Shown one piece after another: positions 1 through 64,000 of a stretch of DNA of 64,000 nucleotides. Both the position numbers and the translations under genes were made by a program. Position 1 is the stretch's first letter, and every line of letters begins with the position of its first letter. The notes beneath the pieces were generated by a model that was not told where the DNA came from, made no database searches, and saw nothing but the letters and a program-made list of their open reading frames with translations. Source of the DNA: Metabacillus flavus (GTDB lineage Bacteria > Bacillota > Bacilli > Bacillales > Bacillaceae); the NCBI RefSeq assembly GCF_018283675.1, contig NZ_JAGVRK010000001.1:1488001-1552000 (forward strand). Reading direction: 5' to 3'.

Positions 1-294
1 AAGCTGAACCATATCCTGAGCAGTTCCGCATAGGATGGATCCAATAATGAAAATGGTTAATCCCGCAATAAAAAACCTTTTTCGGCCGTACATGTCGGAT
101 AGCTTGCCGAATATAGGCATCCCGGCAACACTGGCAATCATATAGGCTGACGTTACCCAGATAAACTGGTCCAATCCCCCTAAATCGCCTACTATGGTTC
201 CCATAGCGGTCGCCACGATTGTGTTATCCATTGCAGCCATCAAAATTCCAAGCAGGAGGCCTGTGACGACGAGTCCTTTTTTACTGTCTTTCAT
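1..294 (-). CDS. MFS drug exporter, DHA2 (EmrB/QacA) type, N-terminal part
   Basis: Only the first 98 codons lie in the window; the gene runs off the left edge. The ATG at 294 is preceded by an AGGGAG ribosome binding site. The visible protein has a short basic N-terminus, then TM1 with the motif MDNTIVATAM typical of 14-TM drug:H+ antiporters, and after TM2 the MFS motif A loop GKLSDMYGRKR. By family knowledge this would be a proton-coupled multidrug or metabolite exporter in the cytoplasmic membrane. The substrate cannot be inferred. Confidence 0.85.
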   Translation of the reverse strand, partial: MKDSKKGLVVTGLLLGILMAAMDNTIVATAMGTIVGDLGGLDQFIWVTSAYMIASVAGMPIFGKLSDMYGRKRFFIAGLTIFIIGSILCGTAQDMVQL

Positions 295-470
295 GTCTTT
301 TGCTCCCTTAAAATAAAGTGTCTATCCAATTGAATTATGAATCCATTATCCAAATTTGTACAGAATGGAATAGGCAGCTCTTCAATAATTTTTTTAGATG
401 CATTTTTTTATACGGCTTACGGCCAATTCATGATATATTTTGAAAGTATTATGATGGACGGAGGTAGCAA

Positions 471-1727
471 GTGCTCATTTATTTAAAACCACTTATCGTT
501 AACATGGCCATTCTGTTTTCATTTACCTTTAACGCCAATTTGATGTTTCCCTTTCACTCAAGAAAGAAAATTAAGGTGAAGCAGCAGGTCATATATGGGC
601 TTGTCAGCGGATTTGGAGCCATGCTTTGCATGCTTTATCCGATTGAAGATCTTGGAGAAACATTTTTTGATTTCAGAATGATCGCCATATTGATTGTGAC
701 CCTTTATTCTGGATGGCTCGCAGGAGGAATTGCCCTGCTATTTGCTTGCGCCGTCCGCTATGGCTTCGGAGGAGAATTTGTTTTCGTTGGAATTTTAATC
801 AATGCAGCAGCATATGCAGCTGGTTTGCTGTTCAGAAAAATCTACATGAAATCCAAGGTGCGCCTGCTGGCAGGAGCCTTTATTATCATGCTTTATTTCT
901 TCTTTTATATATGGATCGTCTCAGCTTTTATTACGTTTTTGCGCATTGAATTCTATATGATTTACTTTTTGTTTTTCTTTGCCGTTACAATGGCTATGAT
1001 GGCCATTATTGAAGCCTTAGTCAGAATCAACCGGAATCTCGACAATATGGTATACCTTGATAAATTAACCACAATCGGACAGATGGCTGCATCCATTGCG
1101 CATGAAATAAGGAATCCGATTACGGCTGTGAGAGGGTTTATTCAGTTTTTGCAGGAAGATACAACCGATCAAAAGCTGAAAAAATTCTCACCGCTCATAT
1201 TGGGCGAGCTCGACCGTACGAATAAAATTATTACGGATTATTTAAAGCTGGCAAAGCCATTTGAATTTGAGCTTGCGAGAGTAAATATTGATGAGCTTGT
1301 ACAGGATTCAGTGGAACTGCTGAAACCGCTGGCAACCTATGAAAATGCGGAAATTAACTTAGAGATGATCCCTAGTAACGATGTTGTTGGAGATGCTGAG
1401 CATTTAAAACAGGCAATCATGAATGTACTGAAAAATTCCATTGAATCTATTGAGGGCGGGGGACAAATCACCGTTACCAAAAAACCGGATTATTTTAACG
1501 GCAAAGTGATCGTCACAATTGCTGATAATGGCAAAGGAATGACTGAGGAACAGCTTCAGAATATCGGCTTGCCGTTCTATACAACGAAAACAAAGGGAAC
1601 GGGTCTTGGAACAATGATTACAAGCCGGCTGATTCATGATATGGACGGGGAAATTGAATACGCAAGCAAGATTAATGAAGGAACGCTGGTGACGATCAAC
1701 CTAAAAGCTTATTCAAATTTGACATAG
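471..1727 (+). CDS. Membrane sensor histidine kinase, KinB-like (sporulation kinase type)
   Basis: The protein has 418 residues and starts at a GTG with GGACGGAGGT upstream. About six hydrophobic segments fill the first 190 residues, in the style of the 5TM-5TMR_LYT sensor region, with no periplasmic domain. A HisKA domain follows, with the phospho-accepting His near residue 211 in SIAHEIRNPITAVRGF, then the HATPase_c N box near 320, DNGKGM near 351 and TGLGT near 374. Architecture and length match B. subtilis KinB (428 aa), which feeds phosphate into the Spo0F/Spo0B/Spo0A relay. No response regulator is adjacent, which fits an orphan phosphorelay kinase. The kapB partner gene of B. subtilis is absent here, so orthology to KinB is inference. 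Confidence 0.85.
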   Translation: MLIYLKPLIVNMAILFSFTFNANLMFPFHSRKKIKVKQQVIYGLVSGFGAMLCMLYPIEDLGETFFDFRMIAILIVTLYSGWLAGGIALLFACAVRYGFGGEFVFVGILINAAAYAAGLLFRKIYMKSKVRLLAGAFIIMLYFFFYIWIVSAFITFLRIEFYMIYFLFFFAVTMAMMAIIEALVRINRNLDNMVYLDKLTTIGQMAASIAHEIRNPITAVRGFIQFLQEDTTDQKLKKFSPLILGELDRTNKIITDYLKLAKPFEFELARVNIDELVQDSVELLKPLATYENAEINLEMIPSNDVVGDAEHLKQAIMNVLKNSIESIEGGGQITVTKKPDYFNGKVIVTIADNGKGMTEEQLQNIGLPFYTTKTKGTGLGTMITSRLIHDMDGEIEYASKINEGTLVTINLKAYSNLT

Positions 1728-1784
1728 AATGGAATATTGCGATATATTGTACAGGAACAAATGTTCTTTTTAAGGGGGATGAGT

Positions 1785-2252
1785 ATGAATCAATTGCTTG
1801 AATTAAAGGGGATGCTGGATTGGGCACAGCAATTAAATGGTACCGGGGAAGAAACGTTTTTCCAGCCTATTCAAGAAGGGAAATGGTCGCCTGCCGAAAT
1901 CCTGGCTCATATGACTGCATGGGATCAATACACTCTTGAAAATCGTTTTGAGAGAATAGGGGAGGGAAAGGTTAACTTTGATTCGTTTCCTGAATTTGAT
2001 TCTTTTAATGCAGAGGCAGCAGCCCATGCGAGGAATACAGCTGACAAATCGCAGTTAATCAGAGAATTTATTGAAACGAGAGAACGAGTTATACAATTTT
2101 ATGAGAATCTTCCGGAGGAAAAGCGGAAACAGCCTTTTTGGATTGGAAGTCATCAATTAACAATTGATTCTTATATTAAGGATTTCTCAGAGCATGACCG
2201 CCATCATAGGCAGCAGATCGATAAAGCAGCCGGATTAGAAGAAATAAAGTAA
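1785..2252 (+). CDS. DinB superfamily protein
   Basis: 155 residues from the ATG at 1785, which sits 6 bases after the TAAGGGGG ribosome binding site; an ATG six bases earlier is too close. The sequence has the four-helix DinB/YfiT fold signature: an early helix with GKWSPAEILAHMTAWD, where the His is a likely metal ligand, and the C-terminal EHDRHHRQQI, which supplies the other ligand histidines. Family members bind a divalent metal and some are thiol transferases, but the substrate is unknown. It follows the kinase gene by 57 bases and may be cotranscribed. A bidirectional terminator follows directly. Confidence 0.8.
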   Translation: MNQLLELKGMLDWAQQLNGTGEETFFQPIQEGKWSPAEILAHMTAWDQYTLENRFERIGEGKVNFDSFPEFDSFNAEAAAHARNTADKSQLIREFIETRERVIQFYENLPEEKRKQPFWIGSHQLTIDSYIKDFSEHDRHHRQQIDKAAGLEEIK

Positions 2253-2280
2253 AAAGCCGCCAAATAAAAAGGCGGCTTTT
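2251..2280. terminator. Bidirectional intrinsic terminator
   Basis: AAAAGCCGCC pairs with GGCGGCTTTT around a 9-base loop, with A and T tracts on both sides. It serves the DinB gene on the plus strand and the purine permease on the minus strand, whose stop codon touches the stem. Confidence 0.9.
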
Positions 2281-3565
2281 AATGTACAGAATGAAAGATC
2301 ATGCTTGCTAAAAAGAGCAAGGCGATTATATATAATGGAAAAGCAATCTCCTTTGACCGTTTCATGGCCATCTTCAAAATAGGGTAGGCAATAAAACCGA
2401 AAGCCATTCCATCCACGATGCTGTATGTCAGAGGAATCAGAGCAATAATCAGGAAAGCAGGAAAGCTTTCAGAGAAATCCTGCAAATCAATGTTCTGGAT
2501 GTTCTGAATCATCAGACCGCCAATTAAAATCAGGATTGGCGCAATCGCGGTATCAGGTATTAGTTTAATATAAGGCAGGAAAAGCAAGGATGCCAAAAAA
2601 AATAAACCTGTCGTTATTGCGGTCAGACCTGTACGCCCGCCGGCAGATATTCCTGCAGCTGTTTCTACGGTGCTTACAGTTGGACTCGTACCTAAAAAAC
2701 CTGACGTAATGGCTGATATGGAATTTGCCTGGAGTGAACGTTTGAAACGATCCCCGCGTTTAATCATAGCAGTATGGCCGTGAACGAGTCCGACGTTTTC
2801 AAAAACGATAACCATAGTTAACGAAAAAACGCCGATCCAGAAGGCAAGGTCCGCTATCCCGGTGAATGAGATCGATCCAAGCACATCAGTGTAGCTGCTG
2901 AACCCTCCGGAACTTTCAGAAGACGTGCCGGTTTTAACTAATCCGAACGAAAAAGCGATCATTGTACCTGCGAGTATGCTGATCAGGAAATGTCCCGGTA
3001 CACCTCTGGCAAAAAGTACAATCGTCACAAGCAGCGTTAATATGGATGCTATGACAGCAGGATCCGTTAAGTCCCCAAGCTGGACAAAAGTTGTTTCGCT
3101 CGCTTGCACAAGACCTGCTTTTTGAAGACCGATAAAGGTAAGAAAAATTCCGATTCCTACGGTAATGGCTTCTTTAAGTGCAGAGGGAATAGAAGCGGTA
3201 AGAAGCTCTGTCAGTTTAGTGAATGAAACGACTGCAAACAGAACGCCTGAAATCACCACGACTGCCAGTCCTTGCTGCCAGGGGATCCCCATTGATTGGC
3301 AGATGGTATACGTAAACAATGCATTTACGCCCATGCCAGGCACTAAAATAATTGGAGTGTTTCCAATCAGTCCCATGAGCAAGCACCCAATAAAAGATGC
3401 GAGTACAGTAGCAATCATTCCTGCTTCAAGAGGAATGCCTGCATCTGAAAGAATGGAAGCATTCACGGCAATAATGTAAACGGCTGTCAAGTATGAGACG
3501 AGACCTGCGAGTACTTCCCGTTTAAATGTTGTTCCATTTTCTTTAAGCTGAAAAATTGATTTCAA
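2279..3565 (-). CDS. NCS2 family purine permease (PbuG/PbuO type)
   Basis: 428 residues from a TTG start at 3565, chosen because GGAAGG lies 7 bases upstream and family members begin just before the FQLKENGTT segment; an in-frame start at 3610 has no comparable site. The protein has about 12-14 hydrophobic segments. The AzgA-like signature is visible: the N-terminal REVLAGLVSYLTAVYIIAVN and the substrate-region GMGVNALFTYTI. Characterised relatives import guanine, hypoxanthine or adenine with protons. The gene stands alone between a shared terminator and a divergent UMF1 transporter. No purine riboswitch is recognisable in the 216-base upstream gap, unlike several B. subtilis purine permease genes. 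Confidence 0.87.
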   Translation of the reverse strand: MKSIFQLKENGTTFKREVLAGLVSYLTAVYIIAVNASILSDAGIPLEAGMIATVLASFIGCLLMGLIGNTPIILVPGMGVNALFTYTICQSMGIPWQQGLAVVVISGVLFAVVSFTKLTELLTASIPSALKEAITVGIGIFLTFIGLQKAGLVQASETTFVQLGDLTDPAVIASILTLLVTIVLFARGVPGHFLISILAGTMIAFSFGLVKTGTSSESSGGFSSYTDVLGSISFTGIADLAFWIGVFSLTMVIVFENVGLVHGHTAMIKRGDRFKRSLQANSISAITSGFLGTSPTVSTVETAAGISAGGRTGLTAITTGLFFLASLLFLPYIKLIPDTAIAPILILIGGLMIQNIQNIDLQDFSESFPAFLIIALIPLTYSIVDGMAFGFIAYPILKMAMKRSKEIAFPLYIIALLFLASMIFHSVH

Positions 3566-3781
3566 CAGTAATCCTTCCTTGTTTGTCATCCCTCGACCCA
3601 ACCCGTTCAATCAGCGAAATGCCGATTCACATTAAGCATTATATCAGGAGGCCGCTGTTTTTGCACCTTCGTTTTCCCCGGCAAATTGAAAATAATGTTA
3701 AAACTCCGTAAAGATACAGGAAGCAGGACCATTTCTATCGAATTATTCAAAGTTAGCCATTACATTGGAGGTGCTGTATCC

Positions 3782-5113
3782 ATGCCTGAAATCAAGACCG
3801 ATTCAAACAAGGCGTCCATGCTTAAGTCATCCTGGCCGATTTTCTTTTCCCTGCCAGTCTTATCCTGGGCGCTATATGACTTTGCCAATACCATTTTCTC
3901 CTCCAATATGATCACGATTTTCTTTCCTTTCTATTTGGAGGAAGCGATCGGAAACAGCGAAAAAATGGATCAGATTGCGAGTACGTTTCTTTCTTATGCC
4001 AATGCGGCTGCAGGGTTGTTCCTCGTATTGTTTTCACCGCTTTTTGGAGTGGAAATAGACCGGACCGGCAAAAAGAAAATCTATATTATCAGATTCACTG
4101 CTGTAACGGTTTTATGTACAATGCTTATGGGGATCTTTGGCTCGGTTCAGCTGCCCGGAAGCCTGCTCGGTTTACCTGCTTCACTTGGTATTGTCGTCAT
4201 CCTGTTTATCATCGCAAAATTCTTTTATTCATCCAGTCTTATATTCTATGATGCAATGATTACCGATGTGAGTAATGCGAACAGCTTGCCGGTTATTTCG
4301 GGCTTTGGAGTGGCGGTTGGGTATGTTGGAACCCTTGCAGGTCTGACTGTTTATCCATTCATAGGAGGTGAGAATTTCCACCTCGCTTTTATTCCAACGG
4401 CCATTTTTTTTGCTGTATTTTCCCTGCCGCTTATTTTTTTCACCAAGGATCAGCCCTTACATAATCAGGGGCAGAAAAAGCATTTTATAAGCGGGTATAA
4501 AGAAATTCTCGTAACATTCAACGATTTGAAACGCTACAGACCGGCTTTTTTGTTTATGATTGCTTATTTTTTCATTAATGACGCCCTTGCGACAGCGATA
4601 GCGATGATGGCGATTTATGCAAAGGCAATAGTCGGCTTTTCAAACAGCCAATTCATTTTGCTTTATCTTGTTTCAACGATAGCAAGTATTGGCGGGTCCT
4701 TTCTATTTGGATTTATCACAAAAGCGCAAGGGGCAAAAAGAGCTTTTATGGCAGTAGGCTTTATTCTGCTTGCGGCGCTTTTGATTGCAGTGGCAGCAAC
4801 TGAGCAGTGGATGTTCTGGATCGCGGGAAGCTTATTCGGAATATCACTGGGAGCGGTTTGGGTAACATCCAGAACGCTGATTGTAGAACTTACTCCTGAA
4901 GCAAAACGGGGACAGTTTTTCGGTTTATTTGCTTTCTCCGGGAAAGTATCCTCTGTAGTGGGACCATTCATTTATGGAACAATTACTTTGCTTTTCGCTG
5001 ACTACGGCGATATGGCAAGCAGGGCAGCACTCGGCTCTCTTATGGTCATGGCTGCTGCGGGATTAGTCATCCATAACCGAGTGCAGTATACAAGGCCTTC
5101 ACTGATGGATTAA
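3782..5113 (+). CDS. UMF1-family MFS transporter (Atg22/YxiO-like)
   Basis: 443 residues from the ATG at 3782, which has GGAGGTG 9 bases upstream; the frame is open further upstream but without a site. The start of the transmembrane region reads SWALYDFANTIFSSNMI, the typical opening of UMF1/Atg22-like permeases, followed by the loop GVEIDRTGKKK and about 12 membrane segments. B. subtilis YxiO is a similar protein. Yeast Atg22 exports amino acids from vacuoles; bacterial substrates are unknown. The gene is divergent from the purine permease, and no terminator is evident before the next gene. Confidence 0.85.
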   Translation: MPEIKTDSNKASMLKSSWPIFFSLPVLSWALYDFANTIFSSNMITIFFPFYLEEAIGNSEKMDQIASTFLSYANAAAGLFLVLFSPLFGVEIDRTGKKKIYIIRFTAVTVLCTMLMGIFGSVQLPGSLLGLPASLGIVVILFIIAKFFYSSSLIFYDAMITDVSNANSLPVISGFGVAVGYVGTLAGLTVYPFIGGENFHLAFIPTAIFFAVFSLPLIFFTKDQPLHNQGQKKHFISGYKEILVTFNDLKRYRPAFLFMIAYFFINDALATAIAMMAIYAKAIVGFSNSQFILLYLVSTIASIGGSFLFGFITKAQGAKRAFMAVGFILLAALLIAVAATEQWMFWIAGSLFGISLGAVWVTSRTLIVELTPEAKRGQFFGLFAFSGKVSSVVGPFIYGTITLLFADYGDMASRAALGSLMVMAAAGLVIHNRVQYTRPSLMD

Positions 5114-5171
5114 TACATGCCTCCTCCTGCATATACATAAAGCGATAAGCACCCGGGAGGACGTGAAAGGC

Positions 5172-5822
5172 ATGGCGCGCAAAGCTTGGGGAATTGATTC
5201 TGCAAAAAAAGCAGATCAGGACTTATATAATTGCGTTAAAAAATATTACGGAACCCCTGCATACTGGGGAAGGTATCTGGCAGATGTTCCAGGAGTATCA
5301 AGAGGATTATCCAAGCTTGAGATAAGTTTTATTCATAGCAGAGGCATAAAGGTTTTACCAATCTATAACGTGTTTGATCAGGCGATACATTATGATAAAG
5401 GCGCCATTGCTGTCCGTAATGCTGTATTTCATGCACGAAGGCTCGATATTGCAGAGGGCACAGTCATTTTTGCTAACATTGAGCATTTTTTCTCGGTACA
5501 GCCGGAATGGATTGCAGCGTGGGCTGAAAAGATGTCAGAAACCGGCTATCGCCCAGGGTTTTATCACGATCCGCTGAAAGGGGATTTTTCTGAAGCGTAT
5601 TGCGCTGCTGTTAGTCAAAACAGTAAAATTGCCAATCAGAGTATCCTTTGGAGTTCTAGGCCTGAAACGGGAACCAGCAAGGAGTATGAAGCCCCTCCAT
5701 ACAATCCTGCAAAGCCTCCCTGCAAAGGGAATGTTTGGATTTGGCAGTATGGGAGAGATGCAAAAAACTGCCCGATTGATACAAATCTTGCAGATGACCG
5801 CCTTTTAAAATATTTATATTGA
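5172..5822 (+). CDS. DUF1906 glycoside-hydrolase-like protein
   Basis: 216 residues from the ATG at 5172, with GGGAGG ending 11 bases upstream; the GTG at 5163 is too close to that site. The sequence opens with KAWGIDSAKKADQDLYNCV and contains YWGRYLAD, which is the DUF1906 (Rv2525c-like) pattern, a TIM-barrel fold related to GH25 lysozymes. Later WIWQYGRDAKNCPIDTNLAD resembles the end of GH25-like domains. There is no signal peptide, so it is either cytoplasmic, spore-associated or released by another route. Some Bacillus members carry the same domain in cell-wall proteins, but enzymatic activity has not been established for this type. It lies 81 bases before cheV and may share a transcript. 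Confidence 0.75.
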   Translation: MARKAWGIDSAKKADQDLYNCVKKYYGTPAYWGRYLADVPGVSRGLSKLEISFIHSRGIKVLPIYNVFDQAIHYDKGAIAVRNAVFHARRLDIAEGTVIFANIEHFFSVQPEWIAAWAEKMSETGYRPGFYHDPLKGDFSEAYCAAVSQNSKIANQSILWSSRPETGTSKEYEAPPYNPAKPPCKGNVWIWQYGRDAKNCPIDTNLADDRLLKYLY

Positions 5823-5903
5823 TGCTGTTTGATACAGATACTTCATCTATCAGCAGAAACAGCCGATATAATCTCTATAACAGTCAATGGAAGGAAGAAC
5901 TGC

Positions 5904-6809
5904 ATGGAAATGAACAAAGGTATACTGCTTGATAGCGGAACAAATGAATTGGAACTGGTTGAATTTCTCATAGGTGAGAACCGCTTTGGAATTAATGTGA
6001 TAAAAGTCAAAGAGATCATTCAGCCTGCTGAAGTGACAGCTGTGCCTCATTCTCATCCAAACGTTGCAGGAATCATGGAGCTGCGGGGTGAGGTGCTGCC
6101 TGTTATTCATACAGCAAAAGCCCTGAATTTACCTGATAAAGAGCCAACAAGAGCCGACAAATTTATTGTCACAGAGTTTAATAATCAAAAACTCATTTTT
6201 CATGTGCATGGAGTTACACAAATTCATCGGGTAACCTGGGATCATATCGAGAAGCCCACCTCCATGTATCAGGGACTTGAAGCGCATGTTACAGGCGTTG
6301 TCCAGCTGAATGAGAAAATGGTTTTAATGCTGGACTTTGAAAAAATTGTAGTGGATATCGATCCTTCTTCAGGGCTGACAATAGACCGGATAAAGAAGCT
6401 TGGCAAAAGAGAGCGTTCTGAGAAAAAAATTGCAGTTGCTGAGGATTCTCCAATGCTCCGGAAGCTTTTGAAGGAAACACTGAAAGAGGCTGGGTTTACA
6501 GAGGTGGAGTTCTTCGAAAACGGAAGAGATGCACTTGAGTTTCTTGAGAATATGGCTGCTGCTGACGGACCGATGCGTGATCGCATTCAGCTGGTTATCA
6601 CCGATATTGAGATGCCGCAGATGGACGGGCACCATCTAACGAAGAGGATTAAAGAAAACAGCAGGCTGCAGGAGCTTCCGGTCATAATTTTCTCTTCCCT
6701 TATCACGAACGATTTGATGCACAAAGGCGTAAAGGTAGGAGCAGCTGCTCAGGTTAGCAAACCGGAGATTGATAAGCTGGTTGCATTAATTGATCAATTT
6801 ATTTTATAG
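5904..6809 (+). CDS. cheV: Chemotaxis coupling/adaptation protein CheV
   Basis: 301 residues (B. subtilis CheV has 303). The ATG at 5904 follows GGAAGGA by 8 bases. An N-terminal CheW-like domain (about 15-160, with ELRGEVLPVI) is joined to a receiver domain (about 175-301), whose phosphorylatable Asp is near residue 234 in ITDIEMPQMDG. Acidic residues in VAEDSP and a Lys in QVSKPE complete the receiver site. CheV couples chemoreceptors to CheA and is phosphorylated by it during adaptation. It is the left anchor of a block whose order matches B. subtilis from cheV to ykuV, though kinA and patA are not next to it here. Confidence 0.95.
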   Translation: MEMNKGILLDSGTNELELVEFLIGENRFGINVIKVKEIIQPAEVTAVPHSHPNVAGIMELRGEVLPVIHTAKALNLPDKEPTRADKFIVTEFNNQKLIFHVHGVTQIHRVTWDHIEKPTSMYQGLEAHVTGVVQLNEKMVLMLDFEKIVVDIDPSSGLTIDRIKKLGKRERSEKKIAVAEDSPMLRKLLKETLKEAGFTEVEFFENGRDALEFLENMAAADGPMRDRIQLVITDIEMPQMDGHHLTKRIKENSRLQELPVIIFSSLITNDLMHKGVKVGAAAQVSKPEIDKLVALIDQFIL

Positions 6810-6887
6810 TTAGTCTGTGTTAGAAGATTCTGCTGATTTTTGAAAATTTGCTGGTTTTTGTTCACTGCACAAATAACGGTTTAGCTT

Positions 6888-6975
6888 GGAGCAGGAAGGC
6901 CCGGGAATCCTGCGGGAGCAGCGGACAGTGGATACCCGGCAGACGCTCCCGTTCGAACCAGCTAAAATCAGCTGA
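6888..6975. repeat. Degenerate GC-rich intergenic repeat (GCGGGAGCAGCGG family)
   Basis: The gap between cheV and the HD gene contains TCCTGCGGGAGCAGCGGACAG followed by a GC-rich stretch and AAATCAGCTGAT. The core GCGGGAGCAGCGG is shared with the element at 53382-53508, including a nearby AATCAGC end. Similar hairpin-forming intergenic repeats occur in many Bacillus genomes. This copy looks worn, because its arms no longer pair well. Confidence 0.55.
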
Positions 6976-7086
6976 TAAATTCAGCAGTTGCCGCTATGCG
7001 TAAATTTTTTCTCTTTATTAAATATGAAAATAAGAACACTGGACAATACTTAAAGGGTGATTTTAAGTAAAATAAGAGAGGATGGG

Positions 7087-7641
7087 ATGTGGATGATAAG
7101 TGAAGCGAAGAGGTTTGCTGAATTTGCTCATAGGGGCCAAGTTCGCAAATTGTCCGGCGTCCCATACTTTGTACATGTTGAAAATACTGCTACCATCCTG
7201 CTCAAAGCAGGGGCTTCCGATGAATTGATTGCAGCGGGTTACCTTCATGATACAGTGGAGGATACCGATGCTGAGCTAGACGATATTAAAGAAAAATTCG
7301 GGACTGCTGTGGCTGAACTGGTAGCCTTTAATACAGAGGATAAAAAGAAATCCTGGGAAGAACGAAAACAAGCAACGATTAATCACACAGGTTCAGCAAG
7401 CCTGGAAGAAAAAATGCTTTTGGCTGCTGATAAATTAGATAATCTCAAGAGCATTGAACAGGAGGTTATCAAATATGGAGATCAGGTGTGGCAGCATTTT
7501 AGCAGAGGCAAGGAACAGCAGGCTTGGTATTACAGCCAGGTAGTGGAGCAGCTGTATGCAAATTTAAAGCCCGAAGAAGTTCCTACTTATTTCTACTCGC
7601 TTGATAGGCTTCAACAGAGGCTGTTTTCGGATAAAGCTTAA
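7087..7641 (+). CDS. HD-domain phosphohydrolase, RelA/SpoT-hydrolase-like
   Basis: 184 residues from the ATG at 7087, with GAGAGG 5 bases upstream; the ATG at 7093 is a possible alternative. Residues 1-60 read AKRFAEFAHRGQVRK and PYFVHVE, then AAGYLHDTVEDTD and AADKLDNLKS. These are the HD and ED motifs of the Mn-dependent (p)ppGpp 3'-pyrophosphohydrolase fold (HD_4, as in SpoT and MESH1). There is no synthetase, TGS or ACT domain, so it could be a small alarmone hydrolase or act on another nucleotide. It is not part of the B. subtilis cheV-ykyB arrangement and appears inserted between those genes. Confidence 0.78.
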   Translation: MWMISEAKRFAEFAHRGQVRKLSGVPYFVHVENTATILLKAGASDELIAAGYLHDTVEDTDAELDDIKEKFGTAVAELVAFNTEDKKKSWEERKQATINHTGSASLEEKMLLAADKLDNLKSIEQEVIKYGDQVWQHFSRGKEQQAWYYSQVVEQLYANLKPEEVPTYFYSLDRLQQRLFSDKA

Positions 7642-7649
7642 TTACAAGT

Positions 7650-7680
7650 AAAGCCGCGCAAATGAATGCGCGGCTTTTTA
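7650..7680. terminator. Bidirectional intrinsic terminator
   Basis: AAGCCGCGCA and TGCGCGGCTT form a 10-bp stem with a 6-base loop and T-rich tails, between the convergent HD gene and ykyB. Confidence 0.9.
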
Positions 7681-8142
7681 ATAATTTTCACCAAGTTTTT
7701 TAAAGACAGGCTTCACGTATGTACGGGATTGCTGCATAGGCTTACCTGTGTTTTCTTCCCTTGTTCCAGTATACATTTGAAGCAAATCTTTTGCTTTTTG
7801 CAATGATAAATGCGTTTTTGGGTTGCGATAAGATTGGCTGAGTGCACCTAAGTGCGGTAACTGATGAAAATCTTCTTTGGTAGGGGGCATGTGAAAGTAA
7901 TAGGAGCCTGCACATACTAAAACATCAGACTGCTGTTTGCTGAATTTGGGGTTTTGAGAAAAGTGGAGCCCTTTCTTTTCGGCCTTTCCTTCAGATATCA
8001 ATTTTAACAGGGCTTTTTTCTTTAAAAAATAAAGGAATTTTGGGTTTGTAGCAGTTTTTGCATGACGGTTGACGGTGTAAATGGCTTTTGCAATATTGTC
8101 AGCTGTCATGGGCAGGGCTTGTTCTTTCTGTCTATCCATCAT
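7678..8142 (-). CDS. ykyB: YkyB family protein
   Basis: 154 residues, the same length as B. subtilis YkyB, from the ATG at 8142 with AAGGAGA 6 bases upstream. The frame is open further upstream but without a ribosome site. The protein is basic and contains NIAKAIYTVNRHAKTA and LHFSQNPKFSKQQSDVLVCAG, features I associate with this Bacillus-specific family. Its function is unknown. Its position next to cheV and ykuC fits the conserved order, although its orientation relative to the inserted HD and HD-GYP genes reflects local insertion. Confidence 0.85.
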   Translation of the reverse strand: MMDRQKEQALPMTADNIAKAIYTVNRHAKTATNPKFLYFLKKKALLKLISEGKAEKKGLHFSQNPKFSKQQSDVLVCAGSYYFHMPPTKEDFHQLPHLGALSQSYRNPKTHLSLQKAKDLLQMYTGTREENTGKPMQQSRTYVKPVFKKLGENY

Positions 8143-8228
8143 ACGAAATCTCCTTAATATTCCATTTGTATAAACTGGTTTAGTACAATTATACGGAACC
8201 TCGAAATAAATGCAACCTGGGAGCAGAC

Positions 8229-9737
8229 TCACGAACTGGCTTCTTCCCCCAAATACCCTTGGTTTTCCATATGCTCCAAAAATAAATCGGCATATTTTGG
8301 ATCCCACTGTGTGCCTTTTCCTTCCCTTAGAATGGAAAGGGCTTTTGAAACCGGCATGCCCTTACGGTAGGGACGGTCAGAAGTCATGGCATCATAGGCA
8401 TCAGCAACTGCAAGGATTCGTCCGAATTTAGGGATGCTTTCCCCCTTAAGTCCTTCAGGATAACCTTTCCCGTCATATCTTTCATGGTGGTATTTAACCC
8501 CTGGGATCAGGGGGGCCATAGCAGACGCGGGCTCTACATTGGCAAGAATGTTTGCTCCGATTACCGGATGAAGTTTTATTTCTTCAAATTCATCTTCCGT
8601 GAGCCTGCCATCCTTTAATAAAATGCTGTCTTTTATTCCTATTTTGCCAATATCATGCAGCAGGGCTGTTTTCTTCAGCAAATCAAGTTCCTCTTTATTC
8701 ATACCCGATTGTTCACCAATAATAAACGCATATTCGGCGACCCGGATTGAATGGCCTGCTGTGTACAAATCCTTAGCATCTAAAGTCATGGCAAGAGTCC
8801 TGAATAGGCTTTCCGTTAGAAGACTGTTTATTCGGTCCTTTGCCTTTAGACCTTCGAGCATCTGATTATAGCCAGCGATAAGCCGGGAGAATTCATCTGA
8901 ATATACTTCGTTCCGGTACTCATATTTTCCTTTCTTAACGAGCCGCATCCCTTTTTCTAAGCTCGCAATCGGCTCGCCGATGTCCTTCAGCAAAAGGAAA
9001 CATACGAAGGAAGAAAATGCGATCGACATAAACATAACAATAGCTGCCCAGCTCCAGTATTCCTGCGTCATATCAGCAGCAGCCTCGGAAAGGTGCACTT
9101 GTGTTGCCAGGCTGAAGAGGAGGAGGGGGAAAATCCCAATATAGATGGCCGTAAATAAAACCTTGCTTCGAATGGAGGTATATATTTTGGACGGCTGCGC
9201 TAAATCCTGATCATAAAGCATAAGTGCTCTTTTTCTAAGGTCATAAAGCAAAGGCTTGATTGAACTGGTTGTTAGAAAATATTCGATGACACTATGCATA
9301 CCAGCAATTAGAATCGCGCCCACCATTGCAAGTATCATATAATACGAAGGAAAGCTGAATAGACCTGATTGATATAAATAGACAGAAAGGGAGAAACCAG
9401 GCAGTGAAAAGCTAAACAAATGGGGGATATTGATCCTGAAGATTGTGCGCATTGGAAATCTGTGTACTTCATCGAATGCTTTTCTGATTTCTTCAAAAGA
9501 GGCATCATGCAGGAGACCTTTTTTGATTGGTGTCAGCTGAAACTTGAGAAAGAAAACGTCTGAAGCTATCATACATAAAAACGAAATCAGCATAATTCCA
9601 AACAGAAGAAGCATTTCTTTTGAAGAGATCGATATGGTAGAGAAAATAAAAACAGAGCCTACACCAAAAACAGCTATCAAGGAGCCGGCAATATAATTCG
9701 ATATCACTTTTTTTATAAAATTTGAATAAGTCTTCAA
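8229..9737 (-). CDS. Membrane HD-GYP domain protein (probable c-di-GMP phosphodiesterase)
   Basis: 502 residues. There are about six hydrophobic segments in residues 15-265, then a HAMP-like linker (KDIGEPIASLEKGMRLVKKGKY, about 250-300) and a C-terminal HD-GYP domain from about 320. The HD pair is at 361-362 in LLHDIGKIG, HH is at 417-418 and GYP at 425-427 in HHERYDGKGYPEG. All metal-binding signatures are intact, so hydrolysis of c-di-GMP to pGpG or GMP is plausible. It lies between ykyB and ykuC on the same strand, where B. subtilis has no such gene. The EAL protein YkuI about 9 kb away belongs to the same signalling chemistry. Confidence 0.87.
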   Translation of the reverse strand: MKTYSNFIKKVISNYIAGSLIAVFGVGSVFIFSTISISSKEMLLLFGIMLISFLCMIASDVFFLKFQLTPIKKGLLHDASFEEIRKAFDEVHRFPMRTIFRINIPHLFSFSLPGFSLSVYLYQSGLFSFPSYYMILAMVGAILIAGMHSVIEYFLTTSSIKPLLYDLRKRALMLYDQDLAQPSKIYTSIRSKVLFTAIYIGIFPLLLFSLATQVHLSEAAADMTQEYWSWAAIVMFMSIAFSSFVCFLLLKDIGEPIASLEKGMRLVKKGKYEYRNEVYSDEFSRLIAGYNQMLEGLKAKDRINSLLTESLFRTLAMTLDAKDLYTAGHSIRVAEYAFIIGEQSGMNKEELDLLKKTALLHDIGKIGIKDSILLKDGRLTEDEFEEIKLHPVIGANILANVEPASAMAPLIPGVKYHHERYDGKGYPEGLKGESIPKFGRILAVADAYDAMTSDRPYRKGMPVSKALSILREGKGTQWDPKYADLFLEHMENQGYLGEEASS

Positions 9738-9814
9738 TATTTCACAACCTTTGGAAGCAGTAGCATGATATTCCTAATTATACTAAATTCGACAAAAATA
9801 TTCATTATTAAAAT

Positions 9815-9845
9815 AATAAAAAACGGCTGATGTCAAATCAGCCGT
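9815..9845 (-). terminator. Terminator of ykuC
   Basis: Read on the minus strand, ACGGCTGAT, a 5-base loop and ATCAGCCGT are followed by a T-rich run, directly after the ykuC stop codon. Confidence 0.88.
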
Positions 9846-11144
9846 CTATTGTACCGGGTTAACTGTTTTTTTTGCTTTTTTTTCCTGCAGGTTTTTTCGC
9901 TTTTCTTCAAGATCTGCTTGCTCGCTCAGCTTAGGGAGCGTTAACGCATAGAAGATAAAAACAAGAAAAATCACGGAAGCCATTCCATAATAAATATAAT
10001 CAATCGTTTCAATAAATTTTGGGAAAACAAGAGCGATGAAACCTAAGGTTAGAGACTGGGCTGTCATCATTAGAGGATCAATCCATCCGCTGACTCTACC
10101 CATAAGCTTCGGATTCACAATTTTTGGCATCCATCCGCCAATCGCGATATTGATCGGTCCTAAGCATATTCCAATAAAGAAAACAGTTGTTAAGTATACC
10201 CACAAATGATCGGTAAAGCCCAGCAAAACAATAAGTGCAGAAGCCGCCAGGATAGGAACGATCATCATTAGATGAGGCTTGATCTTTTTTTCGATGAATG
10301 TTGCAATCGCACTGCCGGCAAGAAGACCGATTCCGAGCGATATGGCAAAAAACGAAGCATACCATTCGTAGTTTTCAGGTGATAACTTGTATTTCATCGT
10401 AAACATTGGAAGAATGGCAAATCCTCCATTAACGAAGCCAAATACAAAGAACCCAAAAATGATGACAGCAAGAAGCTTGTTTTGAATAATATAAACAATT
10501 CCATCTTTAAAATCCCTGAAAGATGTTTTAAAATTAATGTCCTTCCAGTTGGGATTTCCGTTTGGAAGTCTTGCACCTCTAGGAATTTTACAGGCTCTTA
10601 TCAATAAAGCAGAAATTACAAAGCTGATAAGATCAATCGCAACTGCCCCGTGGATACCGATCGTTTTATATGCGATCGCGCCAAGGCCAACCCCAAACAC
10701 CATAAATAAACTAAAAAGGATTTGGTTCAAACCGGCTGCCTGAGCGTATTGTTCTTTTTTTAGTATCCCCTGAACGAGGCTGTTTTCAGCGGGAAAGAAG
10801 AATTTCGTTACGGAACTTCTTAGAAATAGAATGAAAAAAATGAGAGGGATTGAATTCAGAAAAAGTGCTCCGAAAAGGACGATACTCAGCCCGGCACGGA
10901 TCCAATCACAATTTTCTGCTACTTTTTTCCTGTCAAAACGGTCTGCTACAACTCCGACCACAAAGAATACAAAGATAGTCGGGAGAGAGTACATAAGCTC
11001 TGCAAGCGTCGCATAATAGGGCTGGCTGCTGAAATGCTCCAGCATATAAAAAGCAAAGGCCATGTTGCCGATGGTTGTACCCATTTGCGATGAAAGGGCT
11101 GCAAAAAAGAGCTTTACGAAATTAGGATTCTTAAAAATCTCCAT
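9846..11144 (-). CDS. ykuC: MFS transporter YkuC
   Basis: 432 residues from the ATG at 11144, preceded by AGGAG with 8 bases of spacing. The upstream in-frame extension lacks such a site. The protein has 12 predicted membrane segments, with the motif A loop VADRFDRKK after TM2 and a basic C-terminal tail rich in Lys and Glu. This resembles the MFS_3/macrolide-efflux-like group. B. subtilis YkuC is of near-identical length and sits in the same place between ykyB and ykuD. The substrate is unknown. Confidence 0.87.
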   Translation of the reverse strand: MEIFKNPNFVKLFFAALSSQMGTTIGNMAFAFYMLEHFSSQPYYATLAELMYSLPTIFVFFVVGVVADRFDRKKVAENCDWIRAGLSIVLFGALFLNSIPLIFFILFLRSSVTKFFFPAENSLVQGILKKEQYAQAAGLNQILFSLFMVFGVGLGAIAYKTIGIHGAVAIDLISFVISALLIRACKIPRGARLPNGNPNWKDINFKTSFRDFKDGIVYIIQNKLLAVIIFGFFVFGFVNGGFAILPMFTMKYKLSPENYEWYASFFAISLGIGLLAGSAIATFIEKKIKPHLMMIVPILAASALIVLLGFTDHLWVYLTTVFFIGICLGPINIAIGGWMPKIVNPKLMGRVSGWIDPLMMTAQSLTLGFIALVFPKFIETIDYIYYGMASVIFLVFIFYALTLPKLSEQADLEEKRKNLQEKKAKKTVNPVQ

Positions 11145-11261
11145 TCTAACGCTCCTATTCACCTTTAAATCCAATCAATTGTTATTATAAGTGATTCAAT
11201 CTTTTTTTAACATGGAATGTTTGTAAATTTTTAACTACAATTTTTCTTTACATCAGCTTCA

Positions 11262-11756
11262 CTAACTGATTATGGAGACCCGTGTACCATTCGGAACAGC
11301 AGCAGCAAGCTCAAGAACATCTTTATTATACATTCTTATACACCCTTTTGAAACGGATTGGCCTATAGAAGCGGGGTTATTTGTTCCATGAATGCCGTAT
11401 CCTGCCTTTGATAAGGAAAGCCACATCGCTCCATAGGGGCCTCCGGGATTCGGCTCTCTGTTCACAATAACAAATTCTCCAATGGGTGTGCTATACAGCA
11501 TGCGTCCGGTAGCAATGGGATATTGCTTTACTAAAGTTCCATTTCTGTAAAGCCCCAGCTTTTTTTTGCTAATTGATACAGCGATTCGGTAGGGAATGGT
11601 GTTCGGATCACGGAGGCCGGGAACGAGAAGCTTTCTGCCTGGTGAGAGGGCAGACTGAACTGTGAGGCCGTTGGCTTTTGCCAGTGCCTCGGGACTGATT
11701 CTGAAATCTTTTGCAATTGAACGTACAGTTTCCCCAGCCTTGACCATATAAACCAT
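11262..11756 (-). CDS. ykuD: L,D-transpeptidase YkuD with LysM
   Basis: 164 residues, exactly the length of B. subtilis YkuD, from the ATG at 11756 with a GGGGG-type site upstream. Residues 1-50 form one LysM domain ([16 protein letters not shown]) that binds peptidoglycan. The rest is the YkuD catalytic domain, with the [10 protein letters not shown] segment and [11 protein letters not shown] carrying the nucleophilic Cys and the conserved Arg. The enzyme makes 3-3 cross-links in peptidoglycan and in B. subtilis is associated with the spore. No classical signal peptide is present, as in B. subtilis. It is divergent from ppx. Confidence 0.95.
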
Positions 11757-11903
11757 CCTTAATCCCCCTTTTAATTGACCGCGATTGCCCATGAAAACAA
11801 ATTATGCAAAAGAAGGCGTTTGTTTCCTTTAAGGAATGAAGTCAATGGGGAAGATTATGGTATAATGAGGTGCAAAATTCATATTGAATTAAGGGTGTTT
11901 AAG

Positions 11904-13442
11904 ATGGAAAAAGAAAAATTTGCGATAGTGGATATCGGGTCCAATACAATGAGACTGGTTATTTATGAAAGAGATAAAAGCGGCAGGCTGAAGGAAATTG
12001 AAAACGTGAAAGCTGTAGCACGTCTTCGGAATTATCTAAATGAAGAAAATGTACTGGAAGAAGAAGGCATAAAAAAAATGCTGGATACCCTTAAAAGCTT
12101 CCAGGAGGTATCCAGGCATCATCAAATGAAAAATGTTCATACAGTAGCGACAGCAACAGTCAGACAAGCAGTTAATAAAGACGAAATATTGGAGCGTGCC
12201 GAAAAAGAAACCGATTTTTCAATCAGGCTGCTTTCAGAATACGAAGAAGCTTATTACGGGTATTTAGCAGTTGTGAATTCTACATCCATTAAAAATGGAA
12301 TTACCATTGATATTGGCGGAGGGAGTACAGAAATAACCCTCTTTGAAAACCGCGAGCTAAAGGAATACCATAGCTTTCCTTTCGGAGCCCTTTCATTAAG
12401 AAAGAAGTTTGTAAGCGAAGAACTTCCAGATGAAAAAGAGTCCATTCGTCTCACTGCTTACATTAAAGAGCAGCTTCAAACTCTTCCTTGGCTTAAAGAC
12501 AATCGTCTCCCTGTTATCGGAATCGGAGGAAGCGCCCGAAATCTGGTACAAGTAGATCAGGCATTAAAGGAATATCCGTTTGCTGGTGTTCATCAGTATG
12601 AAATGACCCCGCAGGATATGAAAAATGTCCTCACTTATTTGAAGTCTCAGACTTTTGAAGATTTGCAGCGTGTGGATGGGCTGTCCAAAGACCGCGCCGA
12701 TCTAATTATTCCTGCTGGAATGGTCTTTCAAGTTCTGTGCAGCCAGGTACAGGCAGATCGGTTCATTATGAGCCGCAAAGGGCTTAGAGACGGCGTGTTT
12801 TTTGAGGATCTTTCAAGGGAGTATGGAATCAGCGCTTACCCGAACGTGGTAGAAGAGAGCTTCTATGAGATGGCTACTGACTTTCATATTGACTTAAACC
12901 ACGTTATTCCGGTTACAAACATGGTTTTCGATTTCGTTCGTCTTTTGGAAAATCACGCTCTTGTCTCCTATTCTGAGGAAGAGCTGACGGATTTAAAAAG
13001 GGGAGCCTTTGTTTTTAATTTAGGGCAATACATTGATTCTGAGTCAAGCAGCAAGCATACTTTCTATCTGCTAGCTAACCGGACCATTGATGGAATGACT
13101 CATAAAGAAAGATTAAAAACAGCCTTAATCGCATCATTCGTGAGCAAGGCATCCTTAAAGCAATATTTGGAGCCATTTCAGGATTGGTTTACGAAAGACG
13201 AACAAAAAAATATCCGGACATCCGGGGCTATTTTAAAATTCATATACAGCTTTAATTCAACTAAGCGAAACATCGTTGACTCACTGGATCTTGCTATAAA
13301 CGACGGGGTCTTAACAGTTCATGCTTATTGCTCTGCTGACTGGGGACCGGAGGCCTATCAGGCAGAAAAACATAAAAAGCACGTTGAGAAGCTATTCAGA
13401 ATGCCCGTCGAGATCGTATTTAGTTATTCTGAGAGAGTTTAA
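11904..13442 (+). CDS. ppx: Exopolyphosphatase / pppGpp phosphohydrolase (Ppx/GppA)
   Basis: 512 residues from the ATG at 11904; AAGGGTG lies 6 bases upstream. An N-terminal actin-like ASKHA domain (1-300) has VDIGSNTMRLVIYE and the second phosphate loop IDIGGGSTEI, followed by GIGGSARNL. The C-terminal half (about 310-512) matches the helical, HD-like extension of long Ppx proteins. It releases phosphate from the ends of polyphosphate and may hydrolyse pppGpp. A candidate extended -10 promoter (ATGGTATAAT) lies near 11858-11867. It is followed 118 bases later by ppk. The pair is inserted between ykuD and ykuE relative to B. subtilis 168. Confidence 0.92.
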   Translation: MEKEKFAIVDIGSNTMRLVIYERDKSGRLKEIENVKAVARLRNYLNEENVLEEEGIKKMLDTLKSFQEVSRHHQMKNVHTVATATVRQAVNKDEILERAEKETDFSIRLLSEYEEAYYGYLAVVNSTSIKNGITIDIGGGSTEITLFENRELKEYHSFPFGALSLRKKFVSEELPDEKESIRLTAYIKEQLQTLPWLKDNRLPVIGIGGSARNLVQVDQALKEYPFAGVHQYEMTPQDMKNVLTYLKSQTFEDLQRVDGLSKDRADLIIPAGMVFQVLCSQVQADRFIMSRKGLRDGVFFEDLSREYGISAYPNVVEESFYEMATDFHIDLNHVIPVTNMVFDFVRLLENHALVSYSEEELTDLKRGAFVFNLGQYIDSESSSKHTFYLLANRTIDGMTHKERLKTALIASFVSKASLKQYLEPFQDWFTKDEQKNIRTSGAILKFIYSFNSTKRNIVDSLDLAINDGVLTVHAYCSADWGPEAYQAEKHKKHVEKLFRMPVEIVFSYSERV

Positions 13443-13491
13443 TCTCACCTGATAAGGGTATGTAAAAATTGAACTTCCTGCTTTTCCATCT

Positions 13492-13535
13492 TTCACACAA
13501 TTATAACAAAACATTTACATAGCGTTGAATATACT
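13492..13535 (+). promoter_or_regulatory. Candidate PhoP box and promoter of ppk
   Basis: Three hexamers, TTCACA (13492), ATAACA (13503) and TTTACA (13514), repeat with an exact 11-base period, and a weaker TTGAAT continues at 13525. PhoP of Bacillus binds TT(A/C/T)ACA-like repeats spaced by about 5 bases. A -10-like TATACT is at 13530-13535 with no matching -35, as expected for an activator-dependent promoter. The inference is phosphate-starvation control of polyphosphate synthesis. Confidence 0.65.
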
Positions 13536-13575
13536 TTGCTAGGATAACTAATAGGGAAGGGTGGCGGATACATTA

Positions 13576-15681
13576 ATGACAACAACAAAGAATGCGATTG
13601 AGTTAAGCAGTCCTGCTTACTATAACAACAGGGAGCTTAGCTGGCTTGCGTTTAATGAAAGAGTATTAGAAGAAGCAATTGATACAAGAAACCCATTGCT
13701 TGAGAGGTTTAAATTCCTCGCTATCTTCAGCTCGAATTTGGATGAATTTTTTATGGTGCGGGTGGCCGGCTTAAAGGATCAGGTTAAGGCCGGATTTAAT
13801 AAGCCTGAAAATAAGGCAGGGCTGACTCCAAAAAGACAGCTTGCGAAAATAGCAGAGCTCAATCACCGGCTGGTGGCACTGCAAAGCAGTACATTTACAA
13901 AAACTCTTCTTCCGGCACTGAAGGAAGAGAATATTGAGTTTTTGACGTTTGGCCAGCTTTCTTCATTGCAGCTCAATCATCTGGAAGATTATTTTGACGA
14001 GCAGATTTTCCCGGTTCTGACTCCAATGGCGGTAGATGCATACAGGCCGTTTCCTATGCTTTTAAATAAAAGTTTAAACCTTGCGATTGTTTTGAAGGAT
14101 CCTGATGCACCTGAGGAGCTTCGCCAAAAAACCGCGATTGTTCAGGTTCCGTCTGTCCTTGAGCGGTTTGTTAAATTAGATCATCCAGATAAAGATCATT
14201 ATGTTTTGCTTGAAGACATAATTGCTCATTTTATTTTTAAGCTTTTTAAAGGATACAATGTGCAATCTGTTACACAGTTCAGGATTACAAGAAATGCAGA
14301 TATGACCATCCACGAAGAGGGCGCAAGGGATCTTCTGAAAGAGATTGAAAAAGAACTGAAAAAAAGGAAATGGGGATCAGCAGTCCGTCTGGAACTAAAA
14401 AAAGATGGCTATGACAGCAATGTGCTGCAATATTTGCTTCATGAGCTGGAAATCCATGAAAAAGATGTTTACGAAGTAGAAGGGCCGCTGGATTTAACCT
14501 TTTTATTCGGTTTTTCTAAAGAGCTTTCTGCAAAGCATGACCATCTGGAATTTCAGACGCTGATTCCGCAGCCGCCAAAAGACCTTCATTCTGATCAGCA
14601 CATTTTTGAACAGGCATCTGAACGTGATATTTTCCTTCACCATCCGTATGAATCGTTTCAGCCTGTCGTTGACTTTGTTGCTGATGCAGCAGATGATCCG
14701 GACGTATTGGCAATCAAGCAGACTCTCTATCGTGTAAGCGGAGGTTCTCCTATTATAGAAGGGCTTAAAAGAGCCGCTGAAAACGGAAAACAGGTAACGG
14801 TTCTGGTCGAATTAAAAGCAAGGTTCGATGAAGAAAATAACGTTCAATGGGCGAAAGAGCTTGAAAAAGCCGGCTGCCATGTCATATATGGCATGACCTA
14901 TCTGAAAACCCACAGCAAAATTACGCTCGTTGTCCGCAAAAAGAATAACCGGATTGAGCGGTTTGTCCATCTTGGAACTGGAAATTACAATGAGAAGACA
15001 GCCAATATCTATACAGATATGGGATTGATTACGTCTAAAAGGAAATTTGGCATTGATGCCACCAACTTCTTTAATTATTTAAGCGGTTATACGGAAAAAC
15101 CCGAGTTCCACCATTTATCCGTTGCCCCATTTGACATACGAAAAGATTTTATTCAGCTGATTGATCAGGAAATTGCCTATCAAAAGAAATACGGCAACGG
15201 CCGGATCATTTCCAAAATGAATTCCCTGACTGATAAAGCCATTATTATGAAGCTGTATGAAGCTTCGAATGCGGGCGTAAAGATTGATCTGATTGTGAGG
15301 GGAATCTGCTGTCTGCGCCCGGGTATTAAAGGTGTAAGCGAAAACATTCGGGTTCGCAGCATTGTCGGCCGTTTCCTGGAGCACAGCCGCATTTATTATT
15401 TCCATCACAATGGAGAAGAAAGAATGTATCTGTCCTCAGCAGATATGATGACGAGAAACATGGAAAAAAGAGTGGAAATCGCCTTTCCGATCTTTGAAGG
15501 CCAGATTAAAAAGCGCATTAACAGGATCCTTGCTATTCAGCTGGAAGATAATATGAAGTCAAGGGAGCAGGATTCAGAGGGGATTTACAGCTACGTGAAA
15601 AAAGATAAAGATACTCCTGAGTTCGACAGTCAGCTTGTAATGTTCGGAATGGCCTATCAAGTACTCGAAGATGAAGAATAA
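13576..15681 (+). CDS. ppk: Polyphosphate kinase PPK1
   Basis: 701 residues from the ATG at 13576, preceded by AGGGTGGCGG; the GTG at 13561 abuts its site and is less likely. All four PPK1 domains are recognisable. The N-terminal helical domain has NRELSWLAFNERVLEEA. The two phospholipase-D-like catalytic domains carry His near residue 446 in LKTHSKITLV, the phosphorylated histidine, and near 603 in LEHSRIYYFHH. It makes polyphosphate from ATP reversibly at the membrane or in the cytoplasm. Together with ppx it forms a synthesis and breakdown pair, apparently with separate promoters. Confidence 0.96.
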   Translation: MTTTKNAIELSSPAYYNNRELSWLAFNERVLEEAIDTRNPLLERFKFLAIFSSNLDEFFMVRVAGLKDQVKAGFNKPENKAGLTPKRQLAKIAELNHRLVALQSSTFTKTLLPALKEENIEFLTFGQLSSLQLNHLEDYFDEQIFPVLTPMAVDAYRPFPMLLNKSLNLAIVLKDPDAPEELRQKTAIVQVPSVLERFVKLDHPDKDHYVLLEDIIAHFIFKLFKGYNVQSVTQFRITRNADMTIHEEGARDLLKEIEKELKKRKWGSAVRLELKKDGYDSNVLQYLLHELEIHEKDVYEVEGPLDLTFLFGFSKELSAKHDHLEFQTLIPQPPKDLHSDQHIFEQASERDIFLHHPYESFQPVVDFVADAADDPDVLAIKQTLYRVSGGSPIIEGLKRAAENGKQVTVLVELKARFDEENNVQWAKELEKAGCHVIYGMTYLKTHSKITLVVRKKNNRIERFVHLGTGNYNEKTANIYTDMGLITSKRKFGIDATNFFNYLSGYTEKPEFHHLSVAPFDIRKDFIQLIDQEIAYQKKYGNGRIISKMNSLTDKAIIMKLYEASNAGVKIDLIVRGICCLRPGIKGVSENIRVRSIVGRFLEHSRIYYFHHNGEERMYLSSADMMTRNMEKRVEIAFPIFEGQIKKRINRILAIQLEDNMKSREQDSEGIYSYVKKDKDTPEFDSQLVMFGMAYQVLEDEE

Positions 15682-15686
15682 CTAAG

Positions 15687-15714
15687 AAAAAGTCCGGAAT
15701 CCCGGACTTTTTTG
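15687..15714. terminator. Bidirectional terminator between ppk and ykuE
   Basis: AAAAAGTCCGG and CCGGACTTTTTT form a stem around AATC, at the convergent ends of both genes. Confidence 0.92.
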
Positions 15715-16581
15715 CTATGACTTGGCGCTTTTCAATGTGAATACAGTTAATTCAGGAACGGATAAGAAGCGAAAAGGCAGTCTGGTTGTCCCTAAACCAC
15801 GGTTAACGTATAATTTTTTGGATCCGAACTCATACAGACCTTCTGTATATACATCAGCATATGGAGGGGTGATAAGCGGTCCGTAGAAAGGGAGCTGAAT
15901 TTGACCGCCGTGGCTATGGCCGGACAGCTGCAAATCAACATGAAGCTTTTTTGCCTGAATCCATGAATCCGGTTCATGAGCGAGAAGGATGTTGAATGTT
16001 TTAGGGCTGAAGGAGCCTGCCGTTTTTTGATAGTCAGGTTTGCCAAGCATCAAATCGTCCAAACCTGCGATGTTTATATACGTACCATCCAGGAGACGAA
16101 CCTTTTCAGATTCGTTTTTCAGGAGCTTGAAGCCTGAATGCTTCAGGATTTCCGCATAAACATCACTGCCGTATCCTCCGTGATCATGATTGCCGTAGAC
16201 CGCGTATTTACCAAGTGGAGCTACTATATCCTTTAAATGCGGGATTATATCTTTCGTTTGTCTGTAGTGAAGAGGATCGTCCATTAAATCTCCAGTAAAG
16301 AGTACTATATCAGGTTTATATCCATTAATCGCATCTTTAATTTTCCCAAGCTGGCTGATTGAATAATAGTCGCTCAGATGCGTATCACTGAATTGAACGA
16401 TTTTCATTCCGCTGAATCCATTCGGGATTTTAGAACTGATCACTTCCAGCTCCTGGATATCGAGAAGCTTCGGCTCCAAGTATCTGGCGTAACTGTATCC
16501 GCCAATGGAAAAAACAAAACCAGCAACAGTAAACGAGAGAAAACTCTTCAGGAATAATCGCCGGGACATCTTTTTATTCAT
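15715..16581 (-). CDS. ykuE: Tat-exported metallophosphoesterase YkuE
   Basis: 288 residues from the ATG at 16581; the upstream TTG at 16590 is an alternative. The N-terminus MSRRLFLKSFLS has a twin-arginine motif followed by a hydrophobic stretch, matching the known Tat substrate YkuE of B. subtilis (286 aa, TatAy-Cy route). The calcineurin-like metal site is complete: FSDTHLSDYY, TGDLMDD, YGNHDHGGYG, LLAHEPD and SGHSHGGQ. It is a cell-wall-associated phosphoesterase whose natural substrate is not settled. Its place before fadH is conserved. Confidence 0.93.
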   Translation of the reverse strand: MNKKMSRRLFLKSFLSFTVAGFVFSIGGYSYARYLEPKLLDIQELEVISSKIPNGFSGMKIVQFSDTHLSDYYSISQLGKIKDAINGYKPDIVLFTGDLMDDPLHYRQTKDIIPHLKDIVAPLGKYAVYGNHDHGGYGSDVYAEILKHSGFKLLKNESEKVRLLDGTYINIAGLDDLMLGKPDYQKTAGSFSPKTFNILLAHEPDSWIQAKKLHVDLQLSGHSHGGQIQLPFYGPLITPPYADVYTEGLYEFGSKKLYVNRGLGTTRLPFRFLSVPELTVFTLKSAKS

Positions 16582-16698
16582 ATTCCCCAACCATTCTAAT
16601 AAGTAATGACTAATTATAACATGGTTTATTTAAGAATATGATCGAATGATGGATCGTAAGAAAATAGTTCGAAAAGAAAGACTGCATATGCTAATATA

Positions 16699-16720
16699 TG
16701 AATGAGTATTCATTCATTGA
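16699..16720 (+). promoter_or_regulatory. FadR operator upstream of fadH
   Basis: TGAATGAGTATTCATTCATT is an inverted-repeat-like match to the Bacillus FadR consensus (TGAATGAnTAnTnATTCATTCA) and lies 17 bases before the fadH start. In B. subtilis FadR represses ykuF (fadH) and is released by long-chain acyl-CoA. Confidence 0.85.
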
Positions 16721-16736
16721 ACAAGGGGGATTATTT

Positions 16737-17501
16737 ATGGGAGAAAAAGTTATGATCATTACAGGCGGATCCAGCGGGATGGGAAAAGCTATGGCAAAAC
16801 GCTTTGCACTGGATGGAAAAAACGTTGTTATTACGGGAAGAACTCTGGAATCGCTTGAAAAAACGAAGGAAGAGATTCAGCAGACTGAAGGCCAGATTAT
16901 GACTTTTGCAATGGATGTCAGACAGCCCGAGAAAGCAGCAGAGCTCGTTCAAGCTGTACATGCACAATACGGAAGAATAGATGGGCTAATTAATAACGCT
17001 GCAGGAAATTTCATATGCCCTGCTGAAAAATTATCAGTAAACGGATGGAATTCTGTAATCAATATTGTCCTTAATGGTACTTTTTATATGAGTTCCAGCG
17101 TCGGAAACTACTGGATTGAGCAGAAACAAAAAGGGGCAATCATCAACATGCTCGCTACATATGCATGGGGAGCGGGAGCAGGGGTGATTCATTCAGCTGC
17201 TGCAAAAGCAGGTGTTCACTCCATGACACGCACGTTGGCTGTTGAATGGGGCAGCCGCTATGGGATCAGAGTAAATGCAATTGCTCCTGGTCCAATTGAG
17301 CGGACTGGCGGTGCGGATAAATTGTGGGAATCAGAAGAAGCCGCTAAACGAACATTAGCAAGTGTCCCGTTAAAAAGGCTTGGAACTCCTGAAGAAATTG
17401 CAGGTATTGCTGCCTTTCTAATGTCAGATGAAGCTGCATATATTAATGGGGAATGCATCACGATGGATGGCGGCCAATGGCTCAATCAGCACCCATTTTG
17501 A
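16737..17501 (+). CDS. fadH: 2,4-dienoyl-CoA reductase (short-chain dehydrogenase)
   Basis: 254 residues, identical in length to B. subtilis FadH/YkuF. AAGGGGGA lies 6 bases before the ATG. The Rossmann motif TGGSSGMGKAMAKRF, NNAAGNF and the catalytic region ATYAWGAGAGVIHSAAAKAG are visible. As in other dienoyl-CoA reductases of this family, the SDR Tyr-x-x-x-Lys is replaced: Lys is kept in AAAKAG while the Tyr position differs. It reduces 2,4-dienoyl-CoA with NADPH during oxidation of unsaturated fatty acids. The B. subtilis partner ykuG (fadG) is missing here; a terminator follows. Confidence 0.93.
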   Translation: MGEKVMIITGGSSGMGKAMAKRFALDGKNVVITGRTLESLEKTKEEIQQTEGQIMTFAMDVRQPEKAAELVQAVHAQYGRIDGLINNAAGNFICPAEKLSVNGWNSVINIVLNGTFYMSSSVGNYWIEQKQKGAIINMLATYAWGAGAGVIHSAAAKAGVHSMTRTLAVEWGSRYGIRVNAIAPGPIERTGGADKLWESEEAAKRTLASVPLKRLGTPEEIAGIAAFLMSDEAAYINGECITMDGGQWLNQHPF

Positions 17502-17510
17502 TATTAAGAT

Positions 17511-17541
17511 CAGCCTGCAGAATTTCTGCAGGCTGTTTTAA
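17511..17541 (+). terminator. Terminator of fadH
   Basis: CAGCCTGCAG, AATTT and CTGCAGGCTG form a 10-bp perfect stem followed by TTTTA. Confidence 0.9.
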
Positions 17542-17577
17542 TCTTGGACGTTCAATCAATATTCTGTTTGGATATTC

Positions 17578-17826
17578 CTAGCCGGCGATAACTAATATAT
17601 TATCGAAACCGAACCAAAGTTTATCGAATCCCGATATATTATCGAAAACACCCCTTTTATTATGAAACCCGAACAATCGACATTTCCCGCGCGTGTACCG
17701 CCCATAAAGCGTGCGCCAATGGCCAGATAAGACGACCCACGATCTACCAAGACGGCAAACTCCGCACATCCTTGAGAATCCATTCATAATACCCCCACTT
17801 TGCAGCAAAGTTTTAAATACAACCAA
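17578..17826 (-). other. Unusual intergenic stretch with repeated ATATATTATCGAAA motif; possible 82-codon remnant ORF
   Basis: The 416-base gap before ykuI holds no convincing gene. The exact 14-mer ATATATTATCGAAA occurs at 17595 and 17634, with degenerate relatives at 17621 and around 17658. On the minus strand a frame of 82 codons is open (GTG start), and the repeats appear as GFDN/FDK-type segments, for example GVFDNISGFDKLWFGFDN, preceded by the basic LYGRYTRGKCRLFGFHNK. An AT-rich half (17590-17660) is next to a GC-rich half (17690-17770). I see no clear ribosome binding site and do not recognise a family. It may be a dispersed repeat or a decayed gene. Confidence 0.35.
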
Positions 17827-17917
17827 TTACAAAAAAGTGGAAGGGATAGACAAACGGTTCCCCGTCAGAATTGTGATATAATTTGCATAATAGAGACAGA
17901 ATGAGGGGGAAAGAATC

Positions 17918-19135
17918 ATGGATGCTCTGGATATTCTTTCGAATAAACAAGATGTAGTGCCATACTATCAAGCTATATTCAGTGCAGATGAACAAATCAT
18001 TGCAGGTTATGAAGTGCTTGGAAGAATCCATTATCAAGGAGAGCTTAGAAGCCTTGGGGATTTTTTTGCAGACGAGAGTGTACCAGATGAATACAAAATT
18101 GAAATTGATGATTACATAGTTGAACAGGCACTTGAATATGCTCTGGCTGAGAAACTGGATGCCCTTATTTTTATTAACCGGGATGCAAATTTACTCATGA
18201 TGGATCAGGGAGAGAGCTTTCTTGCCTTGTTGCTCCGTTTTCAAGCAAAAGGATTGAACCTAGAGCAAATTGCCATCGAGTTAACGGAGCATCAATTTAA
18301 TGGGGATATTGAACGTTTGCAGCATCTGATTCTTTATTACCGGACTTACGGGATCAAGCTTGCTGCTGCGAATATTGGCAGGGAAAGCAGCAACCTTGAT
18401 CGAATTGGAAAGCTTTCGCCTGACATTTTGAAAATTGATCTTCAGCCTCTCCGGATGACTTCTGCATCCGCATCTTTTAATGATGTGCTGTATTCTATTT
18501 CTTTGCTTGCCAGAAAAATAGGTGCGTCCATTCTTTTTGAGGATATCGAGGCGAATTTCCAGCTTCAATATGCCTGGAGAAACGGAGGCCGCTATTTCCA
18601 GGGCTTTTACTTAACAAAACCTGAAGCGCAATTTCTTCAAAAGAATTTGCTGAAAGAGAAGCTTTCCAGCGAATTTCATCACTTTATTATCCATGAGAAG
18701 AAGAAATTAGAAACCTTTTATGAGTTATCCGAACAGTTTTACCAGAGGATTCATCATCTTGCCGGAATCAGCGAAAAGCTGTGCAGCAGCCAGGACCAGT
18801 TAATTACGATGCTGTCTAAAGAGCTTTCTGATTGCAGCTTCCGCATTTATGTTTGCGATTCAGATGGTTTTCAAACGACCGGCAATATCTTCAAAGCGGG
18901 CGATGGCTGGGTATTTCAGGAGCAATATAAGCATAAAAATTGGAGCTGGCGCCCTTATTTCCTGGAAAATCTGATGAAGATGAGAATCGGAAGAAAAGGC
19001 TTTTTCAGTGATTTATACAGTGATATCGAAACGGGTGAAACGATCCGCACGTATTCATATCCTCTTGATGATGGCCACTACCTGTTTATTGATCTGCCCT
19101 ATCAATACCTCTACGATCAAAACGGTATGCTGTGA
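17918..19135 (+). CDS. ykuI: EAL-domain c-di-GMP-binding protein YkuI
   Basis: 405 residues (B. subtilis YkuI 407). The ATG at 17918 follows GAGGGGGA. The EAL domain covers about residues 10-250: the signature reads YEVLGR, and AIELTEHQF and DILKIDL follow. A C-terminal PAS/GAF-like domain begins after a helical linker near 260-300. The B. subtilis protein binds c-di-GMP with Ca or Mg but showed no clear phosphodiesterase activity, so a receptor role is possible. It is preceded by the structured gap described above and followed by a small membrane protein. Confidence 0.93.
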   Translation: MDALDILSNKQDVVPYYQAIFSADEQIIAGYEVLGRIHYQGELRSLGDFFADESVPDEYKIEIDDYIVEQALEYALAEKLDALIFINRDANLLMMDQGESFLALLLRFQAKGLNLEQIAIELTEHQFNGDIERLQHLILYYRTYGIKLAAANIGRESSNLDRIGKLSPDILKIDLQPLRMTSASASFNDVLYSISLLARKIGASILFEDIEANFQLQYAWRNGGRYFQGFYLTKPEAQFLQKNLLKEKLSSEFHHFIIHEKKKLETFYELSEQFYQRIHHLAGISEKLCSSQDQLITMLSKELSDCSFRIYVCDSDGFQTTGNIFKAGDGWVFQEQYKHKNWSWRPYFLENLMKMRIGRKGFFSDLYSDIETGETIRTYSYPLDDGHYLFIDLPYQYLYDQNGML

Positions 19136-19185
19136 ATGAATTCACGCAAAACGCAGACAATAAGGAAAAAATAATGGAGGAATTT

Positions 19186-19416
19186 ATGATTGCTCTAGGT
19201 GCCATTGGTCTGCTTATCTTGCTGGGAGGACTTTTCATCACATTCAGGACAGGGATTTGGACTCAGGCCAGAAGAAAAGAATTTGATGTTTCAGCTCCAA
19301 AGCCTGTTCAAGCGCATCCGTATCTTTTTAACCCGATATTTCTTGTATATTTAGGTGCGGGGGTTCTTGTAATCGTATTGATCCTATATTTTGTTTTTAA
19401 ATATGGAAGTTATTAA
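19186..19416 (+). CDS. Small two-TM membrane protein of unknown function
   Basis: 76 residues from the ATG at 19186, which has GGAGG 5-6 bases upstream. A longer in-frame start at 19132 overlaps the ykuI stop but lacks a site. Two hydrophobic segments (about 2-19 and 49-70) flank a polar loop with basic residues (TQARRKEF). I do not recognise the family. It lies 50 bases after ykuI and ends at a terminator, so it is probably cotranscribed with ykuI and could be its membrane partner. That is inference. Confidence 0.7.
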   Translation: MIALGAIGLLILLGGLFITFRTGIWTQARRKEFDVSAPKPVQAHPYLFNPIFLVYLGAGVLVIVLILYFVFKYGSY

Positions 19417-19418
19417 GA

Positions 19419-19448
19419 ACAGAGCTTTTTAACGGGCTCTGTTTTTTT
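19419..19448 (+). terminator. Intrinsic terminator after ykuI operon
   Basis: ACAGAGC and GCTCTGT pair around a T-rich loop and are followed by seven T residues. Confidence 0.88.
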
Positions 19449-19548
19449 AACGTTTCGTTTTTAAAAGAAAGTGGAATAACAAAAATATAAATGATCGACG
19501 CCGGTAGATAACCTGATTAGGCTAAAGGACGAAAGGGAGGAATAAACA

Positions 19549-20073
19549 ATGAAAGCGTTATCAACGATTACTGCAACAGCTGTTCTATTTTTTTCACTTG
19601 GATCCCCGGCCGTAGGTGAAACCGTATCGGTTAAAACCGATCGTGTGCAGCAGTCTGCTCCGCAGCAAGCCACAGTGAAACAGCGTTCATTCAACATGCT
19701 GCAGGATGCATATCAGGCCCAAATATCACTAGGCAGCAAAGAACGGTCGAAAACCGAAATGAAACGTGTTCTAAACCCGTATTTTACAGATGAAATGGCT
19801 AATATTTATTTAAAGCATAATGCTGTAAAAGGGCAAAAACAATATATTGTATACGGCACAGATTTCCCTATCTTATCCATTCCGTTTTTCAGCTATGGTG
19901 CTGAGACGAAACTCAAGGATAAGGGGGATAAAAGAATTATTTATCAATACTTTGAACATACAGATGAAGGGCCCGTTACATATGATAGTCATTATGAAGC
20001 TGTAACATTGACTAAATCTGCGGGGAAATGGAAAGTGTCTTCAATTACTGAAAGCAAGGAAGAGCCAAAATAA
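19549..20073 (+). CDS. Secreted protein of unknown function (possibly DUF3993)
   Basis: 174 residues from an ATG preceded by GGGAGGA. A signal peptide is evident: MKALS, a hydrophobic core, and a probable cleavage after SPAVG or AVGE. The mature part is hydrophilic, with the conserved-looking segments QRSFNMLQDAYQAQISLG and LNPYFTDEMANIYLKHN and a C-terminal KWKVSSI strand. This resembles a small NTF2-like or DUF3993-type secreted domain of bacilli, but that assignment is tentative. No terminator separates it from the Fur-box promoter that follows 8 bases later. Confidence 0.72.
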   Translation: MKALSTITATAVLFFSLGSPAVGETVSVKTDRVQQSAPQQATVKQRSFNMLQDAYQAQISLGSKERSKTEMKRVLNPYFTDEMANIYLKHNAVKGQKQYIVYGTDFPILSIPFFSYGAETKLKDKGDKRIIYQYFEHTDEGPVTYDSHYEAVTLTKSAGKWKVSSITESKEEPK

Positions 20074-20081
20074 AATAGATA

Positions 20082-20110
20082 TTGACACAGATAATGATAA
20101 TCATTATCAT
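20082..20110 (+). promoter_or_regulatory. Fur-box-overlapped sigma-A promoter of FsrA
   Basis: TTGACA (20082-20087) and TATCAT (20105-20110) are separated by 17 bases. The spacer and -10 are covered by a perfect 19-bp Fur box, GATAATGATAATCATTATC (20090-20108). Fur with iron should repress this promoter directly; the expected transcription start is near 20117. Confidence 0.93.
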
Positions 20111-20116
20111 TGATGT

Positions 20117-20200
20117 AAATAAATAAATTGTCTAACGTTCCCGCTCCCCCAAAAAGTGCGGAATACTGAACCCGGTCCTTCATGACCGGGTTTTTCTTTT
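20117..20200 (+). ncRNA. fsrA: Fur-regulated small RNA FsrA
   Basis: From the predicted start at about 20117 to the end of the T-run the RNA is about 84 nt, the length reported for B. subtilis FsrA. There is no ORF. An AT-rich 5' end is followed by an unpaired C-rich stretch (CCCGCTCCCCC, 20141-20150 region), the type of seed that pairs with Shine-Dalgarno sequences of target mRNAs. It ends in a 9-bp terminator stem (AACCCGGTC/GACCGGGTT) followed by a long T tract. In B. subtilis FsrA, with the Fbp proteins, represses iron-rich enzymes such as succinate dehydrogenase and aconitase when iron is low. I recall its position in the ykuI-ykuJ region, which agrees with this placement. Confidence 0.88.
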
Positions 20201-20312
20201 TTTTTTATAAGGCATTTTCAGAAGCGGATATTGAAAAATGATTGATAGCAGAAGTCATAAGCCTCATCACCCAGCATCTTTGAACGGAAAATGACCATTT
20301 CCAATACTTAAT

Positions 20313-20337
20313 GTTTAGCAGCTGAGTATGCGGATAC
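20313..20337 (+). promoter_or_regulatory. Candidate sigma-B promoter of the Mn-catalase gene
   Basis: GTTTAG (20313-20318), 13 bases, and GGATAC (20332-20337) match the sigma-B consensus GTTTAA-N12-15-GGGTAT. It lies 76 bases upstream of the start codon. The B. subtilis Mn-catalase homologue ydbD is a general-stress gene, which supports the call. Confidence 0.65.
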
Positions 20338-20413
20338 AGTCTGAAAAATAGAATATGGCCATGCACCTTCCACATAGGTAAATAACAGTGCCTTAAAAAA
20401 GGGAGGAATCTGC

Positions 20414-21307
20414 GTGTTTACTCGTATCGACCGACTGCTCATTGATCTTCCAAAACCCAAAAACCCAGACGCAAATGCTGCAGCGGCTGTGCAGGAGCTG
20501 CTTGGAGGAAAGTTCGGTGAAATGTCTACCTTAAATAATTATTTGTATCAGTCTTTCAATTTTCGCAGCAAAAAAAAGCTAAAGCCATTTTATGATCTTG
20601 TAGCAAGTATAACCGCAGAAGAAATGGGTCATGTAGAGCTTGTGGCGAATACGATTAACCTTATGATTATTGGGACGACTCACCCTGGTCCGCCAGACTC
20701 TACACCTATGAGAGAAGCAGTAAATAAACGAAACACACTGCATTTTATCTCTACAGCTCAAACCGCTTTTCCTTTTGATTCAATGGGGCGGCCGTGGACT
20801 GGAGACAACGTATTCAACAGCGGTAATCTTGTGCTTGATCTCCTTCACAACTTTTTCCTGGAATGCGGAGCGAGGACTCACAAGATGAGGGTGTATCAAA
20901 TGACCGATAACCCGGTGGCAAGGGAAATGATTGGCTATCTGCTTGTCCGGGGCGGGGTTCATATCGTTGCTTATGCAAAAGCTTTAGAAATAGCCACCGG
21001 CGTCGATGTAATGAAAATGCTCCCTATACCCGATCTGGATAACACCAAATTTGCTTCTGCTAAAAAGTTTGAAGATTTAGGGGTGAATAGAAGGCTGTAT
21101 ACATTCAGTGATCAGTATTATAGGGATATCGATAAAATCTGGAAGGGAAGGGGACCTAAGGGAGAACCTCTTGAAGTCATAATCGGCCATCCTCAAGGTG
21201 TACCGGTTCCAGACCTGGAAGAGATTCCTGAAGAGTTTGCTCCGGGAATTTCGGAAGAGGATTTTCAGGAAATTGCCCGCCGTCTTCAAAGATCAGCGGG
21301 CATTTAG
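20414..21307 (+). CDS. Manganese catalase (YdbD/KatN-like)
   Basis: 297 residues from a GTG with GGGAGG 7 bases upstream. It has the ferritin-like four-helix dimanganese fold: GGKFGEMSTLNNYLYQSFNF, then AEEMGHVELVANTIN with Glu and His ligands, and a later LVRGGVHIVAYAKALE with the last His ligand. The C-terminal tail is acidic and long, as in full-length catalases rather than CotJC. It breaks down hydrogen peroxide without heme. The upstream sigma-B-type promoter suggests general-stress expression. It is not part of the B. subtilis ykuI-ykuJ order. Confidence 0.93.
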   Translation: MFTRIDRLLIDLPKPKNPDANAAAAVQELLGGKFGEMSTLNNYLYQSFNFRSKKKLKPFYDLVASITAEEMGHVELVANTINLMIIGTTHPGPPDSTPMREAVNKRNTLHFISTAQTAFPFDSMGRPWTGDNVFNSGNLVLDLLHNFFLECGARTHKMRVYQMTDNPVAREMIGYLLVRGGVHIVAYAKALEIATGVDVMKMLPIPDLDNTKFASAKKFEDLGVNRRLYTFSDQYYRDIDKIWKGRGPKGEPLEVIIGHPQGVPVPDLEEIPEEFAPGISEEDFQEIARRLQRSAGI

Positions 21308-21334
21308 AAGAAGCCGGAGGGCTTCTTCTTTTTT
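21307..21334. terminator. Terminator between Mn-catalase and glutaredoxin genes
   Basis: GAAGAAGCC and GGCTTCTTC form a 9-bp stem with a short loop, followed by T6. It ends next to the convergent glutaredoxin stop codon. Confidence 0.88.
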
Positions 21335-21566
21335 ACAGTACTAATTTTTCAAGTGCCGGAAGATCAAAACCTTTAACAATAAATCCATCCACTGTAATCG
21401 TGGGTGTAGAATAGGATTGCAGATTTTTAATTAAATGGTCTCTGGCTATTTGGTCCTTCGAAATATCTATTTCATCAAACATCACATGATGGTGATCCAA
21501 GAATTGCTTAACGATTTTACATGGGGGACAGTCAGGCTGCGTATACACTGTAATCTTTTTTGTCAT
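21333..21566 (-). CDS. Glutaredoxin-like protein (NrdH type)
   Basis: 77 residues from the ATG at 21566; an in-frame GTG at 21575 is possible. The thioredoxin-fold active site CPPC is at about residues 12-15 in YTQPDCPPCKIVKQFL, and the cis-Pro segment STPTITVDG and the GFD motif follow. It probably reduces disulfides in the cytoplasm. Its start overlaps or nearly abuts the end of the broken MBL gene on the same strand, so the two once formed a transcription unit. Confidence 0.87.
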   Translation of the reverse strand: MTKKITVYTQPDCPPCKIVKQFLDHHHVMFDEIDISKDQIARDHLIKNLQSYSTPTITVDGFIVKGFDLPALEKLVL

Positions 21567-21571
21567 AGTTA

Positions 21572-22534
21572 TCACTGCTTTCTATTGCTTAAACTTTGAA
21601 AATAATGGACAAGGCCCATCGCACTTACAGACAAATCAAGATTTAGAATATCATAGACGGGGTGGTTATTGGGAATGTTTTTGATCTCAGGCTCTTCGAA
21701 TACCCGTTTTTTTAATTCCTCCTCTGTCTTAGCGGCCAGGTTAGAAAGAGACAAATCTCCTGAGAGGGAAAATACCAAATCTGCTGCGGCAAGAAAAACC
21801 GGGAGCATTTTCCGGAGTTCGGCAAATGCTCCGTATGGATGATCATGAGGACCGAAGTGGCTGAAATAAATGAACTCCGGACAATACGATTACAAGCGTT
21901 CTGCAGACTTAAGCATTGCTTCCGGATTGAACTGATTGGGAGAGGTGGAAGGAAGACAAAACCTGCCGAATGAATCGTCCTCATAAACAATACCGAGAAC
22001 GTCTCCGGCAAAAATCCCTTTACTTATTGGATCAAATATGCTGAAATGATGATTGGCATGTCCGGGTGAATCAATAAACTCCAGGACACAATTTTCGCTA
22101 ATCGCCAATTGTTCTTTATCCCCCATGATTAGAATCCGTTCTTCAGGAACAGGAATAACCGGATCAAAAAGGACATCAAAATCTTCCTTATAAACGGCCT
22201 TCGCACCGGCAATCAGTCTCTCAGGACAAACAAGATGGCGGGCACCTTTAGGGTGAACAATGATTTTGGCATCTGGGCATTCTTTTAAAAGCAATCCTGC
22301 CCCTCCTGCGTGATCCAGATGGACGTGCGTAACAATGATATATTTTATAGCTGTTACAGACAGCCCAAGCTCCGATAAGCCTGATTTGATGTGCGGGATG
22401 GAGGGGCTCGCTTAAGGCTCCAGCAGGGTAAGCTTTTCCTCATGGAGTACATAGGAGGAGGTCCTGCCCTTTTTCCCTAAGTCAAAAGTGTCAATCATGC
22501 TGATCCGGTCTGATATTCGTTTTGCAAATCCCAT
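21572..22534 (-). pseudogene. MBL-fold metallo-hydrolase gene with two in-frame TAA codons
   Basis: A single frame of 321 codons runs from an ATG at 22534, with a strong AAAGGGGGAAAG site, to a TGA at 21572-21574. Two TAA codons interrupt it: codon 41 (22412-22414), just before ASPSIPHI, and codon 215 (21890-21892), between KSAERL and SYCPEF. No frameshift is needed. The intact parts show metallo-beta-lactamase motifs: THVHLDHAGG, a DSPGHANHH segment, GDVLG and YFSHFGPHDHPY. Relatives are about 320-residue hydrolases of unclear substrate in bacilli. The start site and all motifs being intact point to recent loss of function. The start codon of the glutaredoxin gene follows immediately. Confidence 0.85.
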
Positions 22535-22703
22535 TTTCTTTCCCCCTTTTGCCTTAACTCTTATAGTATAGCCCGGCAAAAAGCTGAAAGAAAATTAGAT
22601 GATTGCGAACATATTATCCTGAAGGCAAATGTGGTAAACTTTCTAATAGATATAGGATGAAGCAATATGGTTAAGAATAGCAAATATGAGGAAAATAACC
22701 GAT

Positions 22704-22720
22704 AAGAACAAGTTGTTCTT
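22704..22720 (+). promoter_or_regulatory. Palindrome abutting the ykuJ ribosome binding site
   Basis: AAGAACAA, one base, and TTGTTCTT form perfect 8-base arms ending one base before GGAAGGAGA of ykuJ. It could be an operator or an mRNA hairpin near the ribosome site. Confidence 0.45.
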
Positions 22721-22737
22721 TGGAAGGAGAAAAAGAA

Positions 22738-22977
22738 ATGTCTCAATTAACAGGTATTATCAGCCGTCTACAAAGTCTACAGGAAACAGCAGCAGGAAAT
22801 GAGCCTTCCCAGCGTTTTTTTGAAGTAGAAGGTGAGAAGCGCTGCAGCGTAAAATATTTCGAGAAAAACGAAATGTTCGAACTTGAAGTTTATGAAAAAG
22901 GCGGAAAGCCTCAGACTTACCAATTCGATAACATTGATATCATTGCCATTGAAATTTTCGACCTTTTACAAGCCTAA
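22738..22977 (+). CDS. ykuJ: YkuJ family protein
   Basis: 79 residues, the same length as B. subtilis YkuJ, with GGAAGGAGA 7 bases before the ATG. The sequence opens with SQLTGIISRLQSLQETA and has SVKYFEKNEMFELEVYEKG, then FDNIDIIAIEIFDLLQ, which follow the family pattern closely. It is a small alpha/beta protein of unknown function. The conserved order with ykuK and abbA is kept. Confidence 0.92.
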   Translation: MSQLTGIISRLQSLQETAAGNEPSQRFFEVEGEKRCSVKYFEKNEMFELEVYEKGGKPQTYQFDNIDIIAIEIFDLLQA

Positions 22978-23077
22978 TCAGGCATTTACATATTTTTAAC
23001 ATGAATGGGAGAAAAGGATAACATATCGGTTTTAGATTGCGTATAAGGTTAACAAGAACCTTTAAAGGAGATGCATG

Positions 23078-23596
23078 ATGAGCGATACGTTTGCCTTTTA
23101 TAATGTAACGGAAGAGAACATGACACTTCAGGATGTAATATCACGCCTAAAATCCTTTATCCAAAAGGATCCGCGGTCTGTTTATGTGTTGTCGATCGGT
23201 ACAGACTCCCATGTTCATCAAAAGGAAACGAAATTCATTACGGCTATTCATCTTCACCGAGTGGGAAAAGGGGCCTGGGGGTGCCTGAAAAATTATGTTC
23301 TTCCCAGGCCGATTAACAGTGTTCATGAAAAAATTTCGACGGAAACCGCGCTTAGTCAGGAATTGGCTTACTCTTTTATCACCCTTTATTTGGGAGGATT
23401 GACTGATATTCTCATCCCATTTTCGGATGAAGGGGCAGATTTGACTTTCGAAATTCACCTTGATATCGGAAGAAAAGGCGTAACGAAAGACCTCATTCAG
23501 GAAATGACAGGGAGAATTACGGCAATGGGGGTTGAAGCGAGAATAAAACCAGATTCTTACACTGCCTTCAGCTATGCGAACCGATATACAAAATAA
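23078..23596 (+). CDS. ykuK: YkuK (DUF458, RNase H-like) protein
   Basis: 172 residues from the ATG at 23078 with AAAGGAG 7 bases upstream; the adjacent ATG at 23075 is possible. The DUF458 domain covers nearly the whole protein and includes LSIGTDSHVHQKETKFITAI. Its early Asp-Ser-His suggests an RNase-H-like fold, but activity is unproven. The length matches B. subtilis YkuK. Confidence 0.9.
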   Translation: MSDTFAFYNVTEENMTLQDVISRLKSFIQKDPRSVYVLSIGTDSHVHQKETKFITAIHLHRVGKGAWGCLKNYVLPRPINSVHEKISTETALSQELAYSFITLYLGGLTDILIPFSDEGADLTFEIHLDIGRKGVTKDLIQEMTGRITAMGVEARIKPDSYTAFSYANRYTK

Positions 23597-23605
23597 GGGA
23601 AATGC

Positions 23606-23650
23606 ATGTCGAAAATTGCGTTTGACGAAGAAAACCCCTTTTATTATGCT
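23606..23650 (+). promoter_or_regulatory. Candidate Spo0A-controlled promoter of abbA
   Basis: TTGACGAA (23622-23629) matches the Spo0A box TTGNCGAA, and ATGTCGAA (23606-23613) is a near match 16 bases upstream. A promoter TTGACG (23622-23627), 17 bases, TATGCT (23645-23650) overlaps the first box. In B. subtilis abbA is activated directly by Spo0A~P. Confidence 0.65.
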
Positions 23651-23683
23651 TGTAGTGACAACAGGCAACAGGGGGGCAAAAAG

Positions 23684-23872
23684 ATGGGTTTGGCAGATAA
23701 AAGACTCTCAAGTGAAGAGCAGGAGCTACTAATCAGTTTGTTAATGAAGCAAGAGTATGCCATTGAGCTTTTGAGCAGTGAGTTGAACGATATCGAAAGC
23801 GGCGAGAAAGCAGTCGATATGGAAACATACAAGCAGCTGACAGTTCTTTATGACCGAATTCGTTTTGAGTGA
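23684..23872 (+). CDS. abbA: Antirepressor AbbA (formerly YkzF)
   Basis: 62 residues from the ATG at 23684 with AGGGGGG upstream; B. subtilis AbbA has 65. The core LSSEEQELLISLLMKQEYAI, then ELLSSELNDIESG and YKQLTVLYDRIRFE match the family. AbbA binds the transition-state repressor AbrB as a DNA mimic and removes it from DNA, which relieves biofilm and stationary-phase genes. It is an acidic helical protein as expected. Its own promoter with Spo0A boxes lies inside the gap after ykuK. Confidence 0.9.
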   Translation: MGLADKRLSSEEQELLISLLMKQEYAIELLSSELNDIESGEKAVDMETYKQLTVLYDRIRFE

Positions 23873-23888
23873 TGTGATTACATAGAGA

Positions 23889-23918
23889 ACGGTACTCAAG
23901 TCGGGTGCCGTTTTTTTT
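23889..23918 (+). terminator. Terminator of abbA
   Basis: ACGGTAC pairs with GTGCCGT (one wobble) across TCAAGTCGG and is followed by eight T residues. Confidence 0.85.
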
Positions 23919-23993
23919 GTCCGCTTGTTTTAACTTAAGCAAGCATGGGTAATAGTAATACGCTAACTGTAAAAAAAGAGAGGAAGTACAGCA

Positions 23994-24440
23994 ATGATTA
24001 CTCTTCGGGCTGAAAAAATTATGGAAATTAACATTCAGGATTTAATGATACCGGGCGACAAAGTTGCCCACGTGCAGCTGGGGAACAATTTGGAGCACGC
24101 TCTTCTGGTTCTGACAAGAACAGGCTATACCGCCATTCCAGTTCTTGACTCTTCCTATAAACTGCATGGATTAATCGGAACAAATATGATAATTGATGCC
24201 ATTATGGGTCTTGAACGGATTGAAGCTGAAAGACTGAGCGAAATTAAAGTGTCAGAGGTTATGAACTTTGATATTCCAAGGCTAAAAATTACCGATTCTG
24301 CGGCTAAAGGCCTTGAAATTGTGGTAGATCATCCGTTTGTCTGTGTGGAGAGCGGAGACGGCTATTTCGAAGGAATCTTTACGAGGCGTGAAATTTTGAA
24401 ACAGCTTGACCGCCATGTGAAAAGATTAAACAGGGGCTGA
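23994..24440 (+). CDS. darB: CBS-domain c-di-AMP receptor DarB (YkuL)
   Basis: 148 residues (B. subtilis YkuL/DarB 147), starting at an ATG with AGAGAGGAAG upstream. Two CBS domains fill the protein; KVAHVQLGNNLEHALLVLT and GYTAIPVLDSSYKLHGLIG are near-identical to DarB as I recall it. DarB binds c-di-AMP; the apo form activates the (p)ppGpp synthetase Rel and pyruvate carboxylase when potassium and c-di-AMP are low. No membrane segments are present. Confidence 0.92.
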   Translation: MITLRAEKIMEINIQDLMIPGDKVAHVQLGNNLEHALLVLTRTGYTAIPVLDSSYKLHGLIGTNMIIDAIMGLERIEAERLSEIKVSEVMNFDIPRLKITDSAAKGLEIVVDHPFVCVESGDGYFEGIFTRREILKQLDRHVKRLNRG

Positions 24441-24506
24441 GGTGAAAGCAGCCGCCGGTCCCCTCCTGCTCCACGGAAGAGGAGGGTGACAGTCTGGAAT
24501 GCGGCC

Positions 24507-24878
24507 TTATTTGTACTGTAAAAATTCAATCCGGTTTCCGAACGGATCCGAGAAGCTGAAGCGGTCTCTTCCAGATATTGGAGGCTCCTCGTTCATCATC
24601 ACTCCGGACTCCATAAGCAGACGTCTTGCTGCTTCAATATCTGCCACTTCGAAGGCGGGGTGCCTTTTGCTTCTTGTAAACTCCATATCCTCTAATCCGA
24701 TATGAACTTCAATTTCCCCTGCCTGACACCAGAAACCACCATTCTTTCTTAAGCTTTCAGGCTTCCTGACTTCGTTAAACCCAAGCAATTTCAAGTAAAA
24801 TTCCCTTGCTTTTTCTTCACAATCAACAGGCACGCAAATTTGCACATGATCTATTTTAATAAACTCTATCTTTTTCAA
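24507..24878 (-). CDS. VOC (glyoxalase/bleomycin-resistance fold) protein
   Basis: 123 residues from a TTG start at 24878 with a perfect AGGAGG 8 bases upstream. It has the paired beta-alpha-beta-beta-beta pattern: DHVQICVPVDCEEKAREFY at the start and FSDPFGNRIEFLQ at the end, with candidate metal ligands His and Glu. It may be a glyoxalase-like lyase or dioxygenase, or bind a small ligand. It is transcribed together with the TSUP gene upstream on the same strand, 12 bases apart. Confidence 0.85.
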   Translation of the reverse strand: MKKIEFIKIDHVQICVPVDCEEKAREFYLKLLGFNEVRKPESLRKNGGFWCQAGEIEVHIGLEDMEFTRSKRHPAFEVADIEAARRLLMESGVMMNEEPPISGRDRFSFSDPFGNRIEFLQYK

Positions 24879-24890
24879 GTTGCCGTCCTC

Positions 24891-25622
24891 CTATTGAATA
24901 AGCTGATAAACGATTTGACCAATTAATAGCACGGTAGCCCCCCTGATAATCCATTTAGCTGATGCAAAAGAAATAAACTTGGCGGTTCTGACTGACAGCT
25001 GCGCACCGATTACAGAACCGATGGCGAGCGGAATGGCCGCTTTGAAATTGACCATACCTGCTGATAAATACATCGTAAAGGCTCCAATACAGCTGATGAA
25101 GGTTTGGAATCTTGTGTAAGCGATGGATTGAAGATATGACAGTCCGATCTGAAAATACATATACATGCTCAATGTAGCCTGGCCTGGGCCGAATAACCCA
25201 TCATACACACCGATCCCATATATCATTGGAAATGACTTGGCCGGGAGCTTGCTGCTTGGATCGCTTCTTTTTTGCGGATTCTTTATCATGCTTAAGAGAA
25301 GAGCAAAAGCCAAAAGAATGAGGGCGATTCCATTCATGAACTTTTCAGGGATCATTCCTGCTAGAGACGCACCGGTTATCCCTCCTGCCAAAGCAAAAGG
25401 GATAATTTTGATTACCTCTTTCATCTTGATTTCATCACTTCTCAGCAAAAAGAAAAAACTTGAAAATGAGCTGATTGTATTTGAAAATTTTACAGCTGCG
25501 ATAATTTGGTGAATGGGAAGTCCATACAAAATCATTGCCGGCATCCCAATCAGTCCGCCTCCGCCAGCAAGTGTTCCAAGGAAAGAAGTGATGGCTCCGA
25601 TAAAGAGAAGCGGCCACTCCAT
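24891..25622 (-). CDS. TSUP (TauE/SafE) family membrane permease
   Basis: 243 residues from the ATG at 25622, which is 6 bases after AGGGGGG; an ATG at 25628 abuts the site. It has two repeats of about four membrane segments each, with the family signatures FLGTLAGGGGLIGMPAM near the N-terminus and GLFGPGQATLSMYMYFQIG in the middle. Family members export or import sulfite, sulfoacetate or other anions; the substrate here is unknown. Divergent from ccpC, with about 106 bases between them. Confidence 0.9.
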   Translation of the reverse strand: MEWPLLFIGAITSFLGTLAGGGGLIGMPAMILYGLPIHQIIAAVKFSNTISSFSSFFFLLRSDEIKMKEVIKIIPFALAGGITGASLAGMIPEKFMNGIALILLAFALLLSMIKNPQKRSDPSSKLPAKSFPMIYGIGVYDGLFGPGQATLSMYMYFQIGLSYLQSIAYTRFQTFISCIGAFTMYLSAGMVNFKAAIPLAIGSVIGAQLSVRTAKFISFASAKWIIRGATVLLIGQIVYQLIQ

Positions 25623-25728
25623 ATGCATCCCCCCTCTGTACAAATATTATATTCCGAACTGAAACATAATGAAATAACGAAAAAAAAAGAATATAATATA
25701 AGAAAAACTTATTGAATGAGGGAACGCC

Positions 25729-26619
25729 TTGCAGATTACAGAATTACGAATGCTGCTAGTCCTGTCAGAAGAAATGAATATGAGAAAAGCAGCGGAGCGT
25801 TTATTCGTCTCCCAGCCTGCCTTGTCACAGCGGCTGCAATCGATTGAAAAAACCTGGGGAGCCAAAATATTTATCCGGTCACAAAAGGGTCTTACGCTTA
25901 CACCTGCAGGGGAAAAAATAGTGGACTATGCAAAAGAAATGGTTCTCCGTGAAGAAAAGGTAAGAGAAGAAATATCTTCTCTTGAAGGGGAGGTCAGCGG
26001 GACGCTAAGACTTGCCGTCGCCTCTATCATTGGCCAGCATTGGCTCCCGAAAGTGCTTAAAACATACGTTCAAAGATATCCTCAAGCAAAAATCTCCCTT
26101 ATTACAGGGTGGAGCAGCGAGATCATAAAAAGTCTTTATGAAGACAACGTTCATATAGGCATTGTCAGAGGGAGTCTCGAATGGCGCGGGGTAAAGAAGC
26201 ATCTGCTTAGAGATGAACTCTATCTCGTAGATACAGAACTTCGCAATGCGGAAGAGCTGATGACGACAGAACGGCCATTTATCCAATTCCGCAGTGATTC
26301 CACCTATTATCAGGAAATACAGGACTGGTGGCACCGAAAATTTCAAACCTCGCCTAAGCGGACCATTGTCGTTGACCAGATTGAGACGTGTAAGCAAATG
26401 GCATATAACGGAATAGGTTATGCGATCCTCCCCTCGGTAGCCCTTGATGAGAATGAGCCGATTTATAAAGTCCCGCTCACGGATCCGGAGGGGAATCCAA
26501 TAGCCAGGGATACATGGATGATAGGATATGAGGCAGCCTTCCAGCTCAAGCAGGTTCAGGCGTTCTTAGAGGTAGTCGAAGATTGGTCGAATGAAGCAGA
26601 ACGGGAGAACGGCATCTGA
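25729..26619 (+). CDS. ccpC: LysR-type regulator CcpC
   Basis: 296 residues (B. subtilis CcpC 293), starting at TTG with GAGGGA upstream. The N-terminal winged helix-turn-helix reads NMRKAAERLFVSQPALSQRL, and the effector domain follows. CcpC senses citrate and represses citB and citZ in the TCA cycle. Its place after darB and before dapH agrees with B. subtilis, but the flavodoxin genes ykuN-ykuO-ykuP that lie between them there are absent. Confidence 0.9.
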   Translation: MQITELRMLLVLSEEMNMRKAAERLFVSQPALSQRLQSIEKTWGAKIFIRSQKGLTLTPAGEKIVDYAKEMVLREEKVREEISSLEGEVSGTLRLAVASIIGQHWLPKVLKTYVQRYPQAKISLITGWSSEIIKSLYEDNVHIGIVRGSLEWRGVKKHLLRDELYLVDTELRNAEELMTTERPFIQFRSDSTYYQEIQDWWHRKFQTSPKRTIVVDQIETCKQMAYNGIGYAILPSVALDENEPIYKVPLTDPEGNPIARDTWMIGYEAAFQLKQVQAFLEVVEDWSNEAERENGI

Positions 26620-26681
26620 GAGCCTTAAATTACTTGAACCAGTACTTGCTTATCCTCCAAACTATTCTTAAAAAGCTTAAA

Positions 26682-26794
26682 AGCATGATTATCATGCTAT
26701 AGGAGGTAAGCGACTCATGGAATAATTTGGATTGATTTTTATTCTTTGTTTAAACAGTGTAGCAGTCGGTAGCCTGAGTAAAACTTCATTGTGA
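26682..26794 (+). pseudogene. Palindrome plus dead 25-codon hydrophobic mini-ORF
   Basis: A perfect palindrome, AGCATGAT-T-ATCATGCT (26682-26698), is followed at once by AGGAGGTAAG and an ATG at 26717. The frame reads Met-Glu, then a TAA (26723-26725), then FGLIFILCLNSVAVGSLSK in the same frame up to a TGA at 26792. Without the TAA it would be a small single-pass membrane peptide. This may be a decayed tiny gene, or chance. It occupies the 249-base gap between ccpC and dapH. Confidence 0.4.
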
Positions 26795-26868
26795 TGAATA
26801 TGCTTGTCAATTAACCGCTCCTTTTGATAGAGTAAAAAAGATATTAAATTAGACGGAGGACGATACAT

Positions 26869-27579
26869 ATGAAAATGATGGATGCAAATGAGATTATTTC
26901 ATTTATTCAAAATAGCACGAAATCCACACCTGTAAAGGTTTATGTTAAAGGGGATGTTGAAGGAATTGATTTCGGGGCTTCCTCTAAAACCTTTTTAAAC
27001 AGCGGCAGCGGAGTTGTTTTCGGTGAATGGGCAGAAATTAAAGAAGCAATTGAAGCTAATGAAAGTAAAATCGAAGACTATGTTGTAGAAAATGACCGCC
27101 GCAACTCAGCGATTCCTTTACTTGATATGAAAGGAATCAAAGCGCGCATTGAGCCTGGCGCCATTATCCGTGATCAAGTTGAAATCGGAGACAACGCTGT
27201 AATCATGATGGGTGCTTCCATTAACATCGGTTCTGTTATCGGAGAAGGAACAATGATCGACATGAATGTCGTTCTTGGAGGAAGAGCAACCGTAGGAAAG
27301 AACTGCCACATTGGTGCAGGTTCCGTACTTGCAGGGGTTATTGAGCCGCCTTCCGCAAAGCCGGTCGTTATTGAAGATGATGTATTGGTTGGAGCAAACG
27401 CTGTAATCCTTGAAGGCGTAACAGTCGGTAAAGGAGCAGTTGTAGCAGCAGGAGCAATCGTAGTAGAAGACGTGGCTCCTTATACAGTTGTTGCTGGAAC
27501 TCCTGCTAAAAAAATAAAAGATATCGACGAAAAAACTAAATCTAAAATCGAAATCAAACAAGAGCTTCGTCAACTGTAA
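26869..27579 (+). CDS. dapH: 2,3,4,5-tetrahydropyridine-2,6-dicarboxylate N-acetyltransferase
   Basis: 236 residues, the same length as B. subtilis DapH (YkuQ), with GGAGG before the ATG. An N-terminal helical domain (DapH_N) leads to a left-handed beta helix of hexapeptide repeats from about residue 90, such as [19 protein letters not shown]. It acetylates tetrahydrodipicolinate with acetyl-CoA in the acetyl branch of the DAP/lysine pathway, supplying peptidoglycan and dipicolinate precursors. It forms an operon with dapL. Confidence 0.96.
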
Positions 27580-27647
27580 GAAGCTGCATATGCTGTGCGC
27601 GGGTGTCTGTCATCCGCGCATTGCTATATCTTTTGGAGGCTGATCGA

Positions 27648-28772
27648 ATGCTCTCATTGGAAAAATTGACTGCGATCCGCAGGGATCTTCATCAAATACC
27701 TGAACTCGGTTTTCAGGAATTAAAAACACAAAATTATCTTATTCAGTTCTTTGAACAGCTTCCTGCAGACCGGTTTGAATTAAAGAAATGGCGTACGGGA
27801 CTGCTTGTTAAAATAAAAGGAACCAATCCTGCTAAAATGATGGGCTACCGGGCGGATATCGACGGACTGCCGATCACGGAGGAAACCGGCTATCCCTTTT
27901 CATCCATTCATGAAGGGATGATGCATGCATGCGGGCATGATCTGCACATGACAATTGGGCTTGCCATTGCTGAGCATTTTGTCTATCATCCGATTTCTGA
28001 CGACCTCCTCGTAATTTTTCAGCCCGCGGAAGAGGGGCCAGGCGGGGCAAAGCCAATGATGGAAAGCGAGGAATTCCTGGAATGGAAACCCGATTTCATT
28101 ACTGCTCTTCATATCGCTCCTGATCTGCCGCAAGGAACCATTGGAACGAAAACCGGTTTGCTTTTTGCCAATACATCTGAGCTCTTTATTGATTTGAAAG
28201 GAAAAGGCGGTCATGCTGCCTATCCACATACAGCTAAAGATATGATCGTTGCCGCAAGCCAGCTGGTCGGGCAGCTCCAAACCATCATTTCCAGAAACGT
28301 CGATCCGCTAGACAGTGCGGTCATTACAATAGGGAAAATAACAGGCGGCACCGTCCAAAACATCATTGCAGAAAAAGCAAGACTGGAAGGGACAATCAGA
28401 ACCCTTTCCGCCCATTCGATGGGCAAAGTGAAAGAACGGATCGAAGCTCTTGTAAAAGGACTGGAAGTTGCTTATGAATGTGAAGCACATATCGACTACG
28501 GGGCAATGTACTATCAAGTCTTTAACGAACCTGAACTTACAGTGGAATTTATGGAGTTTGCTAAAAAACTTCCTTTTGTACAATTGGAAGAAAGCAAAGA
28601 AGCCATGACAGGAGAAGACTTTGGATATTTTCTATCTAAAATACCCGGCTTCATGTTTTGGCTTGGTACCGGCTCGGAATATGGTCTCCATCACAGCAAG
28701 CTGCAGCCTGATGAAACAGCAATGGAAACCGCCCTTCGAACAATGACCGCATATTTTTCTTTTAAGTCCTAA
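27648..28772 (+). CDS. dapL: N-acetyldiaminopimelate deacetylase
   Basis: 374 residues (B. subtilis YkuR 374) from the ATG at 27648 with GGAGG 7 bases upstream. It is an M20 amidohydrolase: the metal ligands appear in MHACGHDLH and [14 protein letters not shown], and a final His in [11 protein letters not shown]. The lid domain lies between about 180 and 290. It removes acetate from N-acetyl-LL-DAP, acting after DapH and an aminotransferase. It is 68 bases after dapH, in the same transcription unit. Confidence 0.96.
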
Positions 28773-28782
28773 ATTATGGAAT

Positions 28783-28827
28783 AAACACCTCCAATCTGAG
28801 GCACCTTATCAGACAGGAGGTGTTTTT
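28783..28827 (+). promoter_or_regulatory. Hairpin that buries the ykuS ribosome binding site and can act as dapL terminator
   Basis: AAACACCTCC (28783-28792) pairs fully with GGAGGTGTTT (28816-28825), with an inner CTGA/TCAG stem. The paired GGAGG is the ykuS Shine-Dalgarno, and the T-run before the ATG makes the structure terminator-like. Confidence 0.75.
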
Positions 28828-29073
28828 ATGCCAAGAATAGGTGTAGAACAATCATTAACCAATGTAGAAGAAGCACTAAAATCGATGGGCTATGATGTTG
28901 TTCAAATCCGAAGCGAAGAGGATGCCCAAAACTGCGACTGCTGCATCGTAACCGGTCAGGACAATAACATCATGGGAATCAGCAACACGGTCACAGAAGG
29001 TTCCGTTATTGAAGCAAGCGGATTATCAGCTGAAGAAATCTGCCAGCAGGTGCAGCATCGTTTTAATCAATAA
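28828..29073 (+). CDS. ykuS: UPF0180 family protein YkuS
   Basis: 81 residues, matching B. subtilis YkuS. It starts [12 protein letters not shown]-like (here [20 protein letters not shown]) and contains the Cys pair NCDCCIVTG and NIMGI, typical of UPF0180. The function is unknown. Its site is inside the hairpin described at 28783-28827, so expression may depend on coupling to dapL or on RNA folding. Confidence 0.92.
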
Positions 29074-29097
29074 AAAGCCAGCACTGCTGGCTTTTTT
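29073..29097 (+). terminator. Terminator of the dapH-dapL-ykuS unit
   Basis: AAAGCCAGC, ACT and GCTGGCTTT form a 9-bp stem followed by a T-run directly after the ykuS stop. Confidence 0.9.
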
Positions 29098-29136
29098 GTT
29101 TTTGGGGAAATGTTTGGTATGAAGGGACAGAGAGGG

Positions 29137-29743
29137 CGATGCCGCGCATTAGGAGAGAAGAGCGCACGATGCCAGGCAAGAATGCCGGGAATGGAGTGAA
29201 AGAGTGCATGATGCTAGGCAAGAATGCCGGGCATGGAGTGAAAGAGTGCACGATGCTAGGCAAGAATGCCAAGCATGGGGTAAAAGAGTGCGTGATGCCG
29301 GGCAAGAATGCCAGGCATGGAGTGAAAGGGTGCACGATGCCAGGCAAGAATGCCAGGCATGATGAGAAAAGTGTGCGATGCCAGGCAAGAATGCCAGGCA
29401 AACGTGAAAAAGGATGCAATGCCAGGCAAGAATGCCAGGTAAGCGTGAAAAAGGATGCGATGCCAGGCAAGAATGCCAGGCAAACGTGAAAAAGGTAGCG
29501 ATGCCAGGCAAGAATGCCGGGCAAACGTGAAAAAGAGTGCGATGCCAGGCAAGAATGCCAGGTAAGCGTGAAAAAGGTAGCGATGCCAGGCAAGAATGCC
29601 AGGCAAACGTGAAAAAGGTAGCGATGCCAGGCAAGAATGCCAGGCAAACGTGAAAAAGAGTGCGATGCCAGGCAAGAATGCCAGGCAAACGTGAAAAAGG
29701 ATGCAATGCCAGGCAAGAATGCCAGGCAAGAATGCCAGGCAAA
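29137..29743. repeat. Minisatellite, left part: about 14 units of 41-42 bp
   Basis: Units begin near 29168, 29210, 29252, 29294, 29336, 29377 and then every 41 bases to 29705, after a degenerate start at 29137. The consensus has two TGCCAGGCA palindromes separated by AGAA, then AACGTGAAAAAGG and a variable 3-6 bases. Outer units (29168-29340) differ, with GGAGTGAAAGAGTGCACGATGC, while inner ones are nearly identical. The minus strand is open in three frames only because the unit lacks stops there; I see no ribosome site, so I do not call a gene. Nothing else is recognisable in this stretch. Confidence 0.93.
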
Positions 29744-31110
29744 TGGTAAAGTCCATATAATTGTGTAAATAGAAAAAGGGTCATATCACCCTCATGTTAC
29801 AATGTTTTCGACCAAGAAAAAATGTAATGGAGGATGAATATGACCCAAATTAATCTTACCCTAAATGTAGAGGACTTAAAAGACCACCTCATGAATTCCA
29901 ACTTGGACGCTGTGGTGAAATCATCACTTGTCCTCATTCTCAATCAAATGATGGAAACCGAGAGGGATGAGCACCTGAATGCGGATGCTTATGAAAGAAC
30001 GAGTGCCCGTACAGACTACCGGAATGGCTATTATGACCGAGACTTTCTCGTCTCCATCGGAAAAATCAACCTGAAAGTCCCTCGTACCCGAAACGGGGAG
30101 TTTTCCACATCTGTATTCGAGAAGTATCAGCGTGCGGACCAAGCACTCGTCTTGTCTATGATAGAAATGGTCGTCAACGGGGTTTCGACCCGCAAAGTGA
30201 CGAAGATCATGGAACAGCTTTGCGGGGAAAGTGTGTCCAAGTCCCTTGTCTCCACGATCACCAAAAAACTTGATCCCATCGTGAACGAGTGGGCTAGCCG
30301 ACCCCTGAATGTCATGTACTACAAGTATGTGTTTGTGGACGCTTTGTATATTAAGGTCCGCGAACATCAGCGTGTAGTTTCCAAAGCCGTTTATGTGGCC
30401 GTTGGGGTCAACTCCCAGCTCAAACGGGAAGTCATTGGGCTGGCTGTCAATCATTCCGAATCCAAAGAAGGCTGGACGCAATTCTTTAGCTACCTCAAAT
30501 CCAGGGGATTTCAATCTCCCAAATTGATGATTTCAGACGCCCACAAGGGCTTGAAGGCAGCGATTCAGGAATCCTTTGTCGGAACCAGCTGGCAGAGATG
30601 CACGTTCCACTTTAAAAAGAACCTCTTTGACCGCATGCCGAAGAAACAGGCAGAAGAATTAAAACACGCCCTCCTGCGTATTTTTGATGCCACAAAACCA
30701 GAGGACGCTAGAGCTTTAAAAGAGGAGTTTATGCAGACCTATGATGGAGAGCGCGGATATGAAACGGTCTTGTCTCTATTGGACGATGGCTTTGAAGATG
30801 CCATCCAATTCATGAATGAGCCACTGGGCTTTCAAAAGAAGCTGCGGACCACGAACAATCTGGAACGCCTAAATTCGGAAATCAGGAGAAGAGAGCGTGT
30901 CATTCGGATCTTCCCCAACACCCAGTCTGCTTTTCGTCTAATCGGAGCTGTCTTGATGGACTATGAAAAATCTCTTGATCCTGGAGAAAGAAAATACATG
31001 TACGATGAGAAAGAGAACTAAGTTCTCTTCCTTTATAGATCCATACCCTATCCAATTTATAAGGTTGAAAACATGGTAATGAACTTTTACACAAAATAAT
31101 GGACTTGACC
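29744..31110 (+). mobile_element. IS256-family insertion sequence, intact, inside the minisatellite
   Basis: The ends are imperfect inverted repeats: GGTAAAGTCCATATAATTGT on the left and, read inward from the right, GGTCAAGTCCATTATTTTGT, both continuing GTAAA. The flanks both read CAGGCAAA (29736-29743 and 31111-31118), consistent with an 8-bp target duplication, although the repeat array itself contains this word. The element is about 1.37 kb with one full transposase gene. The left end may start at 29744 or 29745. Confidence 0.9.
29840..31021 (+). CDS. IS256-family transposase
   Basis: 393 residues from the ATG at 29840 with GGAGG 6 bases upstream. It is a mutator-type (IS256) DDE transposase: the first Asp is in FVDALYIKVRE, the second in LMISDAHKGLKAAI and the Glu in NLERLNSEIRRRERVIRIF. 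The zinc-free WQRCTFHFKKN segment between them is also typical. The frame is uninterrupted, so the element may be active. Its GC content and codon choice look slightly higher in GC than neighbouring genes. Confidence 0.95.
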   Translation: MTQINLTLNVEDLKDHLMNSNLDAVVKSSLVLILNQMMETERDEHLNADAYERTSARTDYRNGYYDRDFLVSIGKINLKVPRTRNGEFSTSVFEKYQRADQALVLSMIEMVVNGVSTRKVTKIMEQLCGESVSKSLVSTITKKLDPIVNEWASRPLNVMYYKYVFVDALYIKVREHQRVVSKAVYVAVGVNSQLKREVIGLAVNHSESKEGWTQFFSYLKSRGFQSPKLMISDAHKGLKAAIQESFVGTSWQRCTFHFKKNLFDRMPKKQAEELKHALLRIFDATKPEDARALKEEFMQTYDGERGYETVLSLLDDGFEDAIQFMNEPLGFQKKLRTTNNLERLNSEIRRRERVIRIFPNTQSAFRLIGAVLMDYEKSLDPGERKYMYDEKEN

Positions 31111-31492
31111 CAGGCAAACGTGAAAAAGGTAGCGATGCCAGGCAAGAATGCCAGGCAAACGTGAAAAAGAGTGCGATGCCAGGCAAGAATGCCAGGCAAA
31201 CGTGAAAAAGGATGCAATGCCAGGCAAGAATGCCAGGCAAACGTGAAAAAGGATGCAATGCCAGGCAAGAATGCCAGGTAAGCGTGAAAAAGGATGCGAT
31301 GCCAGGCAAGAATGCCAGGTAAGCGTGAAAAAGGATGCGATGCCAGGCAAAAATGCCAGGTAAGCGTGAAAAAGGATGCGATGCCAGGCAAAAATGCCAG
31401 GCATGATGAGAAAAGCGCACGATGCCAGGCATGATGAGAAAAGGGTGCGATGCCAGGCAAGAATGCCGGGCATTATGAGAAAAGAGAGCGGA
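31111..31492. repeat. Minisatellite, right part: about 9 units of 41 bp
   Basis: After the insertion sequence the same repeat resumes in the same orientation, with units at 31134, 31175, 31216, 31257, 31298, 31339, 31380 and 31421 (exact 41-base steps) and a shortened one at 31449. The last units change to CATGATGAGAAAAG, a variant found once near the left end as well. The array ends about 12 bases before a bidirectional terminator. No gene is seen here. Confidence 0.93.
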
Positions 31493-31504
31493 ATCCACAC
31501 CAAG

Positions 31505-31532
31505 CAAAAAAGAGCCTCTTCGGCTCTTTTTT
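31505..31532. terminator. Terminator of the mscS-type gene
   Basis: AAAAAAGAGCC and GGCTCTTTTTT form a tight stem-loop (loop TCTTC) at the end of the minus-strand channel gene. Confidence 0.9.
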
Positions 31533-32380
31533 CATGCATTTCCAGAGGGATCTTTCTTTTCCATATATACTTGATGCGGAAATGGAATTTCAATTCCATT
31601 AGCATCGAAGGCTTCTTTGAAAGCTTTTCTTAATACGCGTTCAGCTCCCCATTGTTCTCCGTTTTCTGTTTTTGCTATAACACGGATGACTACGTCTGAG
31701 GCCCCGAGGGTTTGTACACCGATTACGTTTGGACCTTCAACGATTGAAGGCATTTCTGCTGCTACTTTATCACAGACATCCTGCATGACTTTGATGGCGT
31801 GGTCGATATCATCGTCATAAGAGATTCCGATGTCAACAAGTGCGCGCATGTTGCCTCTGGTGTGGTTGCTCAGATTCGTGATTTCACGATTTGGGACGTA
31901 GTGCAGGGTGCCGTCAAACCCGCGGATTTGGGTGGTGCGAAGGCCTACCTGTTCAACGATTCCAGAGAAACCGGCTGTTGTGATGTAATCTCCGACATCC
32001 AGCTGGCGTTCGAGAAGTAGGAAAAATCCAGTAACAACGTCACTGACAAGACCCTGTGCACCGAATCCGATAGCAAGTCCCACTACCCCTGCTCCAGCAA
32101 GGAGAGCTGTGGCATCATATTCAAAGACCTGAAAGACCATTACGACGAAAATGAAAACCAGTATGTATCCAAAGACGTTTAAGGATAGGCTCTGCAAGGT
32201 CATTGCCCGCCCAGGGGATACCTGCTGCCGGTTTTGAACCTTTTGGAACGCTCTTTCAATGAGGCGGCTTCCGATTGCTTTGACAATAAGGAATGCGACT
32301 AAAATGATGATAAGTTTAAGTGTAATGATCCCTGCATTTGTCAGCAGGCCTGCCCAATTGATTTTTTGTATGATATCCAT
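31532..32380 (-). CDS. ykuT: Small-conductance mechanosensitive channel (MscS family) YkuT
   Basis: 282 residues from the ATG at 32380, with AAGGAAG 6 bases upstream. Three membrane segments lie in the first 120 residues, and the pore helix TM3 has the glycine/alanine pattern [23 protein letters not shown]. The beta domain with [11 protein letters not shown] and a C-terminal alpha/beta domain follow. It opens on membrane tension during osmotic downshock. B. subtilis YkuT is in the same position, between ykuS and ykuU. Confidence 0.92.
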
Positions 32381-32585
32381 TTGCATCTTCCTTTCTTTCC
32401 ATACAATAGGGGATAAGCTAATCATTTTGTTACCCTTCCACCAGCATGTTAAACTTAATATGCTCTGGGAAATGAAAAATCATTGATCAGTTTATCACAG
32501 GTTTTTTCGTATTAAAAACAAAAACCTTCATGTTTTGCTTGAATTAGGGTATAACAAGTAGAGTGTACCTGGGCATATTCGCTAA

Positions 32586-32635
32586 TTAAATTCATTATCA
32601 TTTAACATTGACTAAAAATAGCTATCTGCTATAAT
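32586..32635 (+). promoter_or_regulatory. ykuU promoter with Fur/PerR-like box
   Basis: A strong promoter, TTGACT (32608-32613), 16 bases, TATAAT (32630-32635), drives ykuU. Just upstream TTAAATTCATTATCA (32586-32600) has a perfect right half of the 7-1-7 Fur-family site and 11 of 14 matches overall. The remaining 337-base gap between ykuT and ykuU holds nothing else I can name. Confidence 0.55.
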
Positions 32636-32717
32636 AGGCAATGTGAAAAATGAATAGGTGTTGAGAAAGGACCTGTTTTTTTCTCAATTGCTTTAATAAA
32701 TACTGGAGGGATACATA

Positions 32718-33260
32718 ATGGCAGAACGTATGGTAGGAAAACAAGCACCCCGTTTTGAAATGGAAGCCGTATTGGCTAACAAAGAATTTGGCAAAGTAAG
32801 TCTTGAGGAGAACATGAAGAACGATAAGTGGACTGTTCTTTTCTTCTATCCAATGGATTTCACATTTGTTTGCCCGACTGAAATCACAGCAATGTCTGAC
32901 CGCTATGATGAATTCGAAGATCTTGATGCTGAAGTAATCGGTCTTTCTACAGATACAATCCACACTCACCTTGCATGGATCAACACAGACCGCAAAGAGA
33001 ATGGCCTTGGAGATCTTCGCTATCCGCTTGCAGCAGATACGAACCATGCTGTATCGCGTGATTATGGTGTACTGATTGAAGAAGAAGGTGTAGCACTTCG
33101 CGGACTTTTCATTATCAACCCTGAAGGCGAGCTTCAATATCAAACAGTATTCCATAACAACATCGGCCGTGACGTGGATGAAACACTTCGTGTGCTTCAA
33201 GCACTTCAAACCGGCGGACTTTGCCCGGCTAACTGGAAGCCAGGACAAGCTACACTTTAA
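32718..33260 (+). CDS. ykuU: 2-Cys peroxiredoxin YkuU
   Basis: 180 residues with TGGAGGG upstream. The peroxidatic Cys is in FYPMDFTFVCPTEI near residue 51, and the resolving Cys is near the C-terminus in GGLCPANWKPGQ. It is a typical AhpC/Prx1 protein that reduces peroxides using a thioredoxin-like partner. YkuV, 73 bases downstream past an attenuator-like hairpin, is a plausible reductase. The order matches B. subtilis. Confidence 0.95.
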   Translation: MAERMVGKQAPRFEMEAVLANKEFGKVSLEENMKNDKWTVLFFYPMDFTFVCPTEITAMSDRYDEFEDLDAEVIGLSTDTIHTHLAWINTDRKENGLGDLRYPLAADTNHAVSRDYGVLIEEEGVALRGLFIINPEGELQYQTVFHNNIGRDVDETLRVLQALQTGGLCPANWKPGQATL

Positions 33261-33284
33261 GATTTAATTAGAACTGAATAGCTG

Positions 33285-33311
33285 AAGGTCTAACTGCCGG
33301 TTAGGCCTTTT
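33285..33311 (+). terminator. Hairpin with T-tract between ykuU and ykuV
   Basis: AAGG-CTAAC and GTTAG-CCTT pair around TGCCG, followed by T5. It may trim ykuU mRNA or reduce readthrough into ykuV, since no promoter is evident between them. Confidence 0.75.
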
Positions 33312-33333
33312 TCTTACTATAGGAGGGTTATAT

Positions 33334-33789
33334 ATGAAACTGCGTGAGCCAATGCCTGAATTGAACGGCGCCGTTGAATGGCTGAATGGCCAGGTAACGA
33401 AAGAGGAGCTAACAGGGGAAAAACCTACATTAATTCATTTTTGGTCCGTGAGCTGCCATCTTTGCAAGGAAGCTATGCCGCAGGTGAATCAGTTCAGAGA
33501 TGAGTACAAGGATAAACTAAACGTTGTGGCTGTCCACATGCCTCGTTCTGAAGATGATTTGAACCTGGATGCAATTAAAAAGACAGCTGAAGAACATGGC
33601 ATTCATCAGCCAATCTTTGTAGACAGTGAACATAAGCTTACAGATGCATTTGAAAATCAATATGTGCCTGCATATTACGTTTTTGATAAAGACGGCAGTC
33701 TTCGCCATTTCCAGGCCGGAGGAAGCGGAATGAAGATGCTTGAGAAACGTGTAAACCGTGTACTTGCTGAAACGGAAAACGCTGAATAA
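33334..33789 (+). CDS. ykuV: Thiol-disulfide oxidoreductase YkuV
   Basis: 151 residues (B. subtilis YkuV 148), ATG with AGGAGGG upstream. The thioredoxin-like active site is CHLC in WSVSCHLCKEAMPQV near residues 41-44, and the cis-Pro is in YVPAYYVFDKDG. There is no signal peptide, so it is cytoplasmic. The B. subtilis protein is a low-potential thioredoxin-like reductase. It probably works with YkuU. Confidence 0.94.
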   Translation: MKLREPMPELNGAVEWLNGQVTKEELTGEKPTLIHFWSVSCHLCKEAMPQVNQFRDEYKDKLNVVAVHMPRSEDDLNLDAIKKTAEEHGIHQPIFVDSEHKLTDAFENQYVPAYYVFDKDGSLRHFQAGGSGMKMLEKRVNRVLAETENAE

Positions 33790-33794
33790 AGGAG

Positions 33795-33824
33795 AACAGA
33801 CCGTTTTATAAACGGTCTGTTTTT
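33795..33824. terminator. Bidirectional terminator after ykuV
   Basis: AACAGACCGTTT and AAACGGTCTGTT form a 12-bp stem with loop TAT(A) and T tracts. The minus-strand membrane gene ends inside the stem. Confidence 0.92.
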
Positions 33825-34399
33825 CTGCTTATAAAGACAGCGAGGAGGGCTCCGGCCAGCGGGAGCAGGCAGTATTTTTCATACCCGGGGGATTCTCTTC
33901 TCATCCACCAATAGGAATAGATATATAGTACAAGGAAATCCGCAGTCATTACACTCACGAGATTGGATTGCATAAAGGCTTTTTGATAAGCAATGGCGCT
34001 GCCTTGAGTGATTCCGAATACAAATAAAAAGAGAGTGATCAAAATGAGAGGAATTATCACCCACTCGCTTGACAGGGCCTGGCCGATTTTTATTGCTGCA
34101 TTCCGCTTCTTTTTTCCATTGCCTTTGAAAAACAAATAGGGCAAAAGGGAAAATGCGCCCAAGATGAATGAGAACAAAGCAAACGGCCATGCAGGTACGG
34201 CTGATTCATCCCGGCGAAGATAGAGGGCTGTCCAAAGGAAAGGAAAGATTCCAAGAAATGAAAAGACCATAGTGATCATTGGATCAGGATCATTAAAATT
34301 TCCCGATAAGAATGCCTGGAGAACGGGATCCTGCTTTCCGCTTTGTCCAGGAGCAAAGAATACCGCATAGGCGATTAACAAGAACCATAGCCATTTCAT
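33806..34399 (-). CDS. Integral membrane protein of unknown function
   Basis: 197 residues from the ATG at 34399, where GGTG is a weak ribosome site; an ATG at 34417 lacks any. Five or six hydrophobic segments are present, with charged loops such as FFKGNGKKKRNAAIKIG between TM3 and TM4. The segment MVFSFLGIFPFLWTALYL and the ending ADFLVLYIYSYWWM might help in a search, but I do not recognise the family. It occupies the position where B. subtilis has rok. Confidence 0.7.
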   Translation of the reverse strand: MKWLWFLLIAYAVFFAPGQSGKQDPVLQAFLSGNFNDPDPMITMVFSFLGIFPFLWTALYLRRDESAVPAWPFALFSFILGAFSLLPYLFFKGNGKKKRNAAIKIGQALSSEWVIIPLILITLFLFVFGITQGSAIAYQKAFMQSNLVSVMTADFLVLYIYSYWWMRRESPGYEKYCLLPLAGALLAVFISRKTDRL

Positions 34400-34439
34400 G
34401 AAAGTTACACCAGCCATTCGAATTTATTTTCAAGTAAGG

Positions 34440-34468
34440 TTGTACTTTTTATTTAAATATAGTATGAT
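34440..34468 (+). promoter_or_regulatory. Promoter of the cold-shock gene
   Basis: TTGTAC (34440-34445), 17 bases, TATGAT (34463-34468) predicts a start near 34475 and a leader of about 150 nt. Confidence 0.65.
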
Positions 34469-34507
34469 GATATATGTAAAGTTAAAGTGTTCCATTTCCT
34501 CTTGAAG

Positions 34508-34576
34508 TTCACATACAATAGGGATGTATCTCACGTGACACTTTAGGGATGCTGCTTATTGTATGTGAATTTTTTA
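34508..34576 (+). promoter_or_regulatory. Long hairpin in the csp leader (terminator-like)
   Basis: TTCACATACAATA (34508-34520) is fully complementary to TATTGTATGTGAA (34557-34569), a 13-bp stem directly followed by TTTTTTA. The 36-base loop contains TCACGTGA and two GGGATG copies. It could terminate transcription early, or refold with temperature. Confidence 0.75.
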
Positions 34577-34626
34577 TTTACACAGGTAAAGGAAATGCGC
34601 ATAAATAAATTTTTGGAGGTACCAAC

Positions 34627-34827
34627 ATGGAAACAGGTACAGTAAAATGGTTTAACTCAGAAAAAGGATTCGGATTCATCCAACTTGAAGATGGAAACGA
34701 TGTATTCGTTCACTTCAGCGCTATTCAAGGTGAAGGTTTCAAAACTCTTGAAGAAGGCCAAAAAGTTGAATTCAACGTTGTTGAAGGCCAACGCGGACCT
34801 CAAGCAGAAAACGTTACTAAACTTTAA
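34627..34827 (+). CDS. Cold shock protein (CspA family)
   Basis: 66 residues, the standard length, with TGGAGGT upstream. The RNA-binding motifs RNP1 KGFGFIQ and RNP2 VFVHFSAI are intact in a single OB fold. Members act as RNA chaperones and bind single-stranded nucleic acid. The closest B. subtilis relatives would be CspB, CspC and CspD; I cannot choose between them. The long structured leader suggests regulation after transcription starts. Confidence 0.95.
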
Positions 34828-34846
34828 TTTTCTGACTTAACCGTCT

Positions 34847-34883
34847 AAAGTCTTGATTCATTTTTATGAATCAAGACTTTTTT
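34847..34883 (+). terminator. Terminator of the csp gene
   Basis: AAAGTCTTGATTCA and TGAATCAAGACTTT form a perfect 14-bp stem with loop TTTTTA, followed by T-rich sequence. Confidence 0.95.
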
Positions 34884-34953
34884 ATGTTCTTTTCTGCAAC
34901 TGTCTGGAAAGATCATCAAATTCATGCGATGATTGATTAAATCAGCATTTAAA

Positions 34954-34967
34954 TGATAGCGCTTTAA
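34954..34967 (+). promoter_or_regulatory. CcpA cre site upstream of sucrase gene
   Basis: TGATAGCGCTTTAA matches the cre consensus TGWNANCGNTNWCA except for one base and lies 15 bases before the start codon. CcpA bound here would repress the gene when glucose is present. Confidence 0.65.
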
Positions 34968-34982
34968 TAGGGGGATTTTAAA

Positions 34983-36470
34983 TTGAATCAGGATTACATA
35001 AGGAAGATTCAATCAGCAGATGCAGCGGTTTCTGAAAAAGGAGCAGCGATTAGAGAGAGTTCATATAGACTCGGTTATCATATTAGTGCACCTTCTAATT
35101 GGATCAATGATCCTAACGGATTAATTCAATTTAAGGGAGAATATCATGTGTTTTATCAGCATCATCCGTTTGGAGAGGATTGGGGCCCGATGTATTGGGG
35201 GCATGTAAAAAGCAAGGATCTTGTTCACTGGGAACAGCTTCCGATTGCTCTAGCCCTCTTTGAGGAGTATGACTGTGATGGATGCTTTTCAGGAAGTGCT
35301 GTAGAGGTAGATGGGTTGTTAACTCTAATATACACCGGCAATGTATGGCTGGATGATCAGCAAAAGGAACTGAAGCAGGTTCAGTGTATAGCTAGAAGCG
35401 AAGATGGAATTTCCTTTACTAAGGATACTCAAAATCCTGTTTTGGAATCGGTGCCTGAAGATGGATCAAGTCACTTCAGAGATCCTAAGGTGTGGAAAGA
35501 GGGTTCATTTTGGTATATGGTGCTTGGCACACAAAAAGATGGGTTAGGCAAGGTTGTTCTTTACCGTTCAGAAAAATTGACAGACTGGGAATACTGCGGA
35601 GTCCTGGCTGAAAATAGAAACGAAAACCTGGGGTTTATGTGGGAATGCCCTGACTTATTTGAGCTGGGGGGGAAACATGTTCTTCTCATCTCTCCTGAAG
35701 GAATGGAACAGGAGGGGCCTCTCTATGCCAATTTAAAGCAGACTGGCTATTTTATTGGGGACTTTTCTTATGAAACGCTGAAATTTGACTATGGGCATTT
35801 TGAGGAGCTTGATAAGGGGCATGACTTTTATGCAGCCCAAACGTTTCTGGATGATACCGGAAGGCGCATCCTAATTGCCTGGATGGATATGTGGGAACAG
35901 GAAATGCCATCAAAACAGGATGGATGGGCGGGTGCGTTAACGATCCCCCGGGTTCTTTCGCTAAGTGAAGATAACCGCATGTTCATGAACCCGATTGCGG
36001 AGCTTGAAGCGCTTAGGGCAGAAAAAAGTGTTTCCTTGCAGGAGATTACAGTTGAAGAAGAATTGACGATTGGGTTCGCCGATATGGCTGAAATCATAGT
36101 GGAATTCGCGGTTGAAGATCCGGCGCTCTTGGCATTTGGGTTAAAGCTGAGATGCGGTGCTGAAGAAGAAACGGTGCTTACCATTGACCTGTCTTCTTCT
36201 AAGCTCATTCTGAACAGGGATAACAGCGGGATAGGTCCTGGCGGGGGGATTCGAGAAGCGGATTTGTCGAAAACAGATAGGGTTAAACTGCATATTTTTC
36301 TGGACCGATCATCTGCAGAGATCTTTGCAAATGGGGGAGAAGCGGTTATGACCTCAAGAATTTATCCAAAAAAGAATAGTACCGGTATTAAGCTATTTGC
36401 TTCAGGCGGTAAAGTTTGTGCCCAATCAGTAAATGTGTGGAAGCTTAATGAAGGGTATGTAAAACGATGA
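34983..36470 (+). CDS. Sucrose-6-phosphate hydrolase / GH32 beta-fructofuranosidase
   Basis: 495 residues from a TTG with GGGGG upstream. A five-bladed GH32 beta-propeller holds the nucleophile Asp near residue 43 in WINDPNG, the transition-state Asp in FRDPK and the acid/base Glu near 221 in WECPDLF. A C-terminal beta-sandwich with IFLDRSSAEIFANGG follows. No signal peptide is present, so it acts in the cytoplasm on sucrose-6-phosphate or sucrose. B. subtilis SacA is the comparable enzyme. No PTS permease or sac antiterminator is adjacent, so a distant transporter must supply the substrate. Confidence 0.92.
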   Translation: MNQDYIRKIQSADAAVSEKGAAIRESSYRLGYHISAPSNWINDPNGLIQFKGEYHVFYQHHPFGEDWGPMYWGHVKSKDLVHWEQLPIALALFEEYDCDGCFSGSAVEVDGLLTLIYTGNVWLDDQQKELKQVQCIARSEDGISFTKDTQNPVLESVPEDGSSHFRDPKVWKEGSFWYMVLGTQKDGLGKVVLYRSEKLTDWEYCGVLAENRNENLGFMWECPDLFELGGKHVLLISPEGMEQEGPLYANLKQTGYFIGDFSYETLKFDYGHFEELDKGHDFYAAQTFLDDTGRRILIAWMDMWEQEMPSKQDGWAGALTIPRVLSLSEDNRMFMNPIAELEALRAEKSVSLQEITVEEELTIGFADMAEIIVEFAVEDPALLAFGLKLRCGAEEETVLTIDLSSSKLILNRDNSGIGPGGGIREADLSKTDRVKLHIFLDRSSAEIFANGGEAVMTSRIYPKKNSTGIKLFASGGKVCAQSVNVWKLNEGYVKR

Positions 36471-37006
36471 AAATTGAGCTTATTCCTTATCAGAAAAGCT
36501 GGCAGGGAGAATTTGCTTTTCTGAAAAAACGGCTGGAACACCTGCTGGCTCCGCTTGAACCTGAAATTGAGCATATTGGAAGCACTTCAGTACCAGGATT
36601 ATGTGCAAAACCGATCATTGATATCATGGCTGGTTTAAGGGAAGAGGCTGAATTGGATGATGCAGCCAGGCTGCTGGAAGAGACGGAATTTTTTTACATG
36701 TCTGTATACAATGAGCAAACCCCTTTCCGGCGTTTTTTCATTGGGGCGAAAAATGATGCTGAACCTGGAGAAGTGATTCATAAGAACCGCTCCTGTCATC
36801 TTCACATCGTTCCCGTTAAATCGGACTGGTGGAGGGATCATCTGCTTTTCAAAGATTATTTGAAGAGGAACGATGCTGCAAGAGATACCTATGCAAGGGT
36901 GAAAAAAGAATTGAGCATGCAGGAATGGCCACACGGGAATGACTATGCAAATGCGAAAACAGAAGTGATACGAAATCTATTAATGGAAGCCAAAAAGTCA
37001 CCATGA
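36467..37006 (+). CDS. GrpB family (UPF0157) nucleotidyltransferase-like protein
   Basis: 179 residues. The ATG overlaps the stop codon of the sucrase gene (ATGA), implying translational coupling. The signature IEHIGSTSVPGLCAKPIIDI is diagnostic of the family, and SCHLHIVP and YANAKTEVI follow. The fold is related to nucleotidyltransferases and some relatives are fused to dephospho-CoA kinase, but the role is unknown. Confidence 0.9.
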   Translation: MKIELIPYQKSWQGEFAFLKKRLEHLLAPLEPEIEHIGSTSVPGLCAKPIIDIMAGLREEAELDDAARLLEETEFFYMSVYNEQTPFRRFFIGAKNDAEPGEVIHKNRSCHLHIVPVKSDWWRDHLLFKDYLKRNDAARDTYARVKKELSMQEWPHGNDYANAKTEVIRNLLMEAKKSP

Positions 37007-37099
37007 TTAGGTTATCCAGGGTTTAATGAGCAGCTCAAGATCAGGGACTGTGTGATAAAGACCGCAGCGGAGTGTGATTTACGGCTGAAATAAACCGAA

Positions 37100-37129
37100 A
37101 TGTGCAGTGTAGCGCTGCATGTTTTTTTT
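37100..37129 (+). terminator. Probable terminator after grpB-like gene
   Basis: ATGTGCAG...CTGCAT forms a short GC-containing stem followed by eight T residues. The rest of the gap to 37298 shows nothing I recognise. Confidence 0.65.
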
Positions 37130-37298
37130 GCGGAAATATTGCGGTTTTTAATAATTTATAAGATAGATATCCTGCATCGTAGGTCGCGAATTAAAGAATT
37201 TCATCGAATGAACTGGCTAATTTCACCGTATACCGATATATTATGGTGTACATTGAAGAATATGGCAGTTTGCTTTAAGCATGATCGGGGATGAATCT

Positions 37299-38915
37299 AT
37301 GAATGACTTTAAAAACCTTACATATTATTGCGGGTCCTATAAAAAAACTTTCTATCAGTCACTTTTATATCTTTTTCTTCTTCAAATCCTCGTCGCAGGC
37401 TCAATCGTCATTTTGCAGCGAGCAGCTGATGATCAAATTAATGATCTTGCTTTTTTGTGGACAGCGGGCGCGATGGGGCTTCTAATCCTGGGCTGGCTTT
37501 TCTGGGCTATTTACCGAAAACGGAGCATCCGCTTTGGGTATAAGATGGGTAAAAAGATTGATTCGCTAATGCATAAGAAGCTTACGGAGTCTTCCTTCCA
37601 CTCTTTTGATGAAAAGCGGGTAGTTCAGCTGATGGAGGCTTTCAAACCGGATGTAGACAGAGTCCGTTTATTTTTTTCAAGAGGGGTATATAAACTCATT
37701 CAGTTTCTTCTTCTTGCCATCATTTATCTGCTGGTTATTTTTATGTATTCTCCTCCACTCGTAATCTTTGCAATTATCATTCTCCCGGTATGGGGATTTG
37801 TGATGTATCAGTCGGAGAAGGCATGGATCAATAAACATCATACTGAGTTCGATCCCTTGAAAAGAATGGCGCAGAATGATGAAAATGATCTGGACGCTTT
37901 ATTTTCTCCCTCCAGCCGGTTTAAGTATGCAGGAGTTCTCTGGGCTGGCTTTTTCTTTTTGTGCGGAGCATTCTTTGCTTGGACGGGCAGCTTGGAAATA
38001 GGCGAACTAACAGCTGCCTCTATTCTATGGGGGAGCATTCTGTATTCTTTATCGGATTTTTGCTCAGAGCTTGCTCAAATGCATTTGGCAAAAGAATCCT
38101 CCGGCAGATTGCTTAAGATATTAGAGCCCTCTAAGCAGGCTTCCTCTACAATATCTCCAAGACTGAGAAGAGGATATCTGCAATTTGAAGAGGTGTTTTT
38201 TTCATACGGCAAAAAAAGTCTTTATGCGCTCAATTCGATTTCGTTTACACTGACACCTGGAGTAACCATTGGAGTAATTGGGGAAACAGGGGCGGGAAAA
38301 ACGTCCATAGCCCATTTGATGAGCGGGTTTTACAGTCCTGAAAGAGGGCGAATTAAGTTTGATGGGGAAGAGCTTAATCAAGAGCCTCCTGCTGCGTCCA
38401 TTGCTGCCGTTTTTGAACATTCCTCTTTAACTTCAGAAACTGTAAAAGAAAATATAGCCTTTTCGAAACCGGATGCACCTATGAGTGAGATTATTGACGC
38501 TGCAAAGCTCGCCCAAGCACATGACTTCATTATGGAACTGCCTGAACAGTATAATACGGTTCTTTCAAGAACGGGTTTATCGAAGAGTCAGGTGCAGCGT
38601 CTTGCTATTGCCAGGGCATTATGTGTAAATCCGGGTATCCTTGTATTGGATGATGCTGCAAGTGAAGTGGAATACCAGACGAAGCAAAAGATCCGAAGAG
38701 GAATCAGATCAATGAAGGGGAGCAGAGCGATCATGATTTTGACTCGTTCTGTTGACTCGGTATTCCAGGCAGACGAAATTCTGGTTTTATGTAAAGGTAG
38801 AATTGCTGAAAGGGGAACACATAATGAATTGCTCGAAAAAGATGGAGTATACGCAAGGCTTTTTAAAAAGCAAAAGGAGCAAGAAGGTACCTGGACTGCA
38901 ATAAACAGAAGCTGA
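37299..38915 (+). CDS. ABC exporter-type protein with degenerate ATPase motifs
   Basis: 538 residues from the ATG at 37299, with GGGG 8 bases upstream. The N-terminal membrane domain (1-280) has about five or six segments and is shorter than in typical 580-residue half-exporters. The C-terminal domain has Walker A GETGAGKTS near 328. The signature is LSKSQ instead of LSGGQ near 427. Walker B ends LVLDDA, so the catalytic Glu is Asp, and the switch His is replaced (ILTRSV near 478). A Q-loop is not obvious (AAVFEHSS). It can probably bind ATP but may not hydrolyse it well on its own. Usually such chains pair with a competent partner, but none is next to it. Confidence 0.85.
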   Translation: MNDFKNLTYYCGSYKKTFYQSLLYLFLLQILVAGSIVILQRAADDQINDLAFLWTAGAMGLLILGWLFWAIYRKRSIRFGYKMGKKIDSLMHKKLTESSFHSFDEKRVVQLMEAFKPDVDRVRLFFSRGVYKLIQFLLLAIIYLLVIFMYSPPLVIFAIIILPVWGFVMYQSEKAWINKHHTEFDPLKRMAQNDENDLDALFSPSSRFKYAGVLWAGFFFLCGAFFAWTGSLEIGELTAASILWGSILYSLSDFCSELAQMHLAKESSGRLLKILEPSKQASSTISPRLRRGYLQFEEVFFSYGKKSLYALNSISFTLTPGVTIGVIGETGAGKTSIAHLMSGFYSPERGRIKFDGEELNQEPPAASIAAVFEHSSLTSETVKENIAFSKPDAPMSEIIDAAKLAQAHDFIMELPEQYNTVLSRTGLSKSQVQRLAIARALCVNPGILVLDDAASEVEYQTKQKIRRGIRSMKGSRAIMILTRSVDSVFQADEILVLCKGRIAERGTHNELLEKDGVYARLFKKQKEQEGTWTAINRS

Positions 38916-39055
38916 TTTTTAATCACATAGGCTATTAGCTTATGGAGTACAGGAAATGCAGGGGATTGGTTCTCGCTCTGACTGTTCCCTCTCATTCCGG
39001 CTACAATTATTCTCATATTCCTGGAGGCTCTCCGTATCATTTAAATCACTCAAGT

Positions 39056-39084
39056 AAGGATGGCCTGTGCGGGCCATCCTTTTT
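39056..39084. terminator. Bidirectional terminator
   Basis: AAGGATGGCC and GGCCATCCTT form a 10-bp stem around TGTGCG with T tract; it separates the ABC gene from the convergent HxlR gene. Confidence 0.9.
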
Positions 39085-39454
39085 AATGAATATGAAGTTC
39101 ATCCTGTTCTGTTTCCGTCATAAGCACTTCGCTTTTATCAGGGTAGACACGTTCAATATGCTGTTCTCCCCAAGCACAAAGTGAGTCAAGAATTTCCTTT
39201 AGGGACCAGCCATAGTCAGTGAGGAAATATTCAACCTTTGGAGGAACCTGATTGTAAACCTTTCTTTCTATAGCACCGTCATCTTCCAATTCGCGAAGCT
39301 GCTGGGTCAGCATTTTTTGCGTAATACCGGGCATAAGCCGTTTCAGTTCACCGGTCCTGCGTTTGGCTTTTATAAGATGGCAAAGAATCACAACTTTCCA
39401 TTTTCCGCCGATTACCTCGAGTGCCGCCTCAACAGGAATGTTGTATTTTTTCAT
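39083..39454 (-). CDS. HxlR-family transcriptional regulator
   Basis: 123 residues with GGCGGTG upstream. A winged helix-turn-helix covers about 15-100, with GGKWKVVILCHLIKAKRRTGEL, PGITQKMLTQQLRELEDDG and PPKVEYFLTDYG, typical of HxlR/YodB/YdeP. Members often sense thiol stress or aldehydes; here no conserved N-terminal Cys is present (the only Cys residues are in the wing and C-terminal helix). Such regulators usually sit divergent from the gene they control, but the 155-base upstream region leads to no gene on the plus strand. Confidence 0.9.
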   Translation of the reverse strand: MKKYNIPVEAALEVIGGKWKVVILCHLIKAKRRTGELKRLMPGITQKMLTQQLRELEDDGAIERKVYNQVPPKVEYFLTDYGWSLKEILDSLCAWGEQHIERVYPDKSEVLMTETEQDELHIH

Positions 39455-39560
39455 TCATAACACCGCCTTTTCGTTTTCTCTTATGACTAGTATAGTGCCT
39501 AGTGCAATAAAAGACTATACGTTACTTTTTGGTGCCTATGGATGATTAACTATCGAATAT

Positions 39561-39596
39561 AAACAGCCCCCATTCATTTCTGAACGGGGGCTGTTT
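39561..39596 (-). terminator. Terminator of the SEDS gene
   Basis: AAACAGCCCCC and GGGGGCTGTTT form an 11-bp stem just past the minus-strand stop codon. Confidence 0.88.
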
Positions 39597-39609
39597 ACCT
39601 TCATGAAAT

Positions 39610-40773
39610 TTAATTGTCACCTGAAAACATCGAACGTTTTTGCTGGTAAGATATATTCAGGATTAATCCCAGACCGAACATCGTTGCAAGAACTGAACTT
39701 CCCCCATAGCTTAGCAACGGGAGAGGGATCCCTGTAATAGGAAGAAGCCCAATTACCATGCCGATATTCTGAAACACGTGGAACATAATCAATCCAATCA
39801 TACCCACACAAATATATAATTCGAACATGTTTTTCATTTGGTTAAAACCGATGATGACAATCCGGTAAATAAGAATGAAATATAAACAAACCACAATACA
39901 TGCCCCTACGAATCCGAATTCTTCTCCGATCATGGTAAAGATGAAATCGGAATGCGCTTCAGGGATATAAACCTCTCCACCGCCGATGCCTTTGCCTGAA
40001 ATCATACCGGAACCGATTGCAGTAATGGATTGTTTCAGCTGGTAGCTGATATCCGAACCGTATTTAGCCGGGTCGAGCCATGCATAAATTCGATTCACTT
40101 GATATTGATCCACGAAAAGCAGCAGCCAGTCCATCTTATATAGAAATAAAATGACTAAGGTTGAAACGGCAGTAACAGCGAATCCTACAATGACGCTTAT
40201 GATTTTCCAGCTAATGCCTGAAACGAAAATAACCGTTGCTGTAATAACTAAAATAACAAGTGACGTTCCGAAATCATTTTGCTTCAAAATTAATAGGATA
40301 GGAACGCCTGAGGTTATTCCGACTTTTAGAAGGTACTTTAAATCACTGTAAATATCGCCCATTTCATGAGAATCACTGTGTTTTTTCGTAATATACGAGA
40401 GCATCAGAATGATGAAGATCTTCATATATTCGGAAGGCTGGACGGAACCAACTCCAGGAAATTTAAACCACGCTTTAGCTCCGTTTATCTCGGGAACCAG
40501 ACTGGAAGGAGCAACCAGGATTAATACTAGAAGCAGCAAACCAAAGCCATAGAGAAATGGAGTAAGTCTCTCAATTTGTTCAAAGTCGAATGTTAAAACT
40601 CCTGAAATGATAATAGCACCAATAACAAACCATAGTATTTGTTTGAAAAGAAAATTCTCATCATATTGACCATGACTTTGCGCACTGTAAATGGCGATAC
40701 AGCTTGAACACATAATTAAAATCAATACCATTACTAAATTACTGTCAAAAAAACTTTCCTTAAAACGCTGCAA
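39610..40773 (-). CDS. SEDS family peptidoglycan polymerase (RodA/FtsW-like)
   Basis: 387 residues from a TTG at 40773 with AAAGGTGATAGG upstream; a longer frame to 40818 lacks a site. Ten hydrophobic segments and the family motifs are clear: NGAKAWFKFPGVGSVQPSEYMKI, ILKQNDFGTSLVI, IPEAHSDFIFTMIGEE and ITGIPLPLLSYGGSS. SEDS proteins polymerise glycan strands from lipid II together with a class B PBP. No PBP gene is adjacent. Length and the IPEAHSDFIF motif are compatible with RodA- or FtsW/SpoVE-type paralogues; I cannot decide between them. Confidence 0.9.
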   Translation of the reverse strand: MQRFKESFFDSNLVMVLILIMCSSCIAIYSAQSHGQYDENFLFKQILWFVIGAIIISGVLTFDFEQIERLTPFLYGFGLLLLVLILVAPSSLVPEINGAKAWFKFPGVGSVQPSEYMKIFIILMLSYITKKHSDSHEMGDIYSDLKYLLKVGITSGVPILLILKQNDFGTSLVILVITATVIFVSGISWKIISVIVGFAVTAVSTLVILFLYKMDWLLLFVDQYQVNRIYAWLDPAKYGSDISYQLKQSITAIGSGMISGKGIGGGEVYIPEAHSDFIFTMIGEEFGFVGACIVVCLYFILIYRIVIIGFNQMKNMFELYICVGMIGLIMFHVFQNIGMVIGLLPITGIPLPLLSYGGSSVLATMFGLGLILNISYQQKRSMFSGDN

Positions 40774-41097
40774 TCCTATCACCTTTCTTAATCCTCTGTA
40801 TGGAAATACATTTATCATGTAATCTGCAAGGCGTTCGTTTTAATTGTCTATCATGAATTTTTCCCTAAATCTGCATATACCCCATAGGACAGCCATGCCG
40901 CTAACTTATTGCAGAATAGCAGCTTTAATTAAAGGCTGATTCAGCGCTGATTGACAATAGCTTCCGCTAGAATATTGATTCCAGCCGGTCTAAACACTAA
41001 CTATCATCCTACCACAATCCATTTCATTTTTGTGAGAAAAAAAGCTGTTTGTGAATACATAACCAATTAGTCGTAAAGATTGGGAATTTGGTTTCTC
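40774..41097. other. Intergenic gap, no gene seen
   Basis: 324 bases between the SEDS start and the coat-protein stop hold a leader on the minus strand and AT-rich sequence. I see no ORF, RNA gene or strong repeat. Confidence 0.5.
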
Positions 41098-41511
41098 CTA
41101 AAAAAATGAAATCCCCGCACATAAGGCAGGGATCTTAGTTGGGGAATGAGGAAAATGGTGCTGGCCGTGAAGGCGTCCTTCAGTATTTTTGTTTGGGTTG
41201 GCTACTTGGTACCCCTTTCGGTTCATATAGGTAAACAATTCAGTTGCCATCTCAGCACAGTTTCGTGCACTGTCAAGCAGCGACCGGCGAATCGGTTCGT
41301 TTGTGCATTCAATCACTGTCATACTGCGGAGCTGGGCACTGGATTTATGAATACCAAGAATACAAGCGGACAGCTCTTTGTCACCTGCCTCATCAGCGTT
41401 GAGTGGCTTTAATGGCGTTCCTTTCTGAAGACCGTAAAGAGGCATTCCTTTTTGACATGATTTGTAATGGATTGGCTTTAAATACTGATTTAGCTGTAAG
41501 GCGTGAACCAC
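41098..41511 (-). CDS. CotF-like spore coat protein, start uncertain
   Basis: The readable frame gives up to 137 residues. The segment from about 40 to 105, with KELSACILGIHKSSAQLRSM, RRSLLDSARNCAEMATELF and YMNRKGY, matches the helical Coat_F domain of spore coat proteins. The ending is rich in His and Pro. The GTG at 41511 overlaps AAGGAG and is not a convincing start. An ATG at 41526 with better context lies in another frame, so either the start is internal or a frameshift has damaged the N-terminus. Confidence 0.6.
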   Translation of the reverse strand: MVHALQLNQYLKPIHYKSCQKGMPLYGLQKGTPLKPLNADEAGDKELSACILGIHKSSAQLRSMTVIECTNEPIRRSLLDSARNCAEMATELFTYMNRKGYQVANPNKNTEGRLHGQHHFPHSPTKIPALCAGISFF

Positions 41512-41562
41512 TCCTTGGTTTATCCATAATAGTATGGAACTGATGGAGCAGGCGAATTCCCT

Positions 41563-42207
41563 TTAATTGAACGAATGAAAAAAATCCCAAATAAGCTTGA
41601 AAGAGAACGCAATCAGCATTAGTCCGGCAGCAAAGCTTATTTTTTTAATCATTTTGTTAGAAATAAGGTTTCTTCCAAAATGGACTGTGAATGCCACATT
41701 CAAGTTCCAAAGAAAGATTCCTAAAATAATGAAAAAGCTGTAACCCAATATGTGCGGCCATCCGGCTGCAGGTGAAAATCTGGACAGGGCAGCACCATAA
41801 ATTCCGAACCAAAACAGAAAATTAAAGGGGTTGGCAAAAGCTATCAGGAACCCAGTTAAAAAGCAATGCGGGAGAGAGTGTGGTATTGGCTCGGAAGATT
41901 CGATTAGGGCATCCTTTTTAAAAAAGACCAAAATACTTTTGGCGCCCAGTCTGAACAGAAGTACCGCCCCAGCCGCCATAAGGAAAAAGGATACAGCAGG
42001 ATTTTTGAATAACGGAAGAAAACCGGCAGCGATTGAGGCCATATAAAATAAATCTGCCGTAATTGCTCCGATTCCTGTGAGCCAAGAGGGCCAGAAGCCT
42101 CCTGCCATTCCTTTTTTAATCATTTCAAGCTTAACCGGTCCTAAAGGTGCAGCTAAGCTGATGCCTAAAACGAGCGGTGAGAGTATCAGTGATATTGCAT
42201 CCTCCAT
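41563..42207 (-). CDS. LysE/RhtB family exporter
   Basis: 214 residues from the ATG at 42207, with AAAGGAG 9 bases upstream. Six hydrophobic segments are present, and the first reads LVLGISLAAPLGPVKLEMIKKG, which carries the family GPV motif, followed by FANPFNFLFWFGIYG. LysE-type proteins export amino acids or related compounds. Its neighbours give no clue to the substrate. Confidence 0.88.
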   Translation of the reverse strand: MEDAISLILSPLVLGISLAAPLGPVKLEMIKKGMAGGFWPSWLTGIGAITADLFYMASIAAGFLPLFKNPAVSFFLMAAGAVLLFRLGAKSILVFFKKDALIESSEPIPHSLPHCFLTGFLIAFANPFNFLFWFGIYGAALSRFSPAAGWPHILGYSFFIILGIFLWNLNVAFTVHFGRNLISNKMIKKISFAAGLMLIAFSFKLIWDFFHSFN

Positions 42208-42421
42208 GTCTTTACGCTCCTTTGCGGCCAGTCCTAAAACCAGTCTATTCACATAGGAGGGGGGAGCATTCTATATTTCGCTTTTTGTGCTGTATTAAAG
42301 GAAAAGGCTGATTTGAGCACGCTTGAAATGAAGCGGCAGGCACTAAGCTTCGATTGCTTGCAGAGAGCCCAGTCATCCTGGTTATATATTTAATTGACAG
42401 GGTTATAGCAGACCGATAAAC

Positions 42422-42450
42422 TTGAGTTAATTTGAAGCTTATGTGATAAA
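42422..42450 (+). promoter_or_regulatory. Candidate promoter of signal peptidase gene
   Basis: TTGAGT (42422-42427), 17 bases and GATAAA (42445-42450), with an extended TG element. The rest of the 304-base gap (42208-42511) shows only a short palindrome, AGCATATGCT (42458-42467). Confidence 0.5.
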
Positions 42451-42511
42451 ATAGGGAAGCATATGCTATTTTACAGCAACTTTAGGAGCAGTACATAGAG
42501 GAGGAACACCT

Positions 42512-43075
42512 GTGTCGGATAAGTCAGCCCCAAAAAAGAAAAAAAGTCCTGTGCTGGAGTGGATTATTGCCATTGCAGTTGCCGTGCTGCTTGCGGTAAG
42601 TATCCGAATCTTTATTTTCGAGCCCTACGTGGTAGATGGAGATTCCATGGATCCTACACTGAAAAATACTGAAAAGCTTTTCGTAAACAAGGCGATTCAT
42701 TACATTGGAAAGTTTGACAGAGGAGACATCGTCATTATCAATGGAAAAGAAAATAAAGAGCACTATGTAAAAAGAATAATTGGGCTTCCAGGGGACACTG
42801 TTGAAGTGAAAAATGATGTTCTGTATGTGAATGGGAAAGAAGTAAAAGAGCCTTACTTAAACTCAAATCGTAAAGCTGCCCAGGCTTCAGGCCTTCAGCT
42901 CACCAACGATTTCCAGGAAGTAAAGGTCCCCGATGAAAAATATTTTGTTATGGGTGACAACCGTCTGGTCAGCATGGACAGCAGGACAGGTCTTGGCTTA
43001 ATTGAAGCGGATCGAGTCATTGGAAAATCAGAGTTTGTCATGCTTCCTTTTAATAAAATTCGCGCAACAAATTAA
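42512..43075 (+). CDS. Type I signal peptidase (SipS/SipT class)
   Basis: 187 residues from a GTG with GAGGAGG upstream. A single N-terminal membrane anchor (about 14-35) precedes the catalytic domain. The nucleophile Ser is near residue 45 in DGDSMDPTL and the general base Lys near 87 in YVKRIIGLPGD; box E reads MGDNRLVSMDSR. It cleaves Sec and Tat signal peptides at the outer face of the membrane. Followed two genes later by ykpA, as for sipT in B. subtilis. Confidence 0.95.
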   Translation: MSDKSAPKKKKSPVLEWIIAIAVAVLLAVSIRIFIFEPYVVDGDSMDPTLKNTEKLFVNKAIHYIGKFDRGDIVIINGKENKEHYVKRIIGLPGDTVEVKNDVLYVNGKEVKEPYLNSNRKAAQASGLQLTNDFQEVKVPDEKYFVMGDNRLVSMDSRTGLGLIEADRVIGKSEFVMLPFNKIRATN

Positions 43076-43085
43076 TAAAAGCAAG

Positions 43086-43118
43086 ACAGCTGGCCGTTTA
43101 CGGACCGGCTGTTTTTTT
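43086..43118 (+). terminator. Terminator of signal peptidase gene
   Basis: ACAGCTGGCCG pairs with CGGACCGGCTGT around TTTA (one bulge), followed by T7. Confidence 0.88.
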
Positions 43119-43227
43119 GTTTGGCGGCTTTAAAGGCTTTCAAGGAAGATCCTGGACAGTATTTTTTTATGTAACATTTATTACAGCACATCCGTCTGTT
43201 TACATAAATAGGAAGTGAGGCGATTTG

Positions 43228-44099
43228 ATGAAAAAGGCGGCAGCTGCATTGATATTTTGTATGCTCTTACTGACTGGCTGTTTAGGGGGGAGAGTGAATC
43301 AAAAAAAGAAAGCAGTGATACAGCATCCCAAAGCTCTGCCGAAAGCGGAGGGAAAGCAGAAACGGAACAGGCGGCAAGTGATAATAAGGAGCAGGCTCTC
43401 CAGACGCCTTCGAACAGGAAAATCATTTACACAGCCGATATGGTTATCGAAGTGAAAGATTTTGATAAAGCCTATCAGAACATTCAGCATGAGGCTCAAT
43501 CCGCTGGGGGATATGTGGTCAGTACAAGCTCCAATGTGAGCGGAGAAGAAAGCGGGCTGAATGAGGGGACGATGACCCTCCGTATTCCACAGGATAAATT
43601 CAGCGGGTTTTTAAGTTCTATGGAAAAGGGAGCATATAAGATTGTCCAAAAAAATATATCGGGCCAGGATGTAACAGAGGAATTTGTGGATTTAGAATCA
43701 CGGCTTAAAGCAAAAGAAGCGGTCGAGGCACGTTTGCTGGAATTTATGAAGAAGGCGGAAAAAACAGGTGATCTCTTAGCCATTTCAAAGGATCTTTCAG
43801 CGGTTCAGCAAGAAATCGAACAGCTGAAAGGGAGAATGAAATATTTGCAGAACCAAACGGATCTATCAACCATAACCATTCAGCTGAGTGAAACCAAAGT
43901 CGTCGTTCCAGGAGTGAAAAATCAGGATTTAAATACGTGGGAGAAGACTCAAAAGCAATTTATGAACAGCGTGAATGCACTTCTTTATGCAGGTTCTGCA
44001 CTCATTATATTTTTCGCGGGTAATTTGCTGGTATGGATTCTTTTACTTGCAGCGGGGTGGGCCGCGTATTACTTTTGGAGAAAGAGGCGTTCAGATTGA
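43228..44099 (+). pseudogene. DUF4349-type lipoprotein gene, frameshifted at a G6 tract
   Basis: The ATG at 43228 with GTGAGG upstream begins a lipoprotein signal peptide with lipobox LLTGC. After Leu-Gly-Gly, at six G residues (43285-43290), the frame is lost. One extra G would join it to ESESKKESSDTASQ and the 265-residue remainder. That part has a Ser/Gln-rich linker, a DUF4349 domain (RKIIYTADMVIEVKDFDKAY, DLESRLKAKEAVEARL, a coiled coil) and a C-terminal membrane helix followed by RKRRSD. A full protein would be about 290 residues. The shift could be mutation, sequencing error or phase variation. Confidence 0.8.
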
Positions 44100-44185
44100 A
44101 GGAATAGACCGCTATTCCAATTGTCTACAGCTGCCTGATTCATGCTATAATGTAAAGGATGCTTATTAATTGGAGGATTTAGACT

Positions 44186-45808
44186 ATGATTACCGTAAAT
44201 AATGTCGGTTTGCGCTATGGTGACCGCAAACTGTTTGAAGATGTTAACATAAAATTTACCCCAGGCAACTGCTACGGCCTTATTGGAGCGAACGGAGCCG
44301 GAAAATCGACGTTTCTTAAAATTCTTTCCGGTGAGATTGAAGCTCAAAGCGGAGATGTCCACATGGGCCCGGGCGAACGTCTGGCCGTATTGAAGCAAAA
44401 CCACTTTGAATATGAAGAGCACGAAGTATTAAAGGTTGTCATTATGGGGCATGAACGTCTGTATGCGGTCATGGAAGAAAAAGATGCCATCTACATGAAG
44501 GCAGATTTTTCTGATGAAGACGGTATGAAAGCTGCTGAGCTTGAAGGCGAATTTGCTGAGCTTAACGGGTGGGAAGCTGAGAGTGAAGCAGCCATATTAC
44601 TTAAAGGTCTTGGAATTACAGAAGATCAGCATACAAAAACGATGGCTGAACTGACAGGCGGAGACAAGGTTAAAGTGCTTCTCGCTCAGGCTCTGTTCGG
44701 CAAGCCGGACGTTCTTCTTCTGGATGAGCCTACCAACCACTTGGATCTTAAAGCGATCAACTGGCTTGAAGAGTTCCTTATTAACTTTGAAAACACTGTA
44801 ATCGTCGTATCCCATGACAGACACTTCCTTAATAAGGTTTGTACGCATATTGCAGATTTGGATTTCGGCAAAATTCAGCTTTATGTAGGAAACTATGATT
44901 TCTGGTATGAATCAAGCCAGCTTGCACAGCGTATGGCTTCTGATGCCAATAAGAAAAAAGAAGAAAAAATCAAAGAGCTTCAAGCGTTTGTCGCGCGATT
45001 CAGCGCCAATGCGTCCAAATCAAAACAAGCAACCTCACGTAAGAAATTGCTTGATAAAATTTCTCTTGATGACATTCGTCCTTCTTCAAGGAAGTATCCT
45101 TACGTTCACTTTACGCCTGAGCGTGAAATTGGGAACGATTTGCTTCGCGTTGAGGGCATTTCAAAAACGATCGATGGTGTAAAAGTGCTCGACAATATAA
45201 GTTTTATCATGAATAAAGATGATAAAATTGCATTCACCGGCGCAGATGAAGTAGCGAAAACGACGCTGTTTAAAATTCTGATGGGTGAAATGGAAGCGGA
45301 CAGCGGAACATACAAATGGGGAGTGACAACGTCTCAATCATATTTCCCAAAAGACAACAACGAGTATTTCGATAACAATGATCAAAATCTTGTTGATTGG
45401 CTAAGACAGTACTCCCCAAATGATCAAAGTGAAAGCTTCCTTCGCGGCTTCCTTGGCAGAATGCTGTTTTCAGGAGAAGAAGTACTGAAGAAGTCCAGCG
45501 TTCTATCCGGAGGAGAGAAAGTCCGCTGCATGCTTTCAAAAATGATGCTTAGCGGGTCAAACGTACTGATTATGGATGAACCAACCAACCACTTGGATCT
45601 TGAATCGATTACTGCCTTGAACAACGGCATGATCAACTTTAAAGGCTCCATGCTGTTTGCATCCCATGACCACCAGTTCGTTCAAACGATTGCGAATCGC
45701 ATCATCGAGCTTACACCAAACGGAATGATCGACAAACAAATGACTTATGATGAATTCCTTGAAAACGCAGAGATTCAAAAACAGCTGCAGGAAATGTATG
45801 CATCTTAA
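44186..45808 (+). CDS. ykpA: ABC-F ATPase YkpA
   Basis: 540 residues, the length of B. subtilis YkpA, with TGGAGGA upstream. Two ABC domains are joined by a charged linker. The first Walker A is GANGAGKST and signature LTGGDKVKV; the second Walker A is modified (GADEVAKTT) with signature LSGGEKVR. Both Walker B motifs end LLLDEPTNHLD or IMDEPTNHLD. ABC-F proteins of this type (YbiT-like group) act on ribosomes rather than transporting. The altered second Walker A is as read from the sequence; whether it is typical of the group I cannot confirm. Confidence 0.93.
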   Translation: MITVNNVGLRYGDRKLFEDVNIKFTPGNCYGLIGANGAGKSTFLKILSGEIEAQSGDVHMGPGERLAVLKQNHFEYEEHEVLKVVIMGHERLYAVMEEKDAIYMKADFSDEDGMKAAELEGEFAELNGWEAESEAAILLKGLGITEDQHTKTMAELTGGDKVKVLLAQALFGKPDVLLLDEPTNHLDLKAINWLEEFLINFENTVIVVSHDRHFLNKVCTHIADLDFGKIQLYVGNYDFWYESSQLAQRMASDANKKKEEKIKELQAFVARFSANASKSKQATSRKKLLDKISLDDIRPSSRKYPYVHFTPEREIGNDLLRVEGISKTIDGVKVLDNISFIMNKDDKIAFTGADEVAKTTLFKILMGEMEADSGTYKWGVTTSQSYFPKDNNEYFDNNDQNLVDWLRQYSPNDQSESFLRGFLGRMLFSGEEVLKKSSVLSGGEKVRCMLSKMMLSGSNVLIMDEPTNHLDLESITALNNGMINFKGSMLFASHDHQFVQTIANRIIELTPNGMIDKQMTYDEFLENAEIQKQLQEMYAS

Positions 45809-45817
45809 TAATGAATA

Positions 45818-45853
45818 AAAAAGGAGAAAAGGCTAACGCCCTTTCTCCTTTTT
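45818..45853. terminator. Bidirectional terminator after ykpA
   Basis: AAAAAGGAGAAA-GG and CC-TTTCTCCTTTTT pair around CTAACG, with A and T tracts. Confidence 0.88.
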
Positions 45854-46090
45854 ATTTTTCTCATATAATTCTCGTCCAGTTTTTCCGAAATAGGATACTA
45901 GGATAGATAGAACCGTATAAACGGATACCCAAATCGTAAACGTACTGTTAAAAACCGTCATGGTTAATGCGATTAGTACAACAAGGCTAATTACAGGCAT
46001 AACCCAAATTTTTCTGAAAAACCATGAACCGGCGAGAGACAAAATCATCACCGCAAATGGAAGGATATACAACACGAGTGCAAATTCCAA
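45833..46090 (-). CDS. Small membrane protein of unknown function
   Basis: 85 residues from a TTG at 46090 with AAAGGAG 8 bases upstream; the frame upstream of this is unlikely to be coding. Three hydrophobic segments (LYILPFAVMILSLAGSWFF, then VISLVVLIALTM and VSVYTVLSILVSYF) precede a basic tail. It resembles DUF2651-type small Bacillus membrane proteins, but that is tentative. Confidence 0.65.
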   Translation of the reverse strand: MEFALVLYILPFAVMILSLAGSWFFRKIWVMPVISLVVLIALTMTVFNSTFTIWVSVYTVLSILVSYFGKTGRELYEKNKKEKGR

Positions 46091-46191
46091 CTGAACCGCT
46101 CCTTTCCAGCTCTCTTGATTATAAAAGAAAATGAAAGCACCTGAAAGTTTTTTTCTCTTATAGAAGGGGAACATACGAAGGAGAAAGGATG

Positions 46192-47241
46192 ATGAAAATG
46201 AGCGAAAAGATGAAGGCTGTAGGGCTGCATCACTATTTGCCAATTGAGAAAGATGAGAGCTTAGTAGATGAAACAGTGAATAAACCTACGCCAGGGGAAA
46301 GAGACATACTGGTGAAAATCCGGGCTGTTTCTGTTAATCCAGTTGACACCAAAGTACGCGGACCAAAAGAAGGCGAAGAAGAGGAACTGAAAATATTAGG
46401 CTGGGACGCAGCGGGTGTTGTTGAAGAAACCGGATCTGGAGTGACGATGTTCAAACCGGGTGACGAAGTATACTATGCCGGTTCAATCGCGAGGCAGGGA
46501 ACGAACAGTGAATATCACCTGGTTGATGAGAGAATTGCAGCCCTCAAACCGGATCGTTTAACCTTTGAACAGGCAGCAGCTATGCCTTTAACCGGCCTGA
46601 CAGCTTGGGAAGGCATGTTTGAAAGACTTGGAATCAGTAAAGATGCCAATGAGAATGCATCTAAATCCATTCTTATCATTGGCGCTGCTGGCGGAGTAGG
46701 CTCGATTGCTGTCCAGCTCGCTAAATGGGCCGGTCTGCATGTCATTGGAACGGCATCAAGACCTGAAACTGAAAAATGGGCGAAGGAGCATGGCGCAGAT
46801 GAGACAATCAGCCATTATGAGCCGTTCAAAGAACAGCTTGAAGAAAAAGGATTGGATCAGCCTGACTATATCTTTTGCTTAAACAGTACGGATAAACACT
46901 GGGAAGCGATGATGGAAGCGATCGCGCCGCAAGGGAAGATCTGTTCAATTGTTGAAACGGGCACTCCAATTAATATTAGTTTGCTTCAGCAGAAAAGCGT
47001 CACATTCGTCATGGAGTTTATGTTTACTAAATCCCTTTTCGGAACAAAGGATATGCAGACCCAGCATGAAATCTTGTCCGAATTGGCGAAGCTTTTTGAC
47101 CAGCAAAAATTAACCTCAACCTTAACGGAAACCATCGAGCCCTTTAATGCTGCTAGTTTGAGAAAAGCACATGAGAAGCTCGAGTCGGGAAAAACAATCG
47201 GCAAGATCGTTGTATCGGGGTTTGACTCTCATAAAAAATAA
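46192..47241 (+). CDS. Zinc-type alcohol dehydrogenase/quinone oxidoreductase-like protein
   Basis: 349 residues from the ATG at 46192 with AAGGAG 8 bases upstream. It is a medium-chain dehydrogenase: GroES-like N-terminal domain with SVNPVDTKVRG and WDAAGVVEETG, and a Rossmann domain with IIGAAGGVGSIAVQLAKWAG that binds NADPH. The catalytic zinc ligands Cys and Glu of classical ADH are not evident, so it belongs with the zinc-independent quinone reductases. The physiological substrate is unknown. Confidence 0.88.
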   Translation: MKMSEKMKAVGLHHYLPIEKDESLVDETVNKPTPGERDILVKIRAVSVNPVDTKVRGPKEGEEEELKILGWDAAGVVEETGSGVTMFKPGDEVYYAGSIARQGTNSEYHLVDERIAALKPDRLTFEQAAAMPLTGLTAWEGMFERLGISKDANENASKSILIIGAAGGVGSIAVQLAKWAGLHVIGTASRPETEKWAKEHGADETISHYEPFKEQLEEKGLDQPDYIFCLNSTDKHWEAMMEAIAPQGKICSIVETGTPINISLLQQKSVTFVMEFMFTKSLFGTKDMQTQHEILSELAKLFDQQKLTSTLTETIEPFNAASLRKAHEKLESGKTIGKIVVSGFDSHKK

Positions 47242-47265
47242 CCCTCCGCCAGGAGGGTTATTTTT
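47238..47265. terminator. Bidirectional terminator
   Basis: AATAACCCTCC, GCCA and GGAGGGTTATT form an 11-bp stem with T-run between the dehydrogenase and the convergent opuAC. Confidence 0.92.
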
Positions 47266-48136
47266 CTTCAAACCAGCTGTCAGTAAGCTCGCGGTTTTTC
47301 TCGACCCACTTTTTCGCACCCTGTTCAGGATAATATCCTTCCTCGGATTCAGCAGCATCGTTCACATATTTAATCAGCTCGGACATTTGATCGTCGTTTA
47401 GCTCCCAATTATCCATCCATTTGATGATATCCGGGTGTTCTTTTGCAAAGCCTTTTCTAGTCATGTACTGAATGTTATCCGGTTTTCCGTAAGATCCTTT
47501 TGTATCCTCTAAATACTTAAGATCCAGATCTGAAAAGATCCAGTGCGGACTCCAAAGGGTTACAGCAATCGGCTTTTTGTTTTCGTAAGCCTTTTTAAGC
47601 TCTACAAGCATAGCAGCTTCAGACGATTCAACGATTGTATAATCAAGATCGTAGTCTTTTTTCATCTTATCTGTAAGCTGCATTAAACTTGATCCGGGAT
47701 CAATTCCATATACTTTTCCGGAAAATTGATCCTTATTTTTGTTCAAATCATCAATTGTATTAATATCCTTCATATACGACGGGACGGCAAGGCCGAGCTT
47801 CGTACCTTTATACCATTTATCATGAAGGTCAACGTCGCCTTTATACTTTTCGTAAAAAGGTTTATCAGTAATGGGAAGCCATACGTTCCCCTGGATATCA
47901 ATATCCCCCCGAGCTACTCCTGTCCAGTTGGCAGCTTTATCAAGCTCCATCATTTCAACGTCGTACCCTTTTTCTTCTAAAAGAACCTTCCAAAGATAGG
48001 CAGTTGAGATATTATCAATCCAGTTGATCATCCCGATTTTAATTTTCTTTTTGCTGTCCCCGAGCGGGTTGCTGCAAGAGGCAAGGACGAGGGTAAATAA
48101 TAGGGTAATAATAGCGGCTGCTTTCCATCTTTTCAA
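47258..48136 (-). CDS. opuAC: Glycine betaine-binding lipoprotein (OpuAC)
   Basis: 292 residues from a TTG at 48136, with AGGGAG 9 bases upstream. A lipoprotein signal ends at LVLASC. The substrate-binding fold follows, with NWIDNISTAYLWKVLLEEKGY, GNVWLPI and VTLWSPHWIFSDLDLKYLED. The aromatic residues Trp that cage the trimethylammonium group are visible. It delivers glycine betaine to the OpuAA/OpuAB transporter. It is transcribed away from opuAA-opuAB, with 222 bases between the starts, whereas in B. subtilis it is the third gene of the operon. Confidence 0.92.
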   Translation of the reverse strand: MKRWKAAAIITLLFTLVLASCSNPLGDSKKKIKIGMINWIDNISTAYLWKVLLEEKGYDVEMMELDKAANWTGVARGDIDIQGNVWLPITDKPFYEKYKGDVDLHDKWYKGTKLGLAVPSYMKDINTIDDLNKNKDQFSGKVYGIDPGSSLMQLTDKMKKDYDLDYTIVESSEAAMLVELKKAYENKKPIAVTLWSPHWIFSDLDLKYLEDTKGSYGKPDNIQYMTRKGFAKEHPDIIKWMDNWELNDDQMSELIKYVNDAAESEEGYYPEQGAKKWVEKNRELTDSWFEEK

Positions 48137-48358
48137 TATGTATGTCTCCCTTCACTCTTATGTAGGCTATACTTGTATTCCCTAAACAGTATTGAATAAA
48201 ACGTTTTTTTACAAAAATAATATGTGAATATGTTTACATAGTGATGAAAAGGGTAAATGAAAGATACCCTCATTCATGAACTCATTTCTATTTTTTCCTG
48301 AAAGCATGAATCTTAACAGTCATTCACACAAACAATAGCAGTAGAAAGAGGTGGACGT

Positions 48359-49561
48359 ATGGAAAATGTGAAAATCAAAGCCGAGAACGTTAGCAAAATC
48401 TTCGGTAAGAATCCTCAAAAAGGAATTGAACTCCTGAAAAAAGGAAAGACAAAATCAGAAATTCTAAAAGAAGCTGGTCTGACTGTCGGTGTGAAGGAAG
48501 CGAGCTTTGAAGTACATAGCGGTGAAATATTTGTGATTATGGGGCTTTCCGGAAGCGGGAAATCGACGCTTGTCCGTATGTTTAACAGGCTCATTGATCC
48601 AACCTCAGGATCACTCATGATTGATGGAAAAGACTTAGTGAAAATGAAGAATGAAGAACTGCGGGAAGTCAGAAGAAAAAAGATGAGCATGGTGTTTCAA
48701 AAGTTTGCTTTGTTCCCACATCGCAATGTATTGGAAAACGCCGCGTACGGTTTGGAAGTACAAGGTGTTTCCAAGCAGGAGCGGGAGTCAAAAGCTCAGC
48801 ATTCCCTTGAATTAGTAGGCTTAAAAGGGTATGAGAACAGCTATCCCGGGGAACTTAGCGGAGGAATGCAGCAGCGTGTAGGACTTGCCAGGGCTCTTGC
48901 AAATGATCCGGACATTCTTCTCATGGATGAGGCGTTCAGCGCACTGGATCCTTTAATCAGAAAAGATATGCAGGATGAGCTAATCGAACTTCAGGAAAAG
49001 ATGAAGAAAACGATTATTTTCATCACCCATGATCTTGATGAAGCATTAAGAATTGGAGACCGTATTGCCTTGATGAAGGACGGAGAAATCGTCCAAATCG
49101 GGACACCTGAGGATATCATGACGAATCCTGCTAACGAGTACGTTGAGAGGTTTGTTGAGGACGTAAATTTGGCGAAGGTGCTGACAGCCGAATCTGTTAT
49201 GTCCCGTGCAGAAACTATTCAGGTGGACAGAGGACCTCGTGTAGCCCTTAAAATTATGCGTGATGCCGGTATGTCCAGTATTTATGCCGTGGATAAAAGA
49301 AAATCCTATATGGGTCTCGTAACCGCAGACGATATTTCTCAGGCTGTAAGGCTTGATCAGCCGATTTCATCCTATCTTCATACAAATGTCCCTGTCGTAA
49401 GACTGGATACAACGATTGAAGAGATGTACGAAAAGATAGCAGATACACGGTATCCGCTGCCGGTTCTTGATGAAGACAACCGAATCCGGGGCGTTGTGAA
49501 ACGTGAACGGGTGATTCAGGCTTTGGCCGGGAGAGAGGTGAACACCATTGAACATTCCTAA
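48359..49561 (+). CDS. opuAA: Glycine betaine ABC transporter ATPase (OpuAA)
   Basis: 400 residues from an ATG after AAAGAGGTGG. The ABC domain has Walker A GLSGSGKST, Q-loop MVFQKFALFPH, signature LSGGMQQRVGLARAL and Walker B ILLMDEAFSALD. A pair of CBS domains (about 280-395) at the C-terminus senses ionic strength in this family. It energises compatible-solute uptake during osmotic stress. Overlaps the start of opuAB by 14 bases. Confidence 0.95.
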   Translation: MENVKIKAENVSKIFGKNPQKGIELLKKGKTKSEILKEAGLTVGVKEASFEVHSGEIFVIMGLSGSGKSTLVRMFNRLIDPTSGSLMIDGKDLVKMKNEELREVRRKKMSMVFQKFALFPHRNVLENAAYGLEVQGVSKQERESKAQHSLELVGLKGYENSYPGELSGGMQQRVGLARALANDPDILLMDEAFSALDPLIRKDMQDELIELQEKMKKTIIFITHDLDEALRIGDRIALMKDGEIVQIGTPEDIMTNPANEYVERFVEDVNLAKVLTAESVMSRAETIQVDRGPRVALKIMRDAGMSSIYAVDKRKSYMGLVTADDISQAVRLDQPISSYLHTNVPVVRLDTTIEEMYEKIADTRYPLPVLDEDNRIRGVVKRERVIQALAGREVNTIEHS

Positions 49562-50384
49562 ACTCCCAATTGGTAAGTATGTCGATATGTTCGTGGAATT
49601 CTTAAATGATAAACTGTTAGGATTTTTTACCTGGATCGGCAATATCATCGAAACCTTTAATGATGTGCTCGTAAACTTGATGCTGCTTATACCAGCGGTC
49701 ATTTTTGCAGTCATTGTAGCCGGTCTTGCCTACTGGGTAAGCAGAAAATGGGGTTTAACTATTTTCACCCTTATCGGATTGCTGCTCATCATCAATCTTG
49801 GCTACTGGGAGCAAACGATTGATACGCTTGCGCTTGTTTTGACGGCCGTTATAATATCGATTATTCTTGGAATACCGCTTGGGATTTGGTCTTCACAAAG
49901 TGACAGGGCTTCCGGAATTATATCTCCGGTGCTGGATTTTATGCAAACCATGCCTGCCTTTGTATACTTGATTCCTTCCATCCTTTTCTTCGGAATTGGG
50001 GTTGTTCCGGGAATTATCGCTTCTGTTATTTTCGCTATGCCTCCGACCATTCGTTTGACGAACCTTGGTATCAGACAGGTTCCGGAAGATCTTGTAGAGG
50101 CGGCAAACGCTTTTGGATCGACCACGTCCCAAAAGCTGTTTAAAGTTCAGCTGCCGCTTGCGATGGGAACGATCATGGCAGGTATTAATCAAAGCATCAT
50201 GCTTGCTCTGTCCATGGTTGTTATCGCTTCACTCGTCGGAGCGCCAGGGCTTGGGGTGGAAGTATACAGAGCCGTTCAGCGTATTGAAGTAGGGCTTGGA
50301 TTTGAATCAGGCCTTGCCATCGTCATTCTTGCCATTATCCTAGACCGGATTACACAAAATCTAAAACCTGGAAACAGGAGATAA
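49548..50384 (+). CDS. opuAB: Glycine betaine ABC transporter permease (OpuAB)
   Basis: 278 residues from a TTG with AGAGAGGTGA upstream, inside the end of opuAA. Six or so membrane segments; the EAA loop reads LVEAANAFGSTTSQKLFKVQLP, the contact to the ATPase. No substrate-binding domain is fused to its C-terminus, in agreement with a separate opuAC. A terminator follows directly. Confidence 0.95.
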   Translation: MNIPKLPIGKYVDMFVEFLNDKLLGFFTWIGNIIETFNDVLVNLMLLIPAVIFAVIVAGLAYWVSRKWGLTIFTLIGLLLIINLGYWEQTIDTLALVLTAVIISIILGIPLGIWSSQSDRASGIISPVLDFMQTMPAFVYLIPSILFFGIGVVPGIIASVIFAMPPTIRLTNLGIRQVPEDLVEAANAFGSTTSQKLFKVQLPLAMGTIMAGINQSIMLALSMVVIASLVGAPGLGVEVYRAVQRIEVGLGFESGLAIVILAIILDRITQNLKPGNRR

Positions 50385-50394
50385 AAGAGCAAAG

Positions 50395-50426
50395 AAAGCC
50401 GGCTGCCCTTGGGCAAGCCGGCTTTT
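50395..50426. terminator. Bidirectional terminator
   Basis: AAAGCCGGCT and AGCCGGCTTT pair (with an inner GCCC/GGGC), between convergent opuAB and the cobW-like gene. Confidence 0.92.
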
Positions 50427-50427
50427 C

Positions 50428-51342
50428 CTATTTTGTGATCTCTTCCATTTTGCTGCGAATCCAGCTGTGATCCAAATCCTCGCCAATAAACACGAGCAAT
50501 GGCTTCATTTTAACAGGTTCCTTCATATACATGGGCATTCCGTACGAATACTGCACAGAAAAACAGCCATCGGTATCAGCAAAGGAAACGTAGCCTTTTA
50601 TCCGGTAAATCGTGTCCGGCATGTCTCTTAAAAACTGCTCAAACCCTCCAAGATCTACAGTCCCTGTAAACTTATGCACGTATGTTTTCATATGAAGCTG
50701 TTCATTGATGCCGGACTTTAGCACAGCCCCTTTAGGGGAGGCAGTGAGCTTTCGGATATCCTCTAATTTGACGCGGGCATGGGCAGTCATCAGGACTTTC
50801 CCCTTGGCCTGTATCTCCTGTATCTCCCGGACAACCTCACCCTGCTCCGTTTCGGTCAGCAAGTCGGTCTTATTTAAAAGGACAAGGTCGGCATGCTTGA
50901 TCTGTTCATGGAGCAGTCTTCTTACGGGGATGCTCAGACGATCCTGGTCCTGCCATCTTGAGCCATCCGCAAGAGAGATAATCCCCCTTACTAGAAGCTT
51001 GTCTGCAAAGAGAGGGGATAGACAGGAATCCAATACTTCTACGGGATGAGCCGCACCTGTTGTTTCTATGTAGATTACATCAAGTTCATTTTCTGCCAGC
51101 AGAGCATGCAATTGAGCTTCAAATTGCCCCTGCATTGTACAGCAAACACATCCATTCAACAGCTCTTTTAGAGGGATATCTTCTGAAACCGCACTGCTGT
51201 CGATTGATTCTTTTCCAAGCTCATTCATAACAACAGCCACTTTCCTGCCGGCTGCCTTTTCCTCTTGCAATAGATTTTTGAGGAGAGTTGTTTTTCCGGC
51301 TCCTAAAAATCCGCCTAATATATATATTTCCGTTTGTTCCAT
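50428..51342 (-). CDS. CobW/COG0523 G3E GTPase, putative metallochaperone
   Basis: 304 residues from the ATG at 51342 with GGAG 6 bases upstream. The P-loop GGFLGAGKTT, the metal-binding GCVCCTM (CxCC) near residue 67 and the guanine-specific NKTD are intact. A C-terminal CobW_C domain follows. Such proteins bind zinc, cobalt or other metals and feed metalloenzymes. B. subtilis YciC (ZagA) is a related larger protein under Zur control. I see no clear Zur box in the short upstream region. Confidence 0.88.
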   Translation of the reverse strand: MEQTEIYILGGFLGAGKTTLLKNLLQEEKAAGRKVAVVMNELGKESIDSSAVSEDIPLKELLNGCVCCTMQGQFEAQLHALLAENELDVIYIETTGAAHPVEVLDSCLSPLFADKLLVRGIISLADGSRWQDQDRLSIPVRRLLHEQIKHADLVLLNKTDLLTETEQGEVVREIQEIQAKGKVLMTAHARVKLEDIRKLTASPKGAVLKSGINEQLHMKTYVHKFTGTVDLGGFEQFLRDMPDTIYRIKGYVSFADTDGCFSVQYSYGMPMYMKEPVKMKPLLVFIGEDLDHSWIRSKMEEITK

Positions 51343-51500
51343 GATTTTCTCCATTTCTGATTGTTTCTCTCATCTTACTGAAAGGCCAGGTGCACCGTCA
51401 ATGAAAAAAGGCGGCTGCACCGTTAAAACAGCCGGTCCGAAAAGTATCGTTTTCGATTATAGTAGTAGTAGTAGAATGAATGGATAAGAGAGGAATCTTT

Positions 51501-52253
51501 GTGAAAATTGACTTCCATGTGCATGCAAAATTAGGAAAGAAAGTGCCTTTCTCATTAAAGGAATTTACAAAAATGGTGGAAGAAGCAAAATGGAACGGAC
51601 TTGATGCCATTGCATTGACTGAGCATTTTAATGCAATGGATTATGTGCAAATCTATCAAACACTGGACCGCCACTATCCGTATCAGAGTACCTATTATGA
51701 TGTGGCTGGAATTAAAGTATTCCCGGGAATGGAAGTAGACATTGCGGAAGGCGGGCATATTCTTTTAATTGGATCGAGATCAGACATCATCAGAATGACC
51801 AAACGGCTTGAACGGTATAAAAACAAGGATAACTATATGCCATTTGACCAGCTCATGTCATTTCACGGAATGGAAAACATGCTTAAAATTGGCGCGCATC
51901 CCTTTAGAGAAAAAAATCCGCTTACCGCTCTCTCCGAAAGTCAGCTTGCTAAATTGGATGCGTTTGAATGGAATGCAAAGGATGCAGCAAAACAGGGAAT
52001 AGGTTTAAGGCCAAAGCTTGAAAAAATGGCTGCCGTCCACGGAAAAACTTTGACAGCTGGAAGCGATACCCATCACTACAGCCAGATTGGCGCGGTTTAT
52101 AATCACTTTAATGAACCGTTTCAAACCGTGAAACAGCTGAAAGAGAAATTAGCGAATGCTGAGTTTGAGGTTCGAAAGTCTCCATTTCTTCCAGTGAAAA
52201 TCCAGGCGGCAAAGGTTTTGAAAAAAAAATACAAAGACGGCAGAAAAGGATGA
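51501..52253 (+). CDS. PHP-domain phosphoesterase
   Basis: 250 residues from a GTG at 51501 with AGAGAGG 7 bases upstream. The PHP metal motifs are visible: DFHVHAKLG at the N-terminus, LTEHFN, PGMEVDIAEGGHILLIG, GAHPFRE and GSDTHH at the C-terminal end. The fold is a distorted TIM barrel with two or three metals that hydrolyses phosphoesters. The substrate is unknown. A TAG-repeat (five copies) lies just upstream, near 51465. Confidence 0.87.
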   Translation: MKIDFHVHAKLGKKVPFSLKEFTKMVEEAKWNGLDAIALTEHFNAMDYVQIYQTLDRHYPYQSTYYDVAGIKVFPGMEVDIAEGGHILLIGSRSDIIRMTKRLERYKNKDNYMPFDQLMSFHGMENMLKIGAHPFREKNPLTALSESQLAKLDAFEWNAKDAAKQGIGLRPKLEKMAAVHGKTLTAGSDTHHYSQIGAVYNHFNEPFQTVKQLKEKLANAEFEVRKSPFLPVKIQAAKVLKKKYKDGRKG

Positions 52254-52317
52254 GAGTCTGTAATGCAAGAAGGCTCTCATCCGCACCTGCATAAAAATGA
52301 GAAAAGAGCTGATACAT

Positions 52318-53298
52318 ATGAGTGCAATCCCTTATCGAAAACTTGGCAATTCGAATCTATCCATTTCTCCGCTTGGTCTCGGATGCTGGCAGTTCAGCAA
52401 AGGAAGCGGTCTGGTAGGGAAATATTGGTCTGTTATGGACCAAAAGGATATTAACGAAATTATACGGGTGAGCCTGGCAGGAGGCATTAACTGGTTTGAC
52501 ACGGCTGAGGCATATGGAAAAGGAAAATCGGAAGAAGCATTGGCAGAAGCTTTGATTGAGCTTGGGGATCAAGCCGAAGGAGCCTTAATTGCGACTAAAT
52601 GGTGGCCGTTATTTCGGACAGCTTCTTCACTAACCGGTACAATCGACCAGCGCTTGAAGCATTTGAAGGGCAGAGCAATCGATCTTTACCAGATCCATCA
52701 GCCATTTTCCTTTTCCGGCATTACCGAACAAATGATTAAAATGGCCAAGCTTCTTGATGATGGGAAAATCAAAACAGCTGGTGTCAGCAATTTCAATGCT
52801 GCACAAATGTCTAAAGCAGCAGGTGTGATGCATGACCAAGGCCATTTCATTGTCTCCAATCAGGTTAAATACAGCCTGCTCGACCGCAGGATAGAGCGGA
52901 ACGGTGTTATGGATGCGGCAAAAAATCTGGGGATTACAATTATTGCCTACTCTCCGCTGGAACAGGGCATTTTAAGCGGAAAGTTTCATAAAAATCCGGA
53001 GCTCCTGAAACAGCTTAAGGGACCAAGAAAACATTTATCGGGATTTAAGAAAAACGGATTAATGCGTACGAAGCCGCTGATTGACCTGCTCGAAAAATAT
53101 GCAATGGAATATGAGGTAAAACCAAGTCAAATCGCTTTGAACTGGCTTATCCGCTTTCATGGGGAAACGGTTGCGGCCATTCCAGGTGCATCAAAAGTAA
53201 GACATGCAGAAGAAAATATTGGTGCGATGAAATTTGCGTTAACCCAAAACCATATGGATGAGCTGGACCGTGTTTCAAAGGAAGTAGCGGGATATTAA
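52318..53298 (+). CDS. Aldo/keto reductase
   Basis: 326 residues from the ATG at 52318, with a weak AAAGAG site; an in-frame ATG at 52297 has none. The AKR barrel motifs are clear: IPYRKLGNSNLSISPLGLGCWQ, NWFDTAEAYGKGKSEE (catalytic Asp and Tyr), DLYQIHQP and the NADPH-binding AAIPGASKVRHAEENIGA. The closest group is AKR11/12-like oxidoreductases such as B. subtilis IolS and YhdN. The substrate is unknown. Confidence 0.9.
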   Translation: MSAIPYRKLGNSNLSISPLGLGCWQFSKGSGLVGKYWSVMDQKDINEIIRVSLAGGINWFDTAEAYGKGKSEEALAEALIELGDQAEGALIATKWWPLFRTASSLTGTIDQRLKHLKGRAIDLYQIHQPFSFSGITEQMIKMAKLLDDGKIKTAGVSNFNAAQMSKAAGVMHDQGHFIVSNQVKYSLLDRRIERNGVMDAAKNLGITIIAYSPLEQGILSGKFHKNPELLKQLKGPRKHLSGFKKNGLMRTKPLIDLLEKYAMEYEVKPSQIALNWLIRFHGETVAAIPGASKVRHAEENIGAMKFALTQNHMDELDRVSKEVAGY

Positions 53299-53324
53299 AA
53301 AGGCCTGTCTGAAAAGGCGCATTA

Positions 53325-53367
53325 ACTTAAACAGGGAGACGCATTCTAAGCGTCTCCCTGTTTAAGT
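53325..53367 (+). repeat. Perfect 18-bp inverted repeat
   Basis: ACTTAAACAGGGAGACGC (53325-53342) and its exact complement (53350-53367) are separated by ATTCTAA. It can act as the terminator of the aldo/keto reductase gene, but the stem is longer than usual and no T-run follows. Confidence 0.8.
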
Positions 53368-53381
53368 TTGAAGTCTGAGTC

Positions 53382-53508
53382 AGGCTGATTGAAGCGGAAG
53401 GACGACACTCCAGCGGGAGCAGCGGGACAGGTGAGACCCCGCAGGCTCTTGCGCAGGAGGCTCACCGCCCGCCCCCGGATGAGGGAGTCCTGTAGCGGAA
53501 ATCAGCCT
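53382..53508. repeat. GC-rich palindromic intergenic repeat, full copy
   Basis: Ends AGGCTGATT (53382-53390) and AATCAGCCT (53500-53508) are exact complements. Inside, GGTGAG pairs with CTCACC, ACTCC with GGAGT and GCGGG with CCCGC, so the 127 bases fold into a long branched hairpin. The core GCGGGAGCAGCGG recurs in the worn copy at 6888-6975. Such elements are common between genes in bacilli. No coding is seen. Confidence 0.75.
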
Positions 53509-53585
53509 AAGCAAATCTAGATTATATAGCAAGTGGGACTCTACGATATTCTATGGGCAGCCCCTTTTATATGATCGCTAAAGAA

Positions 53586-54818
53586 TTAAAACGCCCAATC
53601 GCCGTTTCTGAATACGGGCTCCCGAGTACCATCTTCTAATATTCCATCAATATCCATATCCTGTGAGCCAATCATGAAATCAACATGCGTCATGCTGCTG
53701 TTGACTCCATGCTTAGCAAGCTCTTCGCGGTCCATTTTCTTTCCGCCTTCAATATTAAAGGCATAGCCGCTGCCGATTGCCAAATGGTTCGATGCATTTT
53801 CGTCAAACAATGTATTGTAAAATAAAACGCCGGACTTGGAGATAGGTGAATCGTAAGGCACAAGAGCCACTTCTCCAAGGTACTGGGACCCTTCATCCGT
53901 TTCAATCAGAGTTTGCAGGATTTCTTCGCCGGCTTTTGCTTCAGCTTTCGTGATCTTACCGTTTTTAAAGGTAATCTGAAATTCATTAATCAGATTTCCG
54001 CCATAGCTTAAAGGCTTGGTGCTTGAAACTACGCCATTTACTCCGGTTTTAAGGGGTACTGTGAAAACTTCTTCAGTTGGCATATTTGCCATAAAAGGAG
54101 TGCCTTGCTCATTTTCACTTCCTGCTCCGACCCATTGGTGTTTTTCGTGCAGTTCAATCGTTAAATCAGTCCCTTTTGCTGTATAGTGTAGGGCCTTATA
54201 CTTTTTGCCATTCAGATAATCAACTTTCTTATGTAAGGAAGCATTATGCTCTTTCCAGGCCTGAACCGGGTTCTCCTCATATACTCTTACTGATTTGAAG
54301 ATAGCATCCCAGAGCTTTTCAACCGCTTCATTTTCTTCAGAATCAGGAAACACCTTTAATGCCCAGTCTTTAGAAGGTGCTGCGATGACAGTCCAGCTCA
54401 TTTTATCAGATTGAACGTATTGGCGATAGCGATCAAGCGCTTTGCCGGCTGCTTTATTTGCAGCGGCTATTCTTTTGGTATCTACCCCTTTAAGAAGATC
54501 TGGATTTGCTGATACGATGCTCATAAATGCAGCATTGTTTTCAGCGAGCTCTTCGCGTTCCTTTGCCCTGTGCATAGGATATTCATTAAATACTTCGTCT
54601 GGAGCCATATCATATTTGAGTCTTGCAACCGTATCATCCATCCAGTCAACGATGACATTTTTTGCTCCGGCTTCGTATGCTTTTTTTACAACTAAGCGAG
54701 TAAACTCGGCTGTGTCGATGGCTGCATATACGGCAAGTGTTTGCCCTTTTTGAATATTGACGCCGACTTTAACGGCTAAATCTGCATACTTCTCTAAGTT
54801 CTGCTGAAAGTTAGACAT
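53586..54818 (-). CDS. ampS: Aminopeptidase AmpS (M29 family)
   Basis: 410 residues, equal in length to B. subtilis AmpS, with AAGGGGG upstream of the ATG. M29 signatures include GVNIQKGQTLAVYAAIDTAEF at the start, metal ligands Glu and His in the C-terminal half (NEQGTPFMANMPTEEVFT, ASNHLAIGSGY, GVNSSMTHVDFMIGS). It removes N-terminal amino acids from peptides with a two-metal centre in the cytoplasm. It stands alone and is divergent from the dehydrogenase gene. Confidence 0.94.
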   Translation of the reverse strand: MSNFQQNLEKYADLAVKVGVNIQKGQTLAVYAAIDTAEFTRLVVKKAYEAGAKNVIVDWMDDTVARLKYDMAPDEVFNEYPMHRAKEREELAENNAAFMSIVSANPDLLKGVDTKRIAAANKAAGKALDRYRQYVQSDKMSWTVIAAPSKDWALKVFPDSEENEAVEKLWDAIFKSVRVYEENPVQAWKEHNASLHKKVDYLNGKKYKALHYTAKGTDLTIELHEKHQWVGAGSENEQGTPFMANMPTEEVFTVPLKTGVNGVVSSTKPLSYGGNLINEFQITFKNGKITKAEAKAGEEILQTLIETDEGSQYLGEVALVPYDSPISKSGVLFYNTLFDENASNHLAIGSGYAFNIEGGKKMDREELAKHGVNSSMTHVDFMIGSQDMDIDGILEDGTREPVFRNGDWAF

Positions 54819-54975
54819 AGAAATGCCCCCTTATATTCTTATTCTCCATTATTTTAGCAGACTTATGCGAATCTTCAAACGAAATAGTCATAGAGCGTTA
54901 AACCAATCGGATTACTTTAAGAATAGAGCTCTCAAGAGTTACAATAGAAAAAGACTAGTAGCAGAGGTGACGAAG

Positions 54976-56145
54976 GTGAGATTTCTTGAAACGCAATTTA
55001 TCCGGAATGAAGCTGAGAAGCAGCTTTTCATAAAAGCAAAAAACCTGTCGGAAAAATTCTTTGAACGTGCTGAAAAGCATGACCGCGAAGCTACCTTCCC
55101 ATTTGACAACTTTGCTGATTTGAAAGAAGAGGGCTTTTTGTCATTGACTATACCAAAGTCACATGGAGGTCAGGGAATATCGCTGTATACGTTCCTGCTT
55201 TTGCAGGAAAAGCTTGCTGAAGGAGATGCAGCAACGGCTTTGTCAGCAGGCTGGCATCTTGGACTCTTCCTCAGCCTCAGAGAAACAGGTAAATGGGATC
55301 CTGAACTATTTAAAAAAATAACCCGTGAAGTCATTGAGTCCGGTAAGCTTGTGAACAGTGCGGCAAGTGAGTCTAAGACCGGCAGTCCAGCACGCGGCGG
55401 CAAGCCTGAAACTGCTGCCGTAAAAAAAGGGGAGAAGTGGCTGATCAGCGGCAGAAAAATTTTCGCCTCGCTTGCCCCTATTTTGGACTATTTCATTGTG
55501 ACAGCTACAATTGAAGAAACAGGAGATATCGGTGAATTTCTAGTCCCGAGGGAAGCGGCAGGCGTTCGTATTGAAGAAACATGGGACACAATGGGAATGA
55601 GGGGCACGCGAAGCGATGATTTGATTCTTGATGGAGTTTTGCTGGATGCTTCTGCATTAATTGCAAATCGAAGCAAGCCTGCTAAACCGATGGCCCAAGG
55701 GTGGCTGCTGCATATTCCTGCATGCTACTTGGGCATCGCTATTGCAGCCCGCAATGAGGCTGTCCGTTTTGCCCGGAATTATCATCCGAACAGCCTCCCC
55801 CATCCGATTATGGATGTGCCGGAGGTCAGAAGAAAAGTGGCGGAAATGGATATTAAACTGCTGACCGCGAGGCAGCTGATGTACGCGACAGCTGAAAAGT
55901 GGGATACCAAACCCGATGAGCGTTCAGAGCTCCAAACCGAGCTAGCCGCAGCCAAATATACTGCGACTAATATCGCCATCGAAGTCGTGGACCTTGCCAT
56001 GAGAATAGAAGGAGGCCAAAGTCTTTTCAGGAACAAACCGCTCGAACGATTTTATCGGGATGTCAGGGCAGGGCTTCATAATCCTCCTTCAGACGATATC
56101 ACGGTTAAGATTATGGCGGACAGAGCCTTTTCTGAAGAAGAATAA
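54976..56145 (+). CDS. Acyl-CoA dehydrogenase family protein
   Basis: 389 residues from a GTG at 54976 with AGAGGTGA upstream; a longer frame back to 54823 looks non-coding because it covers the promoter of ampS. The N-terminal helices and FAD segment match the family: SLTIPKSHGGQGISLYTFLL, SAASESKTGSPARGG, TWDTMGMRGTRSDDLILDGV and ARNEAVRFARNYH. The catalytic Glu position near the C-terminus is not certain. B. subtilis YdbM is a similar protein. The substrate is unknown. Confidence 0.87.
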   Translation: MRFLETQFIRNEAEKQLFIKAKNLSEKFFERAEKHDREATFPFDNFADLKEEGFLSLTIPKSHGGQGISLYTFLLLQEKLAEGDAATALSAGWHLGLFLSLRETGKWDPELFKKITREVIESGKLVNSAASESKTGSPARGGKPETAAVKKGEKWLISGRKIFASLAPILDYFIVTATIEETGDIGEFLVPREAAGVRIEETWDTMGMRGTRSDDLILDGVLLDASALIANRSKPAKPMAQGWLLHIPACYLGIAIAARNEAVRFARNYHPNSLPHPIMDVPEVRRKVAEMDIKLLTARQLMYATAEKWDTKPDERSELQTELAAAKYTATNIAIEVVDLAMRIEGGQSLFRNKPLERFYRDVRAGLHNPPSDDITVKIMADRAFSEEE

Positions 56146-56214
56146 GGTTTCGAATGAGCGGAAATTAGTGTAACGTAAAGATAGATGCTTAAAGAGTTTC
56201 TGGAGGTTGTGCAG

Positions 56215-57777
56215 ATGAAAGAATATATGATGGGTGTAGATATTGGAACGACAAGTACAAAGGCTGTTCTTTTTGACCGGAACTGTGCTGTAATCTCAAA
56301 GCATAATTCAGGATACCCGCTTTACACGGAAGCTCCGGGTGAAGCAGAGCAGAGTCCGGAAGAGATTTTCTCAGCCGTCGTGAGTGCAATCCGGGAAACC
56401 ATCAAGGAAGCGGGAGTTTCAAGAGAGGAAATCGGCTTTGTCAGCTTCAGCTCGGCCATGCACAGTCTGATTGCCGTGGATGCAAGCGGAAAACCGCTGA
56501 CACGGAGTATTACATGGGCAGATCAGCGCAGCGAGGCATGGACCAAAAAGCTAAAGAAAGAATGGGGCGGACATGAAATTTATCTCCGTACGGGTACCCC
56601 CATTCATCCGATGTCCCCGCTATCCAAAATTATTTGGCTGCGGGAAGACCATCCAGAAATTTTCAGTAAAACAGCTAAATTCATTTCCATCAAAGAATAC
56701 GTTTTTTTCCGCCTTTTCGGTGAATACATAATCGATCATTCAATCGCTTCTGCTACAGGCCTGTTTAACCTTGAAAAGAAGGACTGGGATAGCGGGGCGA
56801 TGGAAATCGCCGGAATCACAGAGGATCAGCTCTCAAAACTCGTTCCAACCACCTTTCAGATACGGGGACTTCGTTCTGAAACAGCTGCTGAAATGGGGCT
56901 GCCTGCAGCTATTCCATTCATTGCAGGCGCAAGTGACGGCGTACTGTCCAACTTAGGTGTTAATGCCATCGATCCTGGTGTCGTTGCTCTCACAATCGGT
57001 ACAAGCGGGGCAATCCGGGCTGTGACAGACCGTCCGGTTACGGATCCAAAGGGGCGGATCTTTTGCTATGCGCTGACAGAAGAGCGCTGGGTCATTGGCG
57101 GTCCTGTGAACAATGGAGGAATGATTTTCCAATGGATGAAAGATGAACTTTGCCAATCTGAAGCAGAAACTGCAGAAAGACTGGGGCAGGACCCGTATAC
57201 GTATTTGACAGATATCGCAGCAAAAATCAGGCCGGGAGCAGAAGGACTGATTTTCCATCCGTATTTGGCAGGGGAACGGGCGCCGATTTGGAATGCTCAT
57301 GCAAGAGGAGCTTTTTTCGGCCTTGGGCTTCACCATAAAAAAGAACACATGATCAGGGCTGTTCTTGAAGGAATCAATTACAACCTTTATACGGTCCTGC
57401 TTGCACTGAAAGAACTGATTGGTATACCGGAAAAAATTCACGCAACAGGAGGCTTCGCTCAATCTGAATTTTGGCGCCAAATGCTCGCTGATGTGCTGGA
57501 TCAGGAGGTTCTCATTCCAGAGAGTTATGAAAGCTCTTGCCTTGGCGCAGTCATTCTCGGCATGTATGGTCTTGGGGAAATTGACAGTTTAACGGATGCA
57601 AAACGGTTCGTCAGCTCCAACATCCGACTGCTTCCAAATAAGGAAACATCGGAAGTGTACCAGGAAATCATCCCGATCTACATTCGTTTAGCCCGCTTGT
57701 ACGAAACAGAATTTGAAGAAATTTCGGCCTTCCAAACGAAATATGGAAAGAAGGAATTGCCGGAAAGCGCGAAGTAA
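56215..57777 (+). CDS. Gluconokinase (FGGY family)
   Basis: 520 residues from the ATG at 56215 with GGAGG 7 bases upstream. The two actin-like FGGY domains are complete: VDIGTTSTKAVLFD, SSAMHSLIAVD, TWADQRSEAW, GASDGVLSNLGV, LTIGTSGAIR and ATGGFAQSEFWRQMLADV. Sequence style and length match GntK, which phosphorylates gluconate with ATP for the pentose phosphate pathway. The usual gntR, gntP and gnd neighbours are absent, so other FGGY sugars cannot be excluded. Confidence 0.87.
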   Translation: MKEYMMGVDIGTTSTKAVLFDRNCAVISKHNSGYPLYTEAPGEAEQSPEEIFSAVVSAIRETIKEAGVSREEIGFVSFSSAMHSLIAVDASGKPLTRSITWADQRSEAWTKKLKKEWGGHEIYLRTGTPIHPMSPLSKIIWLREDHPEIFSKTAKFISIKEYVFFRLFGEYIIDHSIASATGLFNLEKKDWDSGAMEIAGITEDQLSKLVPTTFQIRGLRSETAAEMGLPAAIPFIAGASDGVLSNLGVNAIDPGVVALTIGTSGAIRAVTDRPVTDPKGRIFCYALTEERWVIGGPVNNGGMIFQWMKDELCQSEAETAERLGQDPYTYLTDIAAKIRPGAEGLIFHPYLAGERAPIWNAHARGAFFGLGLHHKKEHMIRAVLEGINYNLYTVLLALKELIGIPEKIHATGGFAQSEFWRQMLADVLDQEVLIPESYESSCLGAVILGMYGLGEIDSLTDAKRFVSSNIRLLPNKETSEVYQEIIPIYIRLARLYETEFEEISAFQTKYGKKELPESAK

Positions 57778-57779
57778 GG

Positions 57780-57817
57780 AAAGCCGGTCTGCAGGTGAAA
57801 ATGCAGGCCGGCTTTTT
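57780..57817 (+). terminator. Terminator of gluconokinase gene
   Basis: AAAGCCGG-CTGCA and TGCAG-CCGGCTTT pair around a short loop, followed by T5. Confidence 0.9.
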
Positions 57818-57882
57818 CATTTGTTGAATTTTATCTATATAACGCCAATGCATGAATAGCGAGTTGATTTTAAAAGCCGCCG

Positions 57883-58425
57883 TTATTTAATTAATCTGCT
57901 TTCACCGCTGATGGAACGAACTTCTTCCCACTCGTGCCTTAATATCGCCATTTCATATATACTCCAGAATGTATCTTTCATTTTGCGGGAGTCTTTGAAA
58001 TGGCCTTCAATTGAAAAACCTGCTTTTTTATAGCAAGCAATTGCTTCATTGTTAAAATCAAATACGCCAAGAGTAACCCGGTGAACATTCAACTCAAGAA
58101 AAGCAAAATTCAGCGCTTGCTGAACAAGAGCAAAACCATAGCCTTTTCCTCTCAAGTCCGGATTAATCAGGACGCGGCTGATGCGGCAGGATTCATTTTT
58201 CAAATCGATCTTTGATAGACAGATATGACCAGCTGCAGCACCTGACTTTTCCTCTACGGCTTTAAACACCCTCTGATCAGTTCCATGCACATATCCTTCA
58301 ATCTGTTCAAACGTGAGGGGAAATAAAAATTCCGGCCCGCCCCACTGCATCAGGAATTCTGCAGATGGAATCCATTCAATCAGTTCAGCGGCATCCCCCA
58401 TAGTAAACGGTTCTAAACGAATCAT
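57883..58425 (-). CDS. GNAT acetyltransferase
   Basis: 180 residues from the ATG at 58425 with a perfect AGGAGG 6-7 bases upstream. The acetyl-CoA site reads LINPDLRGKGYGFALVQQAL, with NVHRVTLGVFDFNNEAIACYKKAGF after it, typical of RimJ/RimL-like N-acetyltransferases. The substrate is unknown. It is divergent from another GNAT gene, with 114 bases between starts. Confidence 0.9.
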   Translation of the reverse strand: MIRLEPFTMGDAAELIEWIPSAEFLMQWGGPEFLFPLTFEQIEGYVHGTDQRVFKAVEEKSGAAAGHICLSKIDLKNESCRISRVLINPDLRGKGYGFALVQQALNFAFLELNVHRVTLGVFDFNNEAIACYKKAGFSIEGHFKDSRKMKDTFWSIYEMAILRHEWEEVRSISGESRLIK

Positions 58426-58539
58426 ATAGAATCCTCCTTTCACAATAAGGAAGTTATTCGTCTTTTTAAGCAGATTTCCTTTATTTTTGAAGGAAATCCA
58501 ATATTCGTATAGAATCAATAAGGAATCGAGGTGACCATG

Positions 58540-59409
58540 ATGATTGATATTCAAGCATACTATGATATTGATTTTTTCAAAAAAGCAGCATTACCCTTCC
58601 TGGAAACACAGGAGATTGAAAACAACGTTGCTCTGGGCATCCTGCTGGACAAACAATCCTCCAGCCTGCAGCCAATTCATATGAGCATGATCCGCAAAGA
58701 CGGGGAACCAATTGTGGTCCTTCTTCAAACTCATCCAAAACAAGTGCTCGTCGCGGCAAAATCGAATTTAGAGGAAGAAGACATTTTGCTTGCCGGGAAG
58801 AGAATTGCCCAGGTATACCGATCTGTTCCAGGGCTCCTTGGAGAAAAACGGATAACCGAAATTCTGGCTAAAAGAATTGCCGGCCTAACCGGAAAATCAG
58901 CCCGGCTTTTCATGAATCAGCGTTTACATAAGCTTGACCGTGTTGAAAAACCGGCCGCGGCAAGCACCGGTAGGATGATGCTTCTGACCGCCGAACACCG
59001 CCCGTTAATCAGCCAGTGGGTTTTTGACTTTTGTGAAGAAGTAGGGGAGCATGCTTCCATGTTTGAAGCCGATGAAAAAGCAGACGAATTGATCCGAAAG
59101 AAAAGTTTATACGGCTGGGTTACGGAAGGCAGCATTGTATCGATGGCTAATTGGTCCCGCCCGACGAAAACAAATGTAAACATTAACTATGTATACACAC
59201 CTCCCGTCCATCGGAAGAAGGGGTATGCAACAGACTGTGTGACGGTCCTTACCGAACAAATGCTCAATAGCGGATATGAGACAACCAGTCTTTTTACGGA
59301 TTTAACGAATTCAACATCCAACAAGATCTACAGGGAAATTGGCTATAAGCCGGTTCAGGATGTAGTGAAAATCTTATTTGAGCAAAGACCGAAAAAACCA
59401 GCAGAGTGA
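58540..59409 (+). CDS. Two-domain GNAT acetyltransferase
   Basis: 289 residues from the ATG at 58540 with GAGGTGA 5 bases upstream. The N-terminal half is a diverged domain with no obvious acetyl-CoA loop. The C-terminal half carries VYTPPVHRKKGYATDCVTVLTEQML and TNSTSNKIYREIGYKPVQD, the GNAT motif A and B regions. Similar Bacillus proteins exist without a known substrate. A terminator overlaps its end. Confidence 0.88.
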   Translation: MIDIQAYYDIDFFKKAALPFLETQEIENNVALGILLDKQSSSLQPIHMSMIRKDGEPIVVLLQTHPKQVLVAAKSNLEEEDILLAGKRIAQVYRSVPGLLGEKRITEILAKRIAGLTGKSARLFMNQRLHKLDRVEKPAAASTGRMMLLTAEHRPLISQWVFDFCEEVGEHASMFEADEKADELIRKKSLYGWVTEGSIVSMANWSRPTKTNVNINYVYTPPVHRKKGYATDCVTVLTEQMLNSGYETTSLFTDLTNSTSNKIYREIGYKPVQDVVKILFEQRPKKPAE

Positions 59410-59426
59410 GCTCTGCTGGTTTTTTG
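59399..59426. terminator. Bidirectional terminator
   Basis: CCAGCAGAG, TGAG and CTCTGCTGG form a 9-bp stem followed by T6. Confidence 0.9.
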
Positions 59427-59443
59427 CAAATTCATATATTGTG

Positions 59444-59995
59444 CTAGCTGGAATACTCTGATTCCTTTCCTTTTCTTGGCCGCAGCGTATAACTGAAGCT
59501 GTAAACAAAATCTGCTGCTAAAATTAGAGACCAGTAGCGAATGGCGTTTAAAAGTTCAGCCGTTCTGGAACCATCCCCAATCATTTCAATCATTCCAATC
59601 AGCAGACAGCAGCCAATCGTCCATGCTAACAGGTGACGGTACCACCCTTTGCGTTCATTTTTAGCATGCTCTTTGCCAAGCTTCGCAGGTTTCACCGGTG
59701 TCGGACCGCCGGCATAACGGTGAGCGAAGCGGACGTCCGCCCATTGAATCATTTTATGTCCGAAAGCAATTGTAGAGCCAATATAAATGGCTGCAATTGC
59801 GTGTACAAATTCAGCTTCTTTGCCAGAGCTTAAATCAATAACAGCCGCAGCAATTAAAATCAGATCGATGATAGGTGTACATAGGAGCAATACTGCGCCT
59901 GTTTTTTTCATTCGAAGCACGTACCGTGCACCCAATCCCGCAAGTACAAAAACCCAAAATCCAATTTCACAGCCTACAATCAGCCAGCCAATCAT
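59444..59995 (-). CDS. Integral membrane protein, probable TetR target
   Basis: 183 residues from an ATG with AAAAGGAGA upstream. Five hydrophobic segments are present, with the cytoplasmic loop FAHRYAGGPTPVKPAKLGKEHAKN between TM3 and TM4. I do not recognise the family. It is divergent from the TetR gene with a shared 85-base intergenic region containing a clear inverted repeat, so it is likely controlled by that repressor. It could be a small efflux or membrane-stress protein; this is inference. Confidence 0.75.
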   Translation of the reverse strand: MIGWLIVGCEIGFWVFVLAGLGARYVLRMKKTGAVLLLCTPIIDLILIAAAVIDLSSGKEAEFVHAIAAIYIGSTIAFGHKMIQWADVRFAHRYAGGPTPVKPAKLGKEHAKNERKGWYRHLLAWTIGCCLLIGMIEMIGDGSRTAELLNAIRYWSLILAADFVYSFSYTLRPRKGKESEYSS

Positions 59996-60016
59996 GAACC
60001 ATTCTCCTTTTTAGTA

Positions 60017-60047
60017 CAACTGTGTTAAAAACAAATTAACACAATTG
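60017..60047. promoter_or_regulatory. Inverted repeat, probable TetR operator
   Basis: CAACTGTGTTAA (60017-60028) and TTAACACAATTG (60036-60047) are complementary at 11 of 12 positions with a 7-base centre. It lies between the divergent membrane-protein and TetR genes. Confidence 0.8.
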
Positions 60048-60080
60048 TATTAAAAAAGCAATATGTGATAGACTTGAACT

Positions 60081-60674
60081 ATGCCTAAATTTGTAGATCA
60101 TGAAAAACAAAAAGAAAAAATAGCCGAAGCAGTATGGAGAATTGTTGCAAGAGATGGAATGGAGCAGGTTTCAGTCCGGAATGTGGCAGAAGAAGCCGGT
60201 TTTTCACCAGGGTCGATGCGGCATTATTTTTCCACTCAATCAGAATTGATCGTGTTTACGATGAAATTTATATCGGATAAAATCCGGAAAAGAGCAGAAG
60301 GAGCTGTATTCACAGGTGACCATATGGAAGATATGGCGATGCTGCTGGAAGAAGCCCTTCCGCTGAACGATGAAAGAAGAATGGAAACGGAGGTGTGGTT
60401 TGCGTTTATCGCAAAAGCTTTTACTGACCGGGAGCTGGCTCCGCTTAGCGCTGAATTATATGATGAATTAAAAAGAGGAGTTACAATGATCATTACAGGG
60501 CTAATTAATTTAGGAATGGCAAAAGAAAACCTGGATCCAGAAATAGAAATTGAGCGTCTATTTGCTTTAATTGACGGATTAGCCATTCATGGTGTTATCA
60601 GACCGTATGAGAGCAGTCCTGAAAAAATGAGCAGAGTCGTGCGCCATCATCTGCAATCTCTCTGTAAATGTTGA
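60081..60674 (+). CDS. TetR/AcrR family regulator (BetI/PksA-like)
   Basis: 197 residues. The N-terminal helix-turn-helix reads VSVRNVAEEAGFSPGSMRHYFSTQSEL, and the C-terminal ligand domain resembles the BetI/PksA type (EVWFAFIAKAFTD). The ATG at 60081 has no recognisable ribosome site, and a promoter TTGTAT (60045), 17 bases, ATAGAC (60068) would start the RNA at about the initiation codon, so the message may be leaderless. It likely represses itself and the divergent membrane protein. Confidence 0.9.
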   Translation: MPKFVDHEKQKEKIAEAVWRIVARDGMEQVSVRNVAEEAGFSPGSMRHYFSTQSELIVFTMKFISDKIRKRAEGAVFTGDHMEDMAMLLEEALPLNDERRMETEVWFAFIAKAFTDRELAPLSAELYDELKRGVTMIITGLINLGMAKENLDPEIEIERLFALIDGLAIHGVIRPYESSPEKMSRVVRHHLQSLCKC

Positions 60675-60806
60675 TTGACAGTTAACGCAAGATTTGAATA
60701 TACTAAATGTACTATTTGCAGAAGGGAATGAATTTGGGCCAATGAAGCTGTAATCTTATTTTCTGACGTTTCTTTAATAAAAAGGAACCAAAAGAGAGTA
60801 GGATTC

Positions 60807-60854
60807 GTGCGCCCATTTTTCATTCTAAAGCCGTCAAAAGCAATTTTGGCATAG
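60807..60854 (+). CDS. Candidate 15-residue leader peptide of the ABC-F gene
   Basis: GTG at 60807 begins the frame MRPFFILKPSKAILA and stops at TAG (60852-60854), which lies in the first terminator stem. AGAGAGTAGGA precedes it. Its placement is what ribosome-mediated attenuation needs: a ribosome stalled on it would block terminator folding. Confidence 0.5.
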   Translation: MRPFFILKPSKAILA

Positions 60855-60866
60855 GCTTTTTTTGAA
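60827..60866 (+). terminator. Leader terminator 1 upstream of ABC-F gene
   Basis: AAAGCC, an inner CAAAA/TTTTG stem, and GGCTTT are followed by T-run (60857-60863). Confidence 0.75.
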
Positions 60867-60881
60867 TACGGCATTCGTCAT

Positions 60882-60909
60882 CCTCTTCAGGTTCCTGAGA
60901 GGTTTTTTT
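60882..60909 (+). terminator. Leader terminator 2 upstream of ABC-F gene
   Basis: CCTCTTCAGG and CCTGAGAGG pair around TT, followed by T7. It ends about 31 bases before the start codon. Confidence 0.8.
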
Positions 60910-60939
60910 GTATTCAAAAAAGAGTGGGATGTGAAGCGT

Positions 60940-62646
60940 ATGCTATTGATGAAAATAAGAAATGTGAAAAAAAGCTTTGGTGACCGGGATATATTAACAG
61001 GGATAAATTTAGATATTGCTTTGGGCGACAGAATTGGTCTTGCCGGATACAACGGTACGGGAAAAACAACTTTTGCAAAACTTCTTGCGGGTATCCTCTC
61101 TATGGATGAAGGCTATATAGATGTGTTCGGGAAAAAAGTGAAAATCGGTTATCTGCAGCAATCTGTCGATTATACGGATGATAGCTTAAAAGTTCAGCAT
61201 CATTCTAAGGAATGGCTGAAATCCGCTAAAATGCTGGGGATTGGCTCACTGGAAGATCATCGTGAAAGAAGGCATTTAAGCGGCGGTGAAAAATTAAAGG
61301 TCGCATTGACCAATGTGCTTCAAGGGAATCCGGATTTGCTTATCCTGGATGAACCGACGAATCATATGGATCTGCGTGGAATCAAATGGCTCACGTCAGA
61401 ACTGCAGCGATTTAGCGGGACGGTACTGATCATTTCTCATGATCGTTATTTTCTTGATCAAACTGTAACGAGAATTGAAGAGCTCCACGATGGAAAACTC
61501 ATTTCCTATGAAGGAAACTACTCTGATTACAGGAAAGAGAAGCAGCGCAGGTTCGAGATCCAGGAAAGGGATTATGAAAAGCAGCAGCGGTATAAGAAAC
61601 GGATTGAAGGCCAGATGGAGAACTTAAAGAGCTGGTCCGAGAAAGCTCACAGGGATTCCACCAAGAGCAAGACGAATGAGAAGCTTCCTATGGGCTATAA
61701 AGAAACTCAAAGAGTGAAAGCAAAGAAAATGGACATCCAAATTCGTTCTAAAATGAAACGGCTGAATGCCGAAATGGAAAAAAATAAAGTGGAAAAGCCT
61801 AAAGAAGATACGAGCGTTTATTTTGACTTTAACGCCTCTCAAAAAAGGGGAAAACGGATTCTTGAAGCCACCAATGCGGCCAAAGCATTTGGCTCGAGAA
61901 CGTTGTTTCACCAAAGTCACTTTTATATGAAACATGGAGAAAAAGCAGCACTGCTTGGACCGAATGGAAGCGGGAAAACGACTTTTTTAAACATTTTATT
62001 AGGAAAAGAGGAGCTCTCCGAAGGCGAAATATGGTTCAGCCATTCTCTTAAAATCGGCTATCTGAGCCAGGAGGTAGAGGACTTAAATGTAAATTTGACT
62101 CCAATCCAAGCGCTCGGTTTAACTGATCGGGATACAAAAAGCAGAGCGATGGACATTAGTGCCCATCTGGGATTATCAGAAATGATGGACCGCAAAATTG
62201 AAGAGCTTAGCCTTGGACAAAGAACAAGGGTGAAATTAATCGGGCTGCTTTTGCAGGAGCTCGATATGCTCATTTTAGACGAACCTACTAATCACCTGGA
62301 TCTTCCATCAAGAGAGCAGCTGGAGGAAACCCTTAGTCTGTTTTCAGGGACATTGCTCATTGTCTCCCACGATTACTACTTTTTGGAGAAGCTGGCTGAT
62401 AGTATGCTGGTCATAGAAGAAGATCAGGTAATTCGCAAATATGGAATGACTTTAAAAGAATGGGAGAAAAAAGATTCTGTAACCGAACCTAAGGATGATA
62501 AGGAAAAGCTTCTTATTCTTGAGACCGAACTTTCTGCCGTACTGGGGAAGTTAAGCCTGCTGCAGCCCGGAGATCCGGAGTATACAGAGCTCGATAATAG
62601 CTTTAAGCAGCTTATGAGCAGAAAAAAAGAACTAAACAATGGGTAA
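60940..62646 (+). CDS. Antibiotic-resistance type ABC-F protein (Vga/VmlR-like)
   Basis: 568 residues from the ATG at 60940; a GTG at 60931 is an alternative. Two ABC domains are joined by a long basic linker of about 80 residues: first Walker A GYNGTGKTT, signature LSGGEKLKVAL, Walker B LLILDEPTNHMD; second Walker A GPNGSGKTT, signature LSLGQRTRVKL, Walker B MLILDEPTNHLD. There are no membrane segments. The long interdomain linker (ARD), with KQQRYKKRIEGQMENLKSW, reaches the peptidyl-transferase centre in Vga, Lsa and VmlR and displaces lincosamides, streptogramins or pleuromutilins. The leader with two terminators suggests drug-induced expression. Confidence 0.85.
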   Translation: MLLMKIRNVKKSFGDRDILTGINLDIALGDRIGLAGYNGTGKTTFAKLLAGILSMDEGYIDVFGKKVKIGYLQQSVDYTDDSLKVQHHSKEWLKSAKMLGIGSLEDHRERRHLSGGEKLKVALTNVLQGNPDLLILDEPTNHMDLRGIKWLTSELQRFSGTVLIISHDRYFLDQTVTRIEELHDGKLISYEGNYSDYRKEKQRRFEIQERDYEKQQRYKKRIEGQMENLKSWSEKAHRDSTKSKTNEKLPMGYKETQRVKAKKMDIQIRSKMKRLNAEMEKNKVEKPKEDTSVYFDFNASQKRGKRILEATNAAKAFGSRTLFHQSHFYMKHGEKAALLGPNGSGKTTFLNILLGKEELSEGEIWFSHSLKIGYLSQEVEDLNVNLTPIQALGLTDRDTKSRAMDISAHLGLSEMMDRKIEELSLGQRTRVKLIGLLLQELDMLILDEPTNHLDLPSREQLEETLSLFSGTLLIVSHDYYFLEKLADSMLVIEEDQVIRKYGMTLKEWEKKDSVTEPKDDKEKLLILETELSAVLGKLSLLQPGDPEYTELDNSFKQLMSRKKELNNG

Positions 62647-62717
62647 AGTAAGACATTGATTGAGCCTAATGGTACAATCGATTCAATAAGCATGTCCGAA
62701 AATAGTGGGGGCTGAAT

Positions 62718-63800
62718 ATGGAAACAATTGTCGAACGGGTGATGGGAATTTTGCCGAATCAAAAACCGGTGATCATAGGGGTCAGCGGAACGAACGGATC
62801 AGGATTTGAGACACAAGCCCGGGCACTTCAAGGGGAACTGGTTAAACAGGGGATTCTCGTCCATTTAGAGGAATTAATGGAGGAGCCAGTGGATATTGAT
62901 CCTGAAAATCCGGCCAAAAGCTGGTACGAACAATCCATGCCGGATCATAAAGCAAATATGGCTATTGAGAACGCAAAGCTTCACCGGGAGCTGGATATCG
63001 TCATTGTAAGCGGTGCATTTTTGCTAAAAAATACACTTGATCATTTATATGATACGTCTATCTGGATTGACTGCACAAAGCAAACAGCGAGGGAACGGGA
63101 GTACGCAGACGGACAGGTGAACATCGAATGGAAATTCGGTGCCCAGCGAATTCACGAAATCATTGATGAGCCAAAACAAAAAGCCAATCTTATCATCCAG
63201 AATGATCCTCGGCTTGAACAGGGTCCCAGAGTTATTCAAGAGGGATTCCATGGAGGGAAATGGCTGAATGAGCCTTCTTCCTGGATGGAAAGGAGCGGAT
63301 CGCTGACAGTGGAGACGGACCGCCTGACAGACTTTTGGCAAAGAACACATTACGGTTTCAGCAATGATAATGGACATTTTTATTATTTTCAAACCGATCT
63401 CGATTTCATGATGACGGTTACTGTAAAAGGAGAACCAATCCATCAATTTGATCAAGCGGGCTTAATGATTCGTGTGGATGAAGACAATTGGCTGAAAACG
63501 TCTCTTGAACATGAAGTGAATCAGCATCCAAAGCTTGGAGCAGTGGCAACAAATTTCGGATACAGCGACTGGTCCACTCAGGAAACGGATGAAGCTATTC
63601 AAGAACTCACCTACAGAGTAACCAGGACTGGGAATGATTATAAAATCGATGTGCTGCTTAAAGGAAATTGGCAGCAGCTTAGAGTAACAAGACTGCATCA
63701 TGATGAAAAAAAAGTAATGTGCGGGATCTATTGCTGCAGTCCGATTGAAAAAGGCTTTCATGCAGAATTCAGCAGCTTCAGGCTTGTTGAGTTATTTTAA
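62718..63800 (+). CDS. P-loop (uridine-kinase-like) domain fused to DUF1349
   Basis: 360 residues with GGGGG 8 bases before the ATG. Residues 1-165 look like a nucleoside-kinase P-loop protein: GVSGTNGSGFETQA at 21-34, SWYEQSMPDH, VIVSGAFLLKN and WIDCTKQTAREREYADG. However, the Walker A Lys-Ser/Thr is replaced by Phe-Glu, so phosphotransfer is unlikely. Residues 170-360 form a DUF1349 concanavalin-like domain: WQRTHYGFSNDNGHFYYF, FDQAGLMIRVDEDNWLKTS and YCCSPIEKGFHAEFSSFRL. DUF1349 proteins are poorly understood and may bind carbohydrate. The fusion looks unusual to me; no ligand can be inferred. Confidence 0.78.
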   Translation: METIVERVMGILPNQKPVIIGVSGTNGSGFETQARALQGELVKQGILVHLEELMEEPVDIDPENPAKSWYEQSMPDHKANMAIENAKLHRELDIVIVSGAFLLKNTLDHLYDTSIWIDCTKQTAREREYADGQVNIEWKFGAQRIHEIIDEPKQKANLIIQNDPRLEQGPRVIQEGFHGGKWLNEPSSWMERSGSLTVETDRLTDFWQRTHYGFSNDNGHFYYFQTDLDFMMTVTVKGEPIHQFDQAGLMIRVDEDNWLKTSLEHEVNQHPKLGAVATNFGYSDWSTQETDEAIQELTYRVTRTGNDYKIDVLLKGNWQQLRVTRLHHDEKKVMCGIYCCSPIEKGFHAEFSSFRLVELF

Positions 63801-63807
63801 AGGAAAA

Positions 63808-63846
63808 GGGCAGTTCGGGAACAGCTTCCCGGCTGCTCTTTTTATT
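63808..63846. terminator. Bidirectional terminator
   Basis: AGGGCAG-TCGGGAA and TTCCCG-CTGCTCT pair around CAGC, followed by T-rich sequence. Confidence 0.8.
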
Positions 63847-63857
63847 TGAGAACCGAT

Positions 63858-63980
63858 CTACGGGCGGACGATTAAATTTTCTTCCCGCTGATCTCCGTCC
63901 GGCAAATTGGCAAACGATACACTCATTCCGCCCAGGATAATCCCTGCCAGCACCAGACTAATCACAATTCTTCTGCCCAT
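63858..63980 (-). CDS. Small single-TM or secreted peptide, start uncertain
   Basis: From the ATG at 63980 the frame gives 40 residues: MGRR, one hydrophobic helix (IVISLVLAGIILGGMSVSFA) that looks like a signal peptide or anchor, and the acidic tail NLPDGDQREENLIVRP. The frame is open to the window edge, so a longer protein starting outside cannot be excluded. I do not recognise it. Confidence 0.45.
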   Translation of the reverse strand: MGRRIVISLVLAGIILGGMSVSFANLPDGDQREENLIVRP

Positions 63981-64000
63981 ATCTCTCATCTCTGCAACCC

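Follow-up and report, generated by a model that had tools for sequence, protein, structure and literature searches.

The tandem array found in the window (the whole 64,000-nucleotide stretch of the Metabacillus flavus chromosome that was analysed) is quite probably a single site of a REP-like family that is scattered over the chromosome and depends on a RAYT (REP-associated tyrosine transposase) encoded at another locus. The best reading of the results is a RAYT-dependent REP-like system in Bacillota in which direct tandem arrays replace inverted pairs; it appears to be a Gram-positive relative of the REPs of E. coli and Pseudomonas. The decisive features are the polarity of the arrays relative to the replication fork and a sister array with a RAYT gene next to it, both of which lie outside the window.

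Structure of the array in the window

The array consists of 23 hairpin units in a single orientation, with an IS256-family insertion sequence between its two parts. The neighbouring genes encode a UPF0180 protein and an MscS-type channel, which we take to be ykuS and ykuT, as named in the first-pass annotation. The features are:

28828 to 29073, + strand: UPF0180 protein (ykuS), 5' of the array; terminator-like hairpin at about 29075-29100, by eye
29137 to 29744, + strand: left part of the array, 15 hairpins, the first at 29170; degenerate half-units at the outer edge
29745 to 31110, + strand: IS256-family insertion sequence inside the array, ends GGTaAAGTCCAT / GGTcAAGTCCAT; inverted ends read by eye
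29834 to 31021, + strand: IS256-family transposase, open frame of 395 aa
31111 to 31480, + strand: right part of the array, 8 hairpins; degenerate outer units
31532 to 32425, - strand: MscS-type mechanosensitive channel (ykuT), convergent with ykuS; terminator-like hairpin at about 31505-31535, by eye

Each unit combines a 22-nt hairpin, TGCCAGGCA-AGAA-TGCCAGGCA, with a linker of 19-20 nt, and successive units are direct (head-to-tail) rather than inverted pairs. Tandem Repeats Finder reports 41-bp arrays at 29167-29729 and 31110-31403, and a count of the 22-nt hairpin (at most 4 substitutions) gives 23, all on the + strand, 15 to the left and 8 to the right of the insertion sequence. A tandem array with dyad words, as the first-pass annotation described it, is therefore borne out and its total is the same; its division into 14 and 9 is not reproduced, the outcome depending on the way in which a 13-nt overlap at the left edge of the insertion sequence and the degenerate edge units are counted. 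Two further claims about the unit had to be revised. The 9-mers had been read as two independent palindromes, but they pair with each other to give a single imperfect hairpin (DNA fold -7.4 kcal/mol, z -3.9; none of 200 shuffles equally good), in which the common variant TGCCAGGGA disrupts one stem pair. The supposedly conserved linker AACGTGAAAAAGG is the main linker of the window array and particular to it, not family-wide.

The transposase scores 392 bits with NCBIfam NF033543 (cut-off 150), in agreement with the earlier assignment to IS256. By eye, CAGGCAAAT before and CAGGCAAAC after the element match at 8 of 9 bases; a scripted test for an exact 8-9 bp duplication at its ends gave none. 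The insertion sequence is later than the array, secondary, and outside the repeat system. An Rfam scan of positions 28700-32600 at E <= 1 returned three sub-threshold matches, none within the array, so the unit does appear to be uncatalogued. The array is not a CRISPR either: its linkers recur, and the two flanking genes are those listed above.

At the same junction G001 carries 3 hairpins and G005 carries 9, against 23 in the window genome (G000). Relatives thus possess the array, with variable copy number as anticipated, which excludes an artefact confined to a single assembly.

The hairpin family and its orientation

The location between ykuS and ykuT stands, but the family is not confined to it: the window array is one of 13 arrays of this type (A) on the G000 chromosome, and a sister hairpin of the TGTCAGACA type (B) occupies 7 further sites, several of the counted sites being single hairpins. 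All 20 sites lie between script-called ORFs. Linkers are uniform inside one array and dissimilar between arrays, their length being kept, and the units are spaced at 41-42 bp, about four helical turns. The B hairpin folds with a z of -4.0, whereas that of a third type found in G002 (C) is not significant (z -0.7); A and B, though not C, therefore resemble the hairpin palindromes of 20-40 nt of canonical REPs. The foot of the hairpin is a loose G-N-R-A (commonest GCGA, GGAA and GTGA) and not the canonical 5' GT[AG]G, and the direct units do not form the two inverted REPs of a REPIN or BIME; at the 12 loci checked, matches on the opposite strand are the same hairpins read from the other strand.

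A arrays are present in five of the six genomes of the genus (G000, G001, G002, G003 and G005; not G004) and in none of 98 genomes outside it (54 + 44). A scan with a 16-base pattern gave mostly isolated matches in unrelated phyla among the matches listed, where only contigs of Bacillus sp. SJS had several per record. Array positions are conserved between genomes that are about 90% identical. Empty sites had been expected between G000 and G001; most sites are shared instead. At 1640k/1687k and at 1115k the two genomes have one and the same site, in diverged or single-core form, and at 3828k the intergenic stretch of G001 is different and longer, with a few cores. For two G002 arrays, at 1400k and 1666k, the corresponding sites of G000 and G001 are free of arrays. 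Because A and B sites are nearly all common to G000, G001 and G005, recent jumps were not seen, and such fixed positions also fit amplification in place of old sites.

Could the arrays then be a plain minisatellite, duplicated by chance and spread or homogenised by slippage, unequal crossing over and gene conversion, without a dedicated enzyme? Head-to-tail units and strain-variable copy number are typical of VNTRs, and linkers homogenised within but not between arrays fit as well, as does a 13-nt duplication by which G001 and G000 differ at 1115k. However, the same hairpin is found at 13 loci far apart, joined to linkers that are equal in length but not alike; slippage offers no means of carrying a unit over such distances in a fixed orientation, and neither the replichore polarity nor the linked transposase described below belongs to such a repeat. 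The minisatellite reading is already disfavoured, and we regard it as improbable.

The sense strand of the hairpin lies on the lagging-strand template at 19 of 20 sites in G000 (12/13 for A, 7/7 for B) and at 21 of 21 in G001, a complete relative (12/12 and 9/9), and array orientation reverses at the terminus; landmarks were dnaA at base 1 (by eye) and dif candidates at 1.991 and 2.035 Mb. Across five genomes, the GC skew of the flanks supports this polarity at 48 of 49 A loci; the other locus is a strand tie. The lone exception in G000, 947k, lies in a 1.26-kb segment that is missing from G001. A first pass with the C pattern in G002 gave three apparent exceptions (391k, 1073k and 1630k); by the A/T skew of the array, an orientation criterion picked after the data had been seen, 1073k and 1630k turn to agree and 391k stays an exception.

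As most arrays are situated downstream of a co-directional gene, orientation might merely follow transcription: the units would be RNA elements of the 3'-UTR or terminator type, and polarity a by-product of the leading-strand bias of genes. The array at 947k, co-directional with its lagging-strand neighbours, accords with this. Yet four of the 20 G000 sites (3122k, 3226k, 1261k and 2047k) oppose both neighbouring genes and still follow the fork, and the window array is placed outside both flanking terminator-like hairpins. A fifth opposing site returned by the script (3828k) was discounted, one neighbour being a doubtful 107-aa ORF. With loci merged, 35 of 37 follow the fork, which gives p 0.002 if a leading-strand bias of 75% is assumed and 0.014 if 80% is assumed. 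We consider transcription a very improbable cause. Since orientation ignores flanking transcription at the four sites, a structured RNA is unlikely, and a protein-target array is the best of the three options first proposed (protein-binding array, recombination hot spot, structured RNA).

The RAYT gene and its link to the arrays

In another region of the chromosome than the window, a sister array precedes the gene of a putative TnpAREP-like HUH/Y1 transposase of the single-strand DNA type:

G000, 3,227,239 to 3,227,817: RAYT

In all five genomes with an orthologue, an array of the same format (9-4-9 plus linker) lies 0.1-0.2 kb upstream of RAYT, reduced in G003 to 2 decayed copies at 31-bp spacing; its core differs between species. 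Some RAYT was found in 34 of the 60 genomes searched, and this orthologue (74-100% identity, one per genome) only in G000, G001, G002, G003 and G005. The same five hold the A arrays, a co-occurrence that, within one genus, amounts phylogenetically to one or two events.

The protein matches Pfam Y1_Tnp (3.1e-17). H61/H63 and Y120/N124 are invariant in 21 aligned RAYTs (30 loci fetched), which predicts a Y1/HUH enzyme. A profile of these 21 has TnpArep (4ER8) as its sole PDB match at E <= 0.01 (1.4e-7); the single sequence has none at E <= 0.001. The score for NCBIfam REP_Tyr_transpos stays below its cut-off (68.1 bits vs 80), the IS200 model matches weakly (27 vs 55), and a non-systematic look beside the gene revealed neither a further IS-like open frame nor repeat ends. 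Single-copy and vertically kept, RAYT is under purifying selection (dN/dS 0.09-0.15 in the 3 of 6 pairs with computable dS); the G003 copy has one in-frame stop.

The type adjoining RAYT prevails in three of four genomes. A adjoins the gene in both G000 and G001, where A/B matches number 166/12 (the A count within 3 mismatches) and 111/32, and C does so in G002 (90 C vs 16 A). Those B matches that have 3 mismatches are near the control level of 0-1 per genome. In G005, B adjoins RAYT (62 matches), yet A (83) is commonest. Of 25 other RAYT loci, 8 are surrounded by an 11-mer that is present four or more times in both orientations; none of 62 control slices has such an 11-mer. A paralogous RAYT (~46%) was rejected as owner of the arrays, because its G001 copy is bracketed by inverted palindromes of its own (TTGCACTGACCCCC) and the seven further RAYT loci fetched (L254-L260) contain no A, B or C hairpins. 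On the sequence evidence, the RAYT adjoining an array is the likely maker of the repeats; the link is strong but indirect.

G001 and G005 are 94.0-99.4% identical at 11 loci. At the RAYT locus they are 99.3% identical up to a point about 0.1 kb short of the array. The arrays themselves (A type in G001, B type in G005) give no BLAST match to each other; from there to about nt 270 of RAYT identity is 44-75%, and the rest of the gene is 97-99% identical. By this alignment, the array and the N-terminal half of RAYT have been exchanged between lineages as one block.

Near-perfect polarity about dif, conserved positions and a spacing of about four helical turns despite differing linkers could also be expected of polar segregation or repair signals (KOPS/SRS-, AIMS- or Chi-like) that are bound by a direction-needing translocase or nucleoid protein and whose orientation is under selection. 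KOPS and AIMS, however, are many short motifs that become denser towards the terminus, whereas here about 20 clustered sites exist, 9 of 20 in the dif-proximal half in G000. The core moreover varies by species (A, B, C), the A type is restricted, among the genomes searched, to those named above, and the RAYT-adjacent array was exchanged along with RAYT coding sequence. Such signals are thus an unlikely explanation.

Relation to known systems and significance

The RAYT-dependent reading agrees with the REPtrons of E. coli, Pseudomonas and Stenotrophomonas in its enzyme related to TnpArep, in intergenic hairpin repeats adjoining the gene and in the combination of one orthologous RAYT with several classes of repeat; imperfect stems with a mismatch are likewise described for E. 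coli REPs in the part of PMC8266576 covered here. It differs by the absent GT[AG]G foot (REP classes without this consensus exist; PMC6006769, in part), the direct tandem units of 41-42 bp, array-specific linkers and the Bacillota host. Tandem REP arrays and REP-class switching are already known in Pseudomonas. P. fluorescens SBW25 has ordered tandem REP arrays, five forward near 2 Mb and six reverse near 4 Mb, and REPIN clusters adjoin its RAYT genes, as one array does here; its GI and GIII REPs, however, are spaced at 72 and 112 bp, and it is the REP doublet (REPIN) that forms the basic unit there (Bertels and Rainey 2011, PMC3116915). The examined parts of that paper hold no analysis of fork polarity across many loci or genomes.

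In the 'orthoswitch' (Nunvar 2013, PMC3686654), orthologous RAYTs are flanked by different repeat classes per strain while older classes remain in the genome, which we observe as well; on the mechanism, by their own account, its authors can offer no more than speculation. Here, two near-identical genomes reveal the exchange of array and half-gene. IS200/IS605 elements offer a parallel in orientation: single-strand transposition of IS608 prefers the lagging-strand template and orientation follows replication (review, PMC5371812, in part). Unlike these, RAYT has one orthologue per genome, a weak IS200 score and no IS-like surroundings noticed.

We propose that on passage of the fork the sense strand would become single-stranded on the lagging-strand template and fold into 22-nt hairpins, which RAYT may bind, nick and re-join. 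Units would thereby spread, rarely, to new intergenic sites, and arrays would often grow or shrink in place, aided by slippage and recombination. As only the lagging-strand template could carry the active strand, each replichore would come to show one array polarity. A benefit to the host is conjectural. It is conceivable, although we lean slightly against it, that array and N-terminal half together make up a specificity cassette that can be exchanged, which would explain the orthoswitch physically, and that repeats are written only on the lagging-strand template, so that the arrays of Gram-positive chromosomes preserve a fossil record of fork direction.

REP dissemination is described as poorly understood (PMC8266576). 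The tandem format together with fork-linked polarity in several genomes yields a testable prediction of the enzyme's working strand, and near-identical genomes that differ by a repeat and half-enzyme swap point to the recognition half. A REP-like system is also placed in Bacillota: in the portions covered here, 'Firmicutes' and 'Gram-positive' are absent from PMC2817692 and 'Firmicutes' and 'Bacill' from PMC6006769, though broader RAYT surveys may name them. In practice, such arrays should be usable for strain typing and as markers of the direction of replication.

Anatomy of the window array

Repeat finding recovers 41-bp periods on both sides of an IS256-family element, so the tandem array claimed by the first-pass annotation is present:

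29167-29729, + strand: 41-bp periods left of the element
31110-31403, + strand: 41-bp periods right of the element

A count allowing ≤4 substitutions gives 23 hairpins, all on the + strand. The annotated total of about 23 units and their split by IS256 are thus recovered, although the division is 15 left and 8 right rather than 14 and 9. The element has inverted ends, and the 9 bases flanking it match at 8/9 between its two sides (by eye); it is a later arrival in the array. The neighbours are the expected ones, convergent genes for a UPF0180 protein (ykuS) and an MscS-type channel (ykuT).

Each unit has two TGCCAGGCA words, which had been read as two palindromes. They do form a hairpin, but by pairing together: in single-stranded DNA, TGCCAGGCA-AGAA-TGCCAGGCA makes one hairpin per unit (type A), whose 8-bp stem has an A.A mismatch at its centre and closes on a loop of four bases (-7.4 kcal/mol, z -3.9; 0/200 shuffles as good). 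The remainder of the 41-42 bp unit is a 19-20 nt linker. Hairpin-to-hairpin spacing is 41 bp in 245 and 42 bp in 79 of 367 distances, measured in four genomes that together supply 40 of the 49 A loci. A conserved word had also been proposed inside the unit; linkers differ between arrays, however, and only a mid-linker A-tract and a terminal loose G-N-R-A stand out across them. On the sense strand A exceeds T in 38/38 A arrays measured, in 18/18 of a second hairpin type (B) and in 5/7 of a third (C), where unit orientation is partly ambiguous.

A dispersed family and its neighbouring transposase

The window repeat is a member of a dispersed family, not a single locus. In the chromosome holding the window (G000) the A hairpin has 166 matches (≤3 mismatches), grouped as 13 arrays.

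A arrays in G000 (chromosome position in kb)
781k, 907k, 947k, 1517k (window), 2184k, 2687k, 2989k
3122k, 3226k, 3445k, 3828k, 3842k
about 1640k: variant array

The comparison with relatives suggested by the first-pass annotation finds the A family in five of the six genomes from the genus; two outside sets, of 54 and 44 further genomes, lack it. Unit number at the window site is 23 in G000, 3 in G001 (a complete relative) and 9 in G005. Within the genus, searches for the B family (TGTCAGACA cores) gave 7 sites with 12 matches in G000 and 9 sites with 32 matches in G001, some sites being single hairpins, and those for the C family (TGTCCGGGA cores) gave 90 matches in G002, its sole bearer among the six genomes. 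Short intergenic repeats of GATATCGGACA and GTTGGCCCGTAAA types also occur in the genus (loci L300, at about 1246.6-1247.8k in G001, L233:5560-6160 and L299).

The 3226k array ends 198 bp from a gene for a 193-aa Y1/HUH transposase. The protein matches Pfam Y1_Tnp (3.1e-17) and scores 68.1 bits against the NCBIfam REP-associated tyrosine transposase (RAYT), under the cut-off of 80. A PDB search with this single sequence gave no match; a profile of 21 RAYTs gave one, 4ER8 TnpArep (E 1.4e-7), and H61, H63, Y120 and N124 are invariant in the 21-sequence alignment. Apart from the NCBIfam cut-off, these comparisons support RAYT membership.

Among 60 genomes searched, orthologues (74-100% identity) occur in G000, G001, G002, G003 and G005, exactly the genomes with A arrays, a co-occurrence based on six genomes of one genus and hence on few independent events. 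G004 has RAYT relatives at 46% and 35% only; some RAYT is present in 34/60. In G054, a more distant relative, a 77-bp tandem repeat adjoins a RAYT (L214:2031-2435). An array of the same design lies upstream of the orthologue in 5/5 genomes.

Array upstream of the RAYT orthologue
G000, G001: A type
G002: C type, 23 units
G003: two decayed A-like copies
G005: B type, 10 units

Among G000, G001 and G005 the RAYT dN/dS is 0.09-0.15; all three comparisons involving G002 are saturated. The G003 gene (L188) has one in-frame stop and adjoins the two decayed units, and A matches are fewest there (9) among the five array-bearing genomes, which looks like decay of the system.

The RAYT-side type is the commonest in 3/4 genomes (G000, A 166/B 12; G001, A 111/B 32; G002, C 90/A 16). 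The exception is G005, with B beside RAYT (62 matches, vs A 83), a draft whose arrays may be collapsed. Eleven loci compared between G001 and G005 show 94.0-99.4% identity, and at the RAYT locus the two are 99.3% identical over 5.1 kb, ending about 0.1 kb before the array; BLAST gives no match between their RAYT-side arrays. Identity is 44-75% over a stretch that begins 120 nt ahead of the RAYT start and runs to about nt 270 within the gene, 86% thereafter and 97-99% from about nt 320, the rest of the gene showing 0-2 differences per 30 nt; downstream, the next 150 nt are at 86-91%, followed by 98-100%. By this profile, array and RAYT N-terminal half have been replaced together, exchanged as a block. 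The opening ~200 nt of this half are 94-98% identical between G000 and G001, both A type, against 89% at the locus.

Nearly all sites are common to G000, G001 and G005 while unit numbers vary, which indicates that in-place expansion dominates within these three. At greater distance sites differ: where G002 has arrays at 1400k and 1666k, the corresponding sites of G000 and G001 are free of arrays; G003 shares the 1666k array.

Array polarity and replication

dnaA lies at the start of G000 and G001 (by eye), and dif-like sites at 1.991 Mb and 2.035 Mb, respectively, were located with a pattern that we take to be that of B. subtilis. The sense strand is + ahead of dif and - beyond it for 12/13 A and 7/7 B sites in G000, and for 12/12 A and 9/9 B sites in G001. 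GC skew outside the array matches array strand at 48/49 A loci in five genomes. At the one locus listed as disagreeing, L243, the two strands tie. Among the 48, four skews are within 0.01 of zero, including that of 947k (-0.002), the position-based exception. All seven B loci fetched from G005 agree (majority of matches). Three G002 arrays located by the C pattern contradict skew; oriented by array A/T skew two of them turn, and 391k stays an exception. With orthologous sites merged by hand there are two exceptions in 37 loci; for a leading-strand bias of 50%, 75% or 80% the chance of this is 5e-9, 0.002 or 0.014, respectively.

Transcription might impose such a polarity. At 3122k, 3226k, 1261k and 2047k in G000, however, both flanking genes (called by a simple ORF script) oppose the array, which still follows the fork; a fifth such site by script, 3828k, was discounted. 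Transcription therefore does not explain the polarity. The sole A array against the fork in G000, at 947k, is within a 1.26-kb segment (L052:4318-5576) that contains a candidate deaminase-like gene and is missing from G001. The polarity data thus identify the sense strand as the lagging-strand template, the stated exceptions aside.

Relation to known REP systems

At 8/25 other RAYT loci of relatives, each roughly 3.5 kb long, an 11-mer (for instance GGGACAGTCCC or GGTGCCAGGCA) is present in four or more copies and in both orientations. The same criterion selects 0/62 control slices of 3.5 kb, taken from this genus and not from the genomes of the tested loci. Of six of these eight loci inspected, at least five have copies adjoining the gene, four of them on both sides.

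Candidate REPIN-like families in Bacillota
L190, L195, L198, L200, L203, L204, L211, L214: RAYT loci with odd palindromes in both orientations, e.g. GGGACAGTCCC, GGTGCCAGTCC, GGTGCCAGGCAC, GGGACGGTTCT

A second RAYT of the genus, in G001 (L255:2000-3900, 3.79 Mb), has inverted TTGCACTGACCCCC / GGGGGTCAGTGCAA palindromes on both sides; its G000 match consists of two overlapping pieces at 3696k. Inverted REP-like repeats are thus frequent around RAYTs here, and the direct arrays go with one RAYT lineage.

The 5' foot of canonical REPs is marked by GT[AG]G, and classes that lack this consensus are also described (PMC6006769). By membership criteria the array repeat is neither a canonical REP nor a REPIN (two REPs in inverted orientation). 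Earlier papers describe tandem REP arrays in P. fluorescens SBW25, which run forward at about 2 Mb and in reverse at about 4 Mb (PMC3116915), orthoswitch, in which orthologous RAYTs have different REP classes by a mechanism the source calls unknown (PMC3686654), and IS200/IS605 elements that follow fork direction because the lagging-strand template is used (PMC5371812). The best explanation is that array and RAYT would work together like a REP system. Tandem REP arrays and REP-class switching are, as far as these sources go, already in print, and the system described here is a variant of that kind.
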